Source: Roseimaritima ulvae | GTDB taxonomy: Bacteria; Planctomycetota; Planctomycetia; Pirellulales; Pirellulaceae | Length of the DNA stretch: 64,000 bases | NCBI RefSeq assembly: GCF_008065135.1 | Contig: NZ_CP042914.1 | Coordinates: 7,235,404-7,299,403, forward strand | Reading direction: 5' to 3' | In this document: piece by piece, positions 1 to 64,000 of the stretch | Numbering within the stretch: the first letter of the stretch is position 1 | How the letters are laid out: every line of letters starts with the position of its first letter | Translations under genes and position numbers: made by a program | The notes under the pieces: model-generated | What the model saw: the letters and a program-made list of their open reading frames with translations, nothing else | What the model was told of the DNA's origin: nothing | The model's database searches: none

Positions 1-1
1 A

Positions 2-1135
2 AACGCTGGCGAAGGTGCCGTCATCATCGTCGACGGTTCCGCAGGAACGGTCACCGTGCCGAAATGGGACGGGATGTCTGTTTTAGGAACCGAGGTGAGT
101 AGCGGGCAAACGATCGTCGGTGGAGGCAGCGTGTTGCCACTCCGGGGTGCCTCATCTGGGGTCCTGGTTGCCTACAACACACCCGGGTCGCGTCCCCTGA
201 TCAATGGCACGTTCAGCGGGAACGGGATTCGCGACTTTCAGATCCGGGGCGTCGACTTGTCGGTCACCGATGACTCGTTCGGGCCGATCTTCTTACCGAA
301 CTCGGAGTTGCTGCTTGATGATGTCAACCTGACATATACCGCGACTTCCATCTCCAGCAATGGAGCCGTTGCGGTCTTTGGTTCGTCATTCGGTGGCTCA
401 ACGCCGCAACCGACCGAACTCATCATTCGCAATTCACGCGTCGAAGCGATTGGCATCCAAGCGAATGCCATCGACTTTAGCGGAGGAACAATCGACATCA
501 GCGACTCACAACTGATCTCAAGTGGAGGAGGATTATTCCCGGGAGCCGCTTTGTTCCTTCGCTCCGAGTACGACGCGACGGTACGCAATACAACATTGAC
601 CGCAGATTCCGGCGCCCTTCGCTTTTCAACCAGTGGCGGGCTCACGACGGAACCTTCACGCCTACGATTTTTCGGCGGATCGATCGACGGCGGGGCGGGA
701 ACAGGAGTCAACGGCCTGACCATCGGCAATGCCAGTTCGCGAGCCTTGGTTCTCTTCGACGGAACCACGATCACCAGCGGCCAGCAGTCGATCTGGCTGT
801 ACGACTCCGACGGCGGCGGCACGGTGTTCCAAGGCACGATGGACGTGACGGTCCGCAATTCAAATCTCACCGCCGGAGCCGGGTTTGCGGAGATCGATGT
901 GTTCAGCGATTCGTTCCTTCCCGGTGTGTTTAACCTCGACATCGCCAACAACACACTCGATGGCGGAAACGGTTCGATCCACCTGGAAGATGAAACAGCC
1001 GGCAACATTCGGGTATTCCAGAGTGCCCCGGGCAGCGGAGCCGACGGCCTCGATGCGCTCAACGGGATTCCAACCGGCAACGTCACCACTTCCGGCGGCA
1101 TCTTGTTTGATCAGCCAGCTCCGACGCTACCGTAA
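2..1135 (+). CDS. C-terminal part of a large beta-helix surface protein (5' end outside the window)
   Basis: The frame is open from base 2, so the GTG at 56 is not a real start and this is the C-terminal ~377 residues of a longer protein. It is rich in Gly, Ser, Thr, Asn and Asp, with short repeated beta strands (DISDSQLISS, VRNTTLTADS, VRNSNLTAG, DIANNTLDGG) as in right-handed parallel beta-helices of secreted adhesin-like proteins. The stretch GQTIVGGGSVLPLRG resembles the segment that follows the beta domain in planctomycete inverse-autotransporter-like proteins; that link is from memory. It is probably outer-surface or secreted. No catalytic motif is visible. It ends with QPAPTLP and TAA. 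Confidence 0.7.
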   Translation, partial: NAGEGAVIIVDGSAGTVTVPKWDGMSVLGTEVSSGQTIVGGGSVLPLRGASSGVLVAYNTPGSRPLINGTFSGNGIRDFQIRGVDLSVTDDSFGPIFLPNSELLLDDVNLTYTATSISSNGAVAVFGSSFGGSTPQPTELIIRNSRVEAIGIQANAIDFSGGTIDISDSQLISSGGGLFPGAALFLRSEYDATVRNTTLTADSGALRFSTSGGLTTEPSRLRFFGGSIDGGAGTGVNGLTIGNASSRALVLFDGTTITSGQQSIWLYDSDGGGTVFQGTMDVTVRNSNLTAGAGFAEIDVFSDSFLPGVFNLDIANNTLDGGNGSIHLEDETAGNIRVFQSAPGSGADGLDALNGIPTGNVTTSGGILFDQPAPTLP

Positions 1136-1510
1136 GTGTCATCAGCATCGGCATCGGCGTCGGCAAATCCATTGGCAGGTCGTTCGCGAGCGTGAGGCTA
1201 AATCGGCCAGAGGCGTTTTTAGCGTCTCCCCCTGTCGCCGGATCAAATTCTGCGTTGAATCAGCGCTCGTCCTGGGAAGCAAGTAACCGTTCAGTCCCTG
1301 CGGTTCCGCTTTGGGGCCGCAGTAACTGTCCCCGCGTCCGTGACGGTCCCCGCGCGTCCGTTCAACGGGAAATCGCAGGACGGCGCGCGGCTTGGGGCTC
1401 ACGACCAGGGGTGGCGTGTTGAAAACCGCTGGGCAATGCTGTGGATCGAACCAACACAATCGACCGTAACGCAAGCTCGCGCACGCATCACGCCTGCCCA
1501 TTCCGACTTT
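1136..1510. other. Intergenic stretch, no gene recognised
   Basis: Between the beta-helix gene and the convergent membrane-protein gene. The readable frames have arginine- and cysteine-rich compositions typical of non-coding shadows. No tRNA, clear terminator or repeat was found. Confidence 0.5.
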
Positions 1511-2290
1511 TCAGACAAGCCCTCGCACCAAAGCTGCCGTTACCAACAAGCACACGATCGCACCGGAGATGCTGATCACTCGCAAGCCTTTTGCGTTTTT
1601 AGCTCCTACCATTCTAAGTAGCGCTTGCCCCGCAACGGAGTCTTCGACTTCTCGGCCAACAAAAGCCAATCTTAAACATATTCCGGCCATCCCCGTCGGA
1701 AAACCGGTTAAGACACCGGCATACAGTGCAACCAAAAGTTCACCCCACACGTTTTCATTTCCGTTTCGCGGAAACCGCTGGACAAAGCAGTTGACCGTCA
1801 CTGGCGCTGCGGACAACAGAAACATCGCCCCACCGGCAATCAATGAGTTTCGCCAAACCAAACGAACCCCTTCGACCGACGCACCCACAGTTTTGTTTAG
1901 TTTGGCCTCTAAACTGGAAGCGATCTCGAGCTCTGATCGTGCGATCCAGTGTTCAGCAGTTCCCAGGCGTTTGTTGCAAGCGCGGAACACGTAGAGTGGG
2001 AAGCTGAAAATGACGACCACAGGATTCATCCACGGAGCGTCCTCATCGAAGACGTAGTCGCGTTCGAAGGGAACCGAAACTTCTTCTCGGTTCACGGTGC
2101 CAGAGAAAGCTCCTCTGATTTCGACACGTGTGGAATGACTCGAAAAACAGGAAACGCATACAACGCCATCACACTGGTGAACCCATCCCGACTCATCGAC
2201 CGCGGTTGCAAGCAGCTGCGCGATGCGTTCAGCAGAATCCAAGCGATCAGGAGTCTCTCCTGTTCCTGTGATGGAAATTTCGCGATTCAT
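1511..2290 (-). CDS. Hypothetical multi-pass membrane protein
   Basis: 259 residues, not assigned to a family. The N-terminal ~85 residues are soluble and contain a Cys pair (VVCVSCFSS). Four hydrophobic stretches follow, near residues 90-105, 147-168, 183-206 and 237-258, so the C-terminal half lies in the membrane. It starts at an ATG with no strong Shine-Dalgarno sequence. It stands alone: the next gene leftward is convergent and the kinase gene on the right is over 300 bp away. Reality as a gene is inferred from length, sensible hydrophobicity and normal composition; function unknown. Confidence 0.6.
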   Translation of the reverse strand: MNREISITGTGETPDRLDSAERIAQLLATAVDESGWVHQCDGVVCVSCFSSHSTRVEIRGAFSGTVNREEVSVPFERDYVFDEDAPWMNPVVVIFSFPLYVFRACNKRLGTAEHWIARSELEIASSLEAKLNKTVGASVEGVRLVWRNSLIAGGAMFLLSAAPVTVNCFVQRFPRNGNENVWGELLVALYAGVLTGFPTGMAGICLRLAFVGREVEDSVAGQALLRMVGAKNAKGLRVISISGAIVCLLVTAALVRGLV

Positions 2291-2621
2291 TATTGCACAG
2301 CTAGATAACGAATTGCGATCTATCGAGTGTTGCCTGGATGCAATGGTGGATAGATCGTGCGTTGCACTTTGTCGTTCGTTGCAACGCGGTTTGGCTTGGA
2401 GGTCGGTGTGCCCCTGCTTTCACATAGTAGGATTTTAGGCGATGGCTGGGGCCGTCACAAATCCGGAGATGAAGCGTTGTTGGCGTGGAGGGGCCGTGCG
2501 ACCAAACCAGCAACCTTCCTAGTCGCCGGCGTTTGCGGCCCTGCTCTGTTTTGCCTCGGTTGAACAGCTCTCGCCGACTGTGACTGACGTTGAGCTGGGT
2601 GATGTCGACCAGCAAATGGTT
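2291..2621. other. Intergenic stretch with a piece of dispersed repeat
   Basis: No convincing gene. A minus-strand 104-residue frame here has shadow-like composition. Bases 2493-2513 match 20097-20117 in inverted orientation over 21 bp (core ttgctggtttggtcgcacgg), and weaker similarity continues beyond, so this is a diverged copy of a dispersed intergenic repeat. Confidence 0.5.
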
Positions 2622-5600
2622 CTAATCCTTCCCACTCCCCTCTTCGCGAAGACGCTTGCGTTCCATTAAGCGTCGGATCACCTCCGCTTTGTTGGGACCG
2701 CCGCCTGCGGTGCGTCCGAACCAGGGAGCAATGCGCAGCACTTCACCGGTGCGGTGATCGAGCAGATCGAATTCCATATTGAACGATCCCCCGCCTTTGC
2801 TCTTCGCATTTCGCGCCAATGCTTCTCGCAGTCGGATGTTGGGATTGTTGTAGTTTGCAAACGGTTTGTTTGGATCATCTCCATAGATCTGATTTCCTTC
2901 CCATGACAACAGAATGTCGCCGACTTCGATCCCAGCCAACTCAGCGGGGCTGTAGGGAGCTACTTGCGTGACCTGCATTCCGCTGGGGAAGTACGCGGGA
3001 ATTCGGCTCTTGTCGGCGGGGCCGAGCGACACACCAATCTGAAAGGGATCGACGAACTCAGGGTCGGGGGTCGATTTTTCAGGTCGGCGGTGCCCGGACA
3101 CGAACGTTCCCCAATGTTGATAGTAATGCGATTCAAATATTGGCAGAATTTTGCGAGCCGTGAGCGGAGGGATGCGGAAAAAAAGGCGATCCGAGATGTC
3201 AAGCAGTTCGTCTACGGCACCATCGCCAACGTTCGGCACCGCGATCCGTACGTAATGATTCGCTTCAGGCCGCGTCATTGCTTTCAGGTTTACGCCGGGC
3301 TTCAATGCTTCGTCACTGTCAAAGCAGAATTGCATTCGATGCCCCCGTACAACCACCGGTTCGTTGCCGAGCAACGTGTGGAGCGAACCATCAGGCCACT
3401 TCGGCCGCACAAAGCTCACGCGTTCGAGGCGAATCCCTGAGACTTTGCCGAATTGAAAGGTAGCTGGCAATGTAGCGGGGACTTTCTTGCTGGTCGTGCT
3501 CCGGTACAGAAATTCGATATCCACAACCTGCCCTTGATGATAGGTTCGCTGAGCTGGCACCAGTCGAAAACCCGCCTGCAATCCATTGTCGTCCGCTTTC
3601 CCCCAGTGTGTCGCCGCAGGGTTGTTGGAATCGGTGTCAATGAATTGCCGCCGAACGGTTAGCAGGTACGGTGATTCTGAGTTGCCGAGGCTCGGCACAA
3701 GCATGCGGATCAATGACGTTGTGAACCACTGGTCGATGTCGTTTTTAATCGAAGGAACAAACTCAAATCGAACGTCCGCAGGCAACCGCTGTGTTGCGGC
3801 GATGCCCTGCAGGCTCTGAAACGCCGAGTCATCCATGCCTGCTGCATCCGAAGCAGATAGCGACAGCGCGATCGCGGCAAGAACTTCATCAAGTGTCAGG
3901 GGTGGAAGCTCGAGGCCGTACAGCAGTGCTAGATCGGAAATGGTTTCGAAGTCATCTTGGTTTCTCCAGCGTGTGTTAAAGGATTCAATCACCGAAGCAA
4001 GCGGAATCGGTTCAATGCCCCCCTCCCCTGTTCCGCTTACGGTCCTCATCCATTCTGGCGGGCTGATCGCTGTTTGACGGATGGAAATGGGACTGGAAAG
4101 TCCATCCGTTTCTAGATTCACTTCCCAGGTTTGAATGATTCCGTCTTCATATTGGCGACGCTTGAGCCCGCCTGTGAGTCGCCAAGCTGCGGGCAGAGGT
4201 CGTTCTCGGGTGTTAAGCATCGTCTGCACTGCCGCCACAACCTCGTCCGAGAGTTCGTCGTTTCCCATTCTCCACAGCAGGCACGATAGGATCTCACTTT
4301 GTGTGAGAGGTTGCTGAGGATTGCCTCTCCCGTCCTTGGAATGCAGGTGGTTGAATTCAATGACTGCAGCGGACAACCGTTGCCCTTGCGTCCATTGTTC
4401 CTCCGCATGATCGTTATTCTCTGTGTGCGTAACGTTCGCGATGGCTTGGTTGTGCTGGATCCTGAGGGGAACATTGTCGGCGTCCGATTCGATCGTCAGC
4501 GTGTCCTTGTTCCGCTCCAACACGATCAACACACCGGCGAAGATCAGCGCGAAGGCGAAGGCTGCGGCGGCAATGAATTTAATGAACGGTGGACGGCGGT
4601 TCGGTTGTGGTGCCAAAACGGCGATCGCCTCGGGAAGCGAAGTGGTGGTCGGTTGTTGCACGTGGGCCAGACATTGTTCGAGCAACTCGGCGATTTGCTC
4701 GGCCGAATCGAATCGTTCGTCCCGCGACTTGGCGAGCAGTTTCATCACCATTTGCTCGAGCCATGTAGGAACGTCTGGGTTGGTTTCACGAATCGATCGT
4801 GGTGTGTCGTCGGTAATGCGGCGGAGCACGGCGTAACTGGTTTCGCTGCGGAATGGGGGGTGCCCGGTACACAGCGAGTACAGCACACAGCCGAGTCCAA
4901 ACAGATCACTGCGGCCGTCGATCGCTTCACCACGCACCTGCTCAGGCGACATGTAGTGCGGCGTACCCGGATGAAAACCACTACGAGTCAGACTGGCGTC
5001 GTCGGTGGCGCGGGCCAGTCCGAAATCGGTTAACAGCGATCGCTCCACACCTTCGTCTAGCAAGATATTAGACGGCTTCACGTCTCGGTGGATTAAGCCC
5101 TGAGCATGTGCCGCGGCGAGTCCTTTGGCGGTCTGCATGCCGATTCGCAACACTTCGCAAACGTCCAACGGGCCATCGCGGTCGAGTCGTTGTTGCAGTG
5201 ATCCACCGGCGATGTACTTCATCACCAGAAAGGGAACTTCGCCATCGGATTCGACGTTGTGAATCGCCACCACATGTTCATCGACAACAGCGGCAGCCGC
5301 GCGTGCTTCACGGGCGAACCGCTGGCGTGCAGCACCGTTGCCCGCAAAAAACGGTGCCAGCAATTTCACCGCCACGGGTCGATTGAGCTTGGTGTCGTAG
5401 GCTTTGAAGACGACGCCCATGCCGCCGCTGCCGATCAAGCGTTCGACATCATAGCGACCAATCCGACCGAGCATTTCCGGATGACTGGCGTCCGACAATA
5501 ACGATTTCGCCATCGCGTCGGTCCAAGCGACTGGACGATGCCATCGATCCCGGGCAGCCAATGATTCGGCGTATCCTGGGTTTGTGATGCCCCCCTCGGA

Positions 5601-5780
5601 TAGCCATCGCTGCGTCTGCTCCCAATGCTCGGCGTCGCCTGCCAGTTCGGCCAAACGGCGTTGGCATCGAGCGCAGCTTTCGATGTGCTGAGCCGCAGCA
5701 GACAAATCAGGACGGAACTCACTGGTCTCCTCGTCCGCGTCCAACAATGCATTGAGCGCCGAGTCGTCACACGTCATCAT
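2622..5780 (-). CDS. Membrane-anchored Ser/Thr protein kinase with zinc-finger N-terminus and PDZ-like C-terminus
   Basis: 1052 residues. Residues 32-39 have the HxxxCxxC pattern (H32, C36, C39) of zinc-binding anti-sigma domains. A Hanks-type kinase domain follows: Gly loop GSGGMG at 117-122, VAVK lysine at 139, catalytic HRDVKPSN, then DFGLA and an SPEQVRGE P+1 region. One membrane segment near residues 402-423 precedes a ~620-residue probable extracytoplasmic part that ends in a PDZ-like stretch (SPAELAGIEVGDILLSW). The start overlaps the end of the ECF sigma gene by 14 nt, so the two are co-transcribed and translationally coupled. All key kinase residues are present. Inference: the kinase senses an envelope signal and controls the neighbouring sigma factor. 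Confidence 0.9.
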   Translation of the reverse strand: MMTCDDSALNALLDADEETSEFRPDLSAAAQHIESCARCQRRLAELAGDAEHWEQTQRWLSEGGITNPGYAESLAARDRWHRPVAWTDAMAKSLLSDASHPEMLGRIGRYDVERLIGSGGMGVVFKAYDTKLNRPVAVKLLAPFFAGNGAARQRFAREARAAAAVVDEHVVAIHNVESDGEVPFLVMKYIAGGSLQQRLDRDGPLDVCEVLRIGMQTAKGLAAAHAQGLIHRDVKPSNILLDEGVERSLLTDFGLARATDDASLTRSGFHPGTPHYMSPEQVRGEAIDGRSDLFGLGCVLYSLCTGHPPFRSETSYAVLRRITDDTPRSIRETNPDVPTWLEQMVMKLLAKSRDERFDSAEQIAELLEQCLAHVQQPTTTSLPEAIAVLAPQPNRRPPFIKFIAAAAFAFALIFAGVLIVLERNKDTLTIESDADNVPLRIQHNQAIANVTHTENNDHAEEQWTQGQRLSAAVIEFNHLHSKDGRGNPQQPLTQSEILSCLLWRMGNDELSDEVVAAVQTMLNTRERPLPAAWRLTGGLKRRQYEDGIIQTWEVNLETDGLSSPISIRQTAISPPEWMRTVSGTGEGGIEPIPLASVIESFNTRWRNQDDFETISDLALLYGLELPPLTLDEVLAAIALSLSASDAAGMDDSAFQSLQGIAATQRLPADVRFEFVPSIKNDIDQWFTTSLIRMLVPSLGNSESPYLLTVRRQFIDTDSNNPAATHWGKADDNGLQAGFRLVPAQRTYHQGQVVDIEFLYRSTTSKKVPATLPATFQFGKVSGIRLERVSFVRPKWPDGSLHTLLGNEPVVVRGHRMQFCFDSDEALKPGVNLKAMTRPEANHYVRIAVPNVGDGAVDELLDISDRLFFRIPPLTARKILPIFESHYYQHWGTFVSGHRRPEKSTPDPEFVDPFQIGVSLGPADKSRIPAYFPSGMQVTQVAPYSPAELAGIEVGDILLSWEGNQIYGDDPNKPFANYNNPNIRLREALARNAKSKGGGSFNMEFDLLDHRTGEVLRIAPWFGRTAGGGPNKAEVIRRLMERKRLREEGSGKD

Positions 5781-6375
5781 CGGATCTCTCCTGAAAAGTC
5801 TCTACGACACTGCGTAATCGCTTGAGCACTCGACTGCGGGCGATGTAAACGCTGCCGGGACTGACACCAAGTTGTTGTGCAACGGCATCAACCGATTGCT
5901 GCTCGACACTGGTCCGATAGAACGCTTTCCACGTTGTCGGGCTGACACGACCACGAACGATTTCCGACGCTCGCGTGAAGATTTCACGTCGGTACTCCAT
6001 ATCGAATTCAGACGACACATCCGAGGCTTCGATCGCTGCGAATCGCTCCACCGCAAGATCTCCGCCACGCGACCAGGGTTGATATCTTCGTCGTGTCAGG
6101 AAGTTGATGGACATATTGCGAGCGATCCGGAACAACCAGGCGCGGAAGGAACCCCGATCATCTCGTTCAATCCACTGCGTGACTGTACGCGCTACGGCGC
6201 ACAGGACTTCCTGCACCAGATCATCTGCATCGGCGGGCTGTAAGCCTTGCCGCCGAGCAACGCGAAACACAACGGGAGCATAAACTTCTGTGAACTCATC
6301 CCAAGCCACGACATCCGCCGCATCCCGCAATCGCAGGATCAGGCTAGCTCGCGTTTCTGGAGAACTGGAGGTCAT
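5767..6375 (-). CDS. ECF-family RNA polymerase sigma factor, kinase-associated
   Basis: 202 residues, normal for an ECF sigma factor with regions 2 and 4. Region 2 contains the core-binding segment DADDLVQEVLCAVARTV and FRAWLFRIARNMSINFLTRRR; region 4 ends with the helix-turn-helix stretch SVDAVAQQLGVSPGSVYIARSRVLKRLR. It is the first gene of a two-gene operon with the zinc-finger kinase (14-nt overlap). ECF families genetically linked to Ser/Thr kinases are known in Planctomycetes; control by phosphorylation or by the HxxxCxxC domain of the kinase is inference. The start ATG gives the expected N-terminus. Confidence 0.92.
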   Translation of the reverse strand: MTSSSPETRASLILRLRDAADVVAWDEFTEVYAPVVFRVARRQGLQPADADDLVQEVLCAVARTVTQWIERDDRGSFRAWLFRIARNMSINFLTRRRYQPWSRGGDLAVERFAAIEASDVSSEFDMEYRREIFTRASEIVRGRVSPTTWKAFYRTSVEQQSVDAVAQQLGVSPGSVYIARSRVLKRLRSVVETFQERSDDDV

Positions 6376-6919
6376 GAGTTATCCACTGGTGCCAAATAAG
6401 TCCGTTCCACACTGAAGACACACTCGCCGGACGTTTCTTTCACGTTGCGAGTAAGAAACTTTCTTTTTTAGCAAATTCAACGTACCGACTGGCCGTCACA
6501 CGAGATTTCCAAAGGTTTCGCGGCTGCGTTGCTCCTAAGCGGCATCGTGTCGTAAAACGTCACAACGATCGTGTAGAGAAAAACAAGCGAGCGACCAAAG
6601 AGGGCGACGTGACCTACCACCGTCGATTTCCCTTAGTCCATCGATGATAGCAATTCATTAATGGGGATTGTGGCAAAGGACGTGGCGTAATCCGACATGG
6701 CATAGGGAAGCACGAGATGCACGATGATCGTGCGGGAAAATAGTGCGAACCCTTTAAGCCTCGCAGTCTGCACCACGATATCAGTACCCGCACAGGCGAA
6801 GAAGTAGTTATTTTTTCGCTCGAAGAGGCGCCCGCTTATCGCGAGTCGAAAAAGAAGTAGGCGCCCGACGTCACAGTACTCATCGTCGTTGAAGTAGGGT
6901 CGGCATGCCCCAGGTCAGT
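6376..6919. other. 544-bp intergenic region, nothing recognised
   Basis: It lies upstream of the ECF sigma gene and downstream of the LamG-like gene, both on the minus strand. It should contain the sigma-kinase promoter, but no clear -35/-10 pair, RNA gene, long repeat or coding frame could be assigned. It looks more AT-rich than the core part of the window. Confidence 0.5.
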
Positions 6920-8302
6920 TCACTTTGCGTCGGATGACTTGAGAGAGTCGATGTAGGCTTTGGAAGCAGCTTCGAGTTGGGTAAGGCCTGGAGAAGCTTT
7001 GTGCTCGTAGTCCTTGACCGCCTTGCCAGCATCGGCGACAGTTTTGTTGCGAGCCTGAAACTCGGGATCGTTGTTCAGGGACTTGCGGACGGCGTTGCGT
7101 TTCTCGATGGCGGCGTCCACGCTTTCGAAGGCTTCGGGGAAGCGGGCTTCTAGGGCGGCCTGAAGCCGGGCCGTTTCGGCGATCAAGGCAGCGAGTTGCT
7201 TGTCACCGGCGGCATCGAGCTTGGCGCGGACCAAACCCAGTTCCGATGGGAACCGGTTTCTGTTGACTCCATCCTCTTTCAGACGCGCAAGTTCGGGCTT
7301 TTGGGAGAGGACGTAATTGTCCTCCGCGCGACTCGCTTTGTGGACCCGAGTCTCCATGATCTTGAAGCCAGGGTCGGTCTCCTTGATGTGCTGTTTCTTC
7401 TTGGCGATGCGTTTGCCGAGTTGCTTATGGGTGACGAAGGCTTCCGCGTAATCTGCGTGCAGAGCAGCCTGGAGCTTTTCGTGTCTGGCCACGAGGTCCC
7501 GGTAGGCCTGATCCTCCAGAGTGAGGCGAGACTTGAGGTTCATGTAGGCAAGCTTGTAACGCTCCGCCGGGTCGCGGCTGACGGGATTGCGGTTGGCCTG
7601 GGCCTTCGCGAGCTTTTTCCGCGTCTCGCTCCAGTCTTCACGCTGGCCGCTGGCCGCCCAGACGCGGACGTTGTCGATCGAGGCACCTGGGAGATCGAAC
7701 TGGAAGGCGAAGTATTGGCGAGTGCGATCAATGATCGGATGTTTGCCAAGTACGAACTCGCTATCGCTCAGGTGGGCAACGATTTCGTCGCCCCAGTATT
7801 CGACCGTCATGGTCTGCCACTGGTCGGGACGAGACCCGCGGACGCATTCGCCAAGTTGGGCGGGAACAAGCCCTGCATCACGATCGACGGGCGTGTTGAC
7901 CTGAAAGTGGTCGCGGTGGATTTGGGTGACGCTGTTGTAGTGTCCGCCGCTGCCAGTCACGAGTCGCAGGTCGGTCGTTTGGCCGGAAAGTTTGAAGTCG
8001 AACTGGATGATCGTGTTATGGAAGGAGGGGTCTTTCAAGAAAACTCGTTTGGTTTCCGTCGGATCGACATCCGTCCGCAACAGCCCGCCGTCACGCAGGG
8101 CGAAATCGGCTTTGAAGAACCAGCGATCGCTGGTGGTCGCGGGGTCGAAGTCGTCTCTGAAAAGGAGTTCGCCGGGAATACACATCACGGCGTTGGTCGG
8201 ACGGGGCGTCTCGGCAGTTGCTGGCGCCGCGATTGCACAGACGCATAGCAGAGAGAATATGAGTCGCAATATCGGTTTGTCGGTTTGCATATTTCCGCAC
8301 AC
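6920..8302 (-). CDS. Secreted LamG-like/DUF1080-like protein with C-terminal coiled coil
   Basis: 460 residues. A signal peptide is visible at residues ~10-31 (LRLIFSLLCVCAIAAPATA). Residues ~45-215 read as a beta-sandwich of the concanavalin/3-keto-disaccharide hydrolase-like type: LLFRDDFD, DRWFFKADFALRDGGLL, HNTIIQFDFKL, then ASIDNVRVWAA. Residues ~225-455 are charged and helical with heptad-like Lys/Glu/Leu patterns, a probable coiled coil. The neighbouring genes on the plus strand are DUF1552 and DUF1592 proteins, a frequent planctomycete context. The substrate is unknown and hydrolase activity is not claimed. An internal start at residue 5 (MQTDKP) is equally possible. Confidence 0.7.
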   Translation of the reverse strand: MCGNMQTDKPILRLIFSLLCVCAIAAPATAETPRPTNAVMCIPGELLFRDDFDPATTSDRWFFKADFALRDGGLLRTDVDPTETKRVFLKDPSFHNTIIQFDFKLSGQTTDLRLVTGSGGHYNSVTQIHRDHFQVNTPVDRDAGLVPAQLGECVRGSRPDQWQTMTVEYWGDEIVAHLSDSEFVLGKHPIIDRTRQYFAFQFDLPGASIDNVRVWAASGQREDWSETRKKLAKAQANRNPVSRDPAERYKLAYMNLKSRLTLEDQAYRDLVARHEKLQAALHADYAEAFVTHKQLGKRIAKKKQHIKETDPGFKIMETRVHKASRAEDNYVLSQKPELARLKEDGVNRNRFPSELGLVRAKLDAAGDKQLAALIAETARLQAALEARFPEAFESVDAAIEKRNAVRKSLNNDPEFQARNKTVADAGKAVKDYEHKASPGLTQLEAASKAYIDSLKSSDAK

Positions 8303-8628
8303 TCCTTAATCGGACTGCGACTGCTTGGGGAAACTTTTGACAGTCTGTACACACTGAAATCCTCAGTCACGCATTTGTGGCTGAGCGTTTTGTCGTTTAC
8401 GCTTGCATAAGAAGTATAGTTGACTGAGTCCGGGTGGACGGTGGATGTGGTACTCCAACCAGGAACGGTTGAGAAGTAAGAGTTTCTCGCAAAACATTGT
8501 GACCGCCAGGCGTTCTCGCGGAATAAACAAATAGCAAACGCTGGCGACGTCTCTCCAAGTCGGTTGAACCACCCCAAGACCTGGTGCTTTGTCAACGGCA
8601 AGAATTGGGGTATGTTCGGGAGCAATTG
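8303..8628. other. Divergent intergenic region
   Basis: It separates the minus-strand LamG-like gene from the plus-strand DUF1552 gene and must hold both promoters. No clear promoter consensus, RNA gene or repeat was recognised. A GGGAG Shine-Dalgarno sequence at 8618-8622 belongs to the DUF1552 gene. Confidence 0.5.
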
Positions 8629-9915
8629 ATGAAAACTAACCTGGATCGCCGTCACTTCCTCCGCGGAACCGGAGCCCTGATCGCGCTGCCCGCGTTGGAA
8701 TCTATCGGTTTTCGCCGCTTTGCTTCGGCGGCCTCAACAGTTCCCGCCGCCCCACCCAAGCGCTGTGTCTTTCTCAGCATCGGCTTCGGTGTGACCAAAG
8801 AAACCTGGTTTCCGGACGTGACCCAGGCCGGCACCGCCTACGAACTCTCTGAGGGGCTCTCCCCGCTGACACGCCACCAGTCCGATATCACTGTGGTGCA
8901 GGGTTGCTCGAACCAGTACACCCACGAAGCTCACTGGGGCAGCACGTTCTGGCTCACTGGAGCCAATCGCTACAGTGTGCCTGGCCAGAATATGGCCAAC
9001 AGCATCTCGGCCGACCAAGTCGTCGCGCAGCATCTGGGGCAGGACACTCGCTTCTCCTCGATCCAGCTCAACGCCGCCAGCCTCGAGGGGCACGGGCCGG
9101 GACTCTCGCTGGCTTGGGATCAGCGCGGCAAACCCGTCGCCGGCCAGGACGATCCGGTTCAGGTTTTCCACAAGCTTTTCTCGCCGGATGACATGCCGCT
9201 CCAGCAACGTCAGGCCGCCATCGCCGAGAACCGCAGCGTCCTGGACGCGGTCCTCACCCAAGCCAGACGCGTGCAGCGCGGTCTATCCCAAACTGACACA
9301 GACAAGCTCGACGAATACTTCCAGGGCATCCGCGACATCGAGACACGTCTCAAAAAGGACGAAGCCTGGCTCGACGTCCCCAAGGCAAAGGCACCCCTCG
9401 ACGAACCGGAACCCGGTCTGAAGGGAAAGGCCGAGATCGAGATCATGCAGGACCTGATCGTTGCCGCGTTGCAGACGGACAGCACCCGCGTGCTGAGCTA
9501 TCGCATGCCCGGTCAGAGCCTCCTGCAGAGTCTCGATCTCAAACCGAGCGCCCACAATGTGAGCCATTACTCGCCCGGCGATCGCATGGAGGCCTCCAAG
9601 TTGCGAGACAAGGCCCACAGCGAACTGCTGGCCCGCCTGATCGACAAACTCAAGGCAACAAAGGAAGCCGACGGATCGAGCCTCTTTGACCACACCGCCG
9701 TCGCCTTCGGATCGAACATCAGCTCCATCCACTACCTGACCAATTGCCCAACCGTTCTCACAGGCGGTGGAGCCAACCTGAAACTGGGCCAGCACCTCGT
9801 CCTGCCAAAGGACACGCCACTGTGCAACGTGTGGCTGACGATGCTGCAGGGACTCGGCATCAACGCAGAAAGACACGGCGACAGCACGGGCGTCGTGAAG
9901 GAGCTACAGGCGTAG
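8629..9915 (+). CDS. DUF1552 secreted protein
   Basis: 428 residues from the ATG at 8629, chosen over the in-frame upstream start at 8584 because GGGAG lies 6 nt before it and a Tat-like signal (DRRHFLRGTGALIALPALE) follows at once. The body matches DUF1552: RCVFLSIGFGVTKETWFP, LSPLTRHQSDITVVQGCSNQ, AHWGSTFWLTGANRY and a C-terminal FDHTAVAFGSNISS. DUF1552 genes are nearly always paired with DUF1592 cytochrome-like genes in Planctomycetes, as here, with DUF1552 first. The biochemical role is unknown; an alkaline-phosphatase-like fold has been suggested for related families. It is probably exported to the periplasm. Confidence 0.9.
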   Translation: MKTNLDRRHFLRGTGALIALPALESIGFRRFASAASTVPAAPPKRCVFLSIGFGVTKETWFPDVTQAGTAYELSEGLSPLTRHQSDITVVQGCSNQYTHEAHWGSTFWLTGANRYSVPGQNMANSISADQVVAQHLGQDTRFSSIQLNAASLEGHGPGLSLAWDQRGKPVAGQDDPVQVFHKLFSPDDMPLQQRQAAIAENRSVLDAVLTQARRVQRGLSQTDTDKLDEYFQGIRDIETRLKKDEAWLDVPKAKAPLDEPEPGLKGKAEIEIMQDLIVAALQTDSTRVLSYRMPGQSLLQSLDLKPSAHNVSHYSPGDRMEASKLRDKAHSELLARLIDKLKATKEADGSSLFDHTAVAFGSNISSIHYLTNCPTVLTGGGANLKLGQHLVLPKDTPLCNVWLTMLQGLGINAERHGDSTGVVKELQA

Positions 9916-9937
9916 CATTGCGAGGAAGAAGTTCGAT

Positions 9938-9986
9938 GTAGCTGCCGTCGCCAGACGGCGGTCCACGCTCTGGCGAGCGAAGCTAC
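9938..9986. repeat. Family A palindromic intergenic repeat
   Basis: Two arms, gtagctgccgtcgccagacgg and a diverged inverse ending gctctggcgagcgaagctac, can pair into a long hairpin. The same family occurs at 33115, 36058, 45452 and 53175, and as single arms at 20405-20479, 22257, 55390 and 58221. It fills the gap between the DUF1552 and DUF1592 genes. Confidence 0.8.
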
Positions 9987-10009
9987 AACGGCAACCACGG
10001 AATAACAAC

Positions 10010-13000
10010 ATGAGACGAATTATATACCCAGCTTGTGCGGTAGCTTTGTGCCTTTGTGGCTTCGTGCGAGCAGCTCCGCCCGAAGCAAGCCTTCCGGAAA
10101 AACACAGGGCATTCTTCAAGGCGTATTGCCTCGATTGTCACGATTCCGAGACACGTGAAGGCAAAATCGATCTCGAAACACTGTCCTTCCGCATCACCAT
10201 ACTGGAGCAGGCGGAACTCTGGCAAAAGGTTCTGAACGCACTGAACGCTGGTGAAATGCCGCCGGAAGATTCCGAGCAGCCGGGCAACACCGAGAAGGCA
10301 GATTTCCTTGATGACCTCGCTCGGACAATGGTCACTGCGCGTCAGGCTCTGTCGGATTCAGGCGGCAAGATCACGATGCGACGGCTTAACCGGCGTGAGT
10401 ATCGCAACACCATCGAGCAGTTGACTGGTGTGAAAATCGATGTCGACTCACTGCCCAGCCATGGCGGCTCTGGAACGTTTGATACGGTGGGGGCATCGCA
10501 ATTCATCTCCAGCGATCAGTTCGAGCAGTATCTCAAGCTGGGACGCCAGGCGATCGATGAAGCCTTCGAGCGTCAGGCCGCTGGGAAAGCAGAGTCGACT
10601 GAATCCAGGATCATCCGCGTCGAGCCGGAGCAAACAATCAATCCGGATAACGAAAAAGAAATCGCGGCGATCGAAGAACGACAGGAACGTTTTGCGCGGT
10701 GGAAGAAAGGAGTCGATGAAGCAGCCAGGACTCCTGAGAATCAAGCGATCATTGCCGAGATTCGAAAGACGGATCGCCTGATCGATCACCCCAACCGATT
10801 TTATACTTTTGCCGACCGGTTAAAGGACACTCCCGATCCACGCGACTTCGGGTTTAGCGACGCGAAAAAGGCTGCCGCATCGGATCCTTCACGAAGCCGA
10901 AGTCTGGCTCTTCACAAACACTACGTCAGCCTGCCACACCGCGACCGCGGTACTTACCTGAAAATTACTCACGGCACCGGTCGCGTCATTGTTCCTCCGA
11001 AGAAAAAAGAACTTCCGCCCGGCAGCTACGTCATGCGCGTGCGTGTCGGTGCGGTAGCAGGCACTCCGGCCGAGCGACGTTTCATCCAGGTGGGACATCC
11101 TCAACGCCTGATCGAGAGCAGAAACTGGGGACTCGAAGGCCCCGCCATCAGCACGCATCAAGTCACCGGAACGATCGAGAATCCGGAAACGATCGAAATC
11201 CCTCTTGAAGTCACCTCCAATACGATTCGCGAGTTCGCGGTGCAGGAGAAACAGCCAAACAACGGAAACCTCAAAGCACTTTGGGATGCGCACAACAAGT
11301 GGAAGAAAGAAAATGGGTATGGCCATCCGCCGGCCATCTGGATCGATTGGGTGGAACTTGAAGGACCACTCGAAGCCGGCGGCGGCACCTTAAAGCAACG
11401 CCGCGAAGTCGAACTGCACGCCAACGCAAAAGTTGGTGGCACGTACAACGGCTACTTCAAACGTGGTCATGATAAAGCTCAGGCTTTTTTGAAAACCGGC
11501 CAACCGCAGAAAGGCATCGTGGACGAACAAGAAGCAAATTTTCGCATTCGTGCGTTTAACGAAAACGGTCCCAGCTTTCGCCGCTACCTCGAAGATCCAC
11601 TTACGAAGACCGGTTCACTTCTGACGATCCACAACATAAACACGGAAGAGTACATCGCACTGCCTCCGGAGCAGCCGTCTGGCTGGAAAAAGACGGAGCA
11701 TGTGGTCGAGGAGCTACCTCCGGGCAATTACAAGCTGCGATTCCGCATCGGTGCCGTCGAGGGCACACCGAGTGAACGTCATTTTGTCGATCTTGGAGTC
11801 GTGCCAGACAAGGACCAGTTCAACCACCTGGACACTTTTCAAATCACGGGCTCCACGGACGAGCCTCAAATTATCGAAGTACCCGTTCAGCTTTCAGCTA
11901 CCAGCCCACGCAAGTTCGCTCTGCGCGAAAAACGTGACCCGAAGACCGATCTTCAACGCTATAGAGCCGCCAGAAAAAAGACTGGCGTCGGCCCGGCTCC
12001 AGCCTTATGGATTGACTGGGTCGAATGGGAAGGTCCGTTGAATAGTCCAACCGTGGTATCGCCCCTGCAGGCCTCCCGGCTCGTTCCTCGCGACCCTCCC
12101 GGCCGGAAGGTGAATGAGTCCGGCGGGCCGATCGTTTCGAGCCTTCAAGACTCCGAACGTGCTCGCGCCATCCTCACCAAGTTTGCCGAGTCGGCCTTTC
12201 GGGATGTGTCGCCAGAATCCGACTTCGTCGACAAGCTCGTTGCGATCTATGAAACACGTCGCAAAGCAGGAGATGCATTTGACGTGGCAATTCGCACGCC
12301 ATTAAGCGTTATTCTTGCTTCGCCGGGATTTCTCTATCTCTACGAACCCGGCGACGAAGCTCTGCGACGTCAGCTCAATGACCGTGAACTCGCCGTGCGG
12401 CTGTCGTACTTCCTCTGGAGCGGACCGCCGGATGCAGAACTGCTCCAGCTCGCGGAACAGAATACACTGCATCTTCCGGAAACGCTGCGGCAGCAGGTTG
12501 ATCGACTGATTGCTGATCCGCGCAGCGATGAATTCGTGGCCGGCTTTGTCCATCAATGGCTCGACATGGAGCGACTCGATTTCTTCCAGTTCGACGTCAA
12601 CCTCCACCGGGATTTTGATGAAAGCACCAGAGCCGCCACGCGCGAAGAAGTCTATCAGTCTTTTGCACACCTGCTTCGCGATTCGAAAGACGGTCGCATC
12701 GGCAAGCTTCTGAAGAGCGACTACGTGTTCGTCAACGGCCTGCTCGCCACCTACTACGGCATCGATGGCGTCACGGGCGACGAGTTCCGCAAGATTGAGC
12801 TGCCCGCCGACTCGCCTCGGGGCGGGCTGCTTGGCATGGCCGCCATTCACGCCATGGGTAGCGACGGCGTCGTTAGCAGCCCGGTCGAACGTGGTGCCTG
12901 GGTCCTGCGCCACCTCCTGAACGATCCACCACCGCCGGCACCGCCGAACGTCCCGCAACTCTCACGGTTAAAGGCCCAGGTCCTGACGACGCGCGAACGC

Positions 13001-13408
13001 CTGCTCGCCCACCAGGAAGAAGCCCAGTGTGCCAGTTGTCACCGCAAGATCGATCCGATCGGCTTCGGGCTGGAGAATTTCAACGCTGCCGGTAAGTGGC
13101 GCACCACGGACCATGCCGGAGGAAAAGGGAAGAAAGGGAAGACCTGGACGATCGACGCCTCCGGAGCATTCCACAAAGGACCAACCTTCGGCGACTACCA
13201 GGAATTACGAGACCGCATCGTAGAACGCGAAGACGACTTCGCCCGCGGCTTCACAGAACACCTGATCGAGTACGCACTAGGCCGCCCGTTCGGATTCACC
13301 GACGAGGATCTAGCCAACGAAATTGTGGGCTCAGCGAAAACCAAACACTTTGCCGTCAGCGAGTTCATTCACGCACTCGTTCAGAGCAAATCGTTCCGGA
13401 CGAAGTGA
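10010..13408 (+). CDS. DUF1592-type cytochrome-c protein with two duplicated inserted modules
   Basis: 1132 residues with a signal peptide (IYPACAVALCLCGFVRA). The N-terminal planctomycete cytochrome c motif CLDCH lies near residue 40, followed by the DUF1587-like ITMRRLNRREYRNTIEQLTG. DUF1592 (LSYFLWSGPPDAELLQLAE) starts near 795, then DUF1588 (RGGLLGMAAIHAMGSDG), a second heme motif CASCH near 1007 with RKIDPIGFGLENF, and DUF1585 at the C-terminus. Between them sit two related ~150-residue modules (about 300-452 and 525-677): PPGSYVMRVRVGAVAGTPAE against PPGNYKLRFRIGAVEGTPSE, each ending in an IDWVE-EGPL segment. They look like carbohydrate-binding-type beta-sandwiches. Probably exported; its gene follows the DUF1552 gene directly. 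Confidence 0.9.
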   Translation: MRRIIYPACAVALCLCGFVRAAPPEASLPEKHRAFFKAYCLDCHDSETREGKIDLETLSFRITILEQAELWQKVLNALNAGEMPPEDSEQPGNTEKADFLDDLARTMVTARQALSDSGGKITMRRLNRREYRNTIEQLTGVKIDVDSLPSHGGSGTFDTVGASQFISSDQFEQYLKLGRQAIDEAFERQAAGKAESTESRIIRVEPEQTINPDNEKEIAAIEERQERFARWKKGVDEAARTPENQAIIAEIRKTDRLIDHPNRFYTFADRLKDTPDPRDFGFSDAKKAAASDPSRSRSLALHKHYVSLPHRDRGTYLKITHGTGRVIVPPKKKELPPGSYVMRVRVGAVAGTPAERRFIQVGHPQRLIESRNWGLEGPAISTHQVTGTIENPETIEIPLEVTSNTIREFAVQEKQPNNGNLKALWDAHNKWKKENGYGHPPAIWIDWVELEGPLEAGGGTLKQRREVELHANAKVGGTYNGYFKRGHDKAQAFLKTGQPQKGIVDEQEANFRIRAFNENGPSFRRYLEDPLTKTGSLLTIHNINTEEYIALPPEQPSGWKKTEHVVEELPPGNYKLRFRIGAVEGTPSERHFVDLGVVPDKDQFNHLDTFQITGSTDEPQIIEVPVQLSATSPRKFALREKRDPKTDLQRYRAARKKTGVGPAPALWIDWVEWEGPLNSPTVVSPLQASRLVPRDPPGRKVNESGGPIVSSLQDSERARAILTKFAESAFRDVSPESDFVDKLVAIYETRRKAGDAFDVAIRTPLSVILASPGFLYLYEPGDEALRRQLNDRELAVRLSYFLWSGPPDAELLQLAEQNTLHLPETLRQQVDRLIADPRSDEFVAGFVHQWLDMERLDFFQFDVNLHRDFDESTRAATREEVYQSFAHLLRDSKDGRIGKLLKSDYVFVNGLLATYYGIDGVTGDEFRKIELPADSPRGGLLGMAAIHAMGSDGVVSSPVERGAWVLRHLLNDPPPPAPPNVPQLSRLKAQVLTTRERLLAHQEEAQCASCHRKIDPIGFGLENFNAAGKWRTTDHAGGKGKKGKTWTIDASGAFHKGPTFGDYQELRDRIVEREDDFARGFTEHLIEYALGRPFGFTDEDLANEIVGSAKTKHFAVSEFIHALVQSKSFRTK

Positions 13409-13580
13409 AGTGAAAAGGCAACGCGACGCGTCCGCGAGAGACCGAGCCCAGATATCCCGGAAAACACCGGAAGAATGGTTTAAATCCTCTGACCAGGACA
13501 AGAACGGAGTATTGTCTCGAGAAGAACTGGACGATCGACGCCTCTGGAGCAGACCGAACACTACGAGAGCATTTGCGTAG
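13409..13580 (+). pseudogene. Remnant of an EF-hand protein gene
   Basis: In the frame ending at the stop codon 13578-13580, bases 13491-13526 encode DQDKNGVLSREE, a canonical calcium-binding EF-hand loop (acidic or Asn at 1, 3 and 5, Gly at 6, Glu at 12), preceded by TPEEWFKSS. There is no usable start, and the frame runs into the end of the DUF1592 gene. A 25-nt segment just after the loop (13527-13551) repeats 13144-13168 of the DUF1592 gene with one mismatch but in another frame, suggesting a rearrangement joined the pieces. EF-hand proteins are common beside sulfatases in Planctomycetes. Confidence 0.5.
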
Positions 13581-13716
13581 GCTGGAACAATGCGCGACTG
13601 GGCTAAGACGAACAACTCATCAGCTCAGAGGAGCTGATACACTGAATGTCGGTGCCGCCAAGAGTCGGAGCACCGATTGCAAGTCTGGCAACAGATCGGA
13701 AAGCTCAGTCAAAAAC

Positions 13717-15261
13717 ATGTTGAATAACATCACAGCAACTACCACCGTTCTCATCTTTCTCGTTGCTGCGCGTCCTGCAACTGCAGAGCCATTGAATGAC
13801 GATGCACCACGTCCGAATATTATTCTCCTGATGGGCGATGACCACGGTTGGGAAGAGACTGGCTACAACAATCACCCATTCGTGAAAACACCATTTCTTG
13901 ATGAAATGGCTGCCTCGGGACTGCGCCTCGACAATTTCTATGCTCAGCCGGTTTGCTCTCCCACACGCGGCAATGTTCTCACCGGCCGTCATCCGAATCG
14001 CTACGGGATTTTCACTCCAGGTCGTTCGATCCGTCCACAGGAGATCACCGTCGCCCATCTACTTCGCGATGTGGGATACGCCACGGGGCATTTCGGCAAG
14101 TGGCATGTAGGTCCAGTCAAGCAGGGATCGCCGACCAATCCAGGGGCAATGGGTTTTGAAGAATGGCTGTCACATGACAACTTCTTTGAAATGGATCCGG
14201 TCCTTTCACGAAATGGCGGGCCGCCCAAACCGTTCTACGGCGAGAGCTCAGAGATTCTGATCGATGAGCTAATCAACTACATTGAAAAGAAGCAACAGTC
14301 GGACGCACCTTTCTTTACTGTCGTCTGGTTCGGATCGCCGCACGAACCCTACAGCGGAATGGAGACCGACCTTGCCCTCTATCGCGATCTGCCCGAACGA
14401 TACGGTGATGTTACGGTGAGCCTTACATCGAACGAGACTGGACTTCGAGTCAAACGCCCCCTTCGTGATGTTTTGATGGAACGGTATGCCGAGATCACAG
14501 CGATGGATCGGTCGATCGGTAAGCTTCGCAACGCATTGAAGACGCTCGGACTCCGAGATAACACATTGCTGTGGTATTGCGGCGACAATGGCATCCCGCG
14601 GAGCGGCCTCCGTGAATCTCAGTTTCGCGGTCAGAAAGGAAAGCTATACGAAAATGGCATCCGAGTTCCCGGCCTAATTGAGTGGCCTAGTGGTATCCCA
14701 AAACCACAGGTTTCAACCGTCAATGCCGTCACGTCCGACATGTTGCCCACGCTGTGCACGCTCGCCGGCGCCAAGACGCCAGACGTTCCACTCGATGGAG
14801 TTGACCTTGTGCCACTGATTAAAGGGACGATGAAACAGCGCAAGAGTCCGATCATGTTTTGGAGCTTCCGTCCGCAGGGTGAAGAATCAGCAAAGCCCTA
14901 CATTGCTTCCGAACTTCAGGAAGGCACGACTCCGCTAGTGAAGCAAATGCGTGGTCTCTTTACGCGCAACTTCAAGAACTACCATCATCCTGAAATTCGG
15001 GAGACGGATTTCCTGGGAGCGCGGGCGATTCTTACGGACGACTACAAGCTTGTGATCGATGGCGACGAGAAGTCGGGAGCTGAGCTGTTTGATTTGAAAC
15101 AAGATATCGGAGAGACAAACAACCTCGCCGAGGCCCACCCCGAACTAGTCGTACAGTTGTCAGTTCAACTGCGTCAATGGCAGGAAAGCGTCATGAACAG
15201 CTTGATGGAGCAAGACTATGATCGTCCGAAAAGTCAAAATCAAGCACCGCCCCAACGTTAG
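13717..15261 (+). CDS. Family S1 sulfatase (formylglycine-dependent)
   Basis: 514 residues from the ATG at 13717, which starts directly before a signal peptide (TTTVLIFLVAARPATA); the in-frame extension to 13573 has non-protein-like composition. Sulfatase signatures: PNIILLMGDDHGWEETGYN (metal-binding Asp pair) and CSPTRGNVLTGR, where the Cys of CxPxR is converted to formylglycine. FGKWHVGP and the later GDNGIPRSGLRES give further active-site residues. It probably removes sulfate esters from polysaccharides such as algal glycans in the periplasm or outside the cell; the exact substrate cannot be told. The maturation enzyme gene is not in the window. Confidence 0.92.
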   Translation: MLNNITATTTVLIFLVAARPATAEPLNDDAPRPNIILLMGDDHGWEETGYNNHPFVKTPFLDEMAASGLRLDNFYAQPVCSPTRGNVLTGRHPNRYGIFTPGRSIRPQEITVAHLLRDVGYATGHFGKWHVGPVKQGSPTNPGAMGFEEWLSHDNFFEMDPVLSRNGGPPKPFYGESSEILIDELINYIEKKQQSDAPFFTVVWFGSPHEPYSGMETDLALYRDLPERYGDVTVSLTSNETGLRVKRPLRDVLMERYAEITAMDRSIGKLRNALKTLGLRDNTLLWYCGDNGIPRSGLRESQFRGQKGKLYENGIRVPGLIEWPSGIPKPQVSTVNAVTSDMLPTLCTLAGAKTPDVPLDGVDLVPLIKGTMKQRKSPIMFWSFRPQGEESAKPYIASELQEGTTPLVKQMRGLFTRNFKNYHHPEIRETDFLGARAILTDDYKLVIDGDEKSGAELFDLKQDIGETNNLAEAHPELVVQLSVQLRQWQESVMNSLMEQDYDRPKSQNQAPPQR

Positions 15262-15337
15262 AGAAAACGCCGAGTGTTTTCCCGACAGATCCCATAATTA
15301 TCAAAGTCCCTTCGGTACTAATTCGGGCAAAACAAAG

Positions 15338-15365
15338 GTGTCAGGAGTGAATGGCACGGACTTAA
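15338..15365. repeat. Target duplication and left inverted repeat of the IS4-family element
   Basis: Bases 15338-15348 are gtgtcaggagt, repeated exactly at 16932-16942: an 11-bp direct repeat, within the 10-12 bp usual for IS4-family elements. Bases 15349-15365 are the 17-bp terminal repeat gaatggcacggacttaa. Confidence 0.9.
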
Positions 15366-16931
15366 CTCCTAAGCTGCTGTAGCATAACGGTTTCGGTTCG
15401 GGTTTCGCGGGGTTTTCATTAGCTTGTAGTTCTTTGGTCGGCGTTTGATCACGCGTTCTTCTTTGCGCCCTGGTCGGTCTCCAACGGAAAGCTCCGAAAT
15501 GGTTTCAAGCAAGTTGTCCCACTGCTGTACTGACCTTCCAGAGCGAAGACGCAAGCAAGCTGCAAATTCCTCCAGCGCCTGCATCGCTCCTTTAAAGCTT
15601 AGGGTCGTCGGGCATAGTCCGTGTTTCAAAGCAGACGCGAGCATCGCCGCGCGAACCAGATTGAATCCAATCATATGGCAGTGGATTTCTTTGCGAACCA
15701 TTTGAGGGCTTTTGCACCGGAGATGTTCCATCTGCATCTGCGTTTTCAAGCTACGGATATGAAGCTCCACCTGCCATCTTTTCCGATACAGCTCTGCCAA
15801 CTCTTCCGCAGTGTAGAGCTCAGCATCTAGCAGCGTCGTCGCTAAAACAATCTCTCTGCTGCGAAAGCCTTTCTGATGAACCTTGTATTTCACGTGACGC
15901 ACAAAAATTAGGTTGGGCAGTTCATCGTATTCGTCCTGATCCATCCACGCAGGACGCTGCGGTTTATGGTAGACAACTAATTGATCCAAATAGCCAAGCT
16001 TCAGGCCTTTGCGGAAGTCGATTTTACGGAGTTGATGCGCTCGCGCGACCAAGTCGATGCCCCGTGTTTCTCCTAACGCCAGCAGCCAAAACGTCGCGTA
16101 GTAACGATCGGCCAAGAGGATTCGGCCCCGGGAAATGCGGTCTAAAACCGTTCGCAACAACGAAGTCTCGCCTGTCTGCTTTCCTTGGTACGGTGCTAAC
16201 GCATTGAATTGGATAGCACCCGTTGGCAAAGAAAATAAACCGATCATCCTTGCGATTGGAAAACCGCATCCGGGTTTCTGGCTCTTCTGTTGTGGGTACT
16301 CCTTTTGGTTCTCTGGCGTGTCCGCCATCGTCACGGTCCAGCCGTCAACCATATCGACCACGCGTCCCTTGAAGAGCCAAGCTGAATTCGTCGCTTCTTC
16401 ACATTGCTGCGAGGTCCACTCCAATACGCGTGCAAAGAGTTGTTCAGGGAGTTTGCTACGTGCGGTGCAGTACGCTTTGGTCGCACTGCTAACTCGTCGC
16501 AGTCCTTTGGCGACACGCCACGCATTGAATCGGGTGAGCGTCTGTTGGCAGCTGTGGTCTGCGGAAATCACCTGGGTGATAAACAGCCAGACCGTGACCA
16601 TCGGGTTGTAGATCCGATTGCGATACTTGTACTGGAGATCAGCGCAAATCAACGCAACATTCTTATGCGGCAAGAGCAAGTCAAGCACCAGTGACGAGGC
16701 ACGCTGAAGATTGCTTTGAACAACGAAGTCGGAATCGGTAGACTGATCGTTCACGGCGAGTTCTCCTTTGGAGTTTGATGCTTAGATAACACCATTCCAG
16801 CGGGGGCTCGCTGTGATTTCAACTGAATTTGGTATGCCAGATGCAATTCGGCTTTGCTGTCACTGTAGGTAGTGACAGCAATTCCGCGACGCCACTACAT
16901 GTAGTCCCTCTGCCTTAAGTCCGTGCCATTC
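15349..16931. mobile_element. Complete IS4-family insertion sequence (1583 bp)
   Basis: It is bounded by perfect 17-bp inverted repeats (15349-15365 and 16915-16931) and flanked by an 11-bp direct repeat. One intact transposase gene fills it. The perfect ends and unbroken gene suggest recent insertion and possible current activity. Confidence 0.92.
15369..16754 (-). CDS. IS4-family DDE transposase
   Basis: 461 residues, within the range for this family. The signature Y-x2-R-x3-E-x6-K is present exactly as YRKRWQVELHIRSLK near residues 344-358, which supplies the catalytic Glu. Earlier acidic motifs include VVDMVDGWTVTMADTPEN (first Asp) and ILLADRYYATFWLL (second Asp). The gene stops 4 bp inside the left terminal repeat and starts ~160 bp inside the right one. 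No frameshift or stop was seen, so it should be functional. Confidence 0.95.
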   Translation of the reverse strand: MNDQSTDSDFVVQSNLQRASSLVLDLLLPHKNVALICADLQYKYRNRIYNPMVTVWLFITQVISADHSCQQTLTRFNAWRVAKGLRRVSSATKAYCTARSKLPEQLFARVLEWTSQQCEEATNSAWLFKGRVVDMVDGWTVTMADTPENQKEYPQQKSQKPGCGFPIARMIGLFSLPTGAIQFNALAPYQGKQTGETSLLRTVLDRISRGRILLADRYYATFWLLALGETRGIDLVARAHQLRKIDFRKGLKLGYLDQLVVYHKPQRPAWMDQDEYDELPNLIFVRHVKYKVHQKGFRSREIVLATTLLDAELYTAEELAELYRKRWQVELHIRSLKTQMQMEHLRCKSPQMVRKEIHCHMIGFNLVRAAMLASALKHGLCPTTLSFKGAMQALEEFAACLRLRSGRSVQQWDNLLETISELSVGDRPGRKEERVIKRRPKNYKLMKTPRNPNRNRYATAA

Positions 16932-16942
16932 GTGTCAGGAGT
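16915..16942. repeat. Right inverted repeat and target duplication of the IS4-family element
   Basis: Bases 16915-16931 (ttaagtccgtgccattc) are the exact inverse of 15349-15365. Bases 16932-16942 (gtgtcaggagt) are the second copy of the 11-bp target duplication. Confidence 0.9.
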
Positions 16943-16979
16943 CAATGTTTGCGAATTGGCGTGCAGGTAAACTTGTTGG

Positions 16980-17265
16980 ATGCCCAGACCAAAACGGGCC
17001 GACGAAGCCAATGGAATCTACCACGCCCGCAATCGGGGCAACGCATGAAGGACGATCTTTAAGAAACCGGAGGATTATGATGCATGTCGGCGGGTCCTCG
17101 CGGAAGGTCTCCAGCGATAAGGAACTCAAGGCCGTTCGCTAGAGCATGAAGAGGGGTTGTCCATTTGGCGAAGAAGCAGGGGTGGAATCGATCGCTAGGA
17201 GGCGTGGTTTAGAGCCGACCCTACAGTCGCGAGTGCGTCCCTTGAAGGAGAGTCGCGAACAATGA
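16980..17265 (+). pseudogene. RAYT-type Y1 transposase pseudogene
   Basis: The ATG at 16980 begins MPRPKRADEANGIYHARNRG, the typical RAYT N-terminus. After GNA an in-frame TGA (17046-17048) sits where the family has Arg, most simply a CGA-to-TGA change; reading through gives RTIFKKPEDYDACRRVLAEG and then a TAA. In another frame the typical C-terminus appears (CPFGEEAGVESIARRRGLEP) up to the stop at 17265. The middle, with the HUH motif and catalytic Tyr, is deleted, so the gene is dead. Confidence 0.8.
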
Positions 17266-17353
17266 CTCCTGACACCTTTGTTCTCCCCCAGCGGTAGTCA
17301 CGCCGGGAGCCAGCGCATAACTTCTTTGATAACCAGACAAACAGAGGGGCAGC

Positions 17354-19390
17354 ATGGCCGACAGTCTAGAATTTCACATCATTGGAGCAAACACGCCCGA
17401 TGAGGACGCTGCGTTTGCGATCCAAGAGCAGCACAGAAAGTTTTTCTTCATTCCTGAGCCAAGCTTTCGGAAAGCAGTCAGCAAAGGGCTTGTACTGGGA
17501 GCATTTCTAGATGGGCAAGTGGTAGCCTATTTGTGGTTCAGTCGCAGAGAGGGCATCGTGCGTGTCAGATATTTGTCGGTCGATCCTGGCAGGGCACGGG
17601 AAGGAATCGGTCGCAAACTCGTAGACGAATTGAAACGTAGACATAGTGATGCGTTTCGAATCCAACTAAGCTGCCGGACAGACTATCCTGGCTGGAAGTT
17701 CTGGAAGGGAATCGGTTTTCATGCTCTGCGAAACCGACCAGGACGTGCAAAAGCTGGCTCTGAGGTAACTGACTTTGTTCACGAGCTGACGCCACTACCA
17801 CTGTTCTCCGACCTCACAAACCAAGACGAACGCCCCAAAATTGCGATCGATGCAAATGTCTATTTCGATCTATGTGATCAAAACCGACAGCATCACCTCG
17901 AATCGTCCGGATTGCTAGCCGAATGGGTCGACACGGAATTTGAACTCTGCATTACAGCTGCACTGGCAGAGGATATCGCACGTGGAGAACACTTAGTTTC
18001 AGAATACGAATGGCCGTTGCTAAAGGCTTCGCCGGAAGCCTTTGATTGCATCCGCCAGCAAGTTGTATTGCAGCTTGGCCCTGGCACAAATGCGCAAGAT
18101 ATTTCGGACCGAAACCACTTGTCCCATGCGATCGCTGAGAATGTCCACACATTCGTTACACGCGATGGATTCCTTCTTAAAAACGCTGACAAGATTTATG
18201 ACCAGTTTGGTACTTCCGTGTTGCGTCCCGTCGACTTCATCGTGAATGTCGATGGTGCAGCAAACCAGTTTACCTTCGACAGACGTGACCTCTCATCGGT
18301 TCGGCTTTCGATTGCTCAGATCGAACAGAGTGCGCCAGTACCTCCCAGCTTGGCAACTCTAATTCGCCAGAACGAGAAGGTCTCCGTCCTTCAAGCCAAA
18401 CTGAGAGGTTGGCTGGCTAACCCCGATCGATTCGAAGTCCTGTCAGTCCTAGATGAGGATGGTATGCATCAGGCGATGTGCGGGTTCGAGAAGACGGAAA
18501 GCAATGTGCATGTCCATCTTTTTCGCGTCTCAGTTCAACTCAGGGGACAGAGGAAGGGGAGAACTATTCTGCGTTGCCTGGCTGCCCAATTGCGTTCACG
18601 CTTCTCCGACCCGGTGTTCATCCAAATCCTTGACAAAACGGGGGCTGCTGAGGCTAAGGGGGCATTGTCGGAATTTGGGTTTTCTTTTTGCGACGAGACA
18701 GCCTGCAAAGTATCCCTTCCTGGGGTTTGGGATATACAGGATGCATTTGATGCAGCGAACGAACTAGCTTCGACGAACGACGGGTCGACGAGTTGGTTGG
18801 GAGGATACAACTCATCTCCCCTAAGCTCTGATCCGTTTTCGTACTTGGAACTCGAACATCAATTGTGGCCGGCAAAGATACGTTCAGGAGACAGTGTACC
18901 GTGCGTTGCGATCCCAATCCGTCCAGTCTGGGCCCGTGCCCTTTTTGACCCAAATTTGGGACAGGTGGAATTTTGGGATGAAGATGCGCATCTGCTGCTG
19001 AACCCCACTAACGCTTACTACACTGCATCACGCCCAAACATCGAATATGGGCGGATCCTTTGGTATGTAAGCTCGGACGAAAACTACCCCGGATCAAAAC
19101 ACGCAAGAGCCACTTCACAGTTGACCAGACGTGTCATCGGCCCACCGTTACAATTGTATCGAGAGTTCCGACATTTCGGGGTGTACCAGTTGACTGAGAT
19201 TCAGAAGCTGGCCACGCCAAATCGACCCGATGTACTTGCTATGGAGTTTCGTGACACTGAAGTGCTAGGCAAGCCAGTTTCGCTTTCGACCATTCGGAAA
19301 ATCTTAGAAACCCCCAACGAAGCCTTTCAGTGGCCAACGAGAATTGAGGAATTTAAGTTCCTCGAAATTTACCGTCAGGGAGCAGGCTAG
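17354..19390 (+). CDS. Multidomain GNAT acetyltransferase / PIN nuclease / second GNAT-like / unknown C-terminal domain
   Basis: 678 residues. Residues ~1-150 are a GNAT acetyltransferase, with beta strand VRYLSVDPG followed by the acetyl-CoA loop REGIGRKL near 81-88. Residues ~163-285 read as a PIN-type ribonuclease: IDANVYFDL near 166, LAEDIARG near 203, DRNHLSHAIAEN and FVTRDG near 266 supply the spaced acidic residues. Residues ~335-455 contain a second, degenerate GNAT-like unit (RGQRKGRTILRCL near 395). The last ~160 residues (from CVAIPIRP near 516) match no family I can name; a PUA-like fold is possible. The stop codon abuts the start of the ASCH gene, so the two are co-translated. 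It lies between decayed mobile DNA and a tRNA gene, with more AT-rich codon choice than the core genes. Function unknown; an RNA-directed toxin or defence role is inference. Confidence 0.72.
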   Translation: MADSLEFHIIGANTPDEDAAFAIQEQHRKFFFIPEPSFRKAVSKGLVLGAFLDGQVVAYLWFSRREGIVRVRYLSVDPGRAREGIGRKLVDELKRRHSDAFRIQLSCRTDYPGWKFWKGIGFHALRNRPGRAKAGSEVTDFVHELTPLPLFSDLTNQDERPKIAIDANVYFDLCDQNRQHHLESSGLLAEWVDTEFELCITAALAEDIARGEHLVSEYEWPLLKASPEAFDCIRQQVVLQLGPGTNAQDISDRNHLSHAIAENVHTFVTRDGFLLKNADKIYDQFGTSVLRPVDFIVNVDGAANQFTFDRRDLSSVRLSIAQIEQSAPVPPSLATLIRQNEKVSVLQAKLRGWLANPDRFEVLSVLDEDGMHQAMCGFEKTESNVHVHLFRVSVQLRGQRKGRTILRCLAAQLRSRFSDPVFIQILDKTGAAEAKGALSEFGFSFCDETACKVSLPGVWDIQDAFDAANELASTNDGSTSWLGGYNSSPLSSDPFSYLELEHQLWPAKIRSGDSVPCVAIPIRPVWARALFDPNLGQVEFWDEDAHLLLNPTNAYYTASRPNIEYGRILWYVSSDENYPGSKHARATSQLTRRVIGPPLQLYREFRHFGVYQLTEIQKLATPNRPDVLAMEFRDTEVLGKPVSLSTIRKILETPNEAFQWPTRIEEFKFLEIYRQGAG

Positions 19391-19816
19391 ATGTTGCTGC
19401 TATCAATTAGACCAGATTTTGCCGAGCAAATTTTGGATGGAAGCAAGCAAGTAGAATTTCGCCGAAGGCATCCGCGTCGAATCGAGCTTGGCTCTCGCAT
19501 GCTAATCTACGCGAGTTCTCCAACGCGCGCCTTAATAGGAACAGCAGAGGTATTTGATGTCGTTGAGGCATCTCCTGCCGAAGTCTGGCACGAATTCAAC
19601 GACGTGGGCGGAATCGAGCAGGAAGTGTACAACGCCTATTACGAAGCGTCAGATCGGGCAGTCGCGCTTCGGCTACGGAAACCAATTCGTTTCGACACTG
19701 CAATTTCACTGGCCGACCTGCGATGCAAACTGCCAGGCTTTCATCCGCCTCAGCAGTTCGCTTACCTATCGGCCGAACGGCTAATGAAGATCACTCGTGC
19801 GATCGAATGCGCGTAG
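19391..19816 (+). CDS. ASCH/PUA-like domain protein
   Basis: 141 residues beginning directly after the stop of the GNAT-PIN gene (TAG-ATG, no gap). The N-terminus MLLLSIRPDFAEQILDGSKQ, then VEFRR, GSRMLIYASSP and ALIGTAEVFDV match ASCH-type PUA-like proteins of the COG4933 kind, predicted to bind RNA or modified nucleotides. The later ISLADLRCKLPGFHPPQQFA is also typical. No helix-turn-helix is seen. Strict coupling to the upstream fusion protein suggests a partner, regulator or antidote role, which is inference. Confidence 0.78.
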   Translation: MLLLSIRPDFAEQILDGSKQVEFRRRHPRRIELGSRMLIYASSPTRALIGTAEVFDVVEASPAEVWHEFNDVGGIEQEVYNAYYEASDRAVALRLRKPIRFDTAISLADLRCKLPGFHPPQQFAYLSAERLMKITRAIECA

Positions 19817-20184
19817 CATTGTCGCGATGCGCTCATGAAATCCGCCCCGTACGAGGGACTTCAACGCCTGCTCACCAGTTCCCCCCAACGAAAGCGCCGC
19901 AGCCAAAGGTCATGGCCAGCGTCCCTGAATCAGGGTGCATGTCAAGCGGTGGGGCTGTTGCTTCATTTCCGCGGACGTCCGAAGGGGCGGAGGAGTGTTT
20001 TCGAAGGCGTAGCCGGCGAGCGGTTGACTTGCCTCACTCTTCGCCGCCAAGAAGGAGTCATTGCGTTAAGGTGTCGCTCGCCGGCGCCTACGAAGCTTGC
20101 TGGTTTGGTCGCACGGCTCCCGAACCAACAAACCTCTCCGGCTTCGGGTTAAACGAGGACCAAGCGGTGCCTCAGCGAAAGCAC
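19817..20184. other. Intergenic region with dispersed repeats
   Basis: No coding signal. Two facing arms around 20003-20024 and 20074-20096 share the core gccggcgagcg in inverted orientation. Bases 20097-20117 are the second copy of the repeat also found at 2493-2513. It separates the GNAT-ASCH module from the 3' side of tRNA-Arg. No duplicate of the tRNA 3' end was found here, so there is no direct evidence for an attachment site. Confidence 0.5.
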
Positions 20185-20223
20185 AAAAAAGCCCAGCGAA
20201 TTCTGTTGCAATCGCTGGGCTTT
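20185..20223 (-). terminator. Intrinsic terminator of tRNA-Arg
   Basis: On the minus strand, a stem of gcccagcga pairing with tcgctgggc (extended by A/T pairs) around an 18-nt loop is followed by a run of six T (20185-20190). It lies 24 bp past the 3' end of the tRNA. Confidence 0.85.
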
Positions 20224-20246
20224 GCGCTGGTACGTCGCTGCAAAAG

Positions 20247-20320
20247 TACCCCCGAAGGGATTCGAACCCCTAACCCCCGGTTCCGAAGACCGGTGCTCTA
20301 TCCAGTTGAGCTACGGAGGC
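20247..20320 (-). tRNA. tRNA-Arg (anticodon UCG)
   Basis: 74 nt with a full cloverleaf. The acceptor 5' strand is GCCTCCG; the anticodon arm is CCGGT-CTTCGGA-ACCGG with loop positions 34-36 TCG, reading CGA codons; the T arm has the loop TTCGAAT. CCA is not encoded. The first acceptor pair appears as G1-U72. An intrinsic terminator follows. Confidence 0.93.
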
Positions 20321-20404
20321 GTTTGTTTTCGCCTTGGTCCGTCCGATTTTACAGGTTTTTGGGTTTCTTGCCAGGAGCGTAGGTGCGTTTTTTTTTCGCG
20401 GTTT

Positions 20405-20479
20405 ATGCGTCCAAAGTCTGGCGACTTCGGTGGGCGGGCGGGGTGTCCAAAGTCTGGCGACTTCGGCTACGGGGGAAGC
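20405..20479. repeat. Family A repeat arms (two direct copies)
   Basis: The 20-mer ccaaagtctggcgacttcgg occurs twice, 38 bp apart, and again at ~22258-22277. The right copy runs on as ctacggg, and its cta (20467-20469) is the TAG stop codon of lldP on the minus strand. Confidence 0.8.
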
Positions 20480-22215
20480 GGGGTGGTGTGGGACAAGGCC
20501 CAGCCGATGGCTCCGGTTACTGCGATGTAATATAGGAAGGGCACGATGGTCTTCCTCAATACCAGGCCTTCTCGGCCCAATAACCCGACCACCGCACAGG
20601 CGGCCACGACGTTGTGCACGCAGATCATGTTGCCCGCCGCTCCGCCCACTGCTTGTAGCGCCACGCCCCACTGGGGATCCATGCCGATTCGCTGGGCGAC
20701 CGCAAACTGGAACTCGGAGAACATCATGTTGCTAAAGGTGTTTGATCCGGCCGCAAACGCGCCCAAGCCTCCGATCAAAGGCGCCACCAGCGGCCAGCCG
20801 CTGCCGATCCACTGTGCCGCCCCGGCCGCCAACACCACGGGCATCTTCGCCAAGCCCCCGGACCCGCCGTCCGAATGAATGAACACCTGCACCATTGGCA
20901 CGGCAAACAACAAGGCCACCGAAGCGGCTCGCAGCACTCGACCACTCCGCCGCCACGCGCCGCGATAGGCCGCCGGGTCGATGCGATGCAGGAAATACGT
21001 TAGCAGCGAGACGACCAAAAACACGGACCCCGGAAGATACAACGGCTCGATCGAGACGCTGACCGATTCACTGCCAAAAATCTGCTCGAACGATAGCGAT
21101 GCCTGCTTCAGCCACCGTGGCGCGCCTGGAATCAAACGCGTCGCGGCCAGCAACAGGGCCACCAACAAGTACGGCGTCCAGGCTCGCAGGGCTCCAAACC
21201 GTGGCGGCTGGTCCCCTCGACTTTCATCGTCCCGACTATCATCTTCCCGGCCAACATCGCCCCGCCTATCATCCGCCCGACCGTCATGGGACGCGTCGTC
21301 TTGCAACGTCCCGTTCCACTGCTGCGGCCAAGCGGCGGGATCGCCAAAGGTCCAGGGTTCACTACGGTCGGGCAGCCCCCAACCGCGGCGAGCGGCCACC
21401 GACACCAGAGCCAACCCCACCAGGGCTCCGACTAAGGAGGGAAATTCGGGGCCCAAAAAAATCGCCGTCAGCAAGTACGGCACGGTCATCGCAAAGGACG
21501 CCAACAGCGCGAACCGCCAGACCGCGAAGCCCTCTCGCCAGGATCGGTTGGGGCCGTAATACCGCGTCAGCACGCAAACCACGATGACGGGGATCAAACA
21601 ACCTGCGGCACAATGCAGAGTCGCTACCTTGATACCGATCTGGTGCAACAGTTCGCTCCACGCCAAGTTCTCAGCGACCGCGTATTGCTGGGCGGCCGCG
21701 GAACCGGAAAGCCCTTTGTCGACGCCGATCAAAATCGGCGTGCCCACCGCTCCAAACGACACCGGCGTGCTTTGAATCAGCATCCCGGCCGTGGCGGCGG
21801 CCAGCGCCGGCACTCGCAGGGCAACCAGCAAGGGCACGCAGACCGCGGCCGCGGTGCCAAATCCTGCGGCGCCTTCCATGAACGAACCAAACAACCAAGC
21901 CACGATGATCACCTGAGCTCGTTGGTCGGCGGTGATCGAGGAAAACGAGGAGCGGATCACGGCGATCGCACCGCTGGCTCGCAGCGTTTCCAACATCAAA
22001 ATGGCGCCAAAGATGATGTACAACAAACTGACCGAAATGATCAGCCCCTTGGCCGACGCAGCAGCCACCTGCACCGCGGGAACTTGCCAGTACCCCAAGG
22101 CCAACAGCACGGTAGCGGCGAACGATACCGGCATGGCACGCGAAGCCGGCCAACGAAAGCCCACCAGCAGCAGACCGACGAGGGCGATCGGGGTAAGGGC
22201 GAGCAGGGCTGGCAT
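20467..22215 (-). CDS. lldP: L-lactate permease family transporter
   Basis: 582 residues, about 12-14 hydrophobic segments, the size of LctP-family permeases. Signature stretches: [20 protein letters not shown] near the N-terminus, [35 protein letters not shown], and later [19 protein letters not shown] and [20 protein letters not shown], all typical. It imports lactate or a related hydroxyacid with protons across the inner membrane. A charged low-complexity stretch of ~45 residues (near 305-350, rich in Asp, Arg and Gly) interrupts a cytoplasmic loop and is probably expanded repeat sequence. The TAG stop lies inside a dispersed repeat, and a 7-bp tandem repeat lies 6 bp upstream of the start codon. 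Confidence 0.88.
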
Positions 22216-22220
22216 GTTTT

Positions 22221-22243
22221 AGTTGCGAGTTGCGAGTTGCGAG
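22221..22243. repeat. Heptanucleotide tandem repeat upstream of lldP
   Basis: About three units of the 7-mer agttgcg, starting 6 bp from the lldP start codon, where a ribosome-binding site would be. A related 7-mer array (gagtggc) lies upstream of the ABC ATPase gene at 51503-51552. Confidence 0.7.
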
Positions 22244-22278
22244 GGGAGGATGTTTGGTCCAAAGTCTGGCGACTTCGG

Positions 22279-23052
22279 CTACCAGATTTGGCGGGCTCGG
22301 GGGTCGTGTTGGTATTGTCGGCGGAGTTCCGAATCCGGCTCGCGGCGGATCATCATCCGGCACAGCAGGGCCGCCAACACGCCGGCTACAAAGCCGCCCA
22401 CGTGTGCCAGGTAAGCGACGCCGCCGGCCGATTCGCTGGTCGCCGCAATCGAGCCCACGCTGTTGACAAACTGCATGGCGATCCACATGCCCAGCACCCA
22501 GACTGCGGGAATGGTGACAATCACATAGAAAAATACCGCGTTGACGCGGTTGCGGGGAAACAGCACAAGATACGCTCCCATCACTCCGGCGATGGCGCCC
22601 GAGGCGCCGAGGTTGGGAATGATACTGCCAGGGTTGGAAGCGATCTGTGCCAGACTGCCCGCCAGTCCCGCGACCAGATAAAACACCAGAAACCAGACAT
22701 GGCCGAAGCGGTGTTCGACATTGTTGCCAAAAATCCACAGATACAACATGTTGCCGGCGATGTGCCCGAAGCCGCCATGCATGAACATCGACGTCAGCAG
22801 GGTCAGCCAGATAATCCGCGGTCCCGGTGCCTGAGGAATCGTGACCGCTCCATGCCCTTCGACTTGCAACATCTGGGGCTCGACCAAATCGACGCCCGAA
22901 GTGATTTCCTGAGGCACCACGCTGTAGCCATAGGTAATCGCTGGATCGCTCATCTGGACCAGGAATACCAGGACGTTGATCAGCAGAATCGCGTTGGTCA
23001 CGTACGCGACCGTGGTCACTTCGCGGTCATCGTCGCTGATGGGAAACAGCAT
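22279..23052 (-). CDS. Rhomboid family intramembrane serine protease
   Basis: 257 residues. The catalytic Ser motif NLGASGAIAG and the second conserved membrane motif AHVGGFVAG (catalytic His) are both present. The LTSMFMHGGFGHIAGNMLYLWIFG segment has the family's HxxxxHxxxN pattern, with the conserved His and Asn. About six to seven membrane helices are visible. It cuts single-pass membrane proteins within the bilayer; the substrate is unknown. The TAG stop (22279-22281) is inside a Family A repeat arm. Its start is ~250 bp from the divergent WD40 kinase gene. Confidence 0.92.
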   Translation of the reverse strand: MLFPISDDDREVTTVAYVTNAILLINVLVFLVQMSDPAITYGYSVVPQEITSGVDLVEPQMLQVEGHGAVTIPQAPGPRIIWLTLLTSMFMHGGFGHIAGNMLYLWIFGNNVEHRFGHVWFLVFYLVAGLAGSLAQIASNPGSIIPNLGASGAIAGVMGAYLVLFPRNRVNAVFFYVIVTIPAVWVLGMWIAMQFVNSVGSIAATSESAGGVAYLAHVGGFVAGVLAALLCRMMIRREPDSELRRQYQHDPRARQIW

Positions 23053-23301
23053 GGGGTGCTCGCCGCTTGCGGTTGCGATGGTCGGCAGACCGGGGAGCCC
23101 GATTGGCGGAGGTCTGCCCGCTGGGAGGCATCAAGTGTACCGGATTCACTTGCTTGGCAAAGCGTGGCCGGCGGTGGACATTGCCCCGTCGTTCCGCAGA
23201 GGATCCGCACAACCGCTCCTGATGGTGTTCCCGCATACCCCACGGGCCCTTCGTTCCACTAAGATGCTGGTATTGGATATCCGCCCTTTCCCATCACGGC
23301 A

Positions 23302-25593
23302 ATGCGCACGATGAGCGACCCCAACCAGGACGACACGTTACGCGACGCTGACCGTTTTCCTCGCCCTCCCGTTCCATCGCCGCGGCCATCCACTGGTTCA
23401 TCAGGCCCGAGTGGAGGCTCCCATCCGGGCGGCCCTCTGGCCCCGGGCACGCATTTCGGTCGTTATGAAATTATCGAATGCATCGATCGCGGCGGAATGG
23501 GCGTGGTCTATCGAGCTCGCCACACGGCGTTGGGCAAATTGGTAGCCTTGAAAGTCATTTCGACTTCGCTGCAGTTTGACCCGCATGCGATGGATCGCTT
23601 CCTCCGCGAGATGCAGGCGATCGGTCGTCTGGAACCGCATCCCAATGTGTTGAATGCCTACGACGCGGGGCACGAAGACGGCGTTCAGTATTTGGCCACC
23701 GAATACATCGAAGGCGTGCAACTGGGGACACTGGTGAAACGCATTGGGCCGCTGTCGGTATCGGAAGCCTGCAAAATCATTTCCCAGGCGGCTCAGGCAC
23801 TTGAACATCTCCGCGGCCACCATCTGGTCCATCGCGACATCAAGCCCAGCAACTTGATGCTGACCCGTGATGGCACGGTCAAAGTCGTGGACATGGGATT
23901 GGCTCTGCTTCGCGATGAACAGACCGAAACGCTCACATCGTTTGGTGAAACCATGGGGTCGATCGACTACATGGCACCCGAACAATGGGCGGACAGTCAC
24001 AGCGTGGACTGGCGGAGCGATATCTACAGCCTGGGCTGCACGTTCTATTGCCTGCTTGCCGGTCACCCTCCGTACAAAATGAAACGCGGCGGTTCGCTGG
24101 GTAGACTGAAAGCCCACTTGGAAGCCAAGTTCCCCGATATCCGTGCGCTCCGCAGTGATGTTCCCGATCAAGCGGCCGAGATGATCCTGCAGATGGTCAG
24201 CAAAGATCCGAAGACCCGGCTGACCGACCTACCAGGGCTTTCCCGGCGTTTGGAGATCATTGCCTGCGGCGACTTGCAAGGTCTGGTAGCCCGCGGTTTC
24301 GACACCGCCGCGCCGCGTCCTGAAAGTGCGATCAGTCAGTCGGCGATGACCATCGATTCGGTGACAGCTGAGGATGCGTCCAGCCGTGCAGAACCGCCCA
24401 GCAGCGGCGCCCTGGACGGTGGCGATCCCCAAGCCGAAACCCGCACGCTGCAATACTCCGTCCTGCCGACCAGCCAGCCCGACGAGAAATACGAAAACGG
24501 CGGCCCGCAACGCGGCGGGCAAAAACCGTGGCTGATCGGTACCGCCGTGGCTGGGATCCTGGCCGTTACCGCGATTGCCTACGGTCCCTTTCGCAGTGAA
24601 CCCGATCCCGCGTCCGATCACGCGTCCAATCACGTTCTGCCGTCCCCGCCCGAAGGGTCCCCGGCGGCGGTGCTGCTTCCCATCGCCAGTTTTGGCGAAC
24701 CGATTACGATTGCCACACAACAAGGCACGATCCACGACATGGAGTTCCTCGCCTCGGACAACCACCTGGTCACGGTTTCCAAGCAAGGGTTGCTGACCAT
24801 CTTCGACCTGGACACCCCGAACCGCCCCCTGCACAGCGTGTCGGTCAGCGATGATTCCGCGGACTCGATCGTGTACGACGCCGAGGCGGGGACGTTGATG
24901 ATCGCCAGCGCCGACGGATGGCTGCGGCTGCATACCGCGAAAGATGGAACCGCCCTACGCGACGTGGCTCAGGCCTCGGCGGGACTTACCGGCGTGGAAC
25001 AGATTCCCGGCGAGCCCGCGTACCTGACCAGCGATTGGAACGGAGACATTCGGCAGATCGACACATCCGCTGCCCCGGCCACCAACACCTTGATCGCTCA
25101 CCGAGCCGAAGCGGTGTACGACGTGGCCTGTTCCGCCGATGGACGCTGGCTAGCGTGGTGTGGACGCGAACCGCTGGTGACACTGATGAACCGCGACAAC
25201 CAACAACGTCAGGACTTATCGGGACATCAAGACTGGGTGGTCGACGTAGCGTTCGCACCCGATGCCTCCCGCTTGGCCTCGGCCGGTCATGACGGCCAGG
25301 TGCGGATCTGGGAAGTTCCCAGCGGCCAGCTACAGACCTCCATCTCCTGTGTTGTCCCGCAAACGCTGTGCTTCTTTCCCAACAGCCGCTTCCTGGCCAT
25401 CGGCGGTCGTGCTTCGCATGTCTTGGTCTGGGACCTGCAAGCCGATCGCCAGCTGCTGACACTGCCGGTGAACAATCATATCGACAGCTTGGCGGTTTCG
25501 GAGGATGGCCAGTGGTTGGCCGCCGGCGATAACAGCGGCACGGTCACGGTGTGGAGAATCACGTTCGAGCTGACGCCGGAAGATGGGCGATAG
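23302..25593 (+). CDS. Ser/Thr protein kinase with C-terminal WD40 propeller
   Basis: 763 residues; the ATG at 23311 (MSDPNQDD) is an equally good start. After a Pro/Ser-rich leader, a kinase domain runs from ~residue 53: DRGGMGVVYRAR, VALKVIS, HRDIKPSNLMLT. The metal-binding triplet is DMG (VVDMGLALL) rather than DFG. A single membrane segment (PWLIGTAVAGILAVTAIAYG) lies near 410-430. The remaining ~330 residues are WD40-like repeats, e.g. HQDWVVDVAFAPDASRLASA and GHDGQVRIWEVPSG. The propeller is probably outside the cytoplasm and may sense a ligand or partner; target unknown. No sigma gene is adjacent. Confidence 0.9.
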   Translation: MRTMSDPNQDDTLRDADRFPRPPVPSPRPSTGSSGPSGGSHPGGPLAPGTHFGRYEIIECIDRGGMGVVYRARHTALGKLVALKVISTSLQFDPHAMDRFLREMQAIGRLEPHPNVLNAYDAGHEDGVQYLATEYIEGVQLGTLVKRIGPLSVSEACKIISQAAQALEHLRGHHLVHRDIKPSNLMLTRDGTVKVVDMGLALLRDEQTETLTSFGETMGSIDYMAPEQWADSHSVDWRSDIYSLGCTFYCLLAGHPPYKMKRGGSLGRLKAHLEAKFPDIRALRSDVPDQAAEMILQMVSKDPKTRLTDLPGLSRRLEIIACGDLQGLVARGFDTAAPRPESAISQSAMTIDSVTAEDASSRAEPPSSGALDGGDPQAETRTLQYSVLPTSQPDEKYENGGPQRGGQKPWLIGTAVAGILAVTAIAYGPFRSEPDPASDHASNHVLPSPPEGSPAAVLLPIASFGEPITIATQQGTIHDMEFLASDNHLVTVSKQGLLTIFDLDTPNRPLHSVSVSDDSADSIVYDAEAGTLMIASADGWLRLHTAKDGTALRDVAQASAGLTGVEQIPGEPAYLTSDWNGDIRQIDTSAAPATNTLIAHRAEAVYDVACSADGRWLAWCGREPLVTLMNRDNQQRQDLSGHQDWVVDVAFAPDASRLASAGHDGQVRIWEVPSGQLQTSISCVVPQTLCFFPNSRFLAIGGRASHVLVWDLQADRQLLTLPVNNHIDSLAVSEDGQWLAAGDNSGTVTVWRITFELTPEDGR

Positions 25594-25642
25594 TTGAGCG
25601 GTGAAAGTTGACTTCGCGGTCCTAGAAGGAGGGTTTTTGTGA

Positions 25643-25666
25643 ACACGGGCCGGGGGCCCATGCTAC
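25643..25666. repeat. Family B palindromic repeat
   Basis: Inverse-orientation copy of the 24-bp repeat that starts gtagcatgggccc and ends ggcccgtgt. Its cta at 25663-25665 is the TAG stop codon of the glycosyltransferase gene on the minus strand. Other copies: 55607, 56693, 56735, 56769, the array at 62399, and 62588. Confidence 0.85.
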
Positions 25667-26526
25667 TTTTTTTGCAGGCGACGGTGGATGTAGCTCCAGA
25701 TGGCTTGGGGCGTGCAGTGGTCGGCGAAAAATTGCTGGGCTGCGGCACCGATCGCGGTTGCCTGCTCGCGGTGTTCGGCGACCCATTGGACCTTTTCCGG
25801 CAGGTCGGAATAGTCGTCTAAAATGCCGACGTAATGCACGCCCGCTTGCGGACGCTGTTCCAAACAGGTCGACCACAGATCCGGACTGATCACGCACACG
25901 CCGTGGGCGAACATCTGCTGCACCGAACGATCAAGGATGTGGGGGTGTGAGCCGGGAATATGCACCACAGCCAGGCTGTGCAGGCAATCCTGAAAGTATT
26001 CCGCCTGTTCGATGAAGCCGGTCCGCAACCGGTCGCCACAGTGTTGTTCCAGAATTTGCAGCGCCCGAGTCCGGCGTTCGACGGCATTGGGCAGCTGGTT
26101 TTCCAAAGACGAATGGCGATAGATGATGGACTCGCCGCTGGCCGTATACCGCGGTCCCTGCAACGCGGTTTGGTAATCCTGCCAATCCCAAAAACTCCAG
26201 GGCGGAAACGAGCCCAAATTGGGGTACGGGCAAAAAGCCGGGGTGTGATGAAAACGCAGCCAATGCTCAAACGCGGCCGACAGCGGATTGACCAACAAAA
26301 AATCCGAATAGTCGATGACCACCGATTGGCCATCGACCAGGATTTCAAAACCGCTCCAGCCCTGCTTGCCCAATTGGTCCGAATACTGCAATTCAATTTG
26401 ATCGGCCAGCGCTGTGACGGTTCCGCGGACATACTTCCAATAGCCCGCGTTGAACGCCACTTCGAAGATGCTGTCGTGAGGCAAGACCACCAAACGCGGC
26501 AACGTTGGTTCACTGTTCATAGGCAA
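25663..26526 (-). CDS. Glycosyltransferase-like protein (group 1 or CAP10-like)
   Basis: 287 residues. No N-terminal signal. The C-terminal half resembles the sugar-nucleotide-binding lobe of GT-B-type and CAP10/GT90-like transferases: HILDRSVQQMFAHGVCVISP, AGVHYVGILDDYSDLPEKVQ, then EQATAIGAAAQQFFADHCT. The middle has GSFPPWSFWDWQDYQTAL. It follows the GT4 gene by 6 nt, so the two form an operon. Donor and acceptor are unknown; capsule, LPS or glycoprotein assembly is likely. The stop is provided by a dispersed repeat. The start could also be the second Met (MNSEP). Confidence 0.65.
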   Translation of the reverse strand: MPMNSEPTLPRLVVLPHDSIFEVAFNAGYWKYVRGTVTALADQIELQYSDQLGKQGWSGFEILVDGQSVVIDYSDFLLVNPLSAAFEHWLRFHHTPAFCPYPNLGSFPPWSFWDWQDYQTALQGPRYTASGESIIYRHSSLENQLPNAVERRTRALQILEQHCGDRLRTGFIEQAEYFQDCLHSLAVVHIPGSHPHILDRSVQQMFAHGVCVISPDLWSTCLEQRPQAGVHYVGILDDYSDLPEKVQWVAEHREQATAIGAAAQQFFADHCTPQAIWSYIHRRLQKK

Positions 26527-26532
26527 GGTTAA

Positions 26533-27714
26533 CTATTTATTCACCAACTTCGCAGGCGTAAAGCGATTGCGTTTTCGCTGCCGACGAGGGGACTGAGGCG
26601 CCACGATGCCGTACAGATAATCCGCCCAGCGACGCGACATTGCTTCGCTGGTGAAATGCTCTAGTGCAATCTGCTGTGCGCGACGTGCATTGTCCTGTCC
26701 CTGCTGCTCACGGGCCTCCCGGACGGCGCCGGCCAATTGCTGGGGCGTGGCCCGGAGCGGTACGCGAATGGTCAGCTTGCCGAAGCGTTGTTCCAGTTCG
26801 GGCAGCGAGCCCACGGCGGTGGCCACCACGGGCACGCCGGCGATCCAGGCTTCGATTAAGCCCAGACTGAAAGCTTCGCGCTGGCTGGCCAGCATAAACA
26901 CGTCCAAGCCCGCCAGCGGATCGCCCACGTGTTCAATTGAGGGTTCGAACACGGTTCGTCCGGGCGCCAATCGAGAGGCTTGTTGGCGCAGTTGCTGGGT
27001 GGTGGTTTGGTCGCGGGGCGTCGGTCCGCCGTAATAGATGGCGAAGTGATTGTTCGGGAGGCAGGAAACCGCCTCGACGGCCGCTTGCGGATTTTTTTCA
27101 GGCGAATGGCGACCGAGGTAGCCCACGGCCACATCATCGTCGTGGAGCCCCCACTGCTGCCGGATTTTTTTGCGTCCTAGGCGAGGCTGACAGCGAGCGA
27201 AATCGGCGCCGTTGTAGAGCACGGCGATCTCGCGATCCGCCCCAACCGACGCAAAGTGGGCTCGGGCCGCTTCGGACACGGCGGCCAAGTGCAGGGCTGG
27301 GCGAAAACCACCGGGACGGTTCACCGCCGGTTCGGTGGTGTGGGAGGTTTGCACAATCGGGATGTTCAGCTCGGGCGCATAGTATTTGGGATCCACGCCC
27401 CCCCAAGCGACCAGCACGTCCGCGCCACGGCAGGCGGCCCGAATGGCATCGCCGAAGTCGTGATGAATCTTCTGGAAGTAACGGGTGGCCAAGCGTTCGG
27501 CGCCGGGCTGCCCGTTCCAACCGCCATCGTGAGTATGCACTGGGACGTGGTCCGACAGCCGACGGCATAGATAGGGATCCAGTCCGCCCCAGCCGCTGAC
27601 TACCGCACCGGTCCACTGCAAACGCCGACGATCAGCGGAAGCAGCCAGGGAGACGACCCACATTTCGGCGCCTCCCATGGTTAGATTGGGCGTTAACAGG
27701 GCGGCTTTGACCAT
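26533..27714 (-). CDS. Family 4 glycosyltransferase (GT-B fold)
   Basis: 393 residues from the ATG at 27714; the 49-residue upstream extension is not protein-like, and MVKAALLTPNLTMGGAEMWV is the classic GT4 N-terminus. The C-terminal lobe shows VGYLGRHSPEKNPQAAVEAV (donor-binding region) and FMLASQREAFSLGLIEAWIAG, the EAFSLGLIEA signature with the conserved Glu pair. It transfers a sugar from an activated donor to a glycan in the cytoplasm. The GT-like gene follows 6 nt downstream, and the fascin-like gene lies 94 nt upstream on the same strand. Confidence 0.88.
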   Translation of the reverse strand: MVKAALLTPNLTMGGAEMWVVSLAASADRRRLQWTGAVVSGWGGLDPYLCRRLSDHVPVHTHDGGWNGQPGAERLATRYFQKIHHDFGDAIRAACRGADVLVAWGGVDPKYYAPELNIPIVQTSHTTEPAVNRPGGFRPALHLAAVSEAARAHFASVGADREIAVLYNGADFARCQPRLGRKKIRQQWGLHDDDVAVGYLGRHSPEKNPQAAVEAVSCLPNNHFAIYYGGPTPRDQTTTQQLRQQASRLAPGRTVFEPSIEHVGDPLAGLDVFMLASQREAFSLGLIEAWIAGVPVVATAVGSLPELEQRFGKLTIRVPLRATPQQLAGAVREAREQQGQDNARRAQQIALEHFTSEAMSRRWADYLYGIVAPQSPRRQRKRNRFTPAKLVNK

Positions 27715-27808
27715 AAAAAAACATCCCGATGCATCGACTTGATGGAACCATTCAAACGCTGTCGCCCCCGACCGGCCGCCCCGCGGATACGGTGGCACGC
27801 TTGCTCGG

Positions 27809-28204
27809 CTACACGAGTTGAATCGTAAACGCCTCCCAGGCATCGGGAACGGTGGCCCCACAGTCTAATGCTCCGCCGCCCGATTGGTCAGCTCGCCAAT
27901 AGAGATCATTGACCGTGCGAATCGCCAGCCGACCTTCGGGCAATGACTCCAGCGTAAACTTTTCGTGCTCGTCGGGCTGCGTCCGATCGGCAATCAGGTT
28001 ACCGCCGCCCCCAGCTTCGGCACGCACGTATTGGTTGGGCAACGGGTGGCATTCGATCGTTTTGAGGGCGAAACGGCCATCGGACAATTCTTCGAGCTGG
28101 AATTTTTCCCAGCATCTCGCGGACGTGGGCTGCGCGTACAACAAGCCGTTTTCTTGGGCACCAACATAGTGTTCACCATCAGGGCATAAGATCACGATGC
28201 GCAT
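27809..28204 (-). CDS. Small fascin-like beta-trefoil protein
   Basis: 131 residues from the ATG at 28204, chosen because GAGGT precedes it and the upstream extension is not protein-like. Three internal repeats of ~42 residues are visible: HYVGAQENGLLYAQPTSARC, YVRAEAGGGGNLIADRTQPD and YWRADQSGGGALDCGATVPD, each followed by a WEKF/HEKF/WEAF motif. This is the fascin/actin-crosslinking type of beta-trefoil, a fold often used to bind sugars or proteins. There is no signal peptide. It is upstream of two glycosyltransferase genes on the same strand, which hints at a glycan-related job (inference). Confidence 0.78.
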   Translation of the reverse strand: MRIVILCPDGEHYVGAQENGLLYAQPTSARCWEKFQLEELSDGRFALKTIECHPLPNQYVRAEAGGGGNLIADRTQPDEHEKFTLESLPEGRLAIRTVNDLYWRADQSGGGALDCGATVPDAWEAFTIQLV

Positions 28205-28715
28205 GAGTACCTCACAGGATGGACCAAAAAACCAAACCACCAACGAAAGGAAAAAAGGGGGGGGCACGCCCTTCTCCACAAGAGTGGCATGATAGTCGCC
28301 GCGGCGCGGCAAATCAACAAATTGCTGGCAGGGTTGCGCATCAGCCGCGTAGCGGCGGCAGCGTCGTTCTTAGTCCCGAAGGGACGACGGCATGTAGCCA
28401 TGGGCGCCAGCCCATGGTTGGGGGCGTCCACTCGCACCAAGCCCCAGCGGGGCGACAGCAGTCCGCGGCAGTCCCAAATTGATGTCGTCCCGTTGGGACT
28501 TTGCGGCGTGCTGTTCCTGCAGTTCCATGGGCTGGCGCCCATGGCTACATAACGCCGCCGCTTCGCGGCTAAATCGCGTGGCCGCTAGCCCTGAGCCGAG
28601 AACCGGGGGCTAGCGCCCAAACGGCTGATGAAGACACCTCATTCGCCCCGAAGCCGATGGCGGCTCCTGCCCCACTCGCACTGCGCGCTCAACAGGCGCG
28701 CGTCTGCAGTACGAT
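28205..28715. other. Intergenic region filled with palindromic repeats
   Basis: No gene. Bases ~28393-28416 (gtagccatgggcgccagccc...) and ~28525-28549 (the inverse, ending gcgcccatggctac) form a facing pair; two more diverged pieces follow up to ~28620. This repeat class differs from families A and B but shares the gtag edge. Confidence 0.65.
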
Positions 28716-29657
28716 TCAACCGGACTGTTTGGCCAGGTCGCGCAGTGGTCGCGGCAAGGGAAAGACCACGTTCTCTTCGCGGATGGACTGGTTATCGACG
28801 ATGGCATCGAAGTGGGTTTCTAGCCACTCGATGGTTTGGGAGACCACCGATTCGGGAGCGCTAGCGCCAGCGGTGACCAACACCGTCATGTCCTTATGGA
28901 ACATCTCCAACTTCAAATCCTGCGGCCCATCCACGAGGTACGCGGGCCGCCCCTCGTCCGCGCCCAGTTCGCGCAGCCGTTGGCTGTTGCTGCTGTTTTG
29001 GCTGCCCAGCACGACCACTGCGTCGGCTTGCTGCGAAAACGCCGCGACGGCTTCCTGACGGTTCTGCGTGGCGTAGCAGATGTCGTCTTTGGGCGGACTT
29101 TCGATATCCGGGAAACGCTGCCGCAAACGACGGATGATGCGTCCGGCATCGTCGACGCTGAGCGTGGTTTGGGTCAGGTAGGCCAATTTGGTCTCGTCGG
29201 CGATCTCCAACGCGTCGACTTCGGCTTCGTTTTCCACCAACACGATCGCCTCGGGGGCTTCGCCCATTGTCCCGATCACTTCGTCGTGCCCTTCGTGGCC
29301 GATCAGCACGATGGTGTAGCCTGCTTTGGCATACTTGATCGCTTCTAGGTGCACTTTGGTGACCAGCGGGCAGGTCGCATCGATGGTCCGCAGGTCGTGC
29401 TGCCTGGCCAATTGCCGGATTGCTGGGGACACGCCATGGGCCGAGAACAGCACGTTGGAACCGGCCGGAATATCTTCCAACTGGTCGACAAACACCGCCC
29501 CCTTGTCGCGAAAGGTTTGGACGACGTGTTGGTTGTGCACGATTTCGTGGTACACGTACACCGGTGGCCCGAACCGCTGCAGCGCCAAGTCCAGGCTTTC
29601 CACGGCCATGTTCACACCGGCACAGAATCCGCGGGGAGCAGCGAGAATAATTTTCAT
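28716..29657 (-). CDS. ispH: 4-hydroxy-3-methylbut-2-enyl diphosphate reductase
   Basis: 313 residues, normal length. It makes IPP and DMAPP from HMBPP, the last step of the MEP isoprenoid pathway, in the cytoplasm. The three Cys ligands of its [4Fe-4S] cluster are in GFCAGV (near residue 12), DATCPLV and ICYATQNRQEA; the catalytic Glu lies in the HEIVHN and TLSVDD context. It is divergent from hpnC, so isoprenoid precursor supply and squalene synthesis are neighbours with a shared ~50-bp intergenic region. Confidence 0.96.
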   Translation of the reverse strand: MKIILAAPRGFCAGVNMAVESLDLALQRFGPPVYVYHEIVHNQHVVQTFRDKGAVFVDQLEDIPAGSNVLFSAHGVSPAIRQLARQHDLRTIDATCPLVTKVHLEAIKYAKAGYTIVLIGHEGHDEVIGTMGEAPEAIVLVENEAEVDALEIADETKLAYLTQTTLSVDDAGRIIRRLRQRFPDIESPPKDDICYATQNRQEAVAAFSQQADAVVVLGSQNSSNSQRLRELGADEGRPAYLVDGPQDLKLEMFHKDMTVLVTAGASAPESVVSQTIEWLETHFDAIVDNQSIREENVVFPLPRPLRDLAKQSG

Positions 29658-29704
29658 CGAACCGTCGAGTCCAAGAGACGAAAAAACAGAAAATCGGAGC
29701 TAGG

Positions 29705-30712
29705 ATGCAGGCGGCCTGCCATCTTTCTAAGATATCCCGACATCGCATCGAGGGTAACCGCATTTCCAATTCTGGGGACATTCTCCTGCCAGGGATACCA
29801 ACCATCCGCTCCGCAACTGCCCCTGCCCTGCCCTGCCCCGCCGAGCGAGCATTGCTTCAGCAGGCGGAAACCGCATGCCGCCGGCTGGCCAAGTCGCACT
29901 ATGAAAACTTTCTGGTGGGCACGTTGTTTATCCCCCGAGCGATTCGCCAAGATTTTTTCAATCTTTACGCTTATTGCCGCACGGCGGACGATTTGGCCGA
30001 CGAATCGCCCTCCCCCGAGGCAGCCCTGACCGCGCTGCGGCAGTGGCGGAGCGGTTTTCTGCAGTGCATCGATGCCGAGCTGCCGCTGGCCGAGTTGCCG
30101 CACCCTATCTTTGTGGCCCTGCGTCACACGATTCAACGCCATCGTTTACCGCCGCAGCCCTTCCTGGACCTGCTGGAAGCTTTTGAGCAGGACCAGACGG
30201 TGACGCAGTACGCGACATTTGACCAGTTGCTGGAATATTGCCGCCGCAGCGCCAATCCGGTCGGCCGCTTAGTCCTGCGGCTGGGAGGCTGCGACGATCC
30301 CGCCTTGGACGCGCTGTCGGATCGAATCTGCACGGGCCTGCAATTGGCTAATTTCTGCCAGGATGTGCGTCGAGATCGGGTGCTGGGCCGGGTCTACCTA
30401 CCAGCTGAAGACCGCCAACGGTTTGGCGTCGCGGAATCGGATCTGGATGCCCCGCGAGCCGGCGAGCCCTTGAAACAGCTGCTGCGTTTCGAAGTCGAGC
30501 GGACGGCCGACTATTTGCGTGGCGGCCTGCCATTGGCCGATCGCGTGCCCCGCTGGCTGGCTCGTGACATTCGCTTGTTTGCGCACGGCGGCCTGGAAAC
30601 GCTGCGGGCGATCCGCCGCGGTGATTACGACGTGCTGCAGCGTCGGCCTCGGGTCACGCGTTGGCGTCAAGTGCTCCTGCTAGGCCGCGCGGCGGTGGGG
30701 AGGCTGTCATGA
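29705..30712 (+). CDS. hpnC: Squalene synthase-type enzyme HpnC (hydroxysqualene-forming partner)
   Basis: 335 residues; the true start may lie further in, since the first ~40 residues are not conserved-looking, but no better start codon is visible. Trans-isoprenyl diphosphate synthase motifs: YCRTADDLADE (first Asp-rich) and LANFCQDVRRDRVLGRVYLP (second). In the HpnCDE pathway HpnC converts presqualene diphosphate to hydroxysqualene. The stop overlaps the hpnD start (ATGA at 30709-30712), so translation is coupled. Confidence 0.9.
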   Translation: MQAACHLSKISRHRIEGNRISNSGDILLPGIPTIRSATAPALPCPAERALLQQAETACRRLAKSHYENFLVGTLFIPRAIRQDFFNLYAYCRTADDLADESPSPEAALTALRQWRSGFLQCIDAELPLAELPHPIFVALRHTIQRHRLPPQPFLDLLEAFEQDQTVTQYATFDQLLEYCRRSANPVGRLVLRLGGCDDPALDALSDRICTGLQLANFCQDVRRDRVLGRVYLPAEDRQRFGVAESDLDAPRAGEPLKQLLRFEVERTADYLRGGLPLADRVPRWLARDIRLFAHGGLETLRAIRRGDYDVLQRRPRVTRWRQVLLLGRAAVGRLS

Positions 30713-31686
30713 GCGATGCGGTGTCGCTGCCCGATAGTTACCGTTACGCCGCCCGATTATCGCGGAGTGCGTCGAGCAATTTTTACCGATCGTTTTGGTT
30801 GTTACCACGACGCAAGCGAGCGTCCATGGCGGTGCTGTACGCCTTCGCTCGCGTGACCGACGACCTGGGTGACTGCGACGCGCCGATGCGTGTTCGTCAT
30901 GAATGGTTGCAGTGGTGGCGTCAAGCAACCGCGTTGGCGATGCTGAGCGACGATCACAACGCTCCACTGCCCTTGCCCGACGAACCGGAAAGCGCCGAAG
31001 CTTTCACCGGCTTTCGGCCCCGACTGCACTGGCAGGCCCGTCAGTTGTTACCCGCGTTGGCCGACACCATCCGTCAATTCTCGATCCCTTCCGGGCACGT
31101 GCTGGAAATCATCGACGGGGTGTTGGCCGATCAACAGAAGACGCGTTTCGATACCTATGAACAACTGGAACACTATTGCTACCTGGTGGCCTCGGCGGTG
31201 GGGCTGTGTTGCCTGTATATCTGGGAGTTCCGCGAACCGTTGCCGCTGGCTGCCGCGGTCGATTGTGGCGTGGCGTTTCAGCTGACAAACATCTTGCGTG
31301 ATATTCGCGAAGACGCGGGGCGAGGCCGGATCTATATTCCCCGCCAACACTGGTTGCAGTACGGCTTGCGTGAAGACGATTTTCTGGACCTCCGGGGCGA
31401 CGATCGCTTGCGTTGCCTGGTCGTAGAAGAATCACGCCGCGCGGCCGCCCTGTTTCGCAGCGGTTGGCAAATATGGGACCAAGTGCACCCCGACGGACAG
31501 CCGATGTTCAGCATGATGTGGCGAACCTACCGCCGGCTACTGCAGCGGATCCAAGACGATCCCGGTGCCGTCGCCGACCGCCGCGTGCGGCTCAGTCTGG
31601 CCGATCGCACCAGCCTGGTAACCCAGCATTTCATCGCTCCCCTGTTTCGACGTTTGCCGGTGCCTCCCATCGAGATCCAGCAGTGA
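30709..31686 (+). CDS. hpnD: Presqualene diphosphate synthase HpnD
   Basis: 325 residues from the ATG at 30709, which overlaps the hpnC stop by 4 nt; the longer frame from 30661 is rejected. Asp-rich motifs: FARVTDDLGD and LTNILRDIREDAGRGRIYIP, plus YLVASAVGL. It condenses two farnesyl diphosphates to presqualene diphosphate. Its stop overlaps the GTG start of hpnE by 3 nt, which continues the coupled operon. Confidence 0.92.
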   Translation: MSDAVSLPDSYRYAARLSRSASSNFYRSFWLLPRRKRASMAVLYAFARVTDDLGDCDAPMRVRHEWLQWWRQATALAMLSDDHNAPLPLPDEPESAEAFTGFRPRLHWQARQLLPALADTIRQFSIPSGHVLEIIDGVLADQQKTRFDTYEQLEHYCYLVASAVGLCCLYIWEFREPLPLAAAVDCGVAFQLTNILRDIREDAGRGRIYIPRQHWLQYGLREDDFLDLRGDDRLRCLVVEESRRAAALFRSGWQIWDQVHPDGQPMFSMMWRTYRRLLQRIQDDPGAVADRRVRLSLADRTSLVTQHFIAPLFRRLPVPPIEIQQ

Positions 31687-33101
31687 AGCGAGCGAGAGGA
31701 GACAACCGCCCACGGGTGGCGATCGTTGGCGGCGGACTGGCGGGCATGGCGGCGGCGTGGGCGCTGAGCGACTTCCCCCTGGAGATCACGCTGTTTGAAG
31801 CCAGGAAACGCGTCGGCGGTCGCGCAGGCTCGTACCAGGATCCGGTCGCTGAACAGGATGTCGACTTCTGCCAACATGTGGCCATGGGCTGCTGCACCAA
31901 TTTTTTGGAGCTGATGCGACAAGCCGGATTGCTGAACCAATTCACTCGTGAGACCGAGCTGACCTTTCTAGCCCCGCAACATCCGCCGGCTACGGTTGCA
32001 CCGATCGACTGGTTACCCGCGCCACTGCACCGCGCCACCACGTTGAACCAATTGAGTTTCTTGAGCCGCCGCGAAAAATCTCAGGTGCGTCGTGGGATCT
32101 GGCGATTGCTGCGGACGCCGCCGGCAAGCGTGGACACGACGATGCAGCGTTGGCTGGAAGCTGCCAAGCAATCGCCGCAAACGATCGAACGCTTTTGGGA
32201 CGTGCTGTTGGTAAGCGCTTTGGGCGAACATGCGCGGCGAGTCGCTTTCGCGCCGGCTCGTAAAGTTTTGGTGGACGGATTTTTGGCGGCCAATCGTGCC
32301 GCCGACGTGTGGATTCCACAACAACCGCTGTCGCAACTGCTCGGTCACCGCTTGGCCAACGCGTTGCGAGATCGCGGGGTCAAGATCGAAGCAGGAAGAC
32401 TCGTCAAAGGCTTGCAAGTCGTGGCGGATGAGATGATCGAGGTGCAAGCGGACGGAGTGACCGACCAGTTTCAACACGTGGTGGTGGCGGTTCCCTGGTA
32501 TGCTTTGGGGCGAGTGCTGAGCGACAACAAGCTGCGTGATGCGGTCCCTCTGCTCGATCGCTTAGTGGACTTGCCGACGTCGCCGATCAGCGGGTTGCAC
32601 CTGTGGTTTGATACGGCGATTACCGAACGCCGACACTGTGTGCTGGTGGATGGTTTGGCGCAATGGCTGTTCCGACCTGAACATTTTTCGGCCAGCGAAT
32701 CGACGCGGGAACATTACCATCAGGTCGTGATCAGTGCGTCGAGCGATCTGCGTGGCATGGAGGAATCGCGGATCGTGGACAAGGTGCTGGAGGAATTGCA
32801 GGGGCATTTCCCGCGAGCCCGCGACGCGCAGTTATTGCGACATCGTTTGGTGACCGATCCGCGGTCGGTGTTTTCGGTGCGTCCGCAGGTCGAAGCGGTT
32901 CGTCCGCCGCAGTCGACGACCTTTCCGCAATTGCATTTGGCCGGTGATTACACGCAGACCGGTTGGCCTGCGACGATGGAAGGAGCGGTGATCAGCGGAT
33001 TTTTAGCCGCCGACAGCGTGCTGTGCAGCGGAGGTTGGGGAAGTTACCAGCCGCAGGACGGTTTGCCGCGCAGCTGGCTAGCGAAGTGGCTGATCCGGTG
33101 A
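31683..33101 (+). CDS. hpnE: Hydroxysqualene dehydroxylase HpnE (FAD-dependent)
   Basis: 472 residues from the GTG at 31683, overlapping the hpnD stop (GTGA); the frame continues upstream to 31413 only as a shadow of hpnD. The N-terminal dinucleotide-binding motif VAIVGGGLAGMAAAWAL and KRVGGRAGSY are typical of phytoene-desaturase-like amine oxidases. The C-terminus has LHLAGDYTQTGWPATMEGAV, the FAD-binding end motif. It reduces hydroxysqualene to squalene. No squalene-hopene cyclase gene is in the window, so the fate of the squalene cannot be read here. Confidence 0.92.
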   Translation: MKRARGDNRPRVAIVGGGLAGMAAAWALSDFPLEITLFEARKRVGGRAGSYQDPVAEQDVDFCQHVAMGCCTNFLELMRQAGLLNQFTRETELTFLAPQHPPATVAPIDWLPAPLHRATTLNQLSFLSRREKSQVRRGIWRLLRTPPASVDTTMQRWLEAAKQSPQTIERFWDVLLVSALGEHARRVAFAPARKVLVDGFLAANRAADVWIPQQPLSQLLGHRLANALRDRGVKIEAGRLVKGLQVVADEMIEVQADGVTDQFQHVVVAVPWYALGRVLSDNKLRDAVPLLDRLVDLPTSPISGLHLWFDTAITERRHCVLVDGLAQWLFRPEHFSASESTREHYHQVVISASSDLRGMEESRIVDKVLEELQGHFPRARDAQLLRHRLVTDPRSVFSVRPQVEAVRPPQSTTFPQLHLAGDYTQTGWPATMEGAVISGFLAADSVLCSGGWGSYQPQDGLPRSWLAKWLIR

Positions 33102-33114
33102 CGACGTGAGCAAC

Positions 33115-33165
33115 GTAGCTACCGTCGCCAGACGGTGGGCCCCACGCTCTGGCGAGCGTAGCTAC
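33115..33165. repeat. Family A palindromic repeat
   Basis: Full facing pair gtagctaccgtcgccagacg ... gctctggcgagcgtagctac with a short spacer, between the convergent hpnE and sigma-like genes, where it may end transcription on both sides. The sigma-like gene's TAG stop lies 5 bp away at 33171-33173. Confidence 0.85.
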
Positions 33166-33170
33166 GGGTG

Positions 33171-33824
33171 CTACAGTCTTAACGCTTTGCGTTCGGCGGC
33201 GATGCTGTCGGCGGTGGGGTTGTGCAGGGTGTTGGCGATTTCGGTGGCGATGATTTGGGTAAATCGTTGCCGTGCGGCCGGTAGCAACTGTTCGATGCGA
33301 GCGGCGTCGATGGCCTCTCCGGCCGCCGTGCTGACTTGGACCGCCAACATGGCCGAGGTCGATTGAGGATTGTCGGTCGCCAGCTTCAGCACGGTGTAAT
33401 CCAGTTGCCCCGGATGCTTGTGTTGCTGCTGTTCCAACGTCCGCCAACTGAGTTCCCAAATGCACATTCGCCAATGCTCGATCCAGTCCGGTGAATCGGG
33501 TTGCAAGGCGTGAGGATCGAAGTCCGGCCGCTGCGTCTCGGGGACTTTAGCCAGCGCGGCTTTGGCGGCCGAGCGGATACCGAGAATCAGAAAATCTCGC
33601 AGCCGCCCCTGACCGTGACCTCCGTAGCCTCGGTTCACCAAATGCCCGATGAATAACGTCAGCGCGTGATCGCTGAGTTTTTCGCTGCCCAAACAGTCGA
33701 TCAATTGCCCTCGCATCGCACTCACATAGCGCAGCACAAACCCGGCGGCACTGTCAGCACGCGTCCACGGATGGGAGGACGACAGGGCGAGCTGGGCGTC
33801 GGATTCGTGATCGGGTGTCGACAT
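33171..33824 (-). CDS. Kinase-associated sigma-factor-like protein
   Basis: 217 residues. The pattern WTRADSAAGFVLRYVSAMRG, GQGRLRDFLILGIRSAAKAA, WRMCIWELSWRTLEQQQ, HPGQLDYTVLKL and a C-terminal ARQRFTQIIATEIANTLHNP matches a planctomycete family of divergent sigma-like proteins encoded beside Ser/Thr kinases (recognised from memory). Region-2-like helices are visible; region 4 is weak. It starts 3 nt after the kinase stop, so it is co-transcribed as the second gene, whereas the ECF-kinase operon at 2.6-6.4 kb has sigma first. Confidence 0.6.
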   Translation of the reverse strand: MSTPDHESDAQLALSSSHPWTRADSAAGFVLRYVSAMRGQLIDCLGSEKLSDHALTLFIGHLVNRGYGGHGQGRLRDFLILGIRSAAKAALAKVPETQRPDFDPHALQPDSPDWIEHWRMCIWELSWRTLEQQQHKHPGQLDYTVLKLATDNPQSTSAMLAVQVSTAAGEAIDAARIEQLLPAARQRFTQIIATEIANTLHNPTADSIAAERKALRL

Positions 33825-33827
33825 GGA

Positions 33828-35984
33828 TTAGGGTTTAGCTCGCAGGGCGAGCGCCGGAGCTTTTTCAGGGTCGGATTCTTTGGAGACGAACAGCAGCGGT
33901 TTATTGGGTCCCGAACTGCGGACCAGCACGATCGTTATCTGCTCGCCGGCCTTCTGTACGGCGGCATCCAATTCGGGCCCGAACAATCGCACCGCATCGG
34001 TCTGGTCCTTCAGTAGGTTTCCTGTATTGTCGGCGCGAATCGTGCCCAGGAATTGGAGTTTTCCCAGATTAGTTGCACTGGGCGCCGCCGACCAGACTAA
34101 TCGCCCGTCCCCGGCTTCCTGCCAATCGTCCTTTAAACCGTCTCCCGCCGCATAGGCCCGCAGTTCGAACGGTGCCTGGGGCGATTTGTCCATCAGGGTC
34201 AGCAACAGCACGGCGTGTTGTAAATCCGAACGAGGCTGTTCCCAGCGGCTCAGATCGAATCGCAAATAGGCGTGTTGCTGCTGAGCGGGCGTTTGGTTGG
34301 CCAGCCCCGCAATCGTCAACTGTTTGGCTTCGCCGGCGTCTTCCGCGGCCTTGGGACCGACGCTGGTATCGGCGCCTCTGCCGGCCCAGGTTCGCAGGCG
34401 GTCGTATCCCAGCAATTCCCCCTTGCCCAGATTGGGAACGATCTTGATCGGCGTTTCGACTTCACTGACCACCGCTTTCCGGGGCGTCTGCAGCGAGACG
34501 ATCGCCGTGTAGTCGCCCAGCGGGATCGATTCGGTGGCAAAGCGAATCGTCAGCTGGCTGGTTTTACCTGGCGCCGGCAATTGGCTGGGACGGCGGCGCA
34601 GCGGCAGGGCGTACCCATCGCGGCGGACCCCGTCGCTGGACTGCAAGAACAATCGGCAGACGGCGACCGTGGATTCGCGGGCGTGAATCCGCGCTGGGTC
34701 ATCGTCGCGTCCGGCCGCTTGATTGACCAAGTTAAACTTCAGCGTCGCGGCGTCTCCTCTGCCAACTTCCGTTTCCCCGGCGGTCAGTCCCTGCAGCTGC
34801 AGCGGTGCCAAAGTTTGCGGGGTAATCGACGGTTCTTTAACGCTCGGCGTCGGCGGAGTGACCACCGCGGGACGAGGCGGCTTGTCCTCGCTGCCTCCGC
34901 CCCACAGGCCGATGCCAATGACCAGCCCCAGCAGCAACACCCCGCCGGCCACGCCCGCCCACAACCAAGGGGATTTTTGCCAGTCGTTGTGGACACTTGG
35001 ATCGGGCCCCTGCAGCACAGCCGTCTTGGTCGTCTTGCTGGTTTTGGCCGCTTTGCCGGCGACGGGCGACGGCGTGGTGACAATCTGCAAAGCCGCGTGA
35101 CTCTCCGACACCAGGGCTTCGCCGACCGCGGCCAGCTCCGTCTCCAGAGCGGTCGCGGACGCGGGCCGGTCACGGGCTTCTTTCGACAAACAGCGATCGA
35201 TCAAATCCGCTAACGGGGTCGGCACATCGGCATTCAGCTCACGGACCTTGGGCGTCCGATGAGCGATGATCGAGACCAACATCAGCGGGATCGACTTGGC
35301 TTGAAAAGGCAGCTTGCCGGTACACAGTTCGAACAGCACCACGCCCAACGAATACAAATCGCTGCGGTCATCCAGTGATTCGTTACGGGCCTGTTCGGGA
35401 GACAGATATCCGGGCGTTCCGACCACGCTGCCGCGACCGGCCAGCTGTCCCATCGGTTCGACAGCCAACGCCAAGCCGAAGTCCAGAATCTTGGCTCGCT
35501 CGTTAGGCGTTTCGATCCAAATATTGGCGGGTTTGATGTCGCGGTGGATGATGTCGCGTTGATGAGCCGCTGCGAGGCCGTGGCAAACCTGGCGAGCCAG
35601 TAAAATCAATCTTTGATAGTCCGGACCGGAAGCTCGGAAGGCGGCCGGATTGAGCGTCGCCCCTTTGAGCAGCTCCATGGCCATGAACGGAGTCTTGTTG
35701 CGCTCGCCCACTTCGTAGATACGGACGACGTTGTCGTTGTCGACCGCCGCCATGGCACGAGCTTCTTCCAGAAACCGTTTGCGGCTATTGGGGGTGGCGG
35801 CGAACTTGTCGTTCATCACCTTCAGGGCCACCGCGCGGCGGAGGCGAGTGTCTTCGGCCAGAAAGACGCGGCCCATGCCGCCGGTGCCGATCGTTTCCAG
35901 CACACGGTACGGTCCCAACCGCCCCAGCTCGTCGTCTTGACGAGCGGGTTCCAAAAAATCGATGTTTGAAGGTGCGTCAGCCAT
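33828..35984 (-). CDS. Ser/Thr protein kinase with C-terminal DNRLRE-like domain
   Basis: 718 residues. The kinase domain starts near residue 24: ETIGTGGMGRVFLAED, VALKVMN, HRDIKPANIW and ILDFGLAL, with all catalytic residues present. One membrane segment lies near 338-360 (WLWAGVAGGVLLLGLVIGIG). The outer part has a beta-rich region, then a C-terminal beta-sandwich resembling DNRLRE domains (QQHAYLRFDLSRW, ELRAYAAGDGLKDDW). It leads a two-gene operon with the sigma-like gene 3 nt downstream. Confidence 0.9.
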   Translation of the reverse strand: MADAPSNIDFLEPARQDDELGRLGPYRVLETIGTGGMGRVFLAEDTRLRRAVALKVMNDKFAATPNSRKRFLEEARAMAAVDNDNVVRIYEVGERNKTPFMAMELLKGATLNPAAFRASGPDYQRLILLARQVCHGLAAAHQRDIIHRDIKPANIWIETPNERAKILDFGLALAVEPMGQLAGRGSVVGTPGYLSPEQARNESLDDRSDLYSLGVVLFELCTGKLPFQAKSIPLMLVSIIAHRTPKVRELNADVPTPLADLIDRCLSKEARDRPASATALETELAAVGEALVSESHAALQIVTTPSPVAGKAAKTSKTTKTAVLQGPDPSVHNDWQKSPWLWAGVAGGVLLLGLVIGIGLWGGGSEDKPPRPAVVTPPTPSVKEPSITPQTLAPLQLQGLTAGETEVGRGDAATLKFNLVNQAAGRDDDPARIHARESTVAVCRLFLQSSDGVRRDGYALPLRRRPSQLPAPGKTSQLTIRFATESIPLGDYTAIVSLQTPRKAVVSEVETPIKIVPNLGKGELLGYDRLRTWAGRGADTSVGPKAAEDAGEAKQLTIAGLANQTPAQQQHAYLRFDLSRWEQPRSDLQHAVLLLTLMDKSPQAPFELRAYAAGDGLKDDWQEAGDGRLVWSAAPSATNLGKLQFLGTIRADNTGNLLKDQTDAVRLFGPELDAAVQKAGEQITIVLVRSSGPNKPLLFVSKESDPEKAPALALRAKP

Positions 35985-36057
35985 ACTGACTAGTGTAACA
36001 AGAAGCCAGCCGTACCAGACGGGGGGCGGCGACCATTCCTCGTAGTTACCGCCGCCC

Positions 36058-36120
36058 GTAGCTACCGTCGCCAGACGGTGGGAGCGGCGCCGGTCCCCAC
36101 GCTCTGGCGAGCGTAGCTAC
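36058..36120. repeat. Family A palindromic repeat
   Basis: Facing pair with a 20-nt spacer, between the kinase and leuA genes. The right arm ends gcgtagctac, and its cta (36117-36119) is the TAG stop codon of leuA. Confidence 0.85.
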
Positions 36121-37646
36121 GATGCGCAGACGATCCGGTTGACGGCGTTGAGGATCGCCAGGATCGTGGATTCGACCGTGTCGGTGCTGACGCCGATGCC
36201 TCGATACGTGCGTCCTTTGTGCTCGACTTCCAGCCGCACTTCGCCTTGCGCGTCACGGCCCAAGGTGGCGCTGCGAACGCGAAAATCTTTGCACACCGTT
36301 TCGACCCCCGTAATCCGCTCAACGGCCCAAAACGCGGCATCGATCGGTCCATCGCCATCTTCGACCGTTTCGGTGAGTTCCTCGTCGCCGCTGCGAAGCG
36401 TGACGGTGACCTTGGGTTTACGGTTGTGCCCGCTGGTGACTTCAAAATCGCTCAACGTCCACAGCGGTTCGACCGCGTCGCTGATTTCCTGACCGATCAA
36501 GGCGACGATGTCGCCGTCATAGATTTCTTTCTTCTTATCGGCCAGCTGTTTAAATTCCGCAAACACCGATTGCAATTGTTCTCCGGTCAATTGGAAACCC
36601 AACTCGCGAGCTCGATCGGCAAGCGCCGCCCGTCCGCTGTGCTTGCCCAACACCAGGTCGGTCTTGGCGAAGCCCACGTCTTCGGGAGACATGATTTCGT
36701 AGGTGCTGCGTTCTTTCAGCATGCCGTCTTGGTGGATGCCGGATTCGTGAGCGAAGGCGTTGCGGCCCACGATGGCTTTATTGCGTTGGACGGCGATGCC
36801 CGTCGTGGTACTGACCAAACGACTGGTCGGCACCAAGCGTTTAGTATCGATGCCGGTGGTCAGATGAAAGTAATCGCTGCGGGTCCGCATCGCCATCACG
36901 ACTTCTTCCAACGCCGCATTGCCGGCTCGTTCACCGATCCCGTTGATCGTGCATTCGATCTGTCCGGCCCCGGCTTCGACGGCGGCCAACGAGTTGGCGA
37001 CGGCCATCCCGAGGTCGTCGTGACAGTGGGTGCTGATCACGGCTTTGTCGATGTTTGGCACACGATCTCGCAACATGCGAATCCGATCCGACACCTCGCC
37101 CGGCGTGGCGTAACCAACGGTGTCGGGGATGTTGACGGTCGTCGCTCCGGCTTCAATCGCCGCTTCGACGACACGGCACAGGAAGTCATGTTCGGTGCGG
37201 CAAGCGTCTTCGGGTGAAAATTCGACGTCGTCACAGTAGCTGGCCGCCCGTTCGACGCCCGCCACGGCTCGCTGCACGATTTCGTCCGGCGTCATCCGCA
37301 GTTTGAATTCACGGTGAATGGCACTGGTGGCCAAGAACACGTGGATTCGCGACTGCGGCGCGTGCTTGAGCGCTTCCCAAGCTCGATCGATGTCTTTGTC
37401 GTTGCAGCGGGCCAAGCCACACACGGTGACGCCGCGAACGGTTTGCGCGATCTGCTTGACGGCTTCGAAGTCGCCGGGTGAAGCGATCGGAAAACCGGCT
37501 TCGATGATGTCAACGCCCAGATCCGCCAAGGCCTGCGCCACTTCCAGTTTCTCGTTCAGGTTCATGCTCGCGCCGGGCGATTGCTCGCCGTCGCGGAGAG
37601 TGGTATCAAAAATGCGAATCTGGCGACTGGAAGGCTCGGCGGACAT
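36117..37646 (-). CDS. leuA: 2-isopropylmalate synthase
   Basis: 509 residues from the ATG at 37646, with GGAG 7 nt before it; the frame extends upstream to 37790 through the attenuator and is not coding. N-terminal TIM barrel: RIFDTTLRDGEQSPGASMN and HCHDDLGMAVANSLAAVEAG (metal-binding HxH). The C-terminal ~130 residues form the LeuA allosteric domain (VRSATLGRDAQGEVRLEVEH, GVSTDTVESTILAILNAVNR) that binds leucine. It condenses acetyl-CoA with 2-oxoisovalerate, the first step of leucine synthesis. Beyond feedback inhibition, the upstream region carries a promoter, a Leu-rich leader peptide and a terminator, so transcription attenuation by leucine is likely. The stop TAG is inside a repeat. 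Confidence 0.95.
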   Translation of the reverse strand: MSAEPSSRQIRIFDTTLRDGEQSPGASMNLNEKLEVAQALADLGVDIIEAGFPIASPGDFEAVKQIAQTVRGVTVCGLARCNDKDIDRAWEALKHAPQSRIHVFLATSAIHREFKLRMTPDEIVQRAVAGVERAASYCDDVEFSPEDACRTEHDFLCRVVEAAIEAGATTVNIPDTVGYATPGEVSDRIRMLRDRVPNIDKAVISTHCHDDLGMAVANSLAAVEAGAGQIECTINGIGERAGNAALEEVVMAMRTRSDYFHLTTGIDTKRLVPTSRLVSTTTGIAVQRNKAIVGRNAFAHESGIHQDGMLKERSTYEIMSPEDVGFAKTDLVLGKHSGRAALADRARELGFQLTGEQLQSVFAEFKQLADKKKEIYDGDIVALIGQEISDAVEPLWTLSDFEVTSGHNRKPKVTVTLRSGDEELTETVEDGDGPIDAAFWAVERITGVETVCKDFRVRSATLGRDAQGEVRLEVEHKGRTYRGIGVSTDTVESTILAILNAVNRIVCAS

Positions 37647-37745
37647 GACGGAACTCCTGTGAAAAAGCGGGTGCTGTAAAAACGCTGGTAAGGGGAAAAA
37701 CGTGATACGGAAAAACGTGATACGAGAAATCTGGCAGATACGAAA

Positions 37746-37781
37746 AAACCCCGAAGCTCGCCGGTGCGAGCTTCGGGGTTT
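37746..37781 (-). terminator. Intrinsic terminator in the leuA leader (attenuator)
   Basis: A 16-bp stem (37746-37761 with 37766-37781) and a 4-nt loop; on the minus strand it ends in a run of six T (37743-37748). It lies 100 nt before the leuA start and 50 nt after the leader-peptide stop. The first bases of its 5' arm, AAACCC (37776-37781), are complementary to GGGTTT at 37826-37831, which overlaps the leader stop codon, giving a possible short antiterminator. Confidence 0.85.
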
Positions 37782-37830
37782 CTGAAACATTTAATGTTTG
37801 ATTGGTTCGCCGCTGCGGCTGTCCAAAACC

Positions 37831-37896
37831 CTAGCCCTCACCTCCGCGGAGGCTCAATAGTGGTAGTCGTAGGGCTGGTAGCAGTTGAACGGGCAT
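37831..37896 (-). CDS. Leucine-rich leader peptide of leuA
   Basis: 21 codons plus TAG, beginning MPVQLLPALRLPLLSL and ending RGGEG. Seven residues are Leu, with codons CTG, CTA, CTA, CTA, CTA, TTG and CTC; CTA is seldom used by neighbouring genes. It lies ~28 nt after the predicted transcription start, before a terminator and then leuA, exactly the order of a ribosome-stalling attenuator. The Shine-Dalgarno is weak (GAGAAAAGA). It is too short to be noticed as a gene otherwise. Confidence 0.75.
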   Translation of the reverse strand: MPVQLLPALRLPLLSLRGGEG

Positions 37897-37930
37897 TCTT
37901 TTCTCAGCGGAAAACTTTGTCTGGAGCTGT

Positions 37931-37959
37931 AGACTACGTAGCGGATGGCTCGGAGTCAA
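37931..37959 (-). promoter_or_regulatory. Predicted leuA promoter
   Basis: On the minus strand, TTGACT (37954-37959) and TAGTCT (37931-37936) are separated by exactly 17 bp. It lies just past the stop codon of the DUF4190 gene and places the transcription start near 37924, upstream of the leader peptide. Confidence 0.6.
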
Positions 37960-37963
37960 GAGA

Positions 37964-38290
37964 CTAAACGTTGCCGGCGGCTCCGGCAGCAATGGCGATC
38001 GCGTAGAAAATCAGACCAATCACATTCAACACCAACGAGACGATGCCGATAATGAATCCAGCCATGGCGATCCCGCGATGCTGCTGACCGATCCCGGATT
38101 GGTCGATCAGCGACTTGGCTTTATTGCCGCGATAGATGGCAAAGGGAGCCAAAATAATCCCGCAACAAACCAGACTCACAATTCCTACGATCAATGATGT
38201 GACCGCCTGGCTCTTGATCTCTTTTTCGAGTTGAGGATTCTGCGGCGCCGCGCCACCGGCAGGGGTCTGGTAGGGATTGTCGGTGCTCAT
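37964..38290 (-). CDS. DUF4190-type small membrane protein
   Basis: 108 residues: a short Pro/Gln-rich cytoplasmic N-terminus, then two hydrophobic segments (AVTSLIVGIVSLVCCGIILA and GFIIGIVSLVLNVIGLIFYA) around a charged loop (IYRGNKAKSL), the DUF4190 pattern. Function unknown. The leuA promoter overlaps the region directly after its stop. A relative is encoded at 61051-61416. Confidence 0.8.
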   Translation of the reverse strand: MSTDNPYQTPAGGAAPQNPQLEKEIKSQAVTSLIVGIVSLVCCGIILAPFAIYRGNKAKSLIDQSGIGQQHRGIAMAGFIIGIVSLVLNVIGLIFYAIAIAAGAAGNV

Positions 38291-38363
38291 GAGATCGCCT
38301 CGTTAGTTGGAAATAGAAATCGGGGCCCCATAGTCAGATAAGATCACCTGCCAGCGTAAAGCA

Positions 38364-38861
38364 TTGAATATTGCCAAGCAAGCAAATATGGAAACCCTGA
38401 CCGCCTACCACGAAGCCGGCCACGTCATCATGGCGGCGTGCCTGGGAGCCGATGTGCAATCGGTGACGATCGAACCGGACCACGACGATGGTCCGGCTCG
38501 ATACGGCGACACCCGTGCGCGGTGGCCGCTGGGCTTCCCCGCCCGAGAACTCCGCCGACGGGAGATCTTTGTGCTGCTGGCCGGGCCGGTGGCGGAGATG
38601 ATCTACCGAGGCGAACCGTTGCATCCGGGATTTGTTCCCGAATGGGCCGACGATTGGCGACAAGCCTGGGCGCTGGCTGAACCCTTGTATCGCGATCCGC
38701 CGGCTCGCCTGAAACAACTCGAACGACTCACCCGGGAGCTCTACCAGATGCTCCGCGACGACCGCCGCTGGGCCGCCATCGCCGCCCTCGCCGACGAACT
38801 GTTGGCACACGAAACCCTGGATGAAGAAATGATCGCCGATGTCGTCGCTCAGTGGCTGTAG
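38364..38861 (+). CDS. Stand-alone peptidase M41 (FtsH protease-domain)-like protein
   Basis: 165 residues. The zinc-protease motif AYHEAGHVIMA near residue 15 carries the HExxH ligands and catalytic Glu of M41. FVLLAGPVAEMIYRGEP follows the family's LAG-x2-AE pattern, and DDWRQAW supplies an Asp in the position of the third zinc ligand. No AAA+ domain or membrane segment is present, unlike FtsH, which is ~4 times longer. It could be an ATP-independent peptidase or a partner of another ATPase. The start could also be the ATG at 38388 (METLTAYHEAGH). It is alone between two minus-strand genes. Confidence 0.75.
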   Translation: MNIAKQANMETLTAYHEAGHVIMAACLGADVQSVTIEPDHDDGPARYGDTRARWPLGFPARELRRREIFVLLAGPVAEMIYRGEPLHPGFVPEWADDWRQAWALAEPLYRDPPARLKQLERLTRELYQMLRDDRRWAAIAALADELLAHETLDEEMIADVVAQWL

Positions 38862-39036
38862 GGCGGCAGGGAGAGGTAGCGCCGACGCCTGCGGCTAGAT
38901 CGTTTAACCCGTAGCCGGAGAAGGTGGCTGGCTTGGGAGCATTGAATTGCTATACGGCCTCACTCACCCTCCCCCCGGGAGGGTGCAATGCTACTAAGTC
39001 AGGCGTTTTCTGCGGCTGCGAAAGAAACGATCTGTT

Positions 39037-39056
39037 CGCGGAGCGAACAACGACCA
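39037..39056. repeat. Repeat abutting the vWA gene stop (same as the 58.4-kb tandem unit)
   Basis: cgcggagcgaacaacgacca differs by one base from 58491-58510, the last partial unit of the tandem array after prmC. Together with the bases before it, it forms the small hairpin gttcgcggagcgaac. It ends 1 bp from the stop codon of the vWA gene. Confidence 0.75.
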
Positions 39057-39057
39057 A

Positions 39058-41277
39058 TTACAACATGCCCCAGCGGCGTCTTAGCAACCACTCGCTACAG
39101 AGGCAGCCGAACAGCAGCGCTGCGGCTAGGGGATGGTTCCACAATGGCTTGGACGGCAGCGGTTGAACTCGTGTCGGTTCTAATTTGGGCAGCGACGCTT
39201 CCAGCCGGTTCGTGAAGGCTTCGTCGGCGGTTAAGTAAACGCCTCCCGACGTTTGCGCCAGCTGCTTCAAGCCGGCGATATCGCTTTGCAAATCATCCTG
39301 CTCGCTGGCTGGCGCCGTGATCACAAACGTATCGCTCGGTGGCTGACCGCCTTCGCTCAGCGGTTGCACCAACACCGCGCGGTATTCCCCCGCCGACAGC
39401 CCTTCGACACTCGCCCGGTAGTCGCCTCGGTCGGTTTGCGGCAATGCGAGCGAACGTTGCAGCCCGGCGGATTGGACCTGCACGCGCACCTCCGGCGGAG
39501 TCCCAGGCACGCTGGCCCGCAACGGTACCGGATCGCCGGCGCGGAACGGTCCGCCGTCGACTCGCAAGCTGCCCATGGCGGTTGCCGCACGCCGTTTGCC
39601 GCGAGCCAGTTCACGGATGCACTGCAGCCAATAGCGTTCGTACATCCTGCCCGTACCGTCAAACGATTGCATCCGAAACAGCTCATCGGTCAATTGCAGG
39701 CGGACCTGCCCTGCCCCGACCAATTGAGTAACCACCACCGGCCGCGAGTTCGGCTCGTCGGTTTCCATCAATACCCGAGCCAAGGGCCGCAGCGTTGCGG
39801 CTGGCCAAAGCGCCGTCAAGCGAGGCAGCGTCGGCCGCACTTGATCGGTCAGCCGCATTGAGGCGGTTTGTTGCCCCAACCGCGTCAGCCGCAAAGGCAG
39901 CGAGTCGCGCTGTAGCGCCAGCGACGCGGCCCCACTCAATTCGACCGGCAACAACGATTGCAGCGGCGTGCCTGCCAACTCGGCTGGCAAATGCCGCGGA
40001 CCGGCAATGACCACCAAGCCCACGCCATCATCCACCACCGCCGCGGCCAACTGTTCTAAAAACACCGAGCCCAACAACGACACCGCGGCATCACTCAACA
40101 CCACCGTGTCAAAGGCGGCCAGTTGCTCGCGTCCGACAGGCGGTAACACTTGAGCGGATTCGTCCTGCTGCGCGTACTCGGGATCGCCGCTTTGCAAGAC
40201 GACGGTTAAGTCGATCAGCGGTTCGTCGCTGTCCGCCCCCCGCACCCGCTCGAGCAAATGCTTCAAATAGCGAAACTCATAGCTGGGCTGATCTTGCACA
40301 ACCAACACTTTCAGTTGCTCATCGCGAAATTCAATCGTGACCTCGCGGCGATTGTTTTGCGTGTTGCGTTCACCGTCCAGCGGCGGCGTCCGCACGGTCA
40401 GTTTCGCCATCCGGGCCGCATCGGCGAGCAGCGACAACGTCACCGCTTCGACTCGCTGCGATCCATCGGAATGCAAGGTCTGGACGTCTCGCACGTCCCC
40501 GGTTTGTTCATCGACCAACTCCACATCCACACTCTGCCCCTCGGGCACGCCCTCCATGCGGACCGTCGTCCGCAACTCGACCCGATCGCCCACCAACGCC
40601 CAGCGGTCATAAAGAATTTCATCGACAGCCAGATCCACCGGTGGCTGATCGCTGCCCAGTCCCACGGCCACGATTGGAATCGTTTGCGAAGCGGCACGCT
40701 GGCCGGCCACATCCAACGACACGCCTTCGGTAACAATGCCGTCGCTGAGCAACAGGATCGCGGCGGTTCGGCGCCCGCGTTGCGCGGCCATGGTTTGCAA
40801 CAACGACGAACCGATGGGGCTGGACGCGGCGTTGGCGGTCCAACCTTCCCAAGCGTAGACTTCCTCCCCCGGCGAACGTTCTAACGCACCGCTGTGCGTA
40901 CCGCTTAACGAGTGCAGCTGCAGCTGATAGCTGTCCTCCCAATCGGACAACCGCTGAGGATCGCGGCGAAGGATCTGTAAAGCACGATCGAATCGCGTGT
41001 TGGTATCGGTTGCCGCCGGCGCCTGCATGCTGGCCGAATCGTCCACCACGATCACCAGCTCCGGTTTTTGAAGCTGAAAGCGTGACCAAGCCAAACCGCC
41101 GAGCATCATCAACAGGGCCAGCAACGCGAACGCGCGAAGGGTTATCAAAGTCCAGGCCCGCAGCCGGGGCAAGCGGGTTCGAAAGCCGTACGAAAGCCAG
41201 GCCAAACCCACCGACGCACAGGCCAGCAGTCCAACGCCCCAGAGCGGAAGGGGCCAGTCGATTTCCCATCCGTTCAT
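39058..41277 (-). CDS. Membrane protein with von Willebrand A-like domain
   Basis: 739 residues from the ATG at 41277, which overlaps the upstream gene's stop (ATGA). Two N-terminal membrane helices (PLWGVGLLACASVGLAWL, ALLALLMMLGGLAW) precede a vWA domain whose metal site DDSAS (VIVVDDSASM) is intact. The remainder is beta-rich with a GATase-like segment (FDTVVLSDAA, VGLVVIAGPRHLP), and a last hydrophobic helix lies near the C-terminus. It is the last gene of the MoxR-DUF58-BatA-vWA operon, probably an envelope metal-dependent scaffold or chaperone system (inference from MoxR families). Confidence 0.82.
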   Translation of the reverse strand: MNGWEIDWPLPLWGVGLLACASVGLAWLSYGFRTRLPRLRAWTLITLRAFALLALLMMLGGLAWSRFQLQKPELVIVVDDSASMQAPAATDTNTRFDRALQILRRDPQRLSDWEDSYQLQLHSLSGTHSGALERSPGEEVYAWEGWTANAASSPIGSSLLQTMAAQRGRRTAAILLLSDGIVTEGVSLDVAGQRAASQTIPIVAVGLGSDQPPVDLAVDEILYDRWALVGDRVELRTTVRMEGVPEGQSVDVELVDEQTGDVRDVQTLHSDGSQRVEAVTLSLLADAARMAKLTVRTPPLDGERNTQNNRREVTIEFRDEQLKVLVVQDQPSYEFRYLKHLLERVRGADSDEPLIDLTVVLQSGDPEYAQQDESAQVLPPVGREQLAAFDTVVLSDAAVSLLGSVFLEQLAAAVVDDGVGLVVIAGPRHLPAELAGTPLQSLLPVELSGAASLALQRDSLPLRLTRLGQQTASMRLTDQVRPTLPRLTALWPAATLRPLARVLMETDEPNSRPVVVTQLVGAGQVRLQLTDELFRMQSFDGTGRMYERYWLQCIRELARGKRRAATAMGSLRVDGGPFRAGDPVPLRASVPGTPPEVRVQVQSAGLQRSLALPQTDRGDYRASVEGLSAGEYRAVLVQPLSEGGQPPSDTFVITAPASEQDDLQSDIAGLKQLAQTSGGVYLTADEAFTNRLEASLPKLEPTRVQPLPSKPLWNHPLAAALLFGCLCSEWLLRRRWGML

Positions 41278-43412
41278 GCTTGCCACCGTAATGCGAATCG
41301 ACTGATCAACAATTCGGCGGCTAAGCAAGCCATCGCCGCAGCCAACAACCAGCGAAACCAGGCCTGGCCGTAGCCGATCTCGCCAGAGATTGGACCAGAC
41401 GACCGATCGTCCCTCGCCGCCCGGCCGGCCGAGTCGTCTGTGGAGGTCAGGTTTTGCAAGCTGCTAACGTCCACCGTCTGCAGACGGCCCTCGTCGGGAT
41501 CCACGTTCACCGCCCACTGCCGCGAACTCTGACCGTCAAATTCCAGCGTATAAATTCCCGGTTCCGCTGCCACGCCGGCGGTCCACAGTGTGCCGCTGTC
41601 CCTTGCCTCGCTCCGCACCGGCAACTTCGTTCCATCCGGTGCAACCAGATGTTTGGGGATCTGCTGAGCATGGGCCACGGTGGCGGAAAGCGCATCGCCC
41701 ACCTGGGATGCTGGCGAGGCATGCAGCGGCGCGGTAACCCAAGCCGCGATTTCTTGAACCAAGGGCACCAGGCTGGGCCACGCGACCAACGCGTTCCAGG
41801 GCGGATCGGTAGCTGCGGTTTGCGCAACCATGGGAGCCGAAGTGACGACGACCGACCGCTGCTGTCGCCGATCCATGGCCAACACAAACGGGGCGCGATC
41901 GGTGCCCAGGGCCAGAGCCACCTCGCTGGCCGCATCGTTTTCGCCGGGAGTCAAACGCCAATAGCGAAAGATCGGCGTGGACAGCAAACCGGATTGCGGA
42001 TAGGGAGCAAAGGGCGCGGCGATGGGGTGCTGATAGCGGATCGGGTCGAGCGGATACAGATCGCGTTCGACCGGATCGGCGAGACGAAAGGGAACGGCCG
42101 CGTCGACGTACCCGTCCGGTTCTGCCGCCGGTCCCAACCACCAAACAACTCCTCCGCCCCGCGATCGTACCGCTTGGATGGCACCCGCCACCGCCGGTTC
42201 CACTCGCGACAGATCGCACAACATCAACAGATCAACGTCGGCAATCGTTGCGGCTACCGATTGCGGGGACGTCAGCTGCTGGGGCGTTGCCTGCTGGACG
42301 TTCCAAACCGACTCGCCGCCCGCGGACATGGCGGCGGCTAGGAAACGCGTGGTCTGCGGCGTTCCCAAACACATGACCCGCAGCGGGCGTTGCGGACGTC
42401 GCACCAACCACCGTGTATTGTCGACCGTTAGCGCGTCCTCTTGCAGTTCGGCACGCACGACCGAGGAATCGTCTTCGGCCATCACGGCGATGTCGGTCCA
42501 CGCGGATTGAGCTTCGTTAAATTGCAGGCGAGCCGCATGGACGCGTTGGTCGTCGACGAACAAATTCAATTGGGTGCCGGATCCCTGGACGCCGTCGGAT
42601 CGCGCGGCGACGGTCAAGCGATCCGCGGCGGGAGCTTCCAAGCCGGTCAACGTGGCGTTACCGTCGGTGGTCGGGTCGTCGGCTGTGACGTCGACCACTT
42701 TCACGCTTTCCGCCCGCTGCCGCAACAACTGCCAAGCCTCGACGGCCGCTCCGTCGATGGCGGATTGCCAAGTCTGCCGCTGCGCGTCGGTAAAGAACGC
42801 GACGTGCAGCGTTTCAATCTCCGTCGATGATGTTAAACGTTTGACCAACGACAGCGTGGCCGGCAACGAGGCCGAAGCAAAACCGCTCTGCAACCCGCTG
42901 ATTTCTGCCCGCACTGCAGCCACGTTGGCCGAAGGACGTGAGACGATGGCGAAAGGTTCCGTCTGCATGGCGACGACCAGAAAGCGGTCGCCCGGAGCGG
43001 TGGATTGACAATACCGAATGGCAGCTTCGACGGCGGTTTGAAAACGGCTTGCTCCGCTGACACCGGTCGCTTGCATCGAATAAGACGTGTCGAGCACCAG
43101 CACGTGGGTGTGCGGTGGACGCGGCGCGACGGGGGCGGCCTGCCGCAGGATCGGATTCGCCAGAGCGGCGGCAATCAATAACACCGCGACAACACGAGCC
43201 AACAACAGCAGCCACTGCCAGAGTTGGACGTTGCGTGACCGCCGCTGAATCGCCTCCCGCAGGAACTGCATGGCCGGCCAAGCGATGGTCTGTCGTCGCC
43301 GCCGATTGAGCAGATGCAATACGATCGGCACCGCCGCCACGGCACCCCACAACAGCATGCCGCCGCTGATAAACGGGCCCAAAGCAACCGGCAGAAAGAA
43401 TAAAGCGGGCAC
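41274..43412 (-). CDS. BatA-like membrane protein with vWA domain
   Basis: 712 residues. The N-terminal BatA signature is clear: two helices around LLNRRRRQTIAWPAMQFL (VPIVLHLLNRRRR). A vWA domain with metal site DTSYS (VLVLDTSYSMQ) follows near residue 107. The C-terminal membrane helix (WFRWLLAAAMACLAAELLIS) anchors the other end. It ends in an ATGA overlap with the following vWA gene and begins 7 nt after the DUF58 gene. It is probably on the periplasmic face of the inner membrane. Confidence 0.85.
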   Translation of the reverse strand: MPALFFLPVALGPFISGGMLLWGAVAAVPIVLHLLNRRRRQTIAWPAMQFLREAIQRRSRNVQLWQWLLLLARVVAVLLIAAALANPILRQAAPVAPRPPHTHVLVLDTSYSMQATGVSGASRFQTAVEAAIRYCQSTAPGDRFLVVAMQTEPFAIVSRPSANVAAVRAEISGLQSGFASASLPATLSLVKRLTSSTEIETLHVAFFTDAQRQTWQSAIDGAAVEAWQLLRQRAESVKVVDVTADDPTTDGNATLTGLEAPAADRLTVAARSDGVQGSGTQLNLFVDDQRVHAARLQFNEAQSAWTDIAVMAEDDSSVVRAELQEDALTVDNTRWLVRRPQRPLRVMCLGTPQTTRFLAAAMSAGGESVWNVQQATPQQLTSPQSVAATIADVDLLMLCDLSRVEPAVAGAIQAVRSRGGGVVWWLGPAAEPDGYVDAAVPFRLADPVERDLYPLDPIRYQHPIAAPFAPYPQSGLLSTPIFRYWRLTPGENDAASEVALALGTDRAPFVLAMDRRQQRSVVVTSAPMVAQTAATDPPWNALVAWPSLVPLVQEIAAWVTAPLHASPASQVGDALSATVAHAQQIPKHLVAPDGTKLPVRSEARDSGTLWTAGVAAEPGIYTLEFDGQSSRQWAVNVDPDEGRLQTVDVSSLQNLTSTDDSAGRAARDDRSSGPISGEIGYGQAWFRWLLAAAMACLAAELLISRFALRWQA

Positions 43413-43419
43413 GTGCGAC

Positions 43420-44340
43420 CTATCCGTAGAACTGATGAAGGCCGGCCGCGAGGGTTTTGCCGAGCGGTTGGTCGGAGGTCATGGACAACAAGTGCGTCCC
43501 GCTGTCGCGACACAATTGCTGCACCGATTCATCAAATTGTTGCAGCGCCTGCTGATAAGCGTCCGCATAGGCTTCGGCTTGCACTTCGATCGGCGGCTCG
43601 CCTTCCATGCCTTCAAATCGCGTCACCCCACGCACCGGAAGCTTGCGTTCTTGCGGATGTAAGACTTGCACCAGCAACAGATCGTGTCCCGCCGCATGGA
43701 CTTGCCGCACCGCCAAGTCCAGTTCGTCAACGTCATCCAACAGATCGCTGACCACAACCACCACGCCGCGACGTTCCAGCTGGGGGAGCGTCTGGCGGAT
43801 CAGTCCACCGATCCGCAGCTCGCCTTCGGGGGCGCTACGTGAGAGCGATTCGGCCAGCGCCTGCAACTGGGGCTCACCGCTGCCAACGGGCAGATCCCAC
43901 CCCTGTCCACCAAGGATCGAAAGGGAGCACTGATCTTGGGCATCAATGGTGATGAACCCAATCGAAGCGGCCACGCGAGCGGCGTAATCGAACTTGTTTT
44001 CCCCGTCGGAGCTTTTGCCGGCGAGGGCAGCATCGAGGCCAGCGAAGGTCATGCTGCCGGTGGCGTCGAGCAACAGATGGCAGACCAGCGTCGTTTCGTC
44101 TTCGCGATTACGCAGAAAATATCGATCGGTGCGACCGTAGATTTTCCAGTCCACGCTGCGCAGGTCGTCGCCCGGGACGTAGGGCCGGTGTTCGGCAAAT
44201 TCGACGCTGTGTCCGTGCCGTGAGCTGCGATGAGCGCCGGCCAGCGGCCCGCCATCGAACAACTGCGAGCGACGCAGGCCCAGCCCCGCCAGCTCAGCCA
44301 GCGTCGGAGGATCGAAATACTTTTTCCAAGCCGGATCCAT
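43420..44340 (-). CDS. DUF58 domain protein
   Basis: 306 residues. The DUF58 signature HSVEFAEHRPYVPGDDLRSV followed by DWKIYGRTDRYFLRNRE is intact, then a vWA-like core with LLLDATGSM. It overlaps the end of the MoxR gene by 47 nt, a long overlap that implies tight coupling. DUF58 proteins work with MoxR ATPases and BatA-type proteins in a chaperone-like role at the envelope; the client here is unknown. Confidence 0.9.
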   Translation of the reverse strand: MDPAWKKYFDPPTLAELAGLGLRRSQLFDGGPLAGAHRSSRHGHSVEFAEHRPYVPGDDLRSVDWKIYGRTDRYFLRNREDETTLVCHLLLDATGSMTFAGLDAALAGKSSDGENKFDYAARVAASIGFITIDAQDQCSLSILGGQGWDLPVGSGEPQLQALAESLSRSAPEGELRIGGLIRQTLPQLERRGVVVVVSDLLDDVDELDLAVRQVHAAGHDLLLVQVLHPQERKLPVRGVTRFEGMEGEPPIEVQAEAYADAYQQALQQFDESVQQLCRDSGTHLLSMTSDQPLGKTLAAGLHQFYG

Positions 44341-45403
44341 CGGTTTCGTTCATCTCATATTGGTCAAGGGCGTCGAGCAATTCATCGATCAGGGTGTCGG
44401 TGGTCAGCCCTTCGGCGCGGGCGGCGAAACTCATCCGGATCCGATGCCGCAGCACGGGTTTGGCGACCGCGCGGATGTCTTCCCGTTCGACCAATGCCCG
44501 GCCGGCCAGCGCCGCGCGAGCTTTGGCGCCCAGCACCAAGTACTGACTGCCACGGGGACCGGCGCCCCACTGCACGAACCGCGACACACGCTGTGCGACT
44601 TCGGCCACCGCCGGGGGCAACGATCCTTGACCAGACAACTCGCCCACCGGCCGCGACAACCGAGCCAGCCGAGTCGCGTATCGGGCCACCGGTTCCGCCA
44701 CCGGGATTCGCCGCACGGTATGGACGAACAACTTCAAGTCATCGGCGCTCAATACCGGTTCGATCGACAGGCTTTCATCGCCGGTGGTCTGCATCACCAC
44801 CGACAGCTCGTCGTCTTCGCTCATGTAGCGAATCCGAACGTCGAACATGAAGCGGTCCAGCTGAGCTTCGGGCAACGGATAGGTGCCTTCTTGCTCGATC
44901 GGATTCTGGGTGGCCAGCACAAAGAACGGATCGGGCAAAGCGTGTCGCTGTCCGGCCGCGGTGACTTGGCCTTCCTGCATGGCTTCCAACAGCGCGGCCT
45001 GGGTCTTGGGGGGCGTGCGGTTGATTTCATCCGCCAGCACGATGTTGGCAAACACCGGCCCTTGAATGAAACGGAAGTGCCGTTCGCCCGTCGTGCGATC
45101 TTCTTGGATGACTTCGGTGCCGGTGATGTCCGAGGGCATCAGGTCGGGCGTGAATTGAATCCGACTGAACTGCAATTGCAGAACTTGGGAAAGACTTTGT
45201 ACGAGCAGCGTCTTGGCTAGCCCGGGCACGCCGACCAATAAACAGTGCCCTCCGGAAAACAACGCGATCAGCACCTGCTCGATGACGTCTTCCTGACCAA
45301 CGATTCGCCGCCGCAACTGGTCGACCATCCGTTGCCGAGCTTCGGCAAGTCGACGAAGTTGGTCAGCGTCCTCGGACGATAAACTTGTTTGCGCAGCATT
45401 CAT
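44294..45403 (-). CDS. MoxR-family AAA+ ATPase
   Basis: 369 residues. Walker A is replaced by GVPGLAKTLL as usual in MoxR, Walker B is IVLADEINRTPPKTQAAL, sensor-1 region FFVLATQNPIEQEGTYPLPE, then the C-terminal lid (GPRGSQYLVLGAKARAAL). First gene of the four-gene operon; its last 47 nt overlap the DUF58 gene. It probably uses ATP to remodel protein partners of the downstream vWA proteins (inference from family). Confidence 0.95.
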   Translation of the reverse strand: MNAAQTSLSSEDADQLRRLAEARQRMVDQLRRRIVGQEDVIEQVLIALFSGGHCLLVGVPGLAKTLLVQSLSQVLQLQFSRIQFTPDLMPSDITGTEVIQEDRTTGERHFRFIQGPVFANIVLADEINRTPPKTQAALLEAMQEGQVTAAGQRHALPDPFFVLATQNPIEQEGTYPLPEAQLDRFMFDVRIRYMSEDDELSVVMQTTGDESLSIEPVLSADDLKLFVHTVRRIPVAEPVARYATRLARLSRPVGELSGQGSLPPAVAEVAQRVSRFVQWGAGPRGSQYLVLGAKARAALAGRALVEREDIRAVAKPVLRHRIRMSFAARAEGLTTDTLIDELLDALDQYEMNETDGSGLEKVFRSSDAG

Positions 45404-45451
45404 AGCTGCCAGTGTCGCTCACCCAAGAGCCCCTGACAAGCAGAAGCGCAA

Positions 45452-45535
45452 GTAGCCGAAGTCGCCAGACTTTAGAATATCAAGAGCCACCCGTCCAAAC
45501 TCTGGCGAGTTCGGCTACGGCGAGTTCGGCTACGG
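45452..45535. repeat. Family A variant repeat, facing arms
   Basis: gtagccgaagtcgccagact on the left, and the inverse aaactctggcgagttcggctac on the right, whose last ~14 bp are then duplicated (ggcgagttcggctacgg). It fills the gap between the MoxR operon and the HAD gene. Confidence 0.8.
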
Positions 45536-45540
45536 GAGGG

Positions 45541-46236
45541 TCAGGCTGGAAAGCCTGACGTACTTAGGATCGCGGCGATGGCATCGACATCTGACAGATC
45601 GCCGAACAGGTGGTCCGGCTGGTGGGGCTGCAACTGCTGTCTGCTGTATTCGCCCGTACAACACGCCAGCACCTTGGCGCCCATGGCTCGCGCGCACTGA
45701 ATGTCCTTGGGGGTGTCGCCGATCACCCACAGATCCAAGTCCAAGCCAACAAACCGCTCGGCCAACTGCATTGCGGCGGCCAACGCCATCTGATCGCGGC
45801 CCTGACACTCGTCGCCAGAAAACAAATGGGCCTCGTCAAAATAGCCGTCCCACAAACCGAAATGCTGCAGTTTCAGCCGCGCCGATGTGGCCAGATTGCC
45901 CGTCATGCACCCCATCTCAATCTGCGGCTCCGCTTGCAAGCGATCCAACAGCGTGACAACCCCCGGCAGCACTTCGCCCTCGCACCGCCTCAACCAGGTC
46001 GGCAAACGTTGCAGATAGCCTTCGACCAACCGCTGCATATTCTCCAGCGATGGCATGACGTCGTTTTGAGATAGCACCTGCTGCAACAGATAGCCGTCGG
46101 TCTGACCGCTAAAGTTGATGTCGCATCCGGGTTCGCTGATCGAAAAAACCGATTGCATGGTGTCCAGCAAGGCCAATCGTCCGGCGCCACCCGAACGGAT
46201 TAACGTGCCGTCGATGTCAAACAACAGGATCCGCAT
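45541..46236 (-). CDS. HAD-family phosphatase (phosphoglycolate phosphatase-like)
   Basis: 231 residues from the ATG at 46236, which starts 7 nt after the previous gene; the start at 46281 would overlap that gene by 38 nt. HAD motifs: LLFDIDGTLIRSGGAG (catalytic Asp pair DxDGT), MTGNLATSARLKL (motif II) and DLWVIGDTPKDIQCARAMGA (motif IV). It hydrolyses a small phosphate ester in the cytoplasm; phosphoglycolate is a guess. It is co-directional with the quinoprotein gene upstream. Confidence 0.85.
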   Translation of the reverse strand: MRILLFDIDGTLIRSGGAGRLALLDTMQSVFSISEPGCDINFSGQTDGYLLQQVLSQNDVMPSLENMQRLVEGYLQRLPTWLRRCEGEVLPGVVTLLDRLQAEPQIEMGCMTGNLATSARLKLQHFGLWDGYFDEAHLFSGDECQGRDQMALAAAMQLAERFVGLDLDLWVIGDTPKDIQCARAMGAKVLACCTGEYSRQQLQPHQPDHLFGDLSDVDAIAAILSTSGFPA

Positions 46237-46243
46237 CAGCTGC

Positions 46244-48397
46244 TCATCGTGACGAGTGGGGTTCCGCGGCGTGGCCGACAACCCCAGAGAGGTAGTCCGG
46301 GCCTAGATTTACTAACACACCATAGGCGGCGGCCAAGTTACCACCGCGCAGCCCGTAAGGCTGCAGCGGAATGCGGCCGACGATGCGAACCCGCCGCGGC
46401 TGCGTTTCCGCTTGCGGCGACGACCCCAGTTCGCTGTCCAGAACCATAATGGCATCGTTGGCGGGCCAATAGACATATCCCTCCGCCAGCCAACCGCGGC
46501 CCACACCGTGCGGGTTGGCTGCGGCCGCGCCGCTCTGGGCTGTGGTGCCGCCGGGAAAAGTCGCTTCGACCACTCCGTTATGGCGATTCAACCAATACAA
46601 CTGTCGGCCAGCCACCACCCAATGCTCTGCGCTCGCTCCCAACACAAACTCCACATCGTCAGCGACTCCGGCCGCGGTGGCCCAACGCAGCCGGCCTGTG
46701 TCCGCCTGCAGCCCCACCAAACGATCCACTTCCAGACCGGCGACCAGCACCTGACCGTGGCCAAGATGCAGCGCCGCGTGTGACTTATCCGCAGCGCGAC
46801 GCAGACGCGGATAAGGCGAATCGGCGAGTTCTGCAACGGCGTGTCGAACCACCCATCGCAAGCCGCCGTCGTGCAGGTTGACCGCTGCGGTCACGCCGTC
46901 GAGATGACAAACCAGTTGCCGGCGATCGATCGCTAAAGCCACATCGACCGCGCGAGCGACTTCGCGATTTCGCCGCGCAATGGCGATCGGCGGACTGGTC
47001 CATAAGCGGACGCCCGAGGGCAAGTCATAGGCCTGCAAACGCGTGGTCGTGGTGGCTTCATCGGTCTGTTCCACGGCCACAAACAAACGCGATGCGGTCA
47101 ACAGTGGGGCACTGGCAAAGCGACTGTGCGAAGGCGCCGTGAGCGGATAGCCCGATTGCAGCCCCCCTTCCCGCTGCAGGTCGAGCACCACGATCTGGCT
47201 GGGGGCCTGCAGCTCCACCGAACTGGCATCGGTATCCGATACCGCTCCGAACCGGCCCGCCAACCAGCGGCCCTGAGTCGCCAGCGAAAACCGCGGCACG
47301 GCATCGAGTGGCCGCGCGGCGGGCCACAGAGACTTCCTGGCGCCGGCCGCCGTGAACAGAGCCTGCTGGCCAATGCCCGGCGGCCAGGGCTGACCGTCAC
47401 CAACCGTCACCGCCATGACTTCACGCCCGGTGTGCACAAACACCTTACCGTCGGCCAGCAGCGGTTCGACATGAGCTCCCTGCAATCGATCGCTGCGCCG
47501 CCAAGCCGGTGGGGCCAACTCCCGCGGCAACTGCGTTAGCGGCGGTAGGCGATGCACCCAGGAGAGCGAAACGCCGCCCGGAAACAGCTCGTCGGCCGCT
47601 TCCGATCGTGGACTCCACGACGCCGCCTGGTCGAGCAACCAATCCAATCGATCGGCAACCGTCCCGGCGCGTCCGGCCACGCTCAACCGCTGCTCCCCAA
47701 AGCGTTGCTTGACCAACGCTGCCCACGCCTCGGCTCGTGCCGGTTCCGCATTCAACAGATGGGCGTACACCCACCGCACGCCCACTTCCCCGCCGGGAAT
47801 ATCGGAATCGTGATACGCTCCAACGGGCAACTCCTCGGACGCGGCCAACTGGGGCGTAAAGGAACCGATTCGCCGCAGCGCCGCGATGGCGGTTTCGCCC
47901 TGTCCGTTCTGCAACGCCCAATCGGCCACCGACAGCAGCGCGTCGTCTCCCCAAGATGTGGCAAAGTAACGTTCCTGCCATCGCTGAATCGCTTCGCTGG
48001 ACCTAGCCTGTTGAGCAATCCGCAATTGGTCTTGGGCGATCCGATCGTAACGCTGCCGATACGCCGTCAAAGCCGAATCATCGCCGCTGCCGCTGCGCAG
48101 CAAGCGTTCATGAACGACCGCGGACAAGGGCAAAAAGGTTTCGGCCAGGGAACGCGAGGGAACATCCACCGCGACCATCCGCCCGTCCGCTTCATCGATG
48201 ATCCGGACCGCCAAGTCCACCGCCGCGGCCGATTCCTGCGACGCGATCAACTGTTCCAATTGGGCGAGCGACAATTGCTGAGCGGGCGTGATTTCGTACA
48301 CGCGCGTATCGTTGTCCGCCGCAGACACGGACAACGCGACCCACGTCCACGTCCCCCAGATCAACAGCAGGGCAACATAGCGAGCGGATGCAATCAT
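46244..48397 (-). CDS. Secreted PQQ-like beta-propeller protein
   Basis: 717 residues with a signal peptide (ALLLIWGTWTWVALSVSAA). Residues ~30-280 are helical, with TPR-like content (AIQRWQERYFATSWGDDALL). From ~300 on, repeated blades of the PQQ/BamB type appear, e.g. RLQAYDLPSGVRLWTSPP, AVNLHDGGLRWVVRHAV and GLQADTGRLRWATAAGV, each ending in the blade Trp. It is probably periplasmic or outer-membrane associated, as a scaffold rather than an enzyme; no cofactor-binding residues can be assigned. The HAD gene follows by 7 nt. Confidence 0.75.
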   Translation of the reverse strand: MIASARYVALLLIWGTWTWVALSVSAADNDTRVYEITPAQQLSLAQLEQLIASQESAAAVDLAVRIIDEADGRMVAVDVPSRSLAETFLPLSAVVHERLLRSGSGDDSALTAYRQRYDRIAQDQLRIAQQARSSEAIQRWQERYFATSWGDDALLSVADWALQNGQGETAIAALRRIGSFTPQLAASEELPVGAYHDSDIPGGEVGVRWVYAHLLNAEPARAEAWAALVKQRFGEQRLSVAGRAGTVADRLDWLLDQAASWSPRSEAADELFPGGVSLSWVHRLPPLTQLPRELAPPAWRRSDRLQGAHVEPLLADGKVFVHTGREVMAVTVGDGQPWPPGIGQQALFTAAGARKSLWPAARPLDAVPRFSLATQGRWLAGRFGAVSDTDASSVELQAPSQIVVLDLQREGGLQSGYPLTAPSHSRFASAPLLTASRLFVAVEQTDEATTTTRLQAYDLPSGVRLWTSPPIAIARRNREVARAVDVALAIDRRQLVCHLDGVTAAVNLHDGGLRWVVRHAVAELADSPYPRLRRAADKSHAALHLGHGQVLVAGLEVDRLVGLQADTGRLRWATAAGVADDVEFVLGASAEHWVVAGRQLYWLNRHNGVVEATFPGGTTAQSGAAAANPHGVGRGWLAEGYVYWPANDAIMVLDSELGSSPQAETQPRRVRIVGRIPLQPYGLRGGNLAAAYGVLVNLGPDYLSGVVGHAAEPHSSR

Positions 48398-48412
48398 GTC
48401 GCCATTGTAGCC

Positions 48413-48874
48413 CTACGGTACATAGATCTGATACAGCATCAGATACACAACCACGCCGGTCACTGAAACGTACAGCCAGATCGGATACGCCCAGCGGACC
48501 AGACGGCGATGCGCAGCGCGGCGATCCTTCAGTCCCAACACGGCCGCCCAGATCGCCAGAACTGGAACCGTAACGGCCAACGGGATGTGCGTCATCAGCA
48601 CAAACAGGTAGGTCATGAAGGCGGCCCGAGAGGCCACGGCGGGGTCGCGGGGAAAGTTTTTGTTGGGGCTGCCGGTAGTCTGCAACAGCGCGTACTTATG
48701 CAACAGGTACAGCCCCAGAAAGACGGTACTCATCACCAACGCGGTCAGCATCAGATTACGATGCGCCTTGATGTTGCCGCGTTTGATTTGCCACAACGCC
48801 AACAACAACAGCACCGTCGCGGCCGCGTTGAGCGAAGCCGTGGCATGGGGAAGATTTTCAGCCAGCCAATCCAT
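48413..48874 (-). CDS. DUF420 membrane protein (oxidase assembly type)
   Basis: 153 residues with four hydrophobic segments: AAATVLLLLALWQI, LMLTALVMSTVFLGLYLL, MTHIPLAVTVPVLAIWAAVL and YPIWLYVSVTGVVVYLMLY. The HRNLM, HKY, HIPLA and HRRLVRWAYPIWLYVSVTG residues are those conserved in DUF420/CtaM-like proteins linked to heme-copper oxidase maturation. Its start overlaps the SCO gene end by 17 nt, so it is the last gene of the operon. Confidence 0.85.
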   Translation of the reverse strand: MDWLAENLPHATASLNAAATVLLLLALWQIKRGNIKAHRNLMLTALVMSTVFLGLYLLHKYALLQTTGSPNKNFPRDPAVASRAAFMTYLFVLMTHIPLAVTVPVLAIWAAVLGLKDRRAAHRRLVRWAYPIWLYVSVTGVVVYLMLYQIYVP

Positions 48875-49604
48875 TAGACTTCACCCCCCCCCTGGTAGGG
48901 TGATACGAAGTCGACTTGATATCGGACGGCTGCTTTGAAGCCTCCAGCATATCAGCGAGATCTTTCTTCAACCGTTCAAAGGAGCGTTGGTCGTTCCAGT
49001 GATACAGACCGTCGATCTCTCCCTCGGCATCCACCAAAATAAATCGCTCGGTGTGCTGCAAATTGGAAGAAACCTGAAACACCTCGGCGCCCACGCGTTG
49101 CACATAAATCGGGTCGTCAGTGGTCAAGAACAACCACTGCTCGGGATCGGCACCAAATCGAGCGGCGTACTCGCGAAGCTGTTCCGGCGTGTCGTTTTCG
49201 GGATCGACGCTGATCGACAAGAACTTCACGTCCTGCCCTTCAAACGCCTCCTGCAGCTCTTTTAACTTTTGATTCTGCGTTACACAAATGCTGGGACACA
49301 GCGTAAAGAAAAAGCTGACCACATAGGGCTGGCCTTTCAGCGATTCGCTGCTAACCAGGCTGCCATCGCGTTCGGTAAACTCAAACGTTTGCAGCCAATC
49401 GTCGCCGGGTTCTAACTGCGGCTTCGGCGGCGGTTCGATCCGCGTGGGCCGGTCAGGATCCATAAAGGTCTCGCCGTCGGCCTCGGTCAGCTCCGCCACT
49501 TCGGCGTCCACTGGATCGGCGGTGCGGTCGCGCACATTGCGGAGCACCAAACCGATCACCAAGCCCACCACCAGGATGATTACGATATGAACGAGGGTTC
49601 GCAT
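48858..49604 (-). CDS. SCO1/SenC copper chaperone for cytochrome oxidase
   Basis: 248 residues from the ATG at 49604, overlapping the permease stop (TAATG). One N-terminal membrane helix (IVIILVVGLVIGLVLRNV) tethers a periplasmic thioredoxin-fold domain. The copper ligands are CPSIC (FFTLCPSICVT) and the distant His in SNLQHTERFILVD. It loads copper into the Cu-A site of subunit II of cytochrome c oxidase. Context fits: ctaA, ctaB and DUF420 in the same operon. Confidence 0.93.
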   Translation of the reverse strand: MRTLVHIVIILVVGLVIGLVLRNVRDRTADPVDAEVAELTEADGETFMDPDRPTRIEPPPKPQLEPGDDWLQTFEFTERDGSLVSSESLKGQPYVVSFFFTLCPSICVTQNQKLKELQEAFEGQDVKFLSISVDPENDTPEQLREYAARFGADPEQWLFLTTDDPIYVQRVGAEVFQVSSNLQHTERFILVDAEGEIDGLYHWNDQRSFERLKKDLADMLEASKQPSDIKSTSYHPTRGGVKSNGLAG

Positions 49605-50506
49605 TAGACCACCAAATCCGCTTTTTTGCTGCCACGCATCAAGTACCAAGCGATGGCCAACATGGCCACCATAAATAACACGCTGACCGTCCAGTTAATG
49701 GTCGAGCCAGGGGCAAAACCTTGAGCAGCGAAATCCACCGAGGGGTACAGCAGATGTCGCATTTCGGCCAACCCGTAGGTCAGCGGGTTGGCTCGCATCA
49801 CCCAGCTGAGTGCGGTCTGGCCCCAGTTCAACGAAGCTTCCGAGGTGGCCGCGGGCACTGGGAAGAAGGCGCCGCTGAGCAGCCACATCGGCATCAGGCC
49901 CAGCATCATGATGGCGTGAAAGCCTTGCGTGCTATCCATCGGCCAGGCCACGATCATGCCCATCCCGCACATGGCCAGCGCCATCACCGCCAACAACAAC
50001 ATCAAAGGTAACACCGACAGCGTCAGCGGCGCGGTTCCAAAGGCATACACCAGAGCCAGGAAAAACGCAGCCTGAGCCCAGGCGATCGCGCCGCCACCGA
50101 TGACTTTGCCCAACAACACCGGCCAGCGACCGACCGGCGCCACCAACACGGCTTGCATGAATCCTTCGCGGCGATCTTCGATCACTGAAATGGTGGCAAA
50201 GATGGCGGTAAACAATACGATCAGCGCCACCGTGCCGGGCAGGAAAAACTGCAAAAAGTCCTGTCCGCCGGCGCCTTCGAAGGAACCTCGCAGGCCCGTG
50301 CCAAACAACAACCAAAACAGCAGCGGCTGCACGATCGCGGCCGTCACGCGATTGCGTTGACGAAAGAATCGCACCCATTCGCGGCGGGCCAGCATCCAAG
50401 CCGCCGCCCAACCACTGGGCGTGATCGCGGGTGCGGAGGGAGCCTGAGGGCACGGCGGGGCGGAGGCGGGCATGGAAACGGGTTCGGCGGGAGTCGTCGT
50501 CGACAT
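49604..50506 (-). CDS. ABC-2 type transporter permease
   Basis: 300 residues, six hydrophobic segments; GLRGSFEGAGGQDFLQFFLPG and VIEDRREGFMQAVLVAPVGR are characteristic of ABC-2 permeases of the NodJ/YadH type. It begins 10 nt after the ATPase gene and overlaps the SCO gene by 1 nt. Sitting between the heme O synthase and SCO genes, it may export a factor needed for oxidase assembly (inference). Confidence 0.9.
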   Translation of the reverse strand: MSTTTPAEPVSMPASAPPCPQAPSAPAITPSGWAAAWMLARREWVRFFRQRNRVTAAIVQPLLFWLLFGTGLRGSFEGAGGQDFLQFFLPGTVALIVLFTAIFATISVIEDRREGFMQAVLVAPVGRWPVLLGKVIGGGAIAWAQAAFFLALVYAFGTAPLTLSVLPLMLLLAVMALAMCGMGMIVAWPMDSTQGFHAIMMLGLMPMWLLSGAFFPVPAATSEASLNWGQTALSWVMRANPLTYGLAEMRHLLYPSVDFAAQGFAPGSTINWTVSVLFMVAMLAIAWYLMRGSKKADLVV

Positions 50507-50516
50507 CGTGTTTGAA

Positions 50517-51485
50517 TCAGTCCTGTAAGTCCGAGGGGGCCCAGAAACGATGCCCGGTTTTGGCGATAAAGACGTCTTCTAATCCGGGACGTCCTACGGT
50601 AATCGATCGAGCCGAATCGCCCAAACGTTCGGCCAACTGAGGCACTAACGCGGCGGGGTTGGAGCTGTGAATGCGAACCTGTTGCTGGACGCGCTGCGGC
50701 GTCAAACCCAGCTGCTCGCGAATGATTTTTTCGGTGCTTTCGGGATCGTCGCTGGTGACCGTGACCAGGCCTTCGCCCAGTTCAGCCTGCAATGCGTCGG
50801 GTGTGCCCTCGGCGATGATTTTGCCCTCGGCCAGGATCGCCAACCGATCGGCTTTTTCGGCTTCTTCCAACAGGTGCGTGGTCAGCAGGATCGTCATGCC
50901 GTCGGCGGCCATCGATCGCAACACCTCCCAGAGGTCCAACCGAGCCCCCGGATCCAGGCCCGTGCTCGGTTCATCCAGCAACAACACCTGGGGACGATGC
51001 AGCATCCCCTTGGCCAACTCGACGCGTCGCTTCAAACCGCCCGACAGCTTTTCGCAAAACTCGCCGCGTCGATCTTCCAGCTTCAAGGATTTCAAAACTT
51101 CGTCGCGCCGCTGCTTCAGAGCTTGGCCCGATAAACCATACAGGGCGGCTTGGCAGGCGATGTTTTCGTCGACCGTCAGCTTCTTGTCCAGGCTCGGAGC
51201 CTGAAACACGATGCCGATCCGCCCTCGCACGGCCAACGGGTCGGTGACCTCCGCGCCGGCCACGGTGATCTGGCCACTCTGCAGCGGCATCAAGGTGGAA
51301 ATCAAACGAAACAGCGTGGTCTTGCCGCTACCGTTGGGGCCGAGCAGTGCGAAAATCTGGCCGCTTTCGACTTGCAGGTCGACTCCCTGCAGGGCCGCTC
51401 GATCACCGTAGCGGTGCTGGACACCGCGGACGCAGATCGCGGCGTCAGAAAAACAGTCGGAAGGTTGAGTTGGTTGTGCGGACAC
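50517..51485 (-). CDS. ABC transporter ATP-binding protein
   Basis: 322 residues. Walker A GPNGSGKTT, signature LSGGLKRRVELAKGM, Walker B VLLLDEPSTGLDP and the H-loop TTHLLEE are all intact; a ~100-residue C-terminal extension is of the multidrug/NodI type. Partner of the permease 10 nt downstream. A 7-bp tandem repeat lies 18-67 bp before the start, where it could alter expression. Confidence 0.93.
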   Translation of the reverse strand: MSAQPTQPSDCFSDAAICVRGVQHRYGDRAALQGVDLQVESGQIFALLGPNGSGKTTLFRLISTLMPLQSGQITVAGAEVTDPLAVRGRIGIVFQAPSLDKKLTVDENIACQAALYGLSGQALKQRRDEVLKSLKLEDRRGEFCEKLSGGLKRRVELAKGMLHRPQVLLLDEPSTGLDPGARLDLWEVLRSMAADGMTILLTTHLLEEAEKADRLAILAEGKIIAEGTPDALQAELGEGLVTVTSDDPESTEKIIREQLGLTPQRVQQQVRIHSSNPAALVPQLAERLGDSARSITVGRPGLEDVFIAKTGHRFWAPSDLQD

Positions 51486-51502
51486 GGTCGGTAGGGGGAG
51501 AG

Positions 51503-51552
51503 AGTGGCGAGTGGCGGGGTTGCGAGTGGCGAGTGGCGAGTGGCGAGTGGCG
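51503..51552. repeat. Heptanucleotide tandem repeat gagtggc upstream of the ABC ATPase
   Basis: Two units, an 8-bp interruption (gggttgcg-like), then about four more perfect units of gagtggc, between the ABC ATPase start (51485) and the ctaB stop (51576). It is related to the 7-mer at 22221-22243. Such units change length by slippage and shift promoter spacing. Confidence 0.8.
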
Positions 51553-51575
51553 GCAAGCGTGCTGCTCGAGGCGGC

Positions 51576-52577
51576 TTAGGCCCAGAGGGCGGCCAGCACC
51601 AACACCAACATGGCTGCAGGAAGTTGCAACAGCGAGGCCCGCATCATCCGTCGAGCGGAGGCATCATCGCGTTGCCGTGCGAAGCGAATCGAGTCGCGGA
51701 TCAAGCCGTAGGAGACCAACAGCATTAGGCTGGACAACACTGCGGCACTCCAGCCCGAATCTAACAGACACACCAGAGCGACCAGAACGCCAAGCAGCGC
51801 CAGCGCGCCGGCCACCGATTGCGCCGCCGCGCTGCGGCCACTGGGTTCGACCACGGGCGTCATCAGAAATCCGGCTTGACCGTATTCGTGACGATACATC
51901 CAAGCGATGGCCATGAAGTGCGGGTATTGCCAAGCGACCAACACGGCCACCAACAACCAGCCCTGCGGATCAGCCACCGAGCCACCGGCGGCGGTGTAGC
52001 CGATCATCATCGGCAACGCCCCGGAAATCGCGCCGACCGTGGTATTCCAAGCCGTTCGCGTTTTCATGGGAGTGTAGATCAGCACATAGGTCAGCCAGGT
52101 CGCCAACCCAAAGGCCGCCGGAACGAGCCCGGTAAAGATCGCCAGGTATGCGGTTCCGCTGATGCCCAAGACAGCACAGTACAACACGGCCGCTGCCGTA
52201 CTGATGCGACCGGCCGGCAAGGGACGGGTGCGAGTCCGCCGCATTCGGCAATCGATTTCGCGTTCCCAAATCTGATTCATCGTTCCCGCGCTGGCCCCCA
52301 CCAAGGCGGTGCCCAACAGGGTGTGCAGCAGAACGACCAGATCCAAACTGCGGCCTGCCGCAGCCACCGCGGCGACCGCGGCGGTGACCAACACCATGAC
52401 CACAATCCGCGGCTTGGTCAGCGTCACCAGATCGCTGCGCAAACTGACGGCCGACGATTCGGTGGTCACTGGGGCAGAATCCGGAGCGGGCCGCGCAGCG
52501 ACTTCACCCGCCACCGAGGCATTCGGTTCGGCCGTGTGATGCAGTCGTGCGGGAGGGGGCGGAGCAGCCAAGCTCAT
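51576..52577 (-). CDS. ctaB: Protoheme IX farnesyltransferase (heme O synthase)
   Basis: 333 residues; the first ~50 are a variable cytoplasmic tail. The prenyltransferase motif NQIWEREIDCRMRRTRTRPL (Asp/Glu-rich, with the RTRxRPL basic signature) is intact, followed by a second region TRTAWNTTVGAISGALPMMI. About seven to nine membrane helices. It adds a farnesyl group to heme b, giving heme O for heme-copper oxidases. It follows ctaA by 27 nt. Confidence 0.95.
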   Translation of the reverse strand: MSLAAPPPPARLHHTAEPNASVAGEVAARPAPDSAPVTTESSAVSLRSDLVTLTKPRIVVMVLVTAAVAAVAAAGRSLDLVVLLHTLLGTALVGASAGTMNQIWEREIDCRMRRTRTRPLPAGRISTAAAVLYCAVLGISGTAYLAIFTGLVPAAFGLATWLTYVLIYTPMKTRTAWNTTVGAISGALPMMIGYTAAGGSVADPQGWLLVAVLVAWQYPHFMAIAWMYRHEYGQAGFLMTPVVEPSGRSAAAQSVAGALALLGVLVALVCLLDSGWSAAVLSSLMLLVSYGLIRDSIRFARQRDDASARRMMRASLLQLPAAMLVLVLAALWA

Positions 52578-52604
52578 CGTTCCAGGGATCTCGTAATAAT
52601 AGTG

Positions 52605-53816
52605 CTATGCACAGGCATTCGCCTGCTGAAAACGCTGCCTGTACCGGACTCGCCACGAACCGGTCCCCAACAGGACGGCCGTCGCCAGGATCAGCGATCC
52701 GGTGGCAACATGCCCACAGACGACAAACGATCCCCAAAACGATTTGGCGTGTACCAGATAATGGGCCGGGTAGCCGTAGCTCTGAAACATCGGGAACCCG
52801 TAGTTGACGACCCAGGTCGCCAGCCCCAGCAATATCTGTATCGACACTAATCCTAACAGCAGCAAGCCTGATCGCGACAGCGTCATTTCGCCGCACTTGC
52901 GGATTCGCAGCCATAAAATGGCACAAACCACCCAAATCACGAAAGCCAACAAGATGTGCGTGGCCACGGTGTGCGTGAACTGCTGCGGCGTCGCCGCCAT
53001 GCTAACGTGCCGCAACTGAGCCCCCAGAACGAGCTGGAAGTAAGCCAACAGGGCCAGCACCCACCAGCCCTTAGTGGCCGTCCGGATCGTTTTCACCGCC
53101 CCGTCGCTACCACTCTGCCCGTCGCTACCGCCCTCTCCGTCGACACCACTCCCCCCGTCGACACCATCCCCCTCGTAGCTACCGTCGCCAGACGGTGGGC
53201 CCCCGTCGCTTTCGTCGCTTTCGTCCGTTTCGTCCCCTTTCCCCTTTTCGCCGCCTGCTCCCACGCTCTGGCGAGCGTAGCTACGGGCAATGACGGTCTT
53301 CCACCAGCGGCTGCTGGCGACCAGCAATACGGTAAATACCGCGAACACGATCGGGGCGGTACAGCCGTGAACCATGGCCAACACGCGGTCGCCCAGCACC
53401 ACCCGCATGCCGCCCAGCACGCCCTGCACGATCACCAACAGCAATCCCAGCACGGCCAGCGCCTGCACCCAGCGGCGGCGCTCCGACACAAAGGCGACCA
53501 CCACCACGGCGATGGCCACCATCCCCACCAGCATGCCCAGCAAGCGGTGACCGTGCTCGATAAATAAATCAAAGGGCCCGGAAAGCCACGTGGAGATCGG
53601 GTACAGCAACAGATTGTCGCCATAGGTATTGGGCCAATCGGGCACCGACATCCCGGCGTCGGAGGTCGTCACCAGGGCGCCGACCCAGACCAGCGGCCAG
53701 ACCAGACACAGAATTAACAGCGTCCAACGGAACAGCCAGGGCTTGCCGTCGGCGGGAAGCTCGTCGTTCCGCTCGTCCGCCGCCACGTCCGAAGAGGTCG
53801 AAGAAGAATCGTTCAC
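52605..53816 (-). CDS. ctaA: Heme A synthase (COX15/CtaA) carrying an in-frame repeat insertion
   Basis: 403 residues from the GTG at 53816, whose GTGA overlaps the stop of the 57-aa gene; upstream in-frame extension is rejected. Eight-helix COX15 pattern: TTSDAGMSVPDWPNTYG, IEHGHRLLGMLVG (heme His), MVHGCTAPIVFA, then THTVATHILLAF and YLVHAKSFWGSFVVCGHV. It oxidises heme O to heme A. Between helices 4 and 5 is a ~70-residue hydrophilic loop (ARSYARQSVGAGG through SDGQSGSDG) encoded by a dispersed intergenic repeat pair (53175-53284) plus low-complexity codons. All conserved residues outside it are intact, so the enzyme is probably functional. Confidence 0.93.
   Translation of the reverse strand: MNDSSSTSSDVAADERNDELPADGKPWLFRWTLLILCLVWPLVWVGALVTTSDAGMSVPDWPNTYGDNLLLYPISTWLSGPFDLFIEHGHRLLGMLVGMVAIAVVVVAFVSERRRWVQALAVLGLLLVIVQGVLGGMRVVLGDRVLAMVHGCTAPIVFAVFTVLLVASSRWWKTVIARSYARQSVGAGGEKGKGDETDESDESDGGPPSGDGSYEGDGVDGGSGVDGEGGSDGQSGSDGAVKTIRTATKGWWVLALLAYFQLVLGAQLRHVSMAATPQQFTHTVATHILLAFVIWVVCAILWLRIRKCGEMTLSRSGLLLLGLVSIQILLGLATWVVNYGFPMFQSYGYPAHYLVHAKSFWGSFVVCGHVATGSLILATAVLLGTGSWRVRYRQRFQQANACA
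53175..53284. repeat. Family A repeat pair inside the ctaA coding sequence
   Basis: Left arm gtagctaccgtcgccagacg at 53175 and right arm gctctggcgagcgtagctac ending 53284, the same arms seen between genes at 33115 and 36058. Here they are read in frame within the loop between membrane helices 4 and 5 of heme A synthase. Confidence 0.85.
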
Positions 53817-53986
53817 CGCGGTCGCCTCGCTGCCAACCTTTCGCCCGTAATGCCACCGAGCACTGCTCCGCCAGCACCAAACAAAGCTCCCGGAATCATG
53901 CCACCGATACCGAGGGCCCACATCATGGCCAGCCCCAAGGCCAGTCCACATAACGAACCGATCGTTCGATAGTTCTGTTCGCTCAT
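53813..53986 (-). CDS. 57-residue membrane protein between cytochrome c and ctaA
   Basis: MSEQNYRTIGSLCGLALGLA begins the protein; residues ~9-47 are one or two Gly-rich hydrophobic segments (LAMMWALGIGGMIPGALFG), and the tail is basic (GERLAARRPR). The ATG overlaps the cytochrome c stop (ATGA, 53983-53986), and the TGA overlaps the ctaA GTG start (GTGA, 53813-53816). Overlaps on both sides with fixed sequence are good evidence for real translation. Family unknown; a small oxidase-assembly or stabilising subunit is inference. Confidence 0.75.
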   Translation of the reverse strand: MSEQNYRTIGSLCGLALGLAMMWALGIGGMIPGALFGAGGAVLGGITGERLAARRPR

Positions 53987-55299
53987 AACGCGTCCCCCGT
54001 CATTTCACTGGCGGGCAACACGACGTCTTCGGCTTTCATCGCCGCCACATCCGACGGGGACAGGGACAATACATAATTGACCAGATCCCAGACCTGCGAC
54101 TCGGTCAGCCCCACGCCGCTGGGTTGGTCGACGATCGTTACAGCGGGCATCGGTGTGCCGTCGATACCGTGAGCGATCCGGGTGTACAGCAGGGCCGGGT
54201 CGCTGCCGCCGTGGAAGGCGCCGAGTTGCAGATTTCGCGGTCGAGCCGCACGCGGCCGCAGGGCTCCGGCGTCGCGAAACGGTTTGACGGCCGCACGGTC
54301 ATCCGGAGTGATACCGATTCGCGTCGTCCAATCTTTAGTCCAATCGTCAAAGTCGAAGGTGGTCGCCGCGCCATTACCCGCCGGTCCGTGACAACCAACG
54401 CAATTGGCGATCCCACCGTGGAACAAAGCTTGCCCGCGGGTCACCGACGCGCTGTGTTCTGCCTGGGTGTCGCCGGTTGCCGCTTGTCGTCCGACGTACG
54501 GCGGCACCTCCGGCACGTCGATCACCGACTGCTCGGCGTCCGCCCACGAATTCACGATCGGCTCGAGCATCTGCTCGGCAGCCTGCAGTTGTTCGGCGAA
54601 CAAGCCCGGTCGTTCCGTTTCGGCTTCCGCTGCAAACAATCGCTCGTCGATCGGCAGCGGTTCCTCGCCGTAGTCGTATTCATTGGCTGCCAAGGCAAAC
54701 AGTTCGCGTTGCAACTGTCCGCGAGCGGAAAGGTAGATCACATAGTCGACCAGAGCTTCGCGGTCTTCTTCGGGCACCGCGGCGAAAGAGGGCATCGAGG
54801 TGCCCGGTTCGCCGGCGACGATGGTTCGCATCAGGTCGCCGCGGGTGGGAGGTTTGCCGCGGGGAGTGGATTTGAATTTGACGATCCCCAAGCGGAAATC
54901 GCGGGGATAGGGGTTCTGCATCGCCGCAGCCGGTCCGCGACCGTTGCCGCTCAGCCCATGACAAACCGCACAGTGCTCGCGGAATAACCCGAAGTGCTGA
55001 CCGTCTTCGGTGCTCGACACCGCGCCGGCGGCTCGTTCGATCCGTTTGGCATCGACCAGTCGCTGCAGCGAGGCGGGCACGACGGGTTTGTCGGGAGTGC
55101 CGAACAGACGCGTCAAAGCGGCTTCGACATCCTGCTGAGCCTGATCCAAAGGCACCCCGGTCTGGTGCTCCCACTTCAGCCGTTCGACATCGTTGGCGGC
55201 GAACGGAGCCGGAGGATGATCGCAGCCGGCAAGCAGCACCGCGGCGACCAGCAGGCAGGCAAGCGAGAGCGGACGGAGAAGGTAGAAAGAGCATTGCAT
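53983..55299 (-). CDS. Diheme cytochrome c lipoprotein
   Basis: 438 residues from the ATG at 55299; the lipobox VLLAGC places a lipidated Cys near residue 26. Two heme c sites are present, CAVCH and CVGCH, each followed by a downstream Met candidate (TSMPSFAAVPEED; GTPMPAVTIV). Between them is a ~110-residue helical linker. It is probably anchored to the outer face of the inner membrane and passes electrons to a heme-copper oxidase. First gene of the oxidase-assembly operon; its stop overlaps the 57-aa gene. Confidence 0.9.
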   Translation of the reverse strand: MQCSFYLLRPLSLACLLVAAVLLAGCDHPPAPFAANDVERLKWEHQTGVPLDQAQQDVEAALTRLFGTPDKPVVPASLQRLVDAKRIERAAGAVSSTEDGQHFGLFREHCAVCHGLSGNGRGPAAAMQNPYPRDFRLGIVKFKSTPRGKPPTRGDLMRTIVAGEPGTSMPSFAAVPEEDREALVDYVIYLSARGQLQRELFALAANEYDYGEEPLPIDERLFAAEAETERPGLFAEQLQAAEQMLEPIVNSWADAEQSVIDVPEVPPYVGRQAATGDTQAEHSASVTRGQALFHGGIANCVGCHGPAGNGAATTFDFDDWTKDWTTRIGITPDDRAAVKPFRDAGALRPRAARPRNLQLGAFHGGSDPALLYTRIAHGIDGTPMPAVTIVDQPSGVGLTESQVWDLVNYVLSLSPSDVAAMKAEDVVLPASEMTGDAL

Positions 55300-55629
55300 G
55301 GCTCTATCAGACCAAGACCAAGCCAAGATGGGAACCCGCAATCAATGGCAACAGTAGGGCGAATCGTCGCAGCGAGAAAGGCCAGCCGTCCCCGTAGCCG
55401 AACTCGCCAGAGTTTGGACCTTGGAGTCCAGCCTGCAGGTGCGTTTGAGGCAGCTAAAGCCTGGACTCCAGCGACACACACGGGCAGAGACTGTGCCGGC
55501 CCTTCCGGGCCTGGTGTATCTTGCTGCCTTCAAACCGAGGGTTCACACCCCCGGCAGAGATTATGTCGGCCCGCCGGGCCCGGGGGCGCGGCAGCCCGCG
55601 AACCTGCACGGGCCGGGGGCCCATGCTAC
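55300..55629. other. Intergenic region with repeat fragments
   Basis: No gene. Bases 55390-55415 are a single Family A arm (gtagccgaactcgccagagt). Around 55490-55600 a tandem-like pair appears: cgggcagagactgtgccggc, and later ccggcagagattatgtcggc. Bases 55607-55629 are an inverse Family B copy that ends directly at the cupredoxin stop codon. It should also contain the promoter of the cytochrome operon, which was not identified. Confidence 0.6.
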
Positions 55630-56394
55630 CTAGTTGGGGATCTTCAACTGGCTGGGTTTGATTTTCACCACGCCCATGTCGTTGACGCCGTCTTCGATTT
55701 CAACTTCGAAACGATTGCGCTTCCATTCTTGCATTTCACCGTTGACGTTGACTTCGTCCAAAGCTCCATCGGCGGCTTCGACATAAACCCGGAATACCAA
55801 TTCTTCGTTGGGCAGGTCTTTGATCACCAACACGCCATCTTCATCGCTGACGGCGGCGTAGGGGTGATCGAGCACGACCACGTAGGACTTCATCCAAGGG
55901 TGAATATTGCACTCGACGGGAATCGGTGCGGGCTCACTCTCTTTCAGCTTGACTTCCTTTTCCTGGCTGGCCGGAATCATCAGGTTGGCGGCTTCGTTTT
56001 TCAGGAAGTTCAGATTGGCGTTGTGGCCGACCGGATCGGGGTTGGTGACTTTCAGGGTGTCGCCGACCTGCGTCAACACAATGTGGGGCTCGAAGCGACA
56101 GTTCTTGTTGGCCAGTTCGTGCGTGGCGTTTTTGGGAGTCGATTCGGGCAGATCGCTGCCGCCACGACCGGTGTAAACGTACACCACGACGTTCTTGATG
56201 CCCTTGTTTTTGGGATTCACGACCAACGATTCGTCGCTCAGGTCATGCTTGCCGCAGAATTCGGCGTCACGGTTGACGTCGATGGGCGACGGAGCGGGCA
56301 CGTCTCCGTCGAGGACAAACTGCATTTTCAAGTCGCCGGCGTTCAAGCTGGCGGTGGCAAACAAACAGGCGGTGCAAACTAAAAATCGACGCAT
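55630..56394 (-). CDS. Secreted cupredoxin-like (blue copper) protein
   Basis: 254 residues with a signal peptide (FLVCTACLFATASLNA). A cupredoxin domain covers ~95-190: the copper ligands look like the His of DPVGHNANL and the Cys and His of VECNIHPWMKS, followed by a Met two residues on, the C-x2-H-x2-M order of plastocyanin-like sites. The C-terminal ~60 residues are beta-rich (LVIKDLPNEELVFRVYV), similar to a carboxypeptidase-regulatory-like fold. Immediately upstream of the cytochrome operon on the same strand, so it may be a periplasmic electron carrier for it (inference). Confidence 0.82.
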   Translation of the reverse strand: MRRFLVCTACLFATASLNAGDLKMQFVLDGDVPAPSPIDVNRDAEFCGKHDLSDESLVVNPKNKGIKNVVVYVYTGRGGSDLPESTPKNATHELANKNCRFEPHIVLTQVGDTLKVTNPDPVGHNANLNFLKNEAANLMIPASQEKEVKLKESEPAPIPVECNIHPWMKSYVVVLDHPYAAVSDEDGVLVIKDLPNEELVFRVYVEAADGALDEVNVNGEMQEWKRNRFEVEIEDGVNDMGVVKIKPSQLKIPN

Positions 56395-56491
56395 CGGCGA
56401 CGCTCCTCGAATTGGTTAAATACTGACAGGTTAGGAATCGAGCACGTTTGGGGTCACGGCACAATCATTCACAACATTGTACCTAAAGGAA

Positions 56492-56528
56492 AGGCGACGT
56501 CCGAGAAGGTGGTTCTCGGGCGTCGCCT
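56492..56528. other. Strong stem-loop between the cupredoxin and purD genes
   Basis: A 16-bp stem with one mismatch, aggcgacgtccgagaa pairing with ttctcgggcgtcgcct, around a 5-nt loop. There is no clear T-run on either side. It lies ~100 bp upstream of the cupredoxin start, within its probable leader, so it could be a regulatory or terminator hairpin. Confidence 0.5.
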
Positions 56529-56692
56529 CCAAAACAAACTAGCTGAAGCGGACCGGCATGCTATCCCTTTGGGGTGGGGTTTCTGGCAGGGATTTGCAGA
56601 GAATACCAGTCGGTGGGTCGGGTTACCATTATAGCCCCGGTCGGGAAATCATCAAGCCATTAACCGATTTTGGCGGGAAACTAGTCGCCTAT

Positions 56693-56792
56693 GTAGCATG
56701 GGCCCCTGGCCCGTGTGGCCGGCGCAATGCAGCCACACGGGCCAGGGGCCCATGCTACTTCCTCTCTCACACGGGCCAGGGGCCCATGCTAC
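56693..56792. repeat. Three Family B palindromic repeats
   Basis: One forward copy at 56693-56716 and two inverse copies at 56735-56758 and 56769-56792. The first two face each other and can form a ~24-bp hairpin. They lie upstream of purD. Confidence 0.85.
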
Positions 56793-56869
56793 TGGCCAGC
56801 AATGCTGCGAAATCGTACGATGCGGCTGCTAATTCACGCCGTATAAGAAACATGGGACCCTTTCCTACG

Positions 56870-58210
56870 ATGTCTGAAGCCAACTCCGCCAGCACGCCTT
56901 CCACGGACAAGAAAAGCGTTTTAATCGTTGGAAACGGTGGTCGCGAACACGCTCTGGCTTGGAAAATCGCCGCCAGCGACAAAGTCGGCCAAGTGTTCGT
57001 CGCTCCCGGCAACGCCGGCACGGCGATCGACGCCACCAACGTCCCCATCGAAGCCTCGGACAAAGCCGGCATCATTAAATTCGCCAAAGAAAAGGCTATC
57101 GACTTCGTGGTCGTCGGCCCCGAAGCCCCGCTGGTCGACGGCCTGGTCGACGACCTGCAAGACGCCGGGATCCGAGCTTTCGGACCCTCGGCCGCCGCCG
57201 CGGAACTGGAAGGCAGCAAGGTGTTCTGCAAAAACCTGCTCCGCAACGCCAACATCCCCACGGCCGACTACCAAACCTTCCGCACCGCCTCTGATGCGGC
57301 TCGTTTCATCAAAGACCGCTACCCGGATTCCAACCAAGCCGTGCCCGTGGTGATCAAAGCCGACGGACTGGCGGCCGGTAAAGGCGTGATCGTCTGCTCC
57401 ACTCGCGAAGAAGCCCTGGACGCGATCAACCGCATCGCCGGCGTCCGCGAATTCGGCGAAGCCGGCAACGTACTGATCATCGAAGAAAAATTGATCGGCC
57501 AGGAAGCCAGCGTGCTGGCGATCACCGATGGCGAAACCATCATCACCCTGCCCGCCGCCCAGGACCACAAACCGGCTTACGACGGCGACACCGGCCCCAA
57601 CACCGGCGGCATGGGCGCCTACTGCCCGACACCGCTGATCGACGCCGAGATGATGGCCAAAGTCGAACGCGACATTTTGGTGCCCGTCGTGCACGCCATG
57701 AAACGCTCACGGCGGCCCTTCCGCGGCGTGCTGTACGCCGGACTGATGCTGACCGCCGCCGGCCCCAAAGTGCTGGAGTTCAACGTCCGCTTCGGCGACC
57801 CGGAATGCCAGCCGCTGCTGATGCGAATGCAGGGCGATCTGGTGGACATTATCGAAGCGGTGATCGACGGACGGCTGGGCGAAGTCGAACCGCCAGGCTG
57901 GGATGAACGCCCCAGCATCTGCGTGGTGATGGCCAGCGAAGGCTATCCGGGCGATTACGAAAAAGGCCGCCAGATCAGCGGACTCGAACGAGCCGCGGAA
58001 CTAAGCGATGTGAAAGTCTTCCACGCTGGCACCCAAGAAATCAACGGTCGCGTGATCAACAACGGCGGCCGCGTGCTGGGCGTGACGGCGATCGGCAACA
58101 GCATCAGCGCCGCCAAACTGCAAGCCTACAAGGCGGTCAAAGAAATCCGCTGGCAGGGAGCCTGGTGCCGCAAAGACATCAGCGATAAAGCGCTAACGGA
58201 CGCCAAGTAA
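56870..58210 (+). CDS. purD: Phosphoribosylamine-glycine ligase
   Basis: 446 residues from the ATG at 56870; the frame extends to 56558 through repeats and is not coding there. VLIVGNGGREHALAWKI starts the enzyme; the ATP-grasp core has VIKADGLAAGKGVIV, GPNTGGMGAYCP and KVLEFNVRFGDPECQPLL. It joins phosphoribosylamine and glycine in purine synthesis, in the cytoplasm. About 20 residues longer than the usual ~425, mainly the N-terminus (MSEANSASTPSTDKKS). No other purine gene is adjacent. Confidence 0.96.
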   Translation: MSEANSASTPSTDKKSVLIVGNGGREHALAWKIAASDKVGQVFVAPGNAGTAIDATNVPIEASDKAGIIKFAKEKAIDFVVVGPEAPLVDGLVDDLQDAGIRAFGPSAAAAELEGSKVFCKNLLRNANIPTADYQTFRTASDAARFIKDRYPDSNQAVPVVIKADGLAAGKGVIVCSTREEALDAINRIAGVREFGEAGNVLIIEEKLIGQEASVLAITDGETIITLPAAQDHKPAYDGDTGPNTGGMGAYCPTPLIDAEMMAKVERDILVPVVHAMKRSRRPFRGVLYAGLMLTAAGPKVLEFNVRFGDPECQPLLMRMQGDLVDIIEAVIDGRLGEVEPPGWDERPSICVVMASEGYPGDYEKGRQISGLERAAELSDVKVFHAGTQEINGRVINNGGRVLGVTAIGNSISAAKLQAYKAVKEIRWQGAWCRKDISDKALTDAK

Positions 58211-58400
58211 TGCGACACACCGTAGCTACCGTCGCCAGAGGGTGGGCTGGGGATCTTCCTTCACCCTCTTTTTCAAGGAGGGTCGAGCCTTAGCGAGGGG
58301 AGGTTTTTGCAATTTTGGCAGCGGCGCGGTCGCCCTCTCCTCGCTGACGCTCGACTCTCCAGAGGGAGAGTGAAGAAATCGTCAATAGCACAATTCACGT

Positions 58401-58510
58401 CCCGGAGCGAACGACGACCAACGTTGCGTTCCCGGAGCGAACGACGACCAACGTTGCGTTCCCGGAGCGAACGACGACCAATGTTGCGTTCGCGGAGCGA
58501 ACGACGACCA
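58401..58510. repeat. 30-bp tandem repeat, 3 full units plus 20 bp
   Basis: Units at 58401, 58431 and 58461 start cccggagcgaacgacgacca and end acgttgcgtt, almost perfect; the last partial unit 58491-58510 is cgcggagcgaacgacgacca and ends exactly at the prmC stop codon (58511-58513). The preceding 58211-58400 holds a single Family A arm and a facing pair of tcaccctct/agagggaga arms, and no gene. Confidence 0.9.
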
Positions 58511-59407
58511 TTATTTGCGGGCTTTGAGGATGCGTTTGTGGCCGGCCAGGTCTTTGATTAAACCTACCGATGATTCCTCGAACGCTCCGCTGGCTTTGAC
58601 CAACTCCACACAGGCGTCGGCGATCATCGGACTCAGCTCGACGATCAGGTAACCACCTGGCTTGAGACACGCGGCGGCTTGCGGAATCAAGCGCTCGATG
58701 ACTTCGGTGCCCGCCGAGCCGGCCAATAACGCCGCCTGCGGCTCCTGTTCCCGCACGCCCGGCTCCAAGGCGTCGTATTCGCTCTGGCTGATGTAGGGCG
58801 GGTTACTGCAGATAAAGTCCCAAGATGCATCGGCCGAAACCGAGTCCAGCAGGTCGCCCTGCTGCAACTGCACCCGCTCGGTCAACTCGTGCTGTTCGAC
58901 GTTATAGCGAGCGACTTCCAGCGCATCGTTGCTCTGGTCGATCGCGGTGACCTGGGCGCGGGGCAAATTTTTAGCGATGGCGATCGCGATCGCTCCACTA
59001 CCCGTGCCCACATCGACGATCCGCACGGGCTCGTCACCGGGAATCTCTTTAGCGCGGTCGAGGGCTTCGATGACCAGATGCTCGGTTTCCGGTCGTGGGA
59101 TCAGCACGCGTTGATCGACCCGCAGCTTGAGCGAATAGAATTCTTTGTAGCCGACCAGATACGCGACCGGCGTGCCCTCGCCGCGGCGCCGTACCATTTC
59201 CCGAAAAGCCACTCGGGCTTCGTCATTTAGTTCGGTGTCGAAGGCCGTGTACAGTTCAACCCGCGAGCAGCCACGGGCCTCGGCCAGCAGGACTTCGGCG
59301 TCCAGTCGTGCGGTGTCGGAGCCGCGTTGCTTAAAGAAGTCGGTAGTCCACGTCAACAGCCGCAATACCGTCCAGGGTTCAGCCTGCTTCGTCTGCTCCG
59401 TCGACAT
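58511..59407 (-). CDS. prmC: Peptide chain release factor glutamine methyltransferase
   Basis: 298 residues. The SAM-binding motif VDVGTGSGAIAIAIAKNL and the catalytic FICSNPPYISQ (NPPY) are intact; the N-terminal five-helix region with DAEVLLAEARGCSR is also present. It methylates the Gln of the GGQ motif in release factors, raising termination efficiency. It starts 2 nt after prfA, its substrate's gene, the usual pairing. Confidence 0.95.
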   Translation of the reverse strand: MSTEQTKQAEPWTVLRLLTWTTDFFKQRGSDTARLDAEVLLAEARGCSRVELYTAFDTELNDEARVAFREMVRRRGEGTPVAYLVGYKEFYSLKLRVDQRVLIPRPETEHLVIEALDRAKEIPGDEPVRIVDVGTGSGAIAIAIAKNLPRAQVTAIDQSNDALEVARYNVEQHELTERVQLQQGDLLDSVSADASWDFICSNPPYISQSEYDALEPGVREQEPQAALLAGSAGTEVIERLIPQAAACLKPGGYLIVELSPMIADACVELVKASGAFEESSVGLIKDLAGHKRILKARK

Positions 59408-59409
59408 GG

Positions 59410-60492
59410 TTAGTCTTCCATTTCGCTGCGCAATTGATCGCGATCATATTCGATCAACGCTTCGGTAACCGGAGCAACATCTCCGGCAATGATTTGATCT
59501 AGCTTGTAGATGGTTAGATTAATGCGGTGATCGGTCAAGCGATTTTGTGGAAAGTTATAGGTCCGAATCCGCTGGCTGCGATCCCCGGAGCCCACCAAGC
59601 CCCGCCGCTCTTCGGCTCGCTTGTTGGCTTCCTCTTCACGCTTCTGTTCGTAGATCCGAGCTTTTAACACGCGGAGGGCTTTGGCCAAATTTTTGTGCTG
59701 GCTTTTTTCATCCTGGCACTGCACGACGATACCGGTTTCGTGATGCGTGACGCGGATCGCCGATTCGGTTTTGTTGACGTGCTGACCGCCGGGGCCGGAA
59801 GCACCAAACTTGTCGACCCGGTAGTCATCGGGCTTCAGCGCCACTTCCACGTCTTCGGGTTCGGGCATCACGGCGACGGTGGCCGCCGAGGTGTGGATCC
59901 GGCCCTGGGTTTCGGTTTCGGGCACACGCTGCACGCGGTGACCGCCGCTCTCGTACTGTAGATCGCGGAACACCCCATCGCCTTCGAGCGTCATGGTGAC
60001 GTCTTTGAAGCCCCCCATATCCGAAGCGCTGGCGTCCATGATTTCGGTCTTCCAGCCTTTGTGCTCGGCGTACTTGCGATACATCTCGAACAGATCGCGA
60101 GCGAACAAGGCAGCTTCTTCGCCCCCGGTTCCGGCGCGGATCTCCATCACACAGCGAGTGCGGTGACTGTCTTCGCCACCGACGGTCATCGCCAGCAGTT
60201 CATCCCACAGCGATTCGCGTTGCTTGCGGAGATCGGCCATTTCGGCTTCGGCCATCTCGCGTTCTTCGTGATCTTCGGCCGCCTCGGCCATTTCCTGGCA
60301 ACCGTAGATCTCGTCGGACAGCCGTTTGAATTCACGATAGGTATTGACCATTTTGGCCAAGCCACCGTGTTCGCGGGCCACCGCACTCATCCGCGAGCCG
60401 TCGGCCTGCACGGCCGGGTCCGCCATTGCGGCTTCCAGTTCCAGAAAGCGGTTCAGTTTTTGTTCGAGCGTGTCGCGAATCGAGTTCGACAT
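59410..60492 (-). CDS. prfA: Peptide chain release factor 1
   Basis: 360 residues, normal length. The GGQ loop [21 protein letters not shown] is present, and [16 protein letters not shown] lies in domain 2. The C-terminal [20 protein letters not shown] and [20 protein letters not shown] are typical of RF1. It recognises UAA and UAG, and many genes in this window end in TAG. It lies upstream of prmC with 2 nt between. Confidence 0.97.
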
Positions 60493-60544
60493 AGAAGGCT
60501 AGGCAGCAGGTGGCGCGGTGACACAGAAAAAGCGATACAGAAAA

Positions 60545-60584
60545 AGCCGCTGCGTCCTTGATATGCTCTCCGGACGCGGCGGCT
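60545..60584 (-). terminator. Intrinsic terminator after rpmE
   Basis: On the minus strand gccgccgcgtcc pairs with ggacgcagcggc (one mismatch) around a 16-nt loop, followed by TTTTT. It lies between the rpmE stop and the prfA start, so prfA-prmC needs its own promoter or readthrough. Confidence 0.8.
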
Positions 60585-60610
60585 TGTCGTGTTCAAAAAA
60601 GATCGCGCAG

Positions 60611-60853
60611 CTAGCTCTTTTTCTTTTTGGGCTTTTTCTGCAGGCTGCCGTAGGTACCGGCGGCGAACTTCTTCTGGAACTTGTCGATGCGGCCGGCCGT
60701 GTCGACGTATTTCAGCTTGCCGGTGTAGAAGGGATGACATTCACTGCAAATGTCGATCTTCAGCTCCGGACGCACGCTGCGGGTTTGGAAGGTGTTGCCA
60801 CAACCGCAAATCACGGTCGTTTCCTGGTAGTTGGGATGGATATCCGCTTTCAT
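60611..60853 (-). CDS. rpmE: 50S ribosomal protein L31
   Basis: 80 residues from the ATG at 60853; the longer frame to 61135 is rejected because [20 protein letters not shown] is the standard L31 N-terminus. Zinc-type L31: Cys in ICGCG and in [13 protein letters not shown]-terminal basic tail KKPKKKKS. It binds the large subunit near the 5S rRNA and the intersubunit bridge. Confidence 0.96.
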
Positions 60854-61050
60854 AACGCTTGCCTTGGTTCGCCGGAGGGATGCTGGGGAATACAGCATTT
60901 CCGGTGGTAATCGGGATCGGAAAACTTCACTATCGGTTTTTTTTGGCTCTGGCGAGCAGCCAGAATCGTCTAATGGTATGATCTCGACCACCTGATTCGC
61001 AAGGCCTCCCTCTTTTTCCACTTCCCTCGTCGTTTTTGGCCCCCAGCCCA

Positions 61051-61416
61051 ATGTCGAACCAGCCTCCCCCCAACGCCCCCTACTCGCCCCCTCCCCCAGC
61101 GCCGCAGGGAGGCGGACCGCAGCACCCCCACCCACCGGGCTCTCAGGGCGACTCCACCGGCGGCGTGATCCCTTACAAGAACCCCAAAGCCCTGGTGGCC
61201 TACTATTTGGGCATCTTTTCGCTGTTCCCCGCGCTCGGATTTCCCCTGGGAATCGCTTCGATCTGGCTGGGCGTGCTGGGCTTGAAAGCTCGTAATCGTG
61301 ATCCCATCATCAAGGGACACGTGCACGCTTGGATCGGGATCGTGCTGGGCGTGATAGGGATGCCGCTGCATTTATTGGTCGGGCTGGGCGTGATCACCGC
61401 CATCGTCAGCGGCTAA
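61051..61416 (+). CDS. DUF4190-type membrane protein with Pro-rich N-terminus
   Basis: 121 residues from the ATG at 61051 ([18 protein letters not shown]). The Pro/Gln/Gly-rich first ~45 residues are followed by two hydrophobic segments ([20 protein letters not shown] and [20 protein letters not shown]) around a polar loop with [12 protein letters not shown], the same layout as the protein at 37964-38290. Function unknown. Its last 45 nt overlap the end of the convergent transporter gene. Confidence 0.8.
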
Positions 61417-62367
61417 ACGATCCTGCTCCGCGGCTCTCTCCTGAACCGACGCCCACCGCTGGGCGACCAACGTGTCGACCAACAGTTGCCCGATGTGGTA
61501 GACGATCATCGGCAGCATGCTGACACCGCAGTCGATGGCGATCTGCAGCCCGACCATCAAGGTCTTTTGGCTGCCGGCGATGCCCACGGCGATCTGCTGC
61601 GGCGGAGCCAATCGCAGCCCCCGCGCGGCGACGACGCCCAAGGCCATCGCCGCCAGATGCACTCCCACCGCGGCCGCCACCATCAACAGGGTGTCCGACC
61701 AATCCCAGACCTCCGCACCGCTGGCCTGAAACCGCTGGCGTGTCTGGCTTGCCCCCACGATCACCATCACCAAAATGCCGCCCTGAGCCACCGTCCCCAG
61801 CTGCCTGCGGTTGCGATCCGCCCAGACGCCACAGCCCATCCGCCGCAGGACCTGAGCCAACAACAACGGCAGCGCCACCAACAGCGCCAGCTTGGCGGCT
61901 TGATCGGCAAAATCGATCTGAATCCTCTGCCCCAACAACACCGTCAACCAAAACGGGGCCACCGCGAAACACAGTAAATTGGTGATCACCGTGACCATCA
62001 TGGCCACCGAATCGTCGCCGCCGGCTTTCCGCGTCCAGACCGACGCCGAGGCCAAGGTGCAGGGAATCACCGCCGCCACGATCAGTCCACCGCTCATCGC
62101 CGACGACAACGCCAAGGCCGCCCCCGCAGCCAATAAGGGCACACAAACCGCGTTGATGAACACGGCCATCGTCCAGGCCAGCGGCTTGCGGACGCTGCGG
62201 ACGATCGATTCCGGATGCAGCGGCAAGCCCATCAGCAACAGCACGCCCGCCACCACCGAATACCGAAAGGCGGTCGAATTGGCGATCGGTGCTAGCAATT
62301 CGCCCCCGAAGAAACCGGTAACGAGGGCGGCGGCCAGAGCGATCAAGAACCAGTGGCGAACAAACAA
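61372..62367 (-). CDS. SBF (bile acid:sodium symporter)-family transporter
   Basis: 331 residues, ~10 helices. The BASS/SBF core is seen in LLLMGLPLHPESIVRSVRKP, AVIPCTLASASVWTRKAGGD and FAVAPFWLTVLLG, and GIAGSQKTLMVGLQIAIDCG near the C-terminus corresponds to the second crossover region. It imports an organic anion with sodium; the substrate is unknown. The last 15 codons ([17 protein letters not shown]) overlap the DUF4190 gene in the opposite direction and are not conserved-looking, so the stop may have moved. Confidence 0.82.
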   Translation of the reverse strand: MFVRHWFLIALAAALVTGFFGGELLAPIANSTAFRYSVVAGVLLLMGLPLHPESIVRSVRKPLAWTMAVFINAVCVPLLAAGAALALSSAMSGGLIVAAVIPCTLASASVWTRKAGGDDSVAMMVTVITNLLCFAVAPFWLTVLLGQRIQIDFADQAAKLALLVALPLLLAQVLRRMGCGVWADRNRRQLGTVAQGGILVMVIVGASQTRQRFQASGAEVWDWSDTLLMVAAAVGVHLAAMALGVVAARGLRLAPPQQIAVGIAGSQKTLMVGLQIAIDCGVSMLPMIVYHIGQLLVDTLVAQRWASVQERAAEQDRLAADDGGDHAQPDQ

Positions 62368-62398
62368 CAGGCAATCTCAAGGGAAGGAAAACGGGTGA

Positions 62399-62520
62399 GT
62401 AGCATGGGCCCCCGGCCCGTGTAAGTAGCATGGGCCCCCGGCCCGTGTCGTAGCATGGGTCCCCGGCCCGTGTAAGTAACATGGGTCCCCGGCCCGTGTA
62501 AGTAACATGGGGCAAAGGCC
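62399..62520. repeat. Family B tandem array, 4 full copies plus a partial fifth
   Basis: Copies at 62399, 62425, 62450 and 62476 (24 bp each, spaced 1-2 bp) and a decayed fifth at 62502; the unit starts gta(g/a)catgggnccccgg. A single inverse copy faces them at 62588-62610. They lie upstream of the SBF gene and the AsmA-like gene. Confidence 0.9.
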
Positions 62521-62691
62521 GGATGCAAATGCTTGCGTGGTAATTGTCTAGACGGTTGAGAAACGTTTGGGCGACAAACTTTTGCCTACACGGGCCGGGG
62601 CCCATGCTACTTTTTTCGGGCTACGCGCCGTGGTGCCTTTTGCGATACAAGGGTTAGTCGACCGAAATCTTCGAACCGCGGGGGGCCCTGC

Positions 62692-63999
62692 ATGCACGAA
62701 CGCACTCAGAAAGCGATATGCCGATTGGCGTTCGTTTGCCTGTGCGCGGTGCCGACCGCCTGCGTATTGCTGGCCATTGTGGTTTCCTGGACCCCTTGGT
62801 TCCATAGCTATCAATTGGGGAAAATCGAGACCCAGCTGACGGCCGAGCTGGGGTTACGGGTGGAGATCCAGGATTTTGAACGCCCGTCGCCCTCGGTCAT
62901 TCGACTGCACGGGATCGTCATTCTGGAAAATGAAACCGGTGCCGAAGTCGGCCGCGCTCGACTGGCCACGTTTGCGACCCTGGACGACAAGCGGATCCTG
63001 CGAGTCCATCAGCCCGAGCTGCAATCCGCTCAACTGCAGCATGCTTGGCAGATCGTGCATGATCGCTTCCTCTGCCAGCCCGAATTGACGCGGCAACCGC
63101 TGCTGCTGGCGGCCGATGACCTGACGCTGCACAGCAAGTCCGGCGGCGTGACGCTGCGAGACACCGTGGCTCGCGTGAACCCGCGTGGCAAAAGCATTGA
63201 AGCTCAGCTGGAATTTGTTCCCGCCGGCCGTGAGACCAGCGCCAAAGCCACCGTGGAGGTGGTTCGTGACCGCAGCGGCCCGCTGCCGGAAACCCGCTGG
63301 CAGCTGTACACCGGGGGCACTCCCCTGCCCTGCTCGGCTCTGGCCGACTACCTGCCGACGCTCCGCACGCTGGGCGCCGAAGCCGAGTTCAACGGCTCGC
63401 TGAACTGGAAAATGGACAGCCAGGGCTGGTCGGTCGACCTGGCCGGAGCTCGTTTTACAGAAGTCGATTTAAGTGAAGTTTTCGACGGCCTACCGCATAA
63501 ACTTTCCGGCCGGGCCACGATTCAGTTGGTGACCTGCAAGATTCGTCCCGGCCAAGCGGTCGACGTGTCGGGATCGTTGGTGGCCACCGGTGGCTACGCC
63601 GGCACCAGCTTGCTGGATGCCGCTCAAACGCACTTGGGCATCACCAGCACGGCCCAACCAACCGCTCAGGGCAGCCTGTGGTACGACCTGATGGCGTTGC
63701 GATTTGAGGTCTACGGATCGAAGCTGACGCTCAGCGGCGATTGCCGCAACCACCGCGGCTTCGAATCGCTGCCGGCCGGCGTGGTCCTGGCCAGCGACAC
63801 TCAACCACTGGCCACCCGCAGCGACGACGAAGTCATGTGGGCTACCAACCTGGTCGCCGCCCTGGCACCGCAGCACGCCGCCATGGTGCCGTACTCGCAG
63901 CAAACGGCCGGCCTACGACACCTACTGGTGCCGCCCGAACGCCGGCTTCCCGAAGGCAGCTTGCCCGCCGTGCCGCGGATCACGTTGCGGGACAACTAG
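62692..63999 (+). CDS. AsmA-like membrane-anchored protein
   Basis: 435 residues, complete: the TAG stop is at 63997-63999. One N-terminal helix (AFVCLCAVPTACVLLAIVVS) precedes a long beta-rich periplasmic region with AsmA-like features: QLTAELGLRVEIQDFERPSP near the start (a GxxVxI/F pattern common after the anchor), then repeated amphipathic strands. AsmA/TamB-type proteins act in envelope lipid transport; this assignment is weak. No neighbour in the window suggests a substrate. Confidence 0.6.
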   Translation: MHERTQKAICRLAFVCLCAVPTACVLLAIVVSWTPWFHSYQLGKIETQLTAELGLRVEIQDFERPSPSVIRLHGIVILENETGAEVGRARLATFATLDDKRILRVHQPELQSAQLQHAWQIVHDRFLCQPELTRQPLLLAADDLTLHSKSGGVTLRDTVARVNPRGKSIEAQLEFVPAGRETSAKATVEVVRDRSGPLPETRWQLYTGGTPLPCSALADYLPTLRTLGAEAEFNGSLNWKMDSQGWSVDLAGARFTEVDLSEVFDGLPHKLSGRATIQLVTCKIRPGQAVDVSGSLVATGGYAGTSLLDAAQTHLGITSTAQPTAQGSLWYDLMALRFEVYGSKLTLSGDCRNHRGFESLPAGVVLASDTQPLATRSDDEVMWATNLVAALAPQHAAMVPYSQQTAGLRHLLVPPERRLPEGSLPAVPRITLRDN

Positions 64000-64000
64000 C

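Follow-up and report, generated by a model that had tools for sequence, protein, structure and literature searches.

A probable leucine attenuator upstream of leuA in Roseimaritima ulvae and its counterparts in Planctomycetota

The stretch of 64,000 nucleotides of Roseimaritima ulvae DNA analysed here (the window) contains leuA on its minus strand, and between this gene and the next upstream ORF of the same strand (37964-38290) lie a promoter-like pair of boxes, a short leucine-rich ORF and a hairpin with the features of an intrinsic terminator. In Salmonella and E. coli, the leu attenuator (leuL) consists of a leader peptide with Leu codons, an intrinsic terminator and an alternative pairing, and the gene regulated is leuA. 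The question raised by the locus is whether its parts serve the same purpose in a planctomycete. From the sequence comparisons laid out below, leuA of the window is very likely under a ribosome-mediated transcription attenuator of this classical type. The features are collected in Table 1.

Table 1. Features of the leuA leader region, in window coordinates.
Feature	Position	Strand	Basis
Leader promoter, -35 element TTGACT	37954..37959	-	sequence; L002 (same genus) has TTGACT-17-TAGGCT before its own leader
-10 element TAGTCT, weak, 3/6 consensus positions	37931..37936	-	best promoter in the position scan, 17 nt from the -35 element
Leader ORF, 21 codons, MPVQLLPALRLPLLSLRGGEG, stop TAG	37831..37896	-	sequence; counterparts in relatives
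Control codons: seven Leu, four of them CTA (leader codons 6, 9, 11, 13)	37849..37884	-	sequence
Predicted antiterminator 5' strand (GGUG, GGGCU, GGGUUUU): final leader codons, stop codon and bases behind	37825..37842	-	stalled-state fold; own-partner complementarity across loci
Two small hairpins (37809-37819, 37785-37799) inside the predicted antiterminator loop	37785..37819	-	folds
Predicted antiterminator 3' strand = terminator 5' arm and loop	37763..37782	-	folds
Intrinsic terminator, perfect 16-bp stem (37746-37781) and T tract	37743..37781	-	sequence; counterparts before leuA in relatives
leuA, 2-isopropylmalate synthase, the gene under putative control	36117..37646	-	NCBIfam TIGR00973, 733.7 bits vs cut-off 598.7

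Most parts of the device had been named in the original prediction, and the sequence bears them out. The leader peptide of 21 codons with seven Leu codons, four of them CTA, is encoded at 37896-37831, the order of the Leu codons being CTG, CTA, CTA, CTA, CTA, TTG, CTC. The 16-bp terminator stem with six T, followed by leuA, is found at 37781-37746; its arms are AAACCCCGAAGCTCGC and GCGAGCTTCGGGGTTT, the loop has 4 nt, and of the six T following GGGG three are paired with AAA. The motifs GGGTTT (37831-37826) and AAACCC (37781-37776), which had been put forward as alternative pairing partners, are present as claimed. When up to three mismatches are allowed, the core pattern of the stem occurs a single time in the window. 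The promoter TTGACT-17-TAGTCT stood as to sequence and position; its -10 element is weak, and a simple consensus scan of the window for promoters and terminators reported neither the leader promoter nor the terminator. The former was missed because the -10 box agrees with the consensus at three of six positions only, and the latter, in our own reading, because the stem extends into the T run and too few T are left. The ORF 37964-38290, which matches a small membrane-protein family below the cut-off, has its stop 4 nt ahead of the proposed -35 box.

Two further observations concern the stretch between the leader and leuA. An in-frame ATG for leuA is present at 37790, and the frame is open across the terminator, giving 557 aa (window 36117-37790); automatic annotation of leuA may thus begin too early and mask the attenuator. 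Nearer to leuA, behind the terminator, the 16-nt sequence CGTATCACGTTTTTCC is duplicated in tandem (about 37693-37724).

The search of relatives for leader, terminator and pairing that the original prediction had set as a check turned out positive. To count as a leader, an ORF had to have 8-45 codons, carry four or more Leu within ten residues and end 5-90 nt before an intrinsic terminator; the leuA loci were drawn from related genomes, from named records and from class and phylum searches. For other classes of the phylum, these searches gave 64 genomes with a leuA match, and for other families of the class 90; of these, 56 and 73-74, respectively, were selected by hand and used. At the search threshold, leuA was not matched in 117 of the 196 genomes of the phylum, which are therefore uninformative on the leader. 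From 282 loci, two without a recognisable start motif and one with less than 150 nt upstream were dropped, leaving 279, or 271 without eight duplicates. A Leu-rich leader together with a terminator was found in 147/279 upstream regions, against 2/279 on the reverse strand and 2/279 in dinucleotide shuffles, and the same test applied to other amino acids gave at most 11/279.

After deduplication, the device is found in 61 of the 73 regions from the order of the window (40/46 in the window's family, 21/27 in other families of the order), in 44/73 from other families of the class (f21, 22/23; f87, 7/22; f88, 10/22), in 10/54 from other classes of the phylum and in 26/71 of the named loci of several phyla, among which L072 and L083 are labelled other phyla. 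Twelve of the 73 regions of the order fail the leader criteria. Eight of these show nothing; L004 lies on a cut contig with the terminator present, in L028 both leader and terminator fall at the border of what was scanned, L157 shows nothing but a similar terminator at a greater distance, and L026 has a near terminator without a Leu-rich leader. As a side observation, the gammaproteobacterial leuA loci L083 and L088 carry a GACCCC/GGGGTT-type terminator behind a short ORF, which passes the Leu test in L083 (5 in 10) and fails it in L088 (3 in 10).

Across the loci, Leu codons peak 6-15 codons ahead of the leader stop, and a ribosome stalled there would leave the antiterminator strand free, wholly or in part. 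CTA accounts for 203 of 986 leader Leu codons (21%) versus 41 of 3167 in leuA itself (1%); in the window's family the proportions are 30% and 2%, and in the long ORFs of the window CTA makes up 81 of 1475 Leu codons. Within leaders, it is somewhat commoner at least eight codons before the stop than closer to it (22% vs 15%, p 0.024).

A leader of this kind could also control leuA through translation or Rho, by masking the start of leuA or by uncovering a site for Rho, in which case the hairpin would not be a terminator. Such a mode would agree with the actinobacterial LEU element, which, according to excerpts of PMC1262725, likewise places a Leu-rich ORF before leuA, with no terminator proposed; that element is described as a pseudoknot in which the Leu codons pair with the Shine-Dalgarno box of leuA, whereas the window has a terminator and a predicted classical antiterminator. 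What makes control by translation or Rho very improbable is the spacing: from the leader stop to the stem-loop with its T tract it is nearly constant across loci (median 35 nt), while from the terminator on to leuA it varies widely.

Concerning the start of the leader, the promoter scan predicts transcription of the window leader from about 37924, which is 28 nt ahead of its ATG. Shine-Dalgarno signals of the leaders, at -1.96 kcal/mol, show no excess over the -1.78 kcal/mol of shuffled sequence, whereas leuA has -4.12 kcal/mol. In 33 of 139 leuA loci, the best promoter puts the start at most 2 nt from the leader ATG, where 20 runs on shuffled sequence gave a mean of 11.4 and a maximum of 20 loci, and across loci TTGAC peaks at -36/-35 and TAnnnT at -13/-12. 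Some two dozen leuA leaders are thus probably leaderless, as predicted from promoter spacing; the same-genus L002, with a start at -1, is among the loci of this type, and the window is not. Leaderless starts were not accepted as the general rule, given that they apply to 33/139 leaders only and that the window leader is not one of them.

The pairing that would oppose the terminator was approached by folding. With a ribosome stalled at the control codons and the 3' arm of the terminator not yet made, the leader RNA is predicted to form GGUG/CACC, GGGCU/AGCUC and GGGUUUU/GAAACCC, i.e., 4 + 5 + 7 = 16 bp, in a fold of -29.4 kcal/mol as a whole. The estimate of an antiterminator of only 6-7 bp is therefore not upheld; the doubt attached to it, namely that with so short a pairing another might be used, is settled by the longer pairing, which takes in the last codons of the ORF together with its stop. 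When the ribosome is placed on the stop codon, the fold gives the terminator. Once the 3' arm has been made, the terminator is the lowest-energy fold even with a stalled ribosome (-44.5 kcal/mol), and therefore the antiterminator would have to act by forming first. The geometry fits such a course of events, the antiterminator strand being under a ribosome at the stop codon and free when the ribosome is stalled at the control codons, if a downstream footprint of about 12 nt is assumed (excerpts of PMC4833913). The leader RNA folds with z = -4.3 relative to shuffled sequences. Taken alone, the antiterminator strand of the window pairs no better than shuffled versions of it do (p 0.23), which is due to the shortness of the two strands and their richness in G or C; support for the predicted pairing is comparative and does not come from the window alone.

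This comparative support was obtained from 141 loci. In each, the segment that begins 12 nt ahead of the leader end and stops 9 nt past it was paired with terminator 5' arms. The mean was -14.0 kcal/mol with the arm of the same locus and -11.3 kcal/mol with arms of other loci, and none of 1000 permutations was as good; 0/1000 was also obtained within each of the families f1 and f21, and the own-partner effect was weak in f87 and f88 (203 and 88 of 2000 permutations). Three decoy segments gave -4.5 to -5.9 kcal/mol, with an own-partner effect for one decoy only, and in f21 only. Lineages carry differing yet matching pairs, such as CCTCAGGTC/GACCTGAGG (L216), AGGCCATAGGGG/CCCCAAGGCCT (L022) and CCTCAGG/CCTGAGG (L237), and the same-genus L002 and L003 fold like the window with changed bases. 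Considered singly, only 65/141 loci do better than their shuffled versions at p 0.05; a pairing of at least 8 bp with the C-rich arm is present in 112/141 real and 76/141 shuffled antiterminator strands, and good antiterminator pairing is absent in L005, L006, L199 and L203. The predicted antiterminator is mutually exclusive with the terminator and, as judged from covariation, conserved.

A protector hairpin, in which CTA codons would pair with the region of the TAG stop, seemed plausible in single loci, e.g., as CCCTAC/GTAGGG. For all loci together, own partners beat those of others (0/1000 permutations; f21, 46/1000), and in the window's family there is no own-partner effect (902/1000), so that a protector finds no support there. 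Compared with codon-resampled leaders, the energies are -12.2 versus -11.7 kcal/mol, and p 0.05 is attained in only 14/141 loci. The ribosome-free state of the leuA leader may be different from that of trp.

T-boxes regulate amino-acid genes in other phyla, and so the leader might be taken for a T-box or another tRNA- or metabolite-binding riboswitch with an incidental ORF. No Rfam family reaches its gathering score in the leader region, the best match having 28.5 bits where 50 are required. No T-box covariance match was obtained in the window, nor is a T-box among the 19 weak matches up to E 10 in 37600-38050; the same is true of Leu_leader (which we take to be RF00512), for which there is no match at gathering score in the window and none among these 19. 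Moreover, what is conserved is the codon content, the surroundings of the stop and the terminator, so that a riboswitch is exceedingly improbable. Elsewhere in the window, two matches to the Acido-Lenti-1 RNA (RF01687) lie on opposite strands about 110 nt apart, at 28372-28417 (-) and 28525-28570 (+).

That the leader reads an amino acid is strongly supported by cimA, the leuA paralogue encoding citramalate synthase of the isoleucine pathway, where Ile codons take the place of Leu codons with the change of pathway. TIGR00977 is above cut-off in 52/59 relatives, and the sample comprised 49 regions plus 50 added ones (30 best, 20 hand-chosen, mostly of one family), with G055 lacking the motif. 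An Ile-rich leader ORF with a terminator precedes cimA in 43/99 regions (among L354-L373 and L404-L495), with none on the reverse strand and none in shuffled sequence, and Leu leaders are found in 4/99; an example with isoleucine codons is MPVSNIVCVSSIIIICEITGSL. By group, Ile leaders occur in 13/32 regions of the window's family, 9/22 of the rest of the order, 17/20 of f21, 4/16 of f88, 0/7 of f87 and 0/2 of f91. The predicted cimA antiterminator fits its own terminator better than those of others (0/1000 permutations, 21 loci). In the genome of the window itself (L354, G000:C1:5474170-5475230; also L431), a cimA terminator lies about 118 nt before the conserved motif, and no Ile-rich leader was found; the same-genus L355 and L357 likewise gave the terminator and no such leader, and L426 has neither.

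Control operons were taken from the same 15 genomes, 13 of which possess the leuA leader. A cognate leader with terminator was found in 0/15 regions of ilvB, 0/15 of ilvC, 0/11 of trpE, 0/13 of hisG and 0/14 of leuC, and leuS gave 1/15, a weak and distant Leu ORF. These figures cover 15 of 20 ilvB loci (five below the family cut-off left out), 15/15 ilvC loci, 13/16 hisG loci, 11/20 trpE loci (four sub-cut-off homologues scanned in addition, five left out), 14/15 leuC loci (one with only 100 nt upstream) and 15/15 leuS loci (four on a shortened stretch or cut by contig ends). Apart from this, TrpE above the TIGR00564 cut-off is absent from the four genomes of the window's genus (G000-G003) and present in 11/11 other relatives searched. 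The geometry of ribosome-mediated attenuation claimed at the outset is thus supported by recurrence, the covarying pairing, the register of Leu codons, the enrichment of CTA and the lack of such a leader before ilvB, ilvC, trpE, hisG and leuC.

The same body of evidence bears on the view that the hairpin merely terminates transcription of the upstream gene (37964-38290), that leuA is transcribed from a separate promoter farther down and that the Leu-rich frame is accidental. The short distance between the upstream ORF and the proposed -35 box would suit such an arrangement, as would the variable spacing between terminator and leuA, which in some species leaves space for another promoter. An accidental frame, however, would hardly recur at a fixed place before the terminator at the observed excess over controls, nor would a terminator of the upstream gene be expected to covary with the leader end, to be accompanied by the codon bias or to have Ile in place of Leu at cimA. 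The scan detected no minus-strand promoter between terminator and leuA, the same scan that also misses the proposed one. Altogether, termination of the upstream gene is a highly unlikely explanation of the hairpin.

For the attenuator, the following sequence of events is proposed. RNA polymerase would start near 37924, and a ribosome would translate the 21-codon leader close behind it. With ample charged Leu-tRNA, the ribosome would get to the stop codon, where its footprint would lie over the end of the ORF and GGGUUUU; with the antiterminator strand covered, the terminator arms would pair and transcription would stop ahead of leuA. When leucine is scarce, the ribosome would stall 9-16 codons before the stop, at the Leu codons and chiefly at CUA. 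GGUG-GGGCU-GGGUUUU would then be exposed and pair with the 5' arm of the terminator as this is made, no terminator would form, and leuA would be transcribed. Leader and terminator would very probably sense leucine sufficiency in this way. Sequence and comparison supply this scheme with its parts, with the order, spacing and recurrence of these, with the covarying pairing and with the specificity and bias of the codons; that the leader is translated in the cell, that ribosomes stall on it, that transcription terminates or reads through, and in which direction leucine acts, is what we infer from them.

A wider reading, which is tentative and on balance somewhat doubtful, would see in Planctomycetota an old attenuation regulon of two genes, in which the leaders of LeuA and CimA each count their own end product by Leu or Ile codons. 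Translation of the leader would usually do without a Shine-Dalgarno signal and would sometimes begin at the very first base; the antiterminator strand would include the stop codon, and no protector would be needed, so that the default without translation would be read-through, unlike in trp.

In its general plan, the device is like leuL of Salmonella and E. coli, with which it would share a Leu-codon leader, an intrinsic terminator, an alternative pairing, the regulated gene leuA and CUA control codons. It is unlike leuL in phylum and sequence, with no Rfam Leu_leader match in the window; set against leuL, the planctomycete leaders have a predicted antiterminator strand that contains the leader stop codon and no Shine-Dalgarno signal beyond that of shuffled sequence. 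In the Salmonella leu attenuator, exchange of the CUA control codons for CUG lowered the sensitivity (excerpts of PMC1183508). Short ORFs also precede the amino-acid genes trp, ilvBNC, leuA and aroF of Corynebacterium glutamicum, and ilvBNC is treated as leaderless mRNA, the leader peptide being made without a ribosome-binding site (excerpts of PMC4046766 and PMC11857589). The planctomycete leaders resemble these attenuators in being short ORFs before amino-acid genes, some of them leaderless; they differ in phylum and sequences, and their leaderless starts are predicted from promoter spacing (33/139 loci vs 11 expected, the window being excluded). A survey of 2010, in the excerpts available of PMC2965389, reports leader-peptide systems in Proteobacteria and Actinobacteria only, to which its own result adds some Firmicutes. 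It had been supposed that attenuation is undescribed in Planctomycetes; in agreement with this, no description of leuA or cimA attenuators in this group is found among the matches listed in open PMC papers, a scope to which the older comparative surveys of Vitreschak and of Lopatovskaya (2010) do not belong. By all comparative signs, the leuA device is a genuine leucine attenuator of the classical ribosome-mediated kind, recurrent in Planctomycetota, with an antiterminator that spans the stop codon, leaders devoid of Shine-Dalgarno signals and an isoleucine counterpart at cimA.

Summarizing, the comparisons constitute strong comparative evidence for classical amino-acid attenuation operating in Planctomycetota. 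The cell plan of planctomycetes has been debated; if attenuation is true for this phylum, transcription and translation would be closely coupled in it. Two paralogous enzymes whose leaders differ in codon specificity would, in addition, provide a natural experiment on attenuators switching amino acid.
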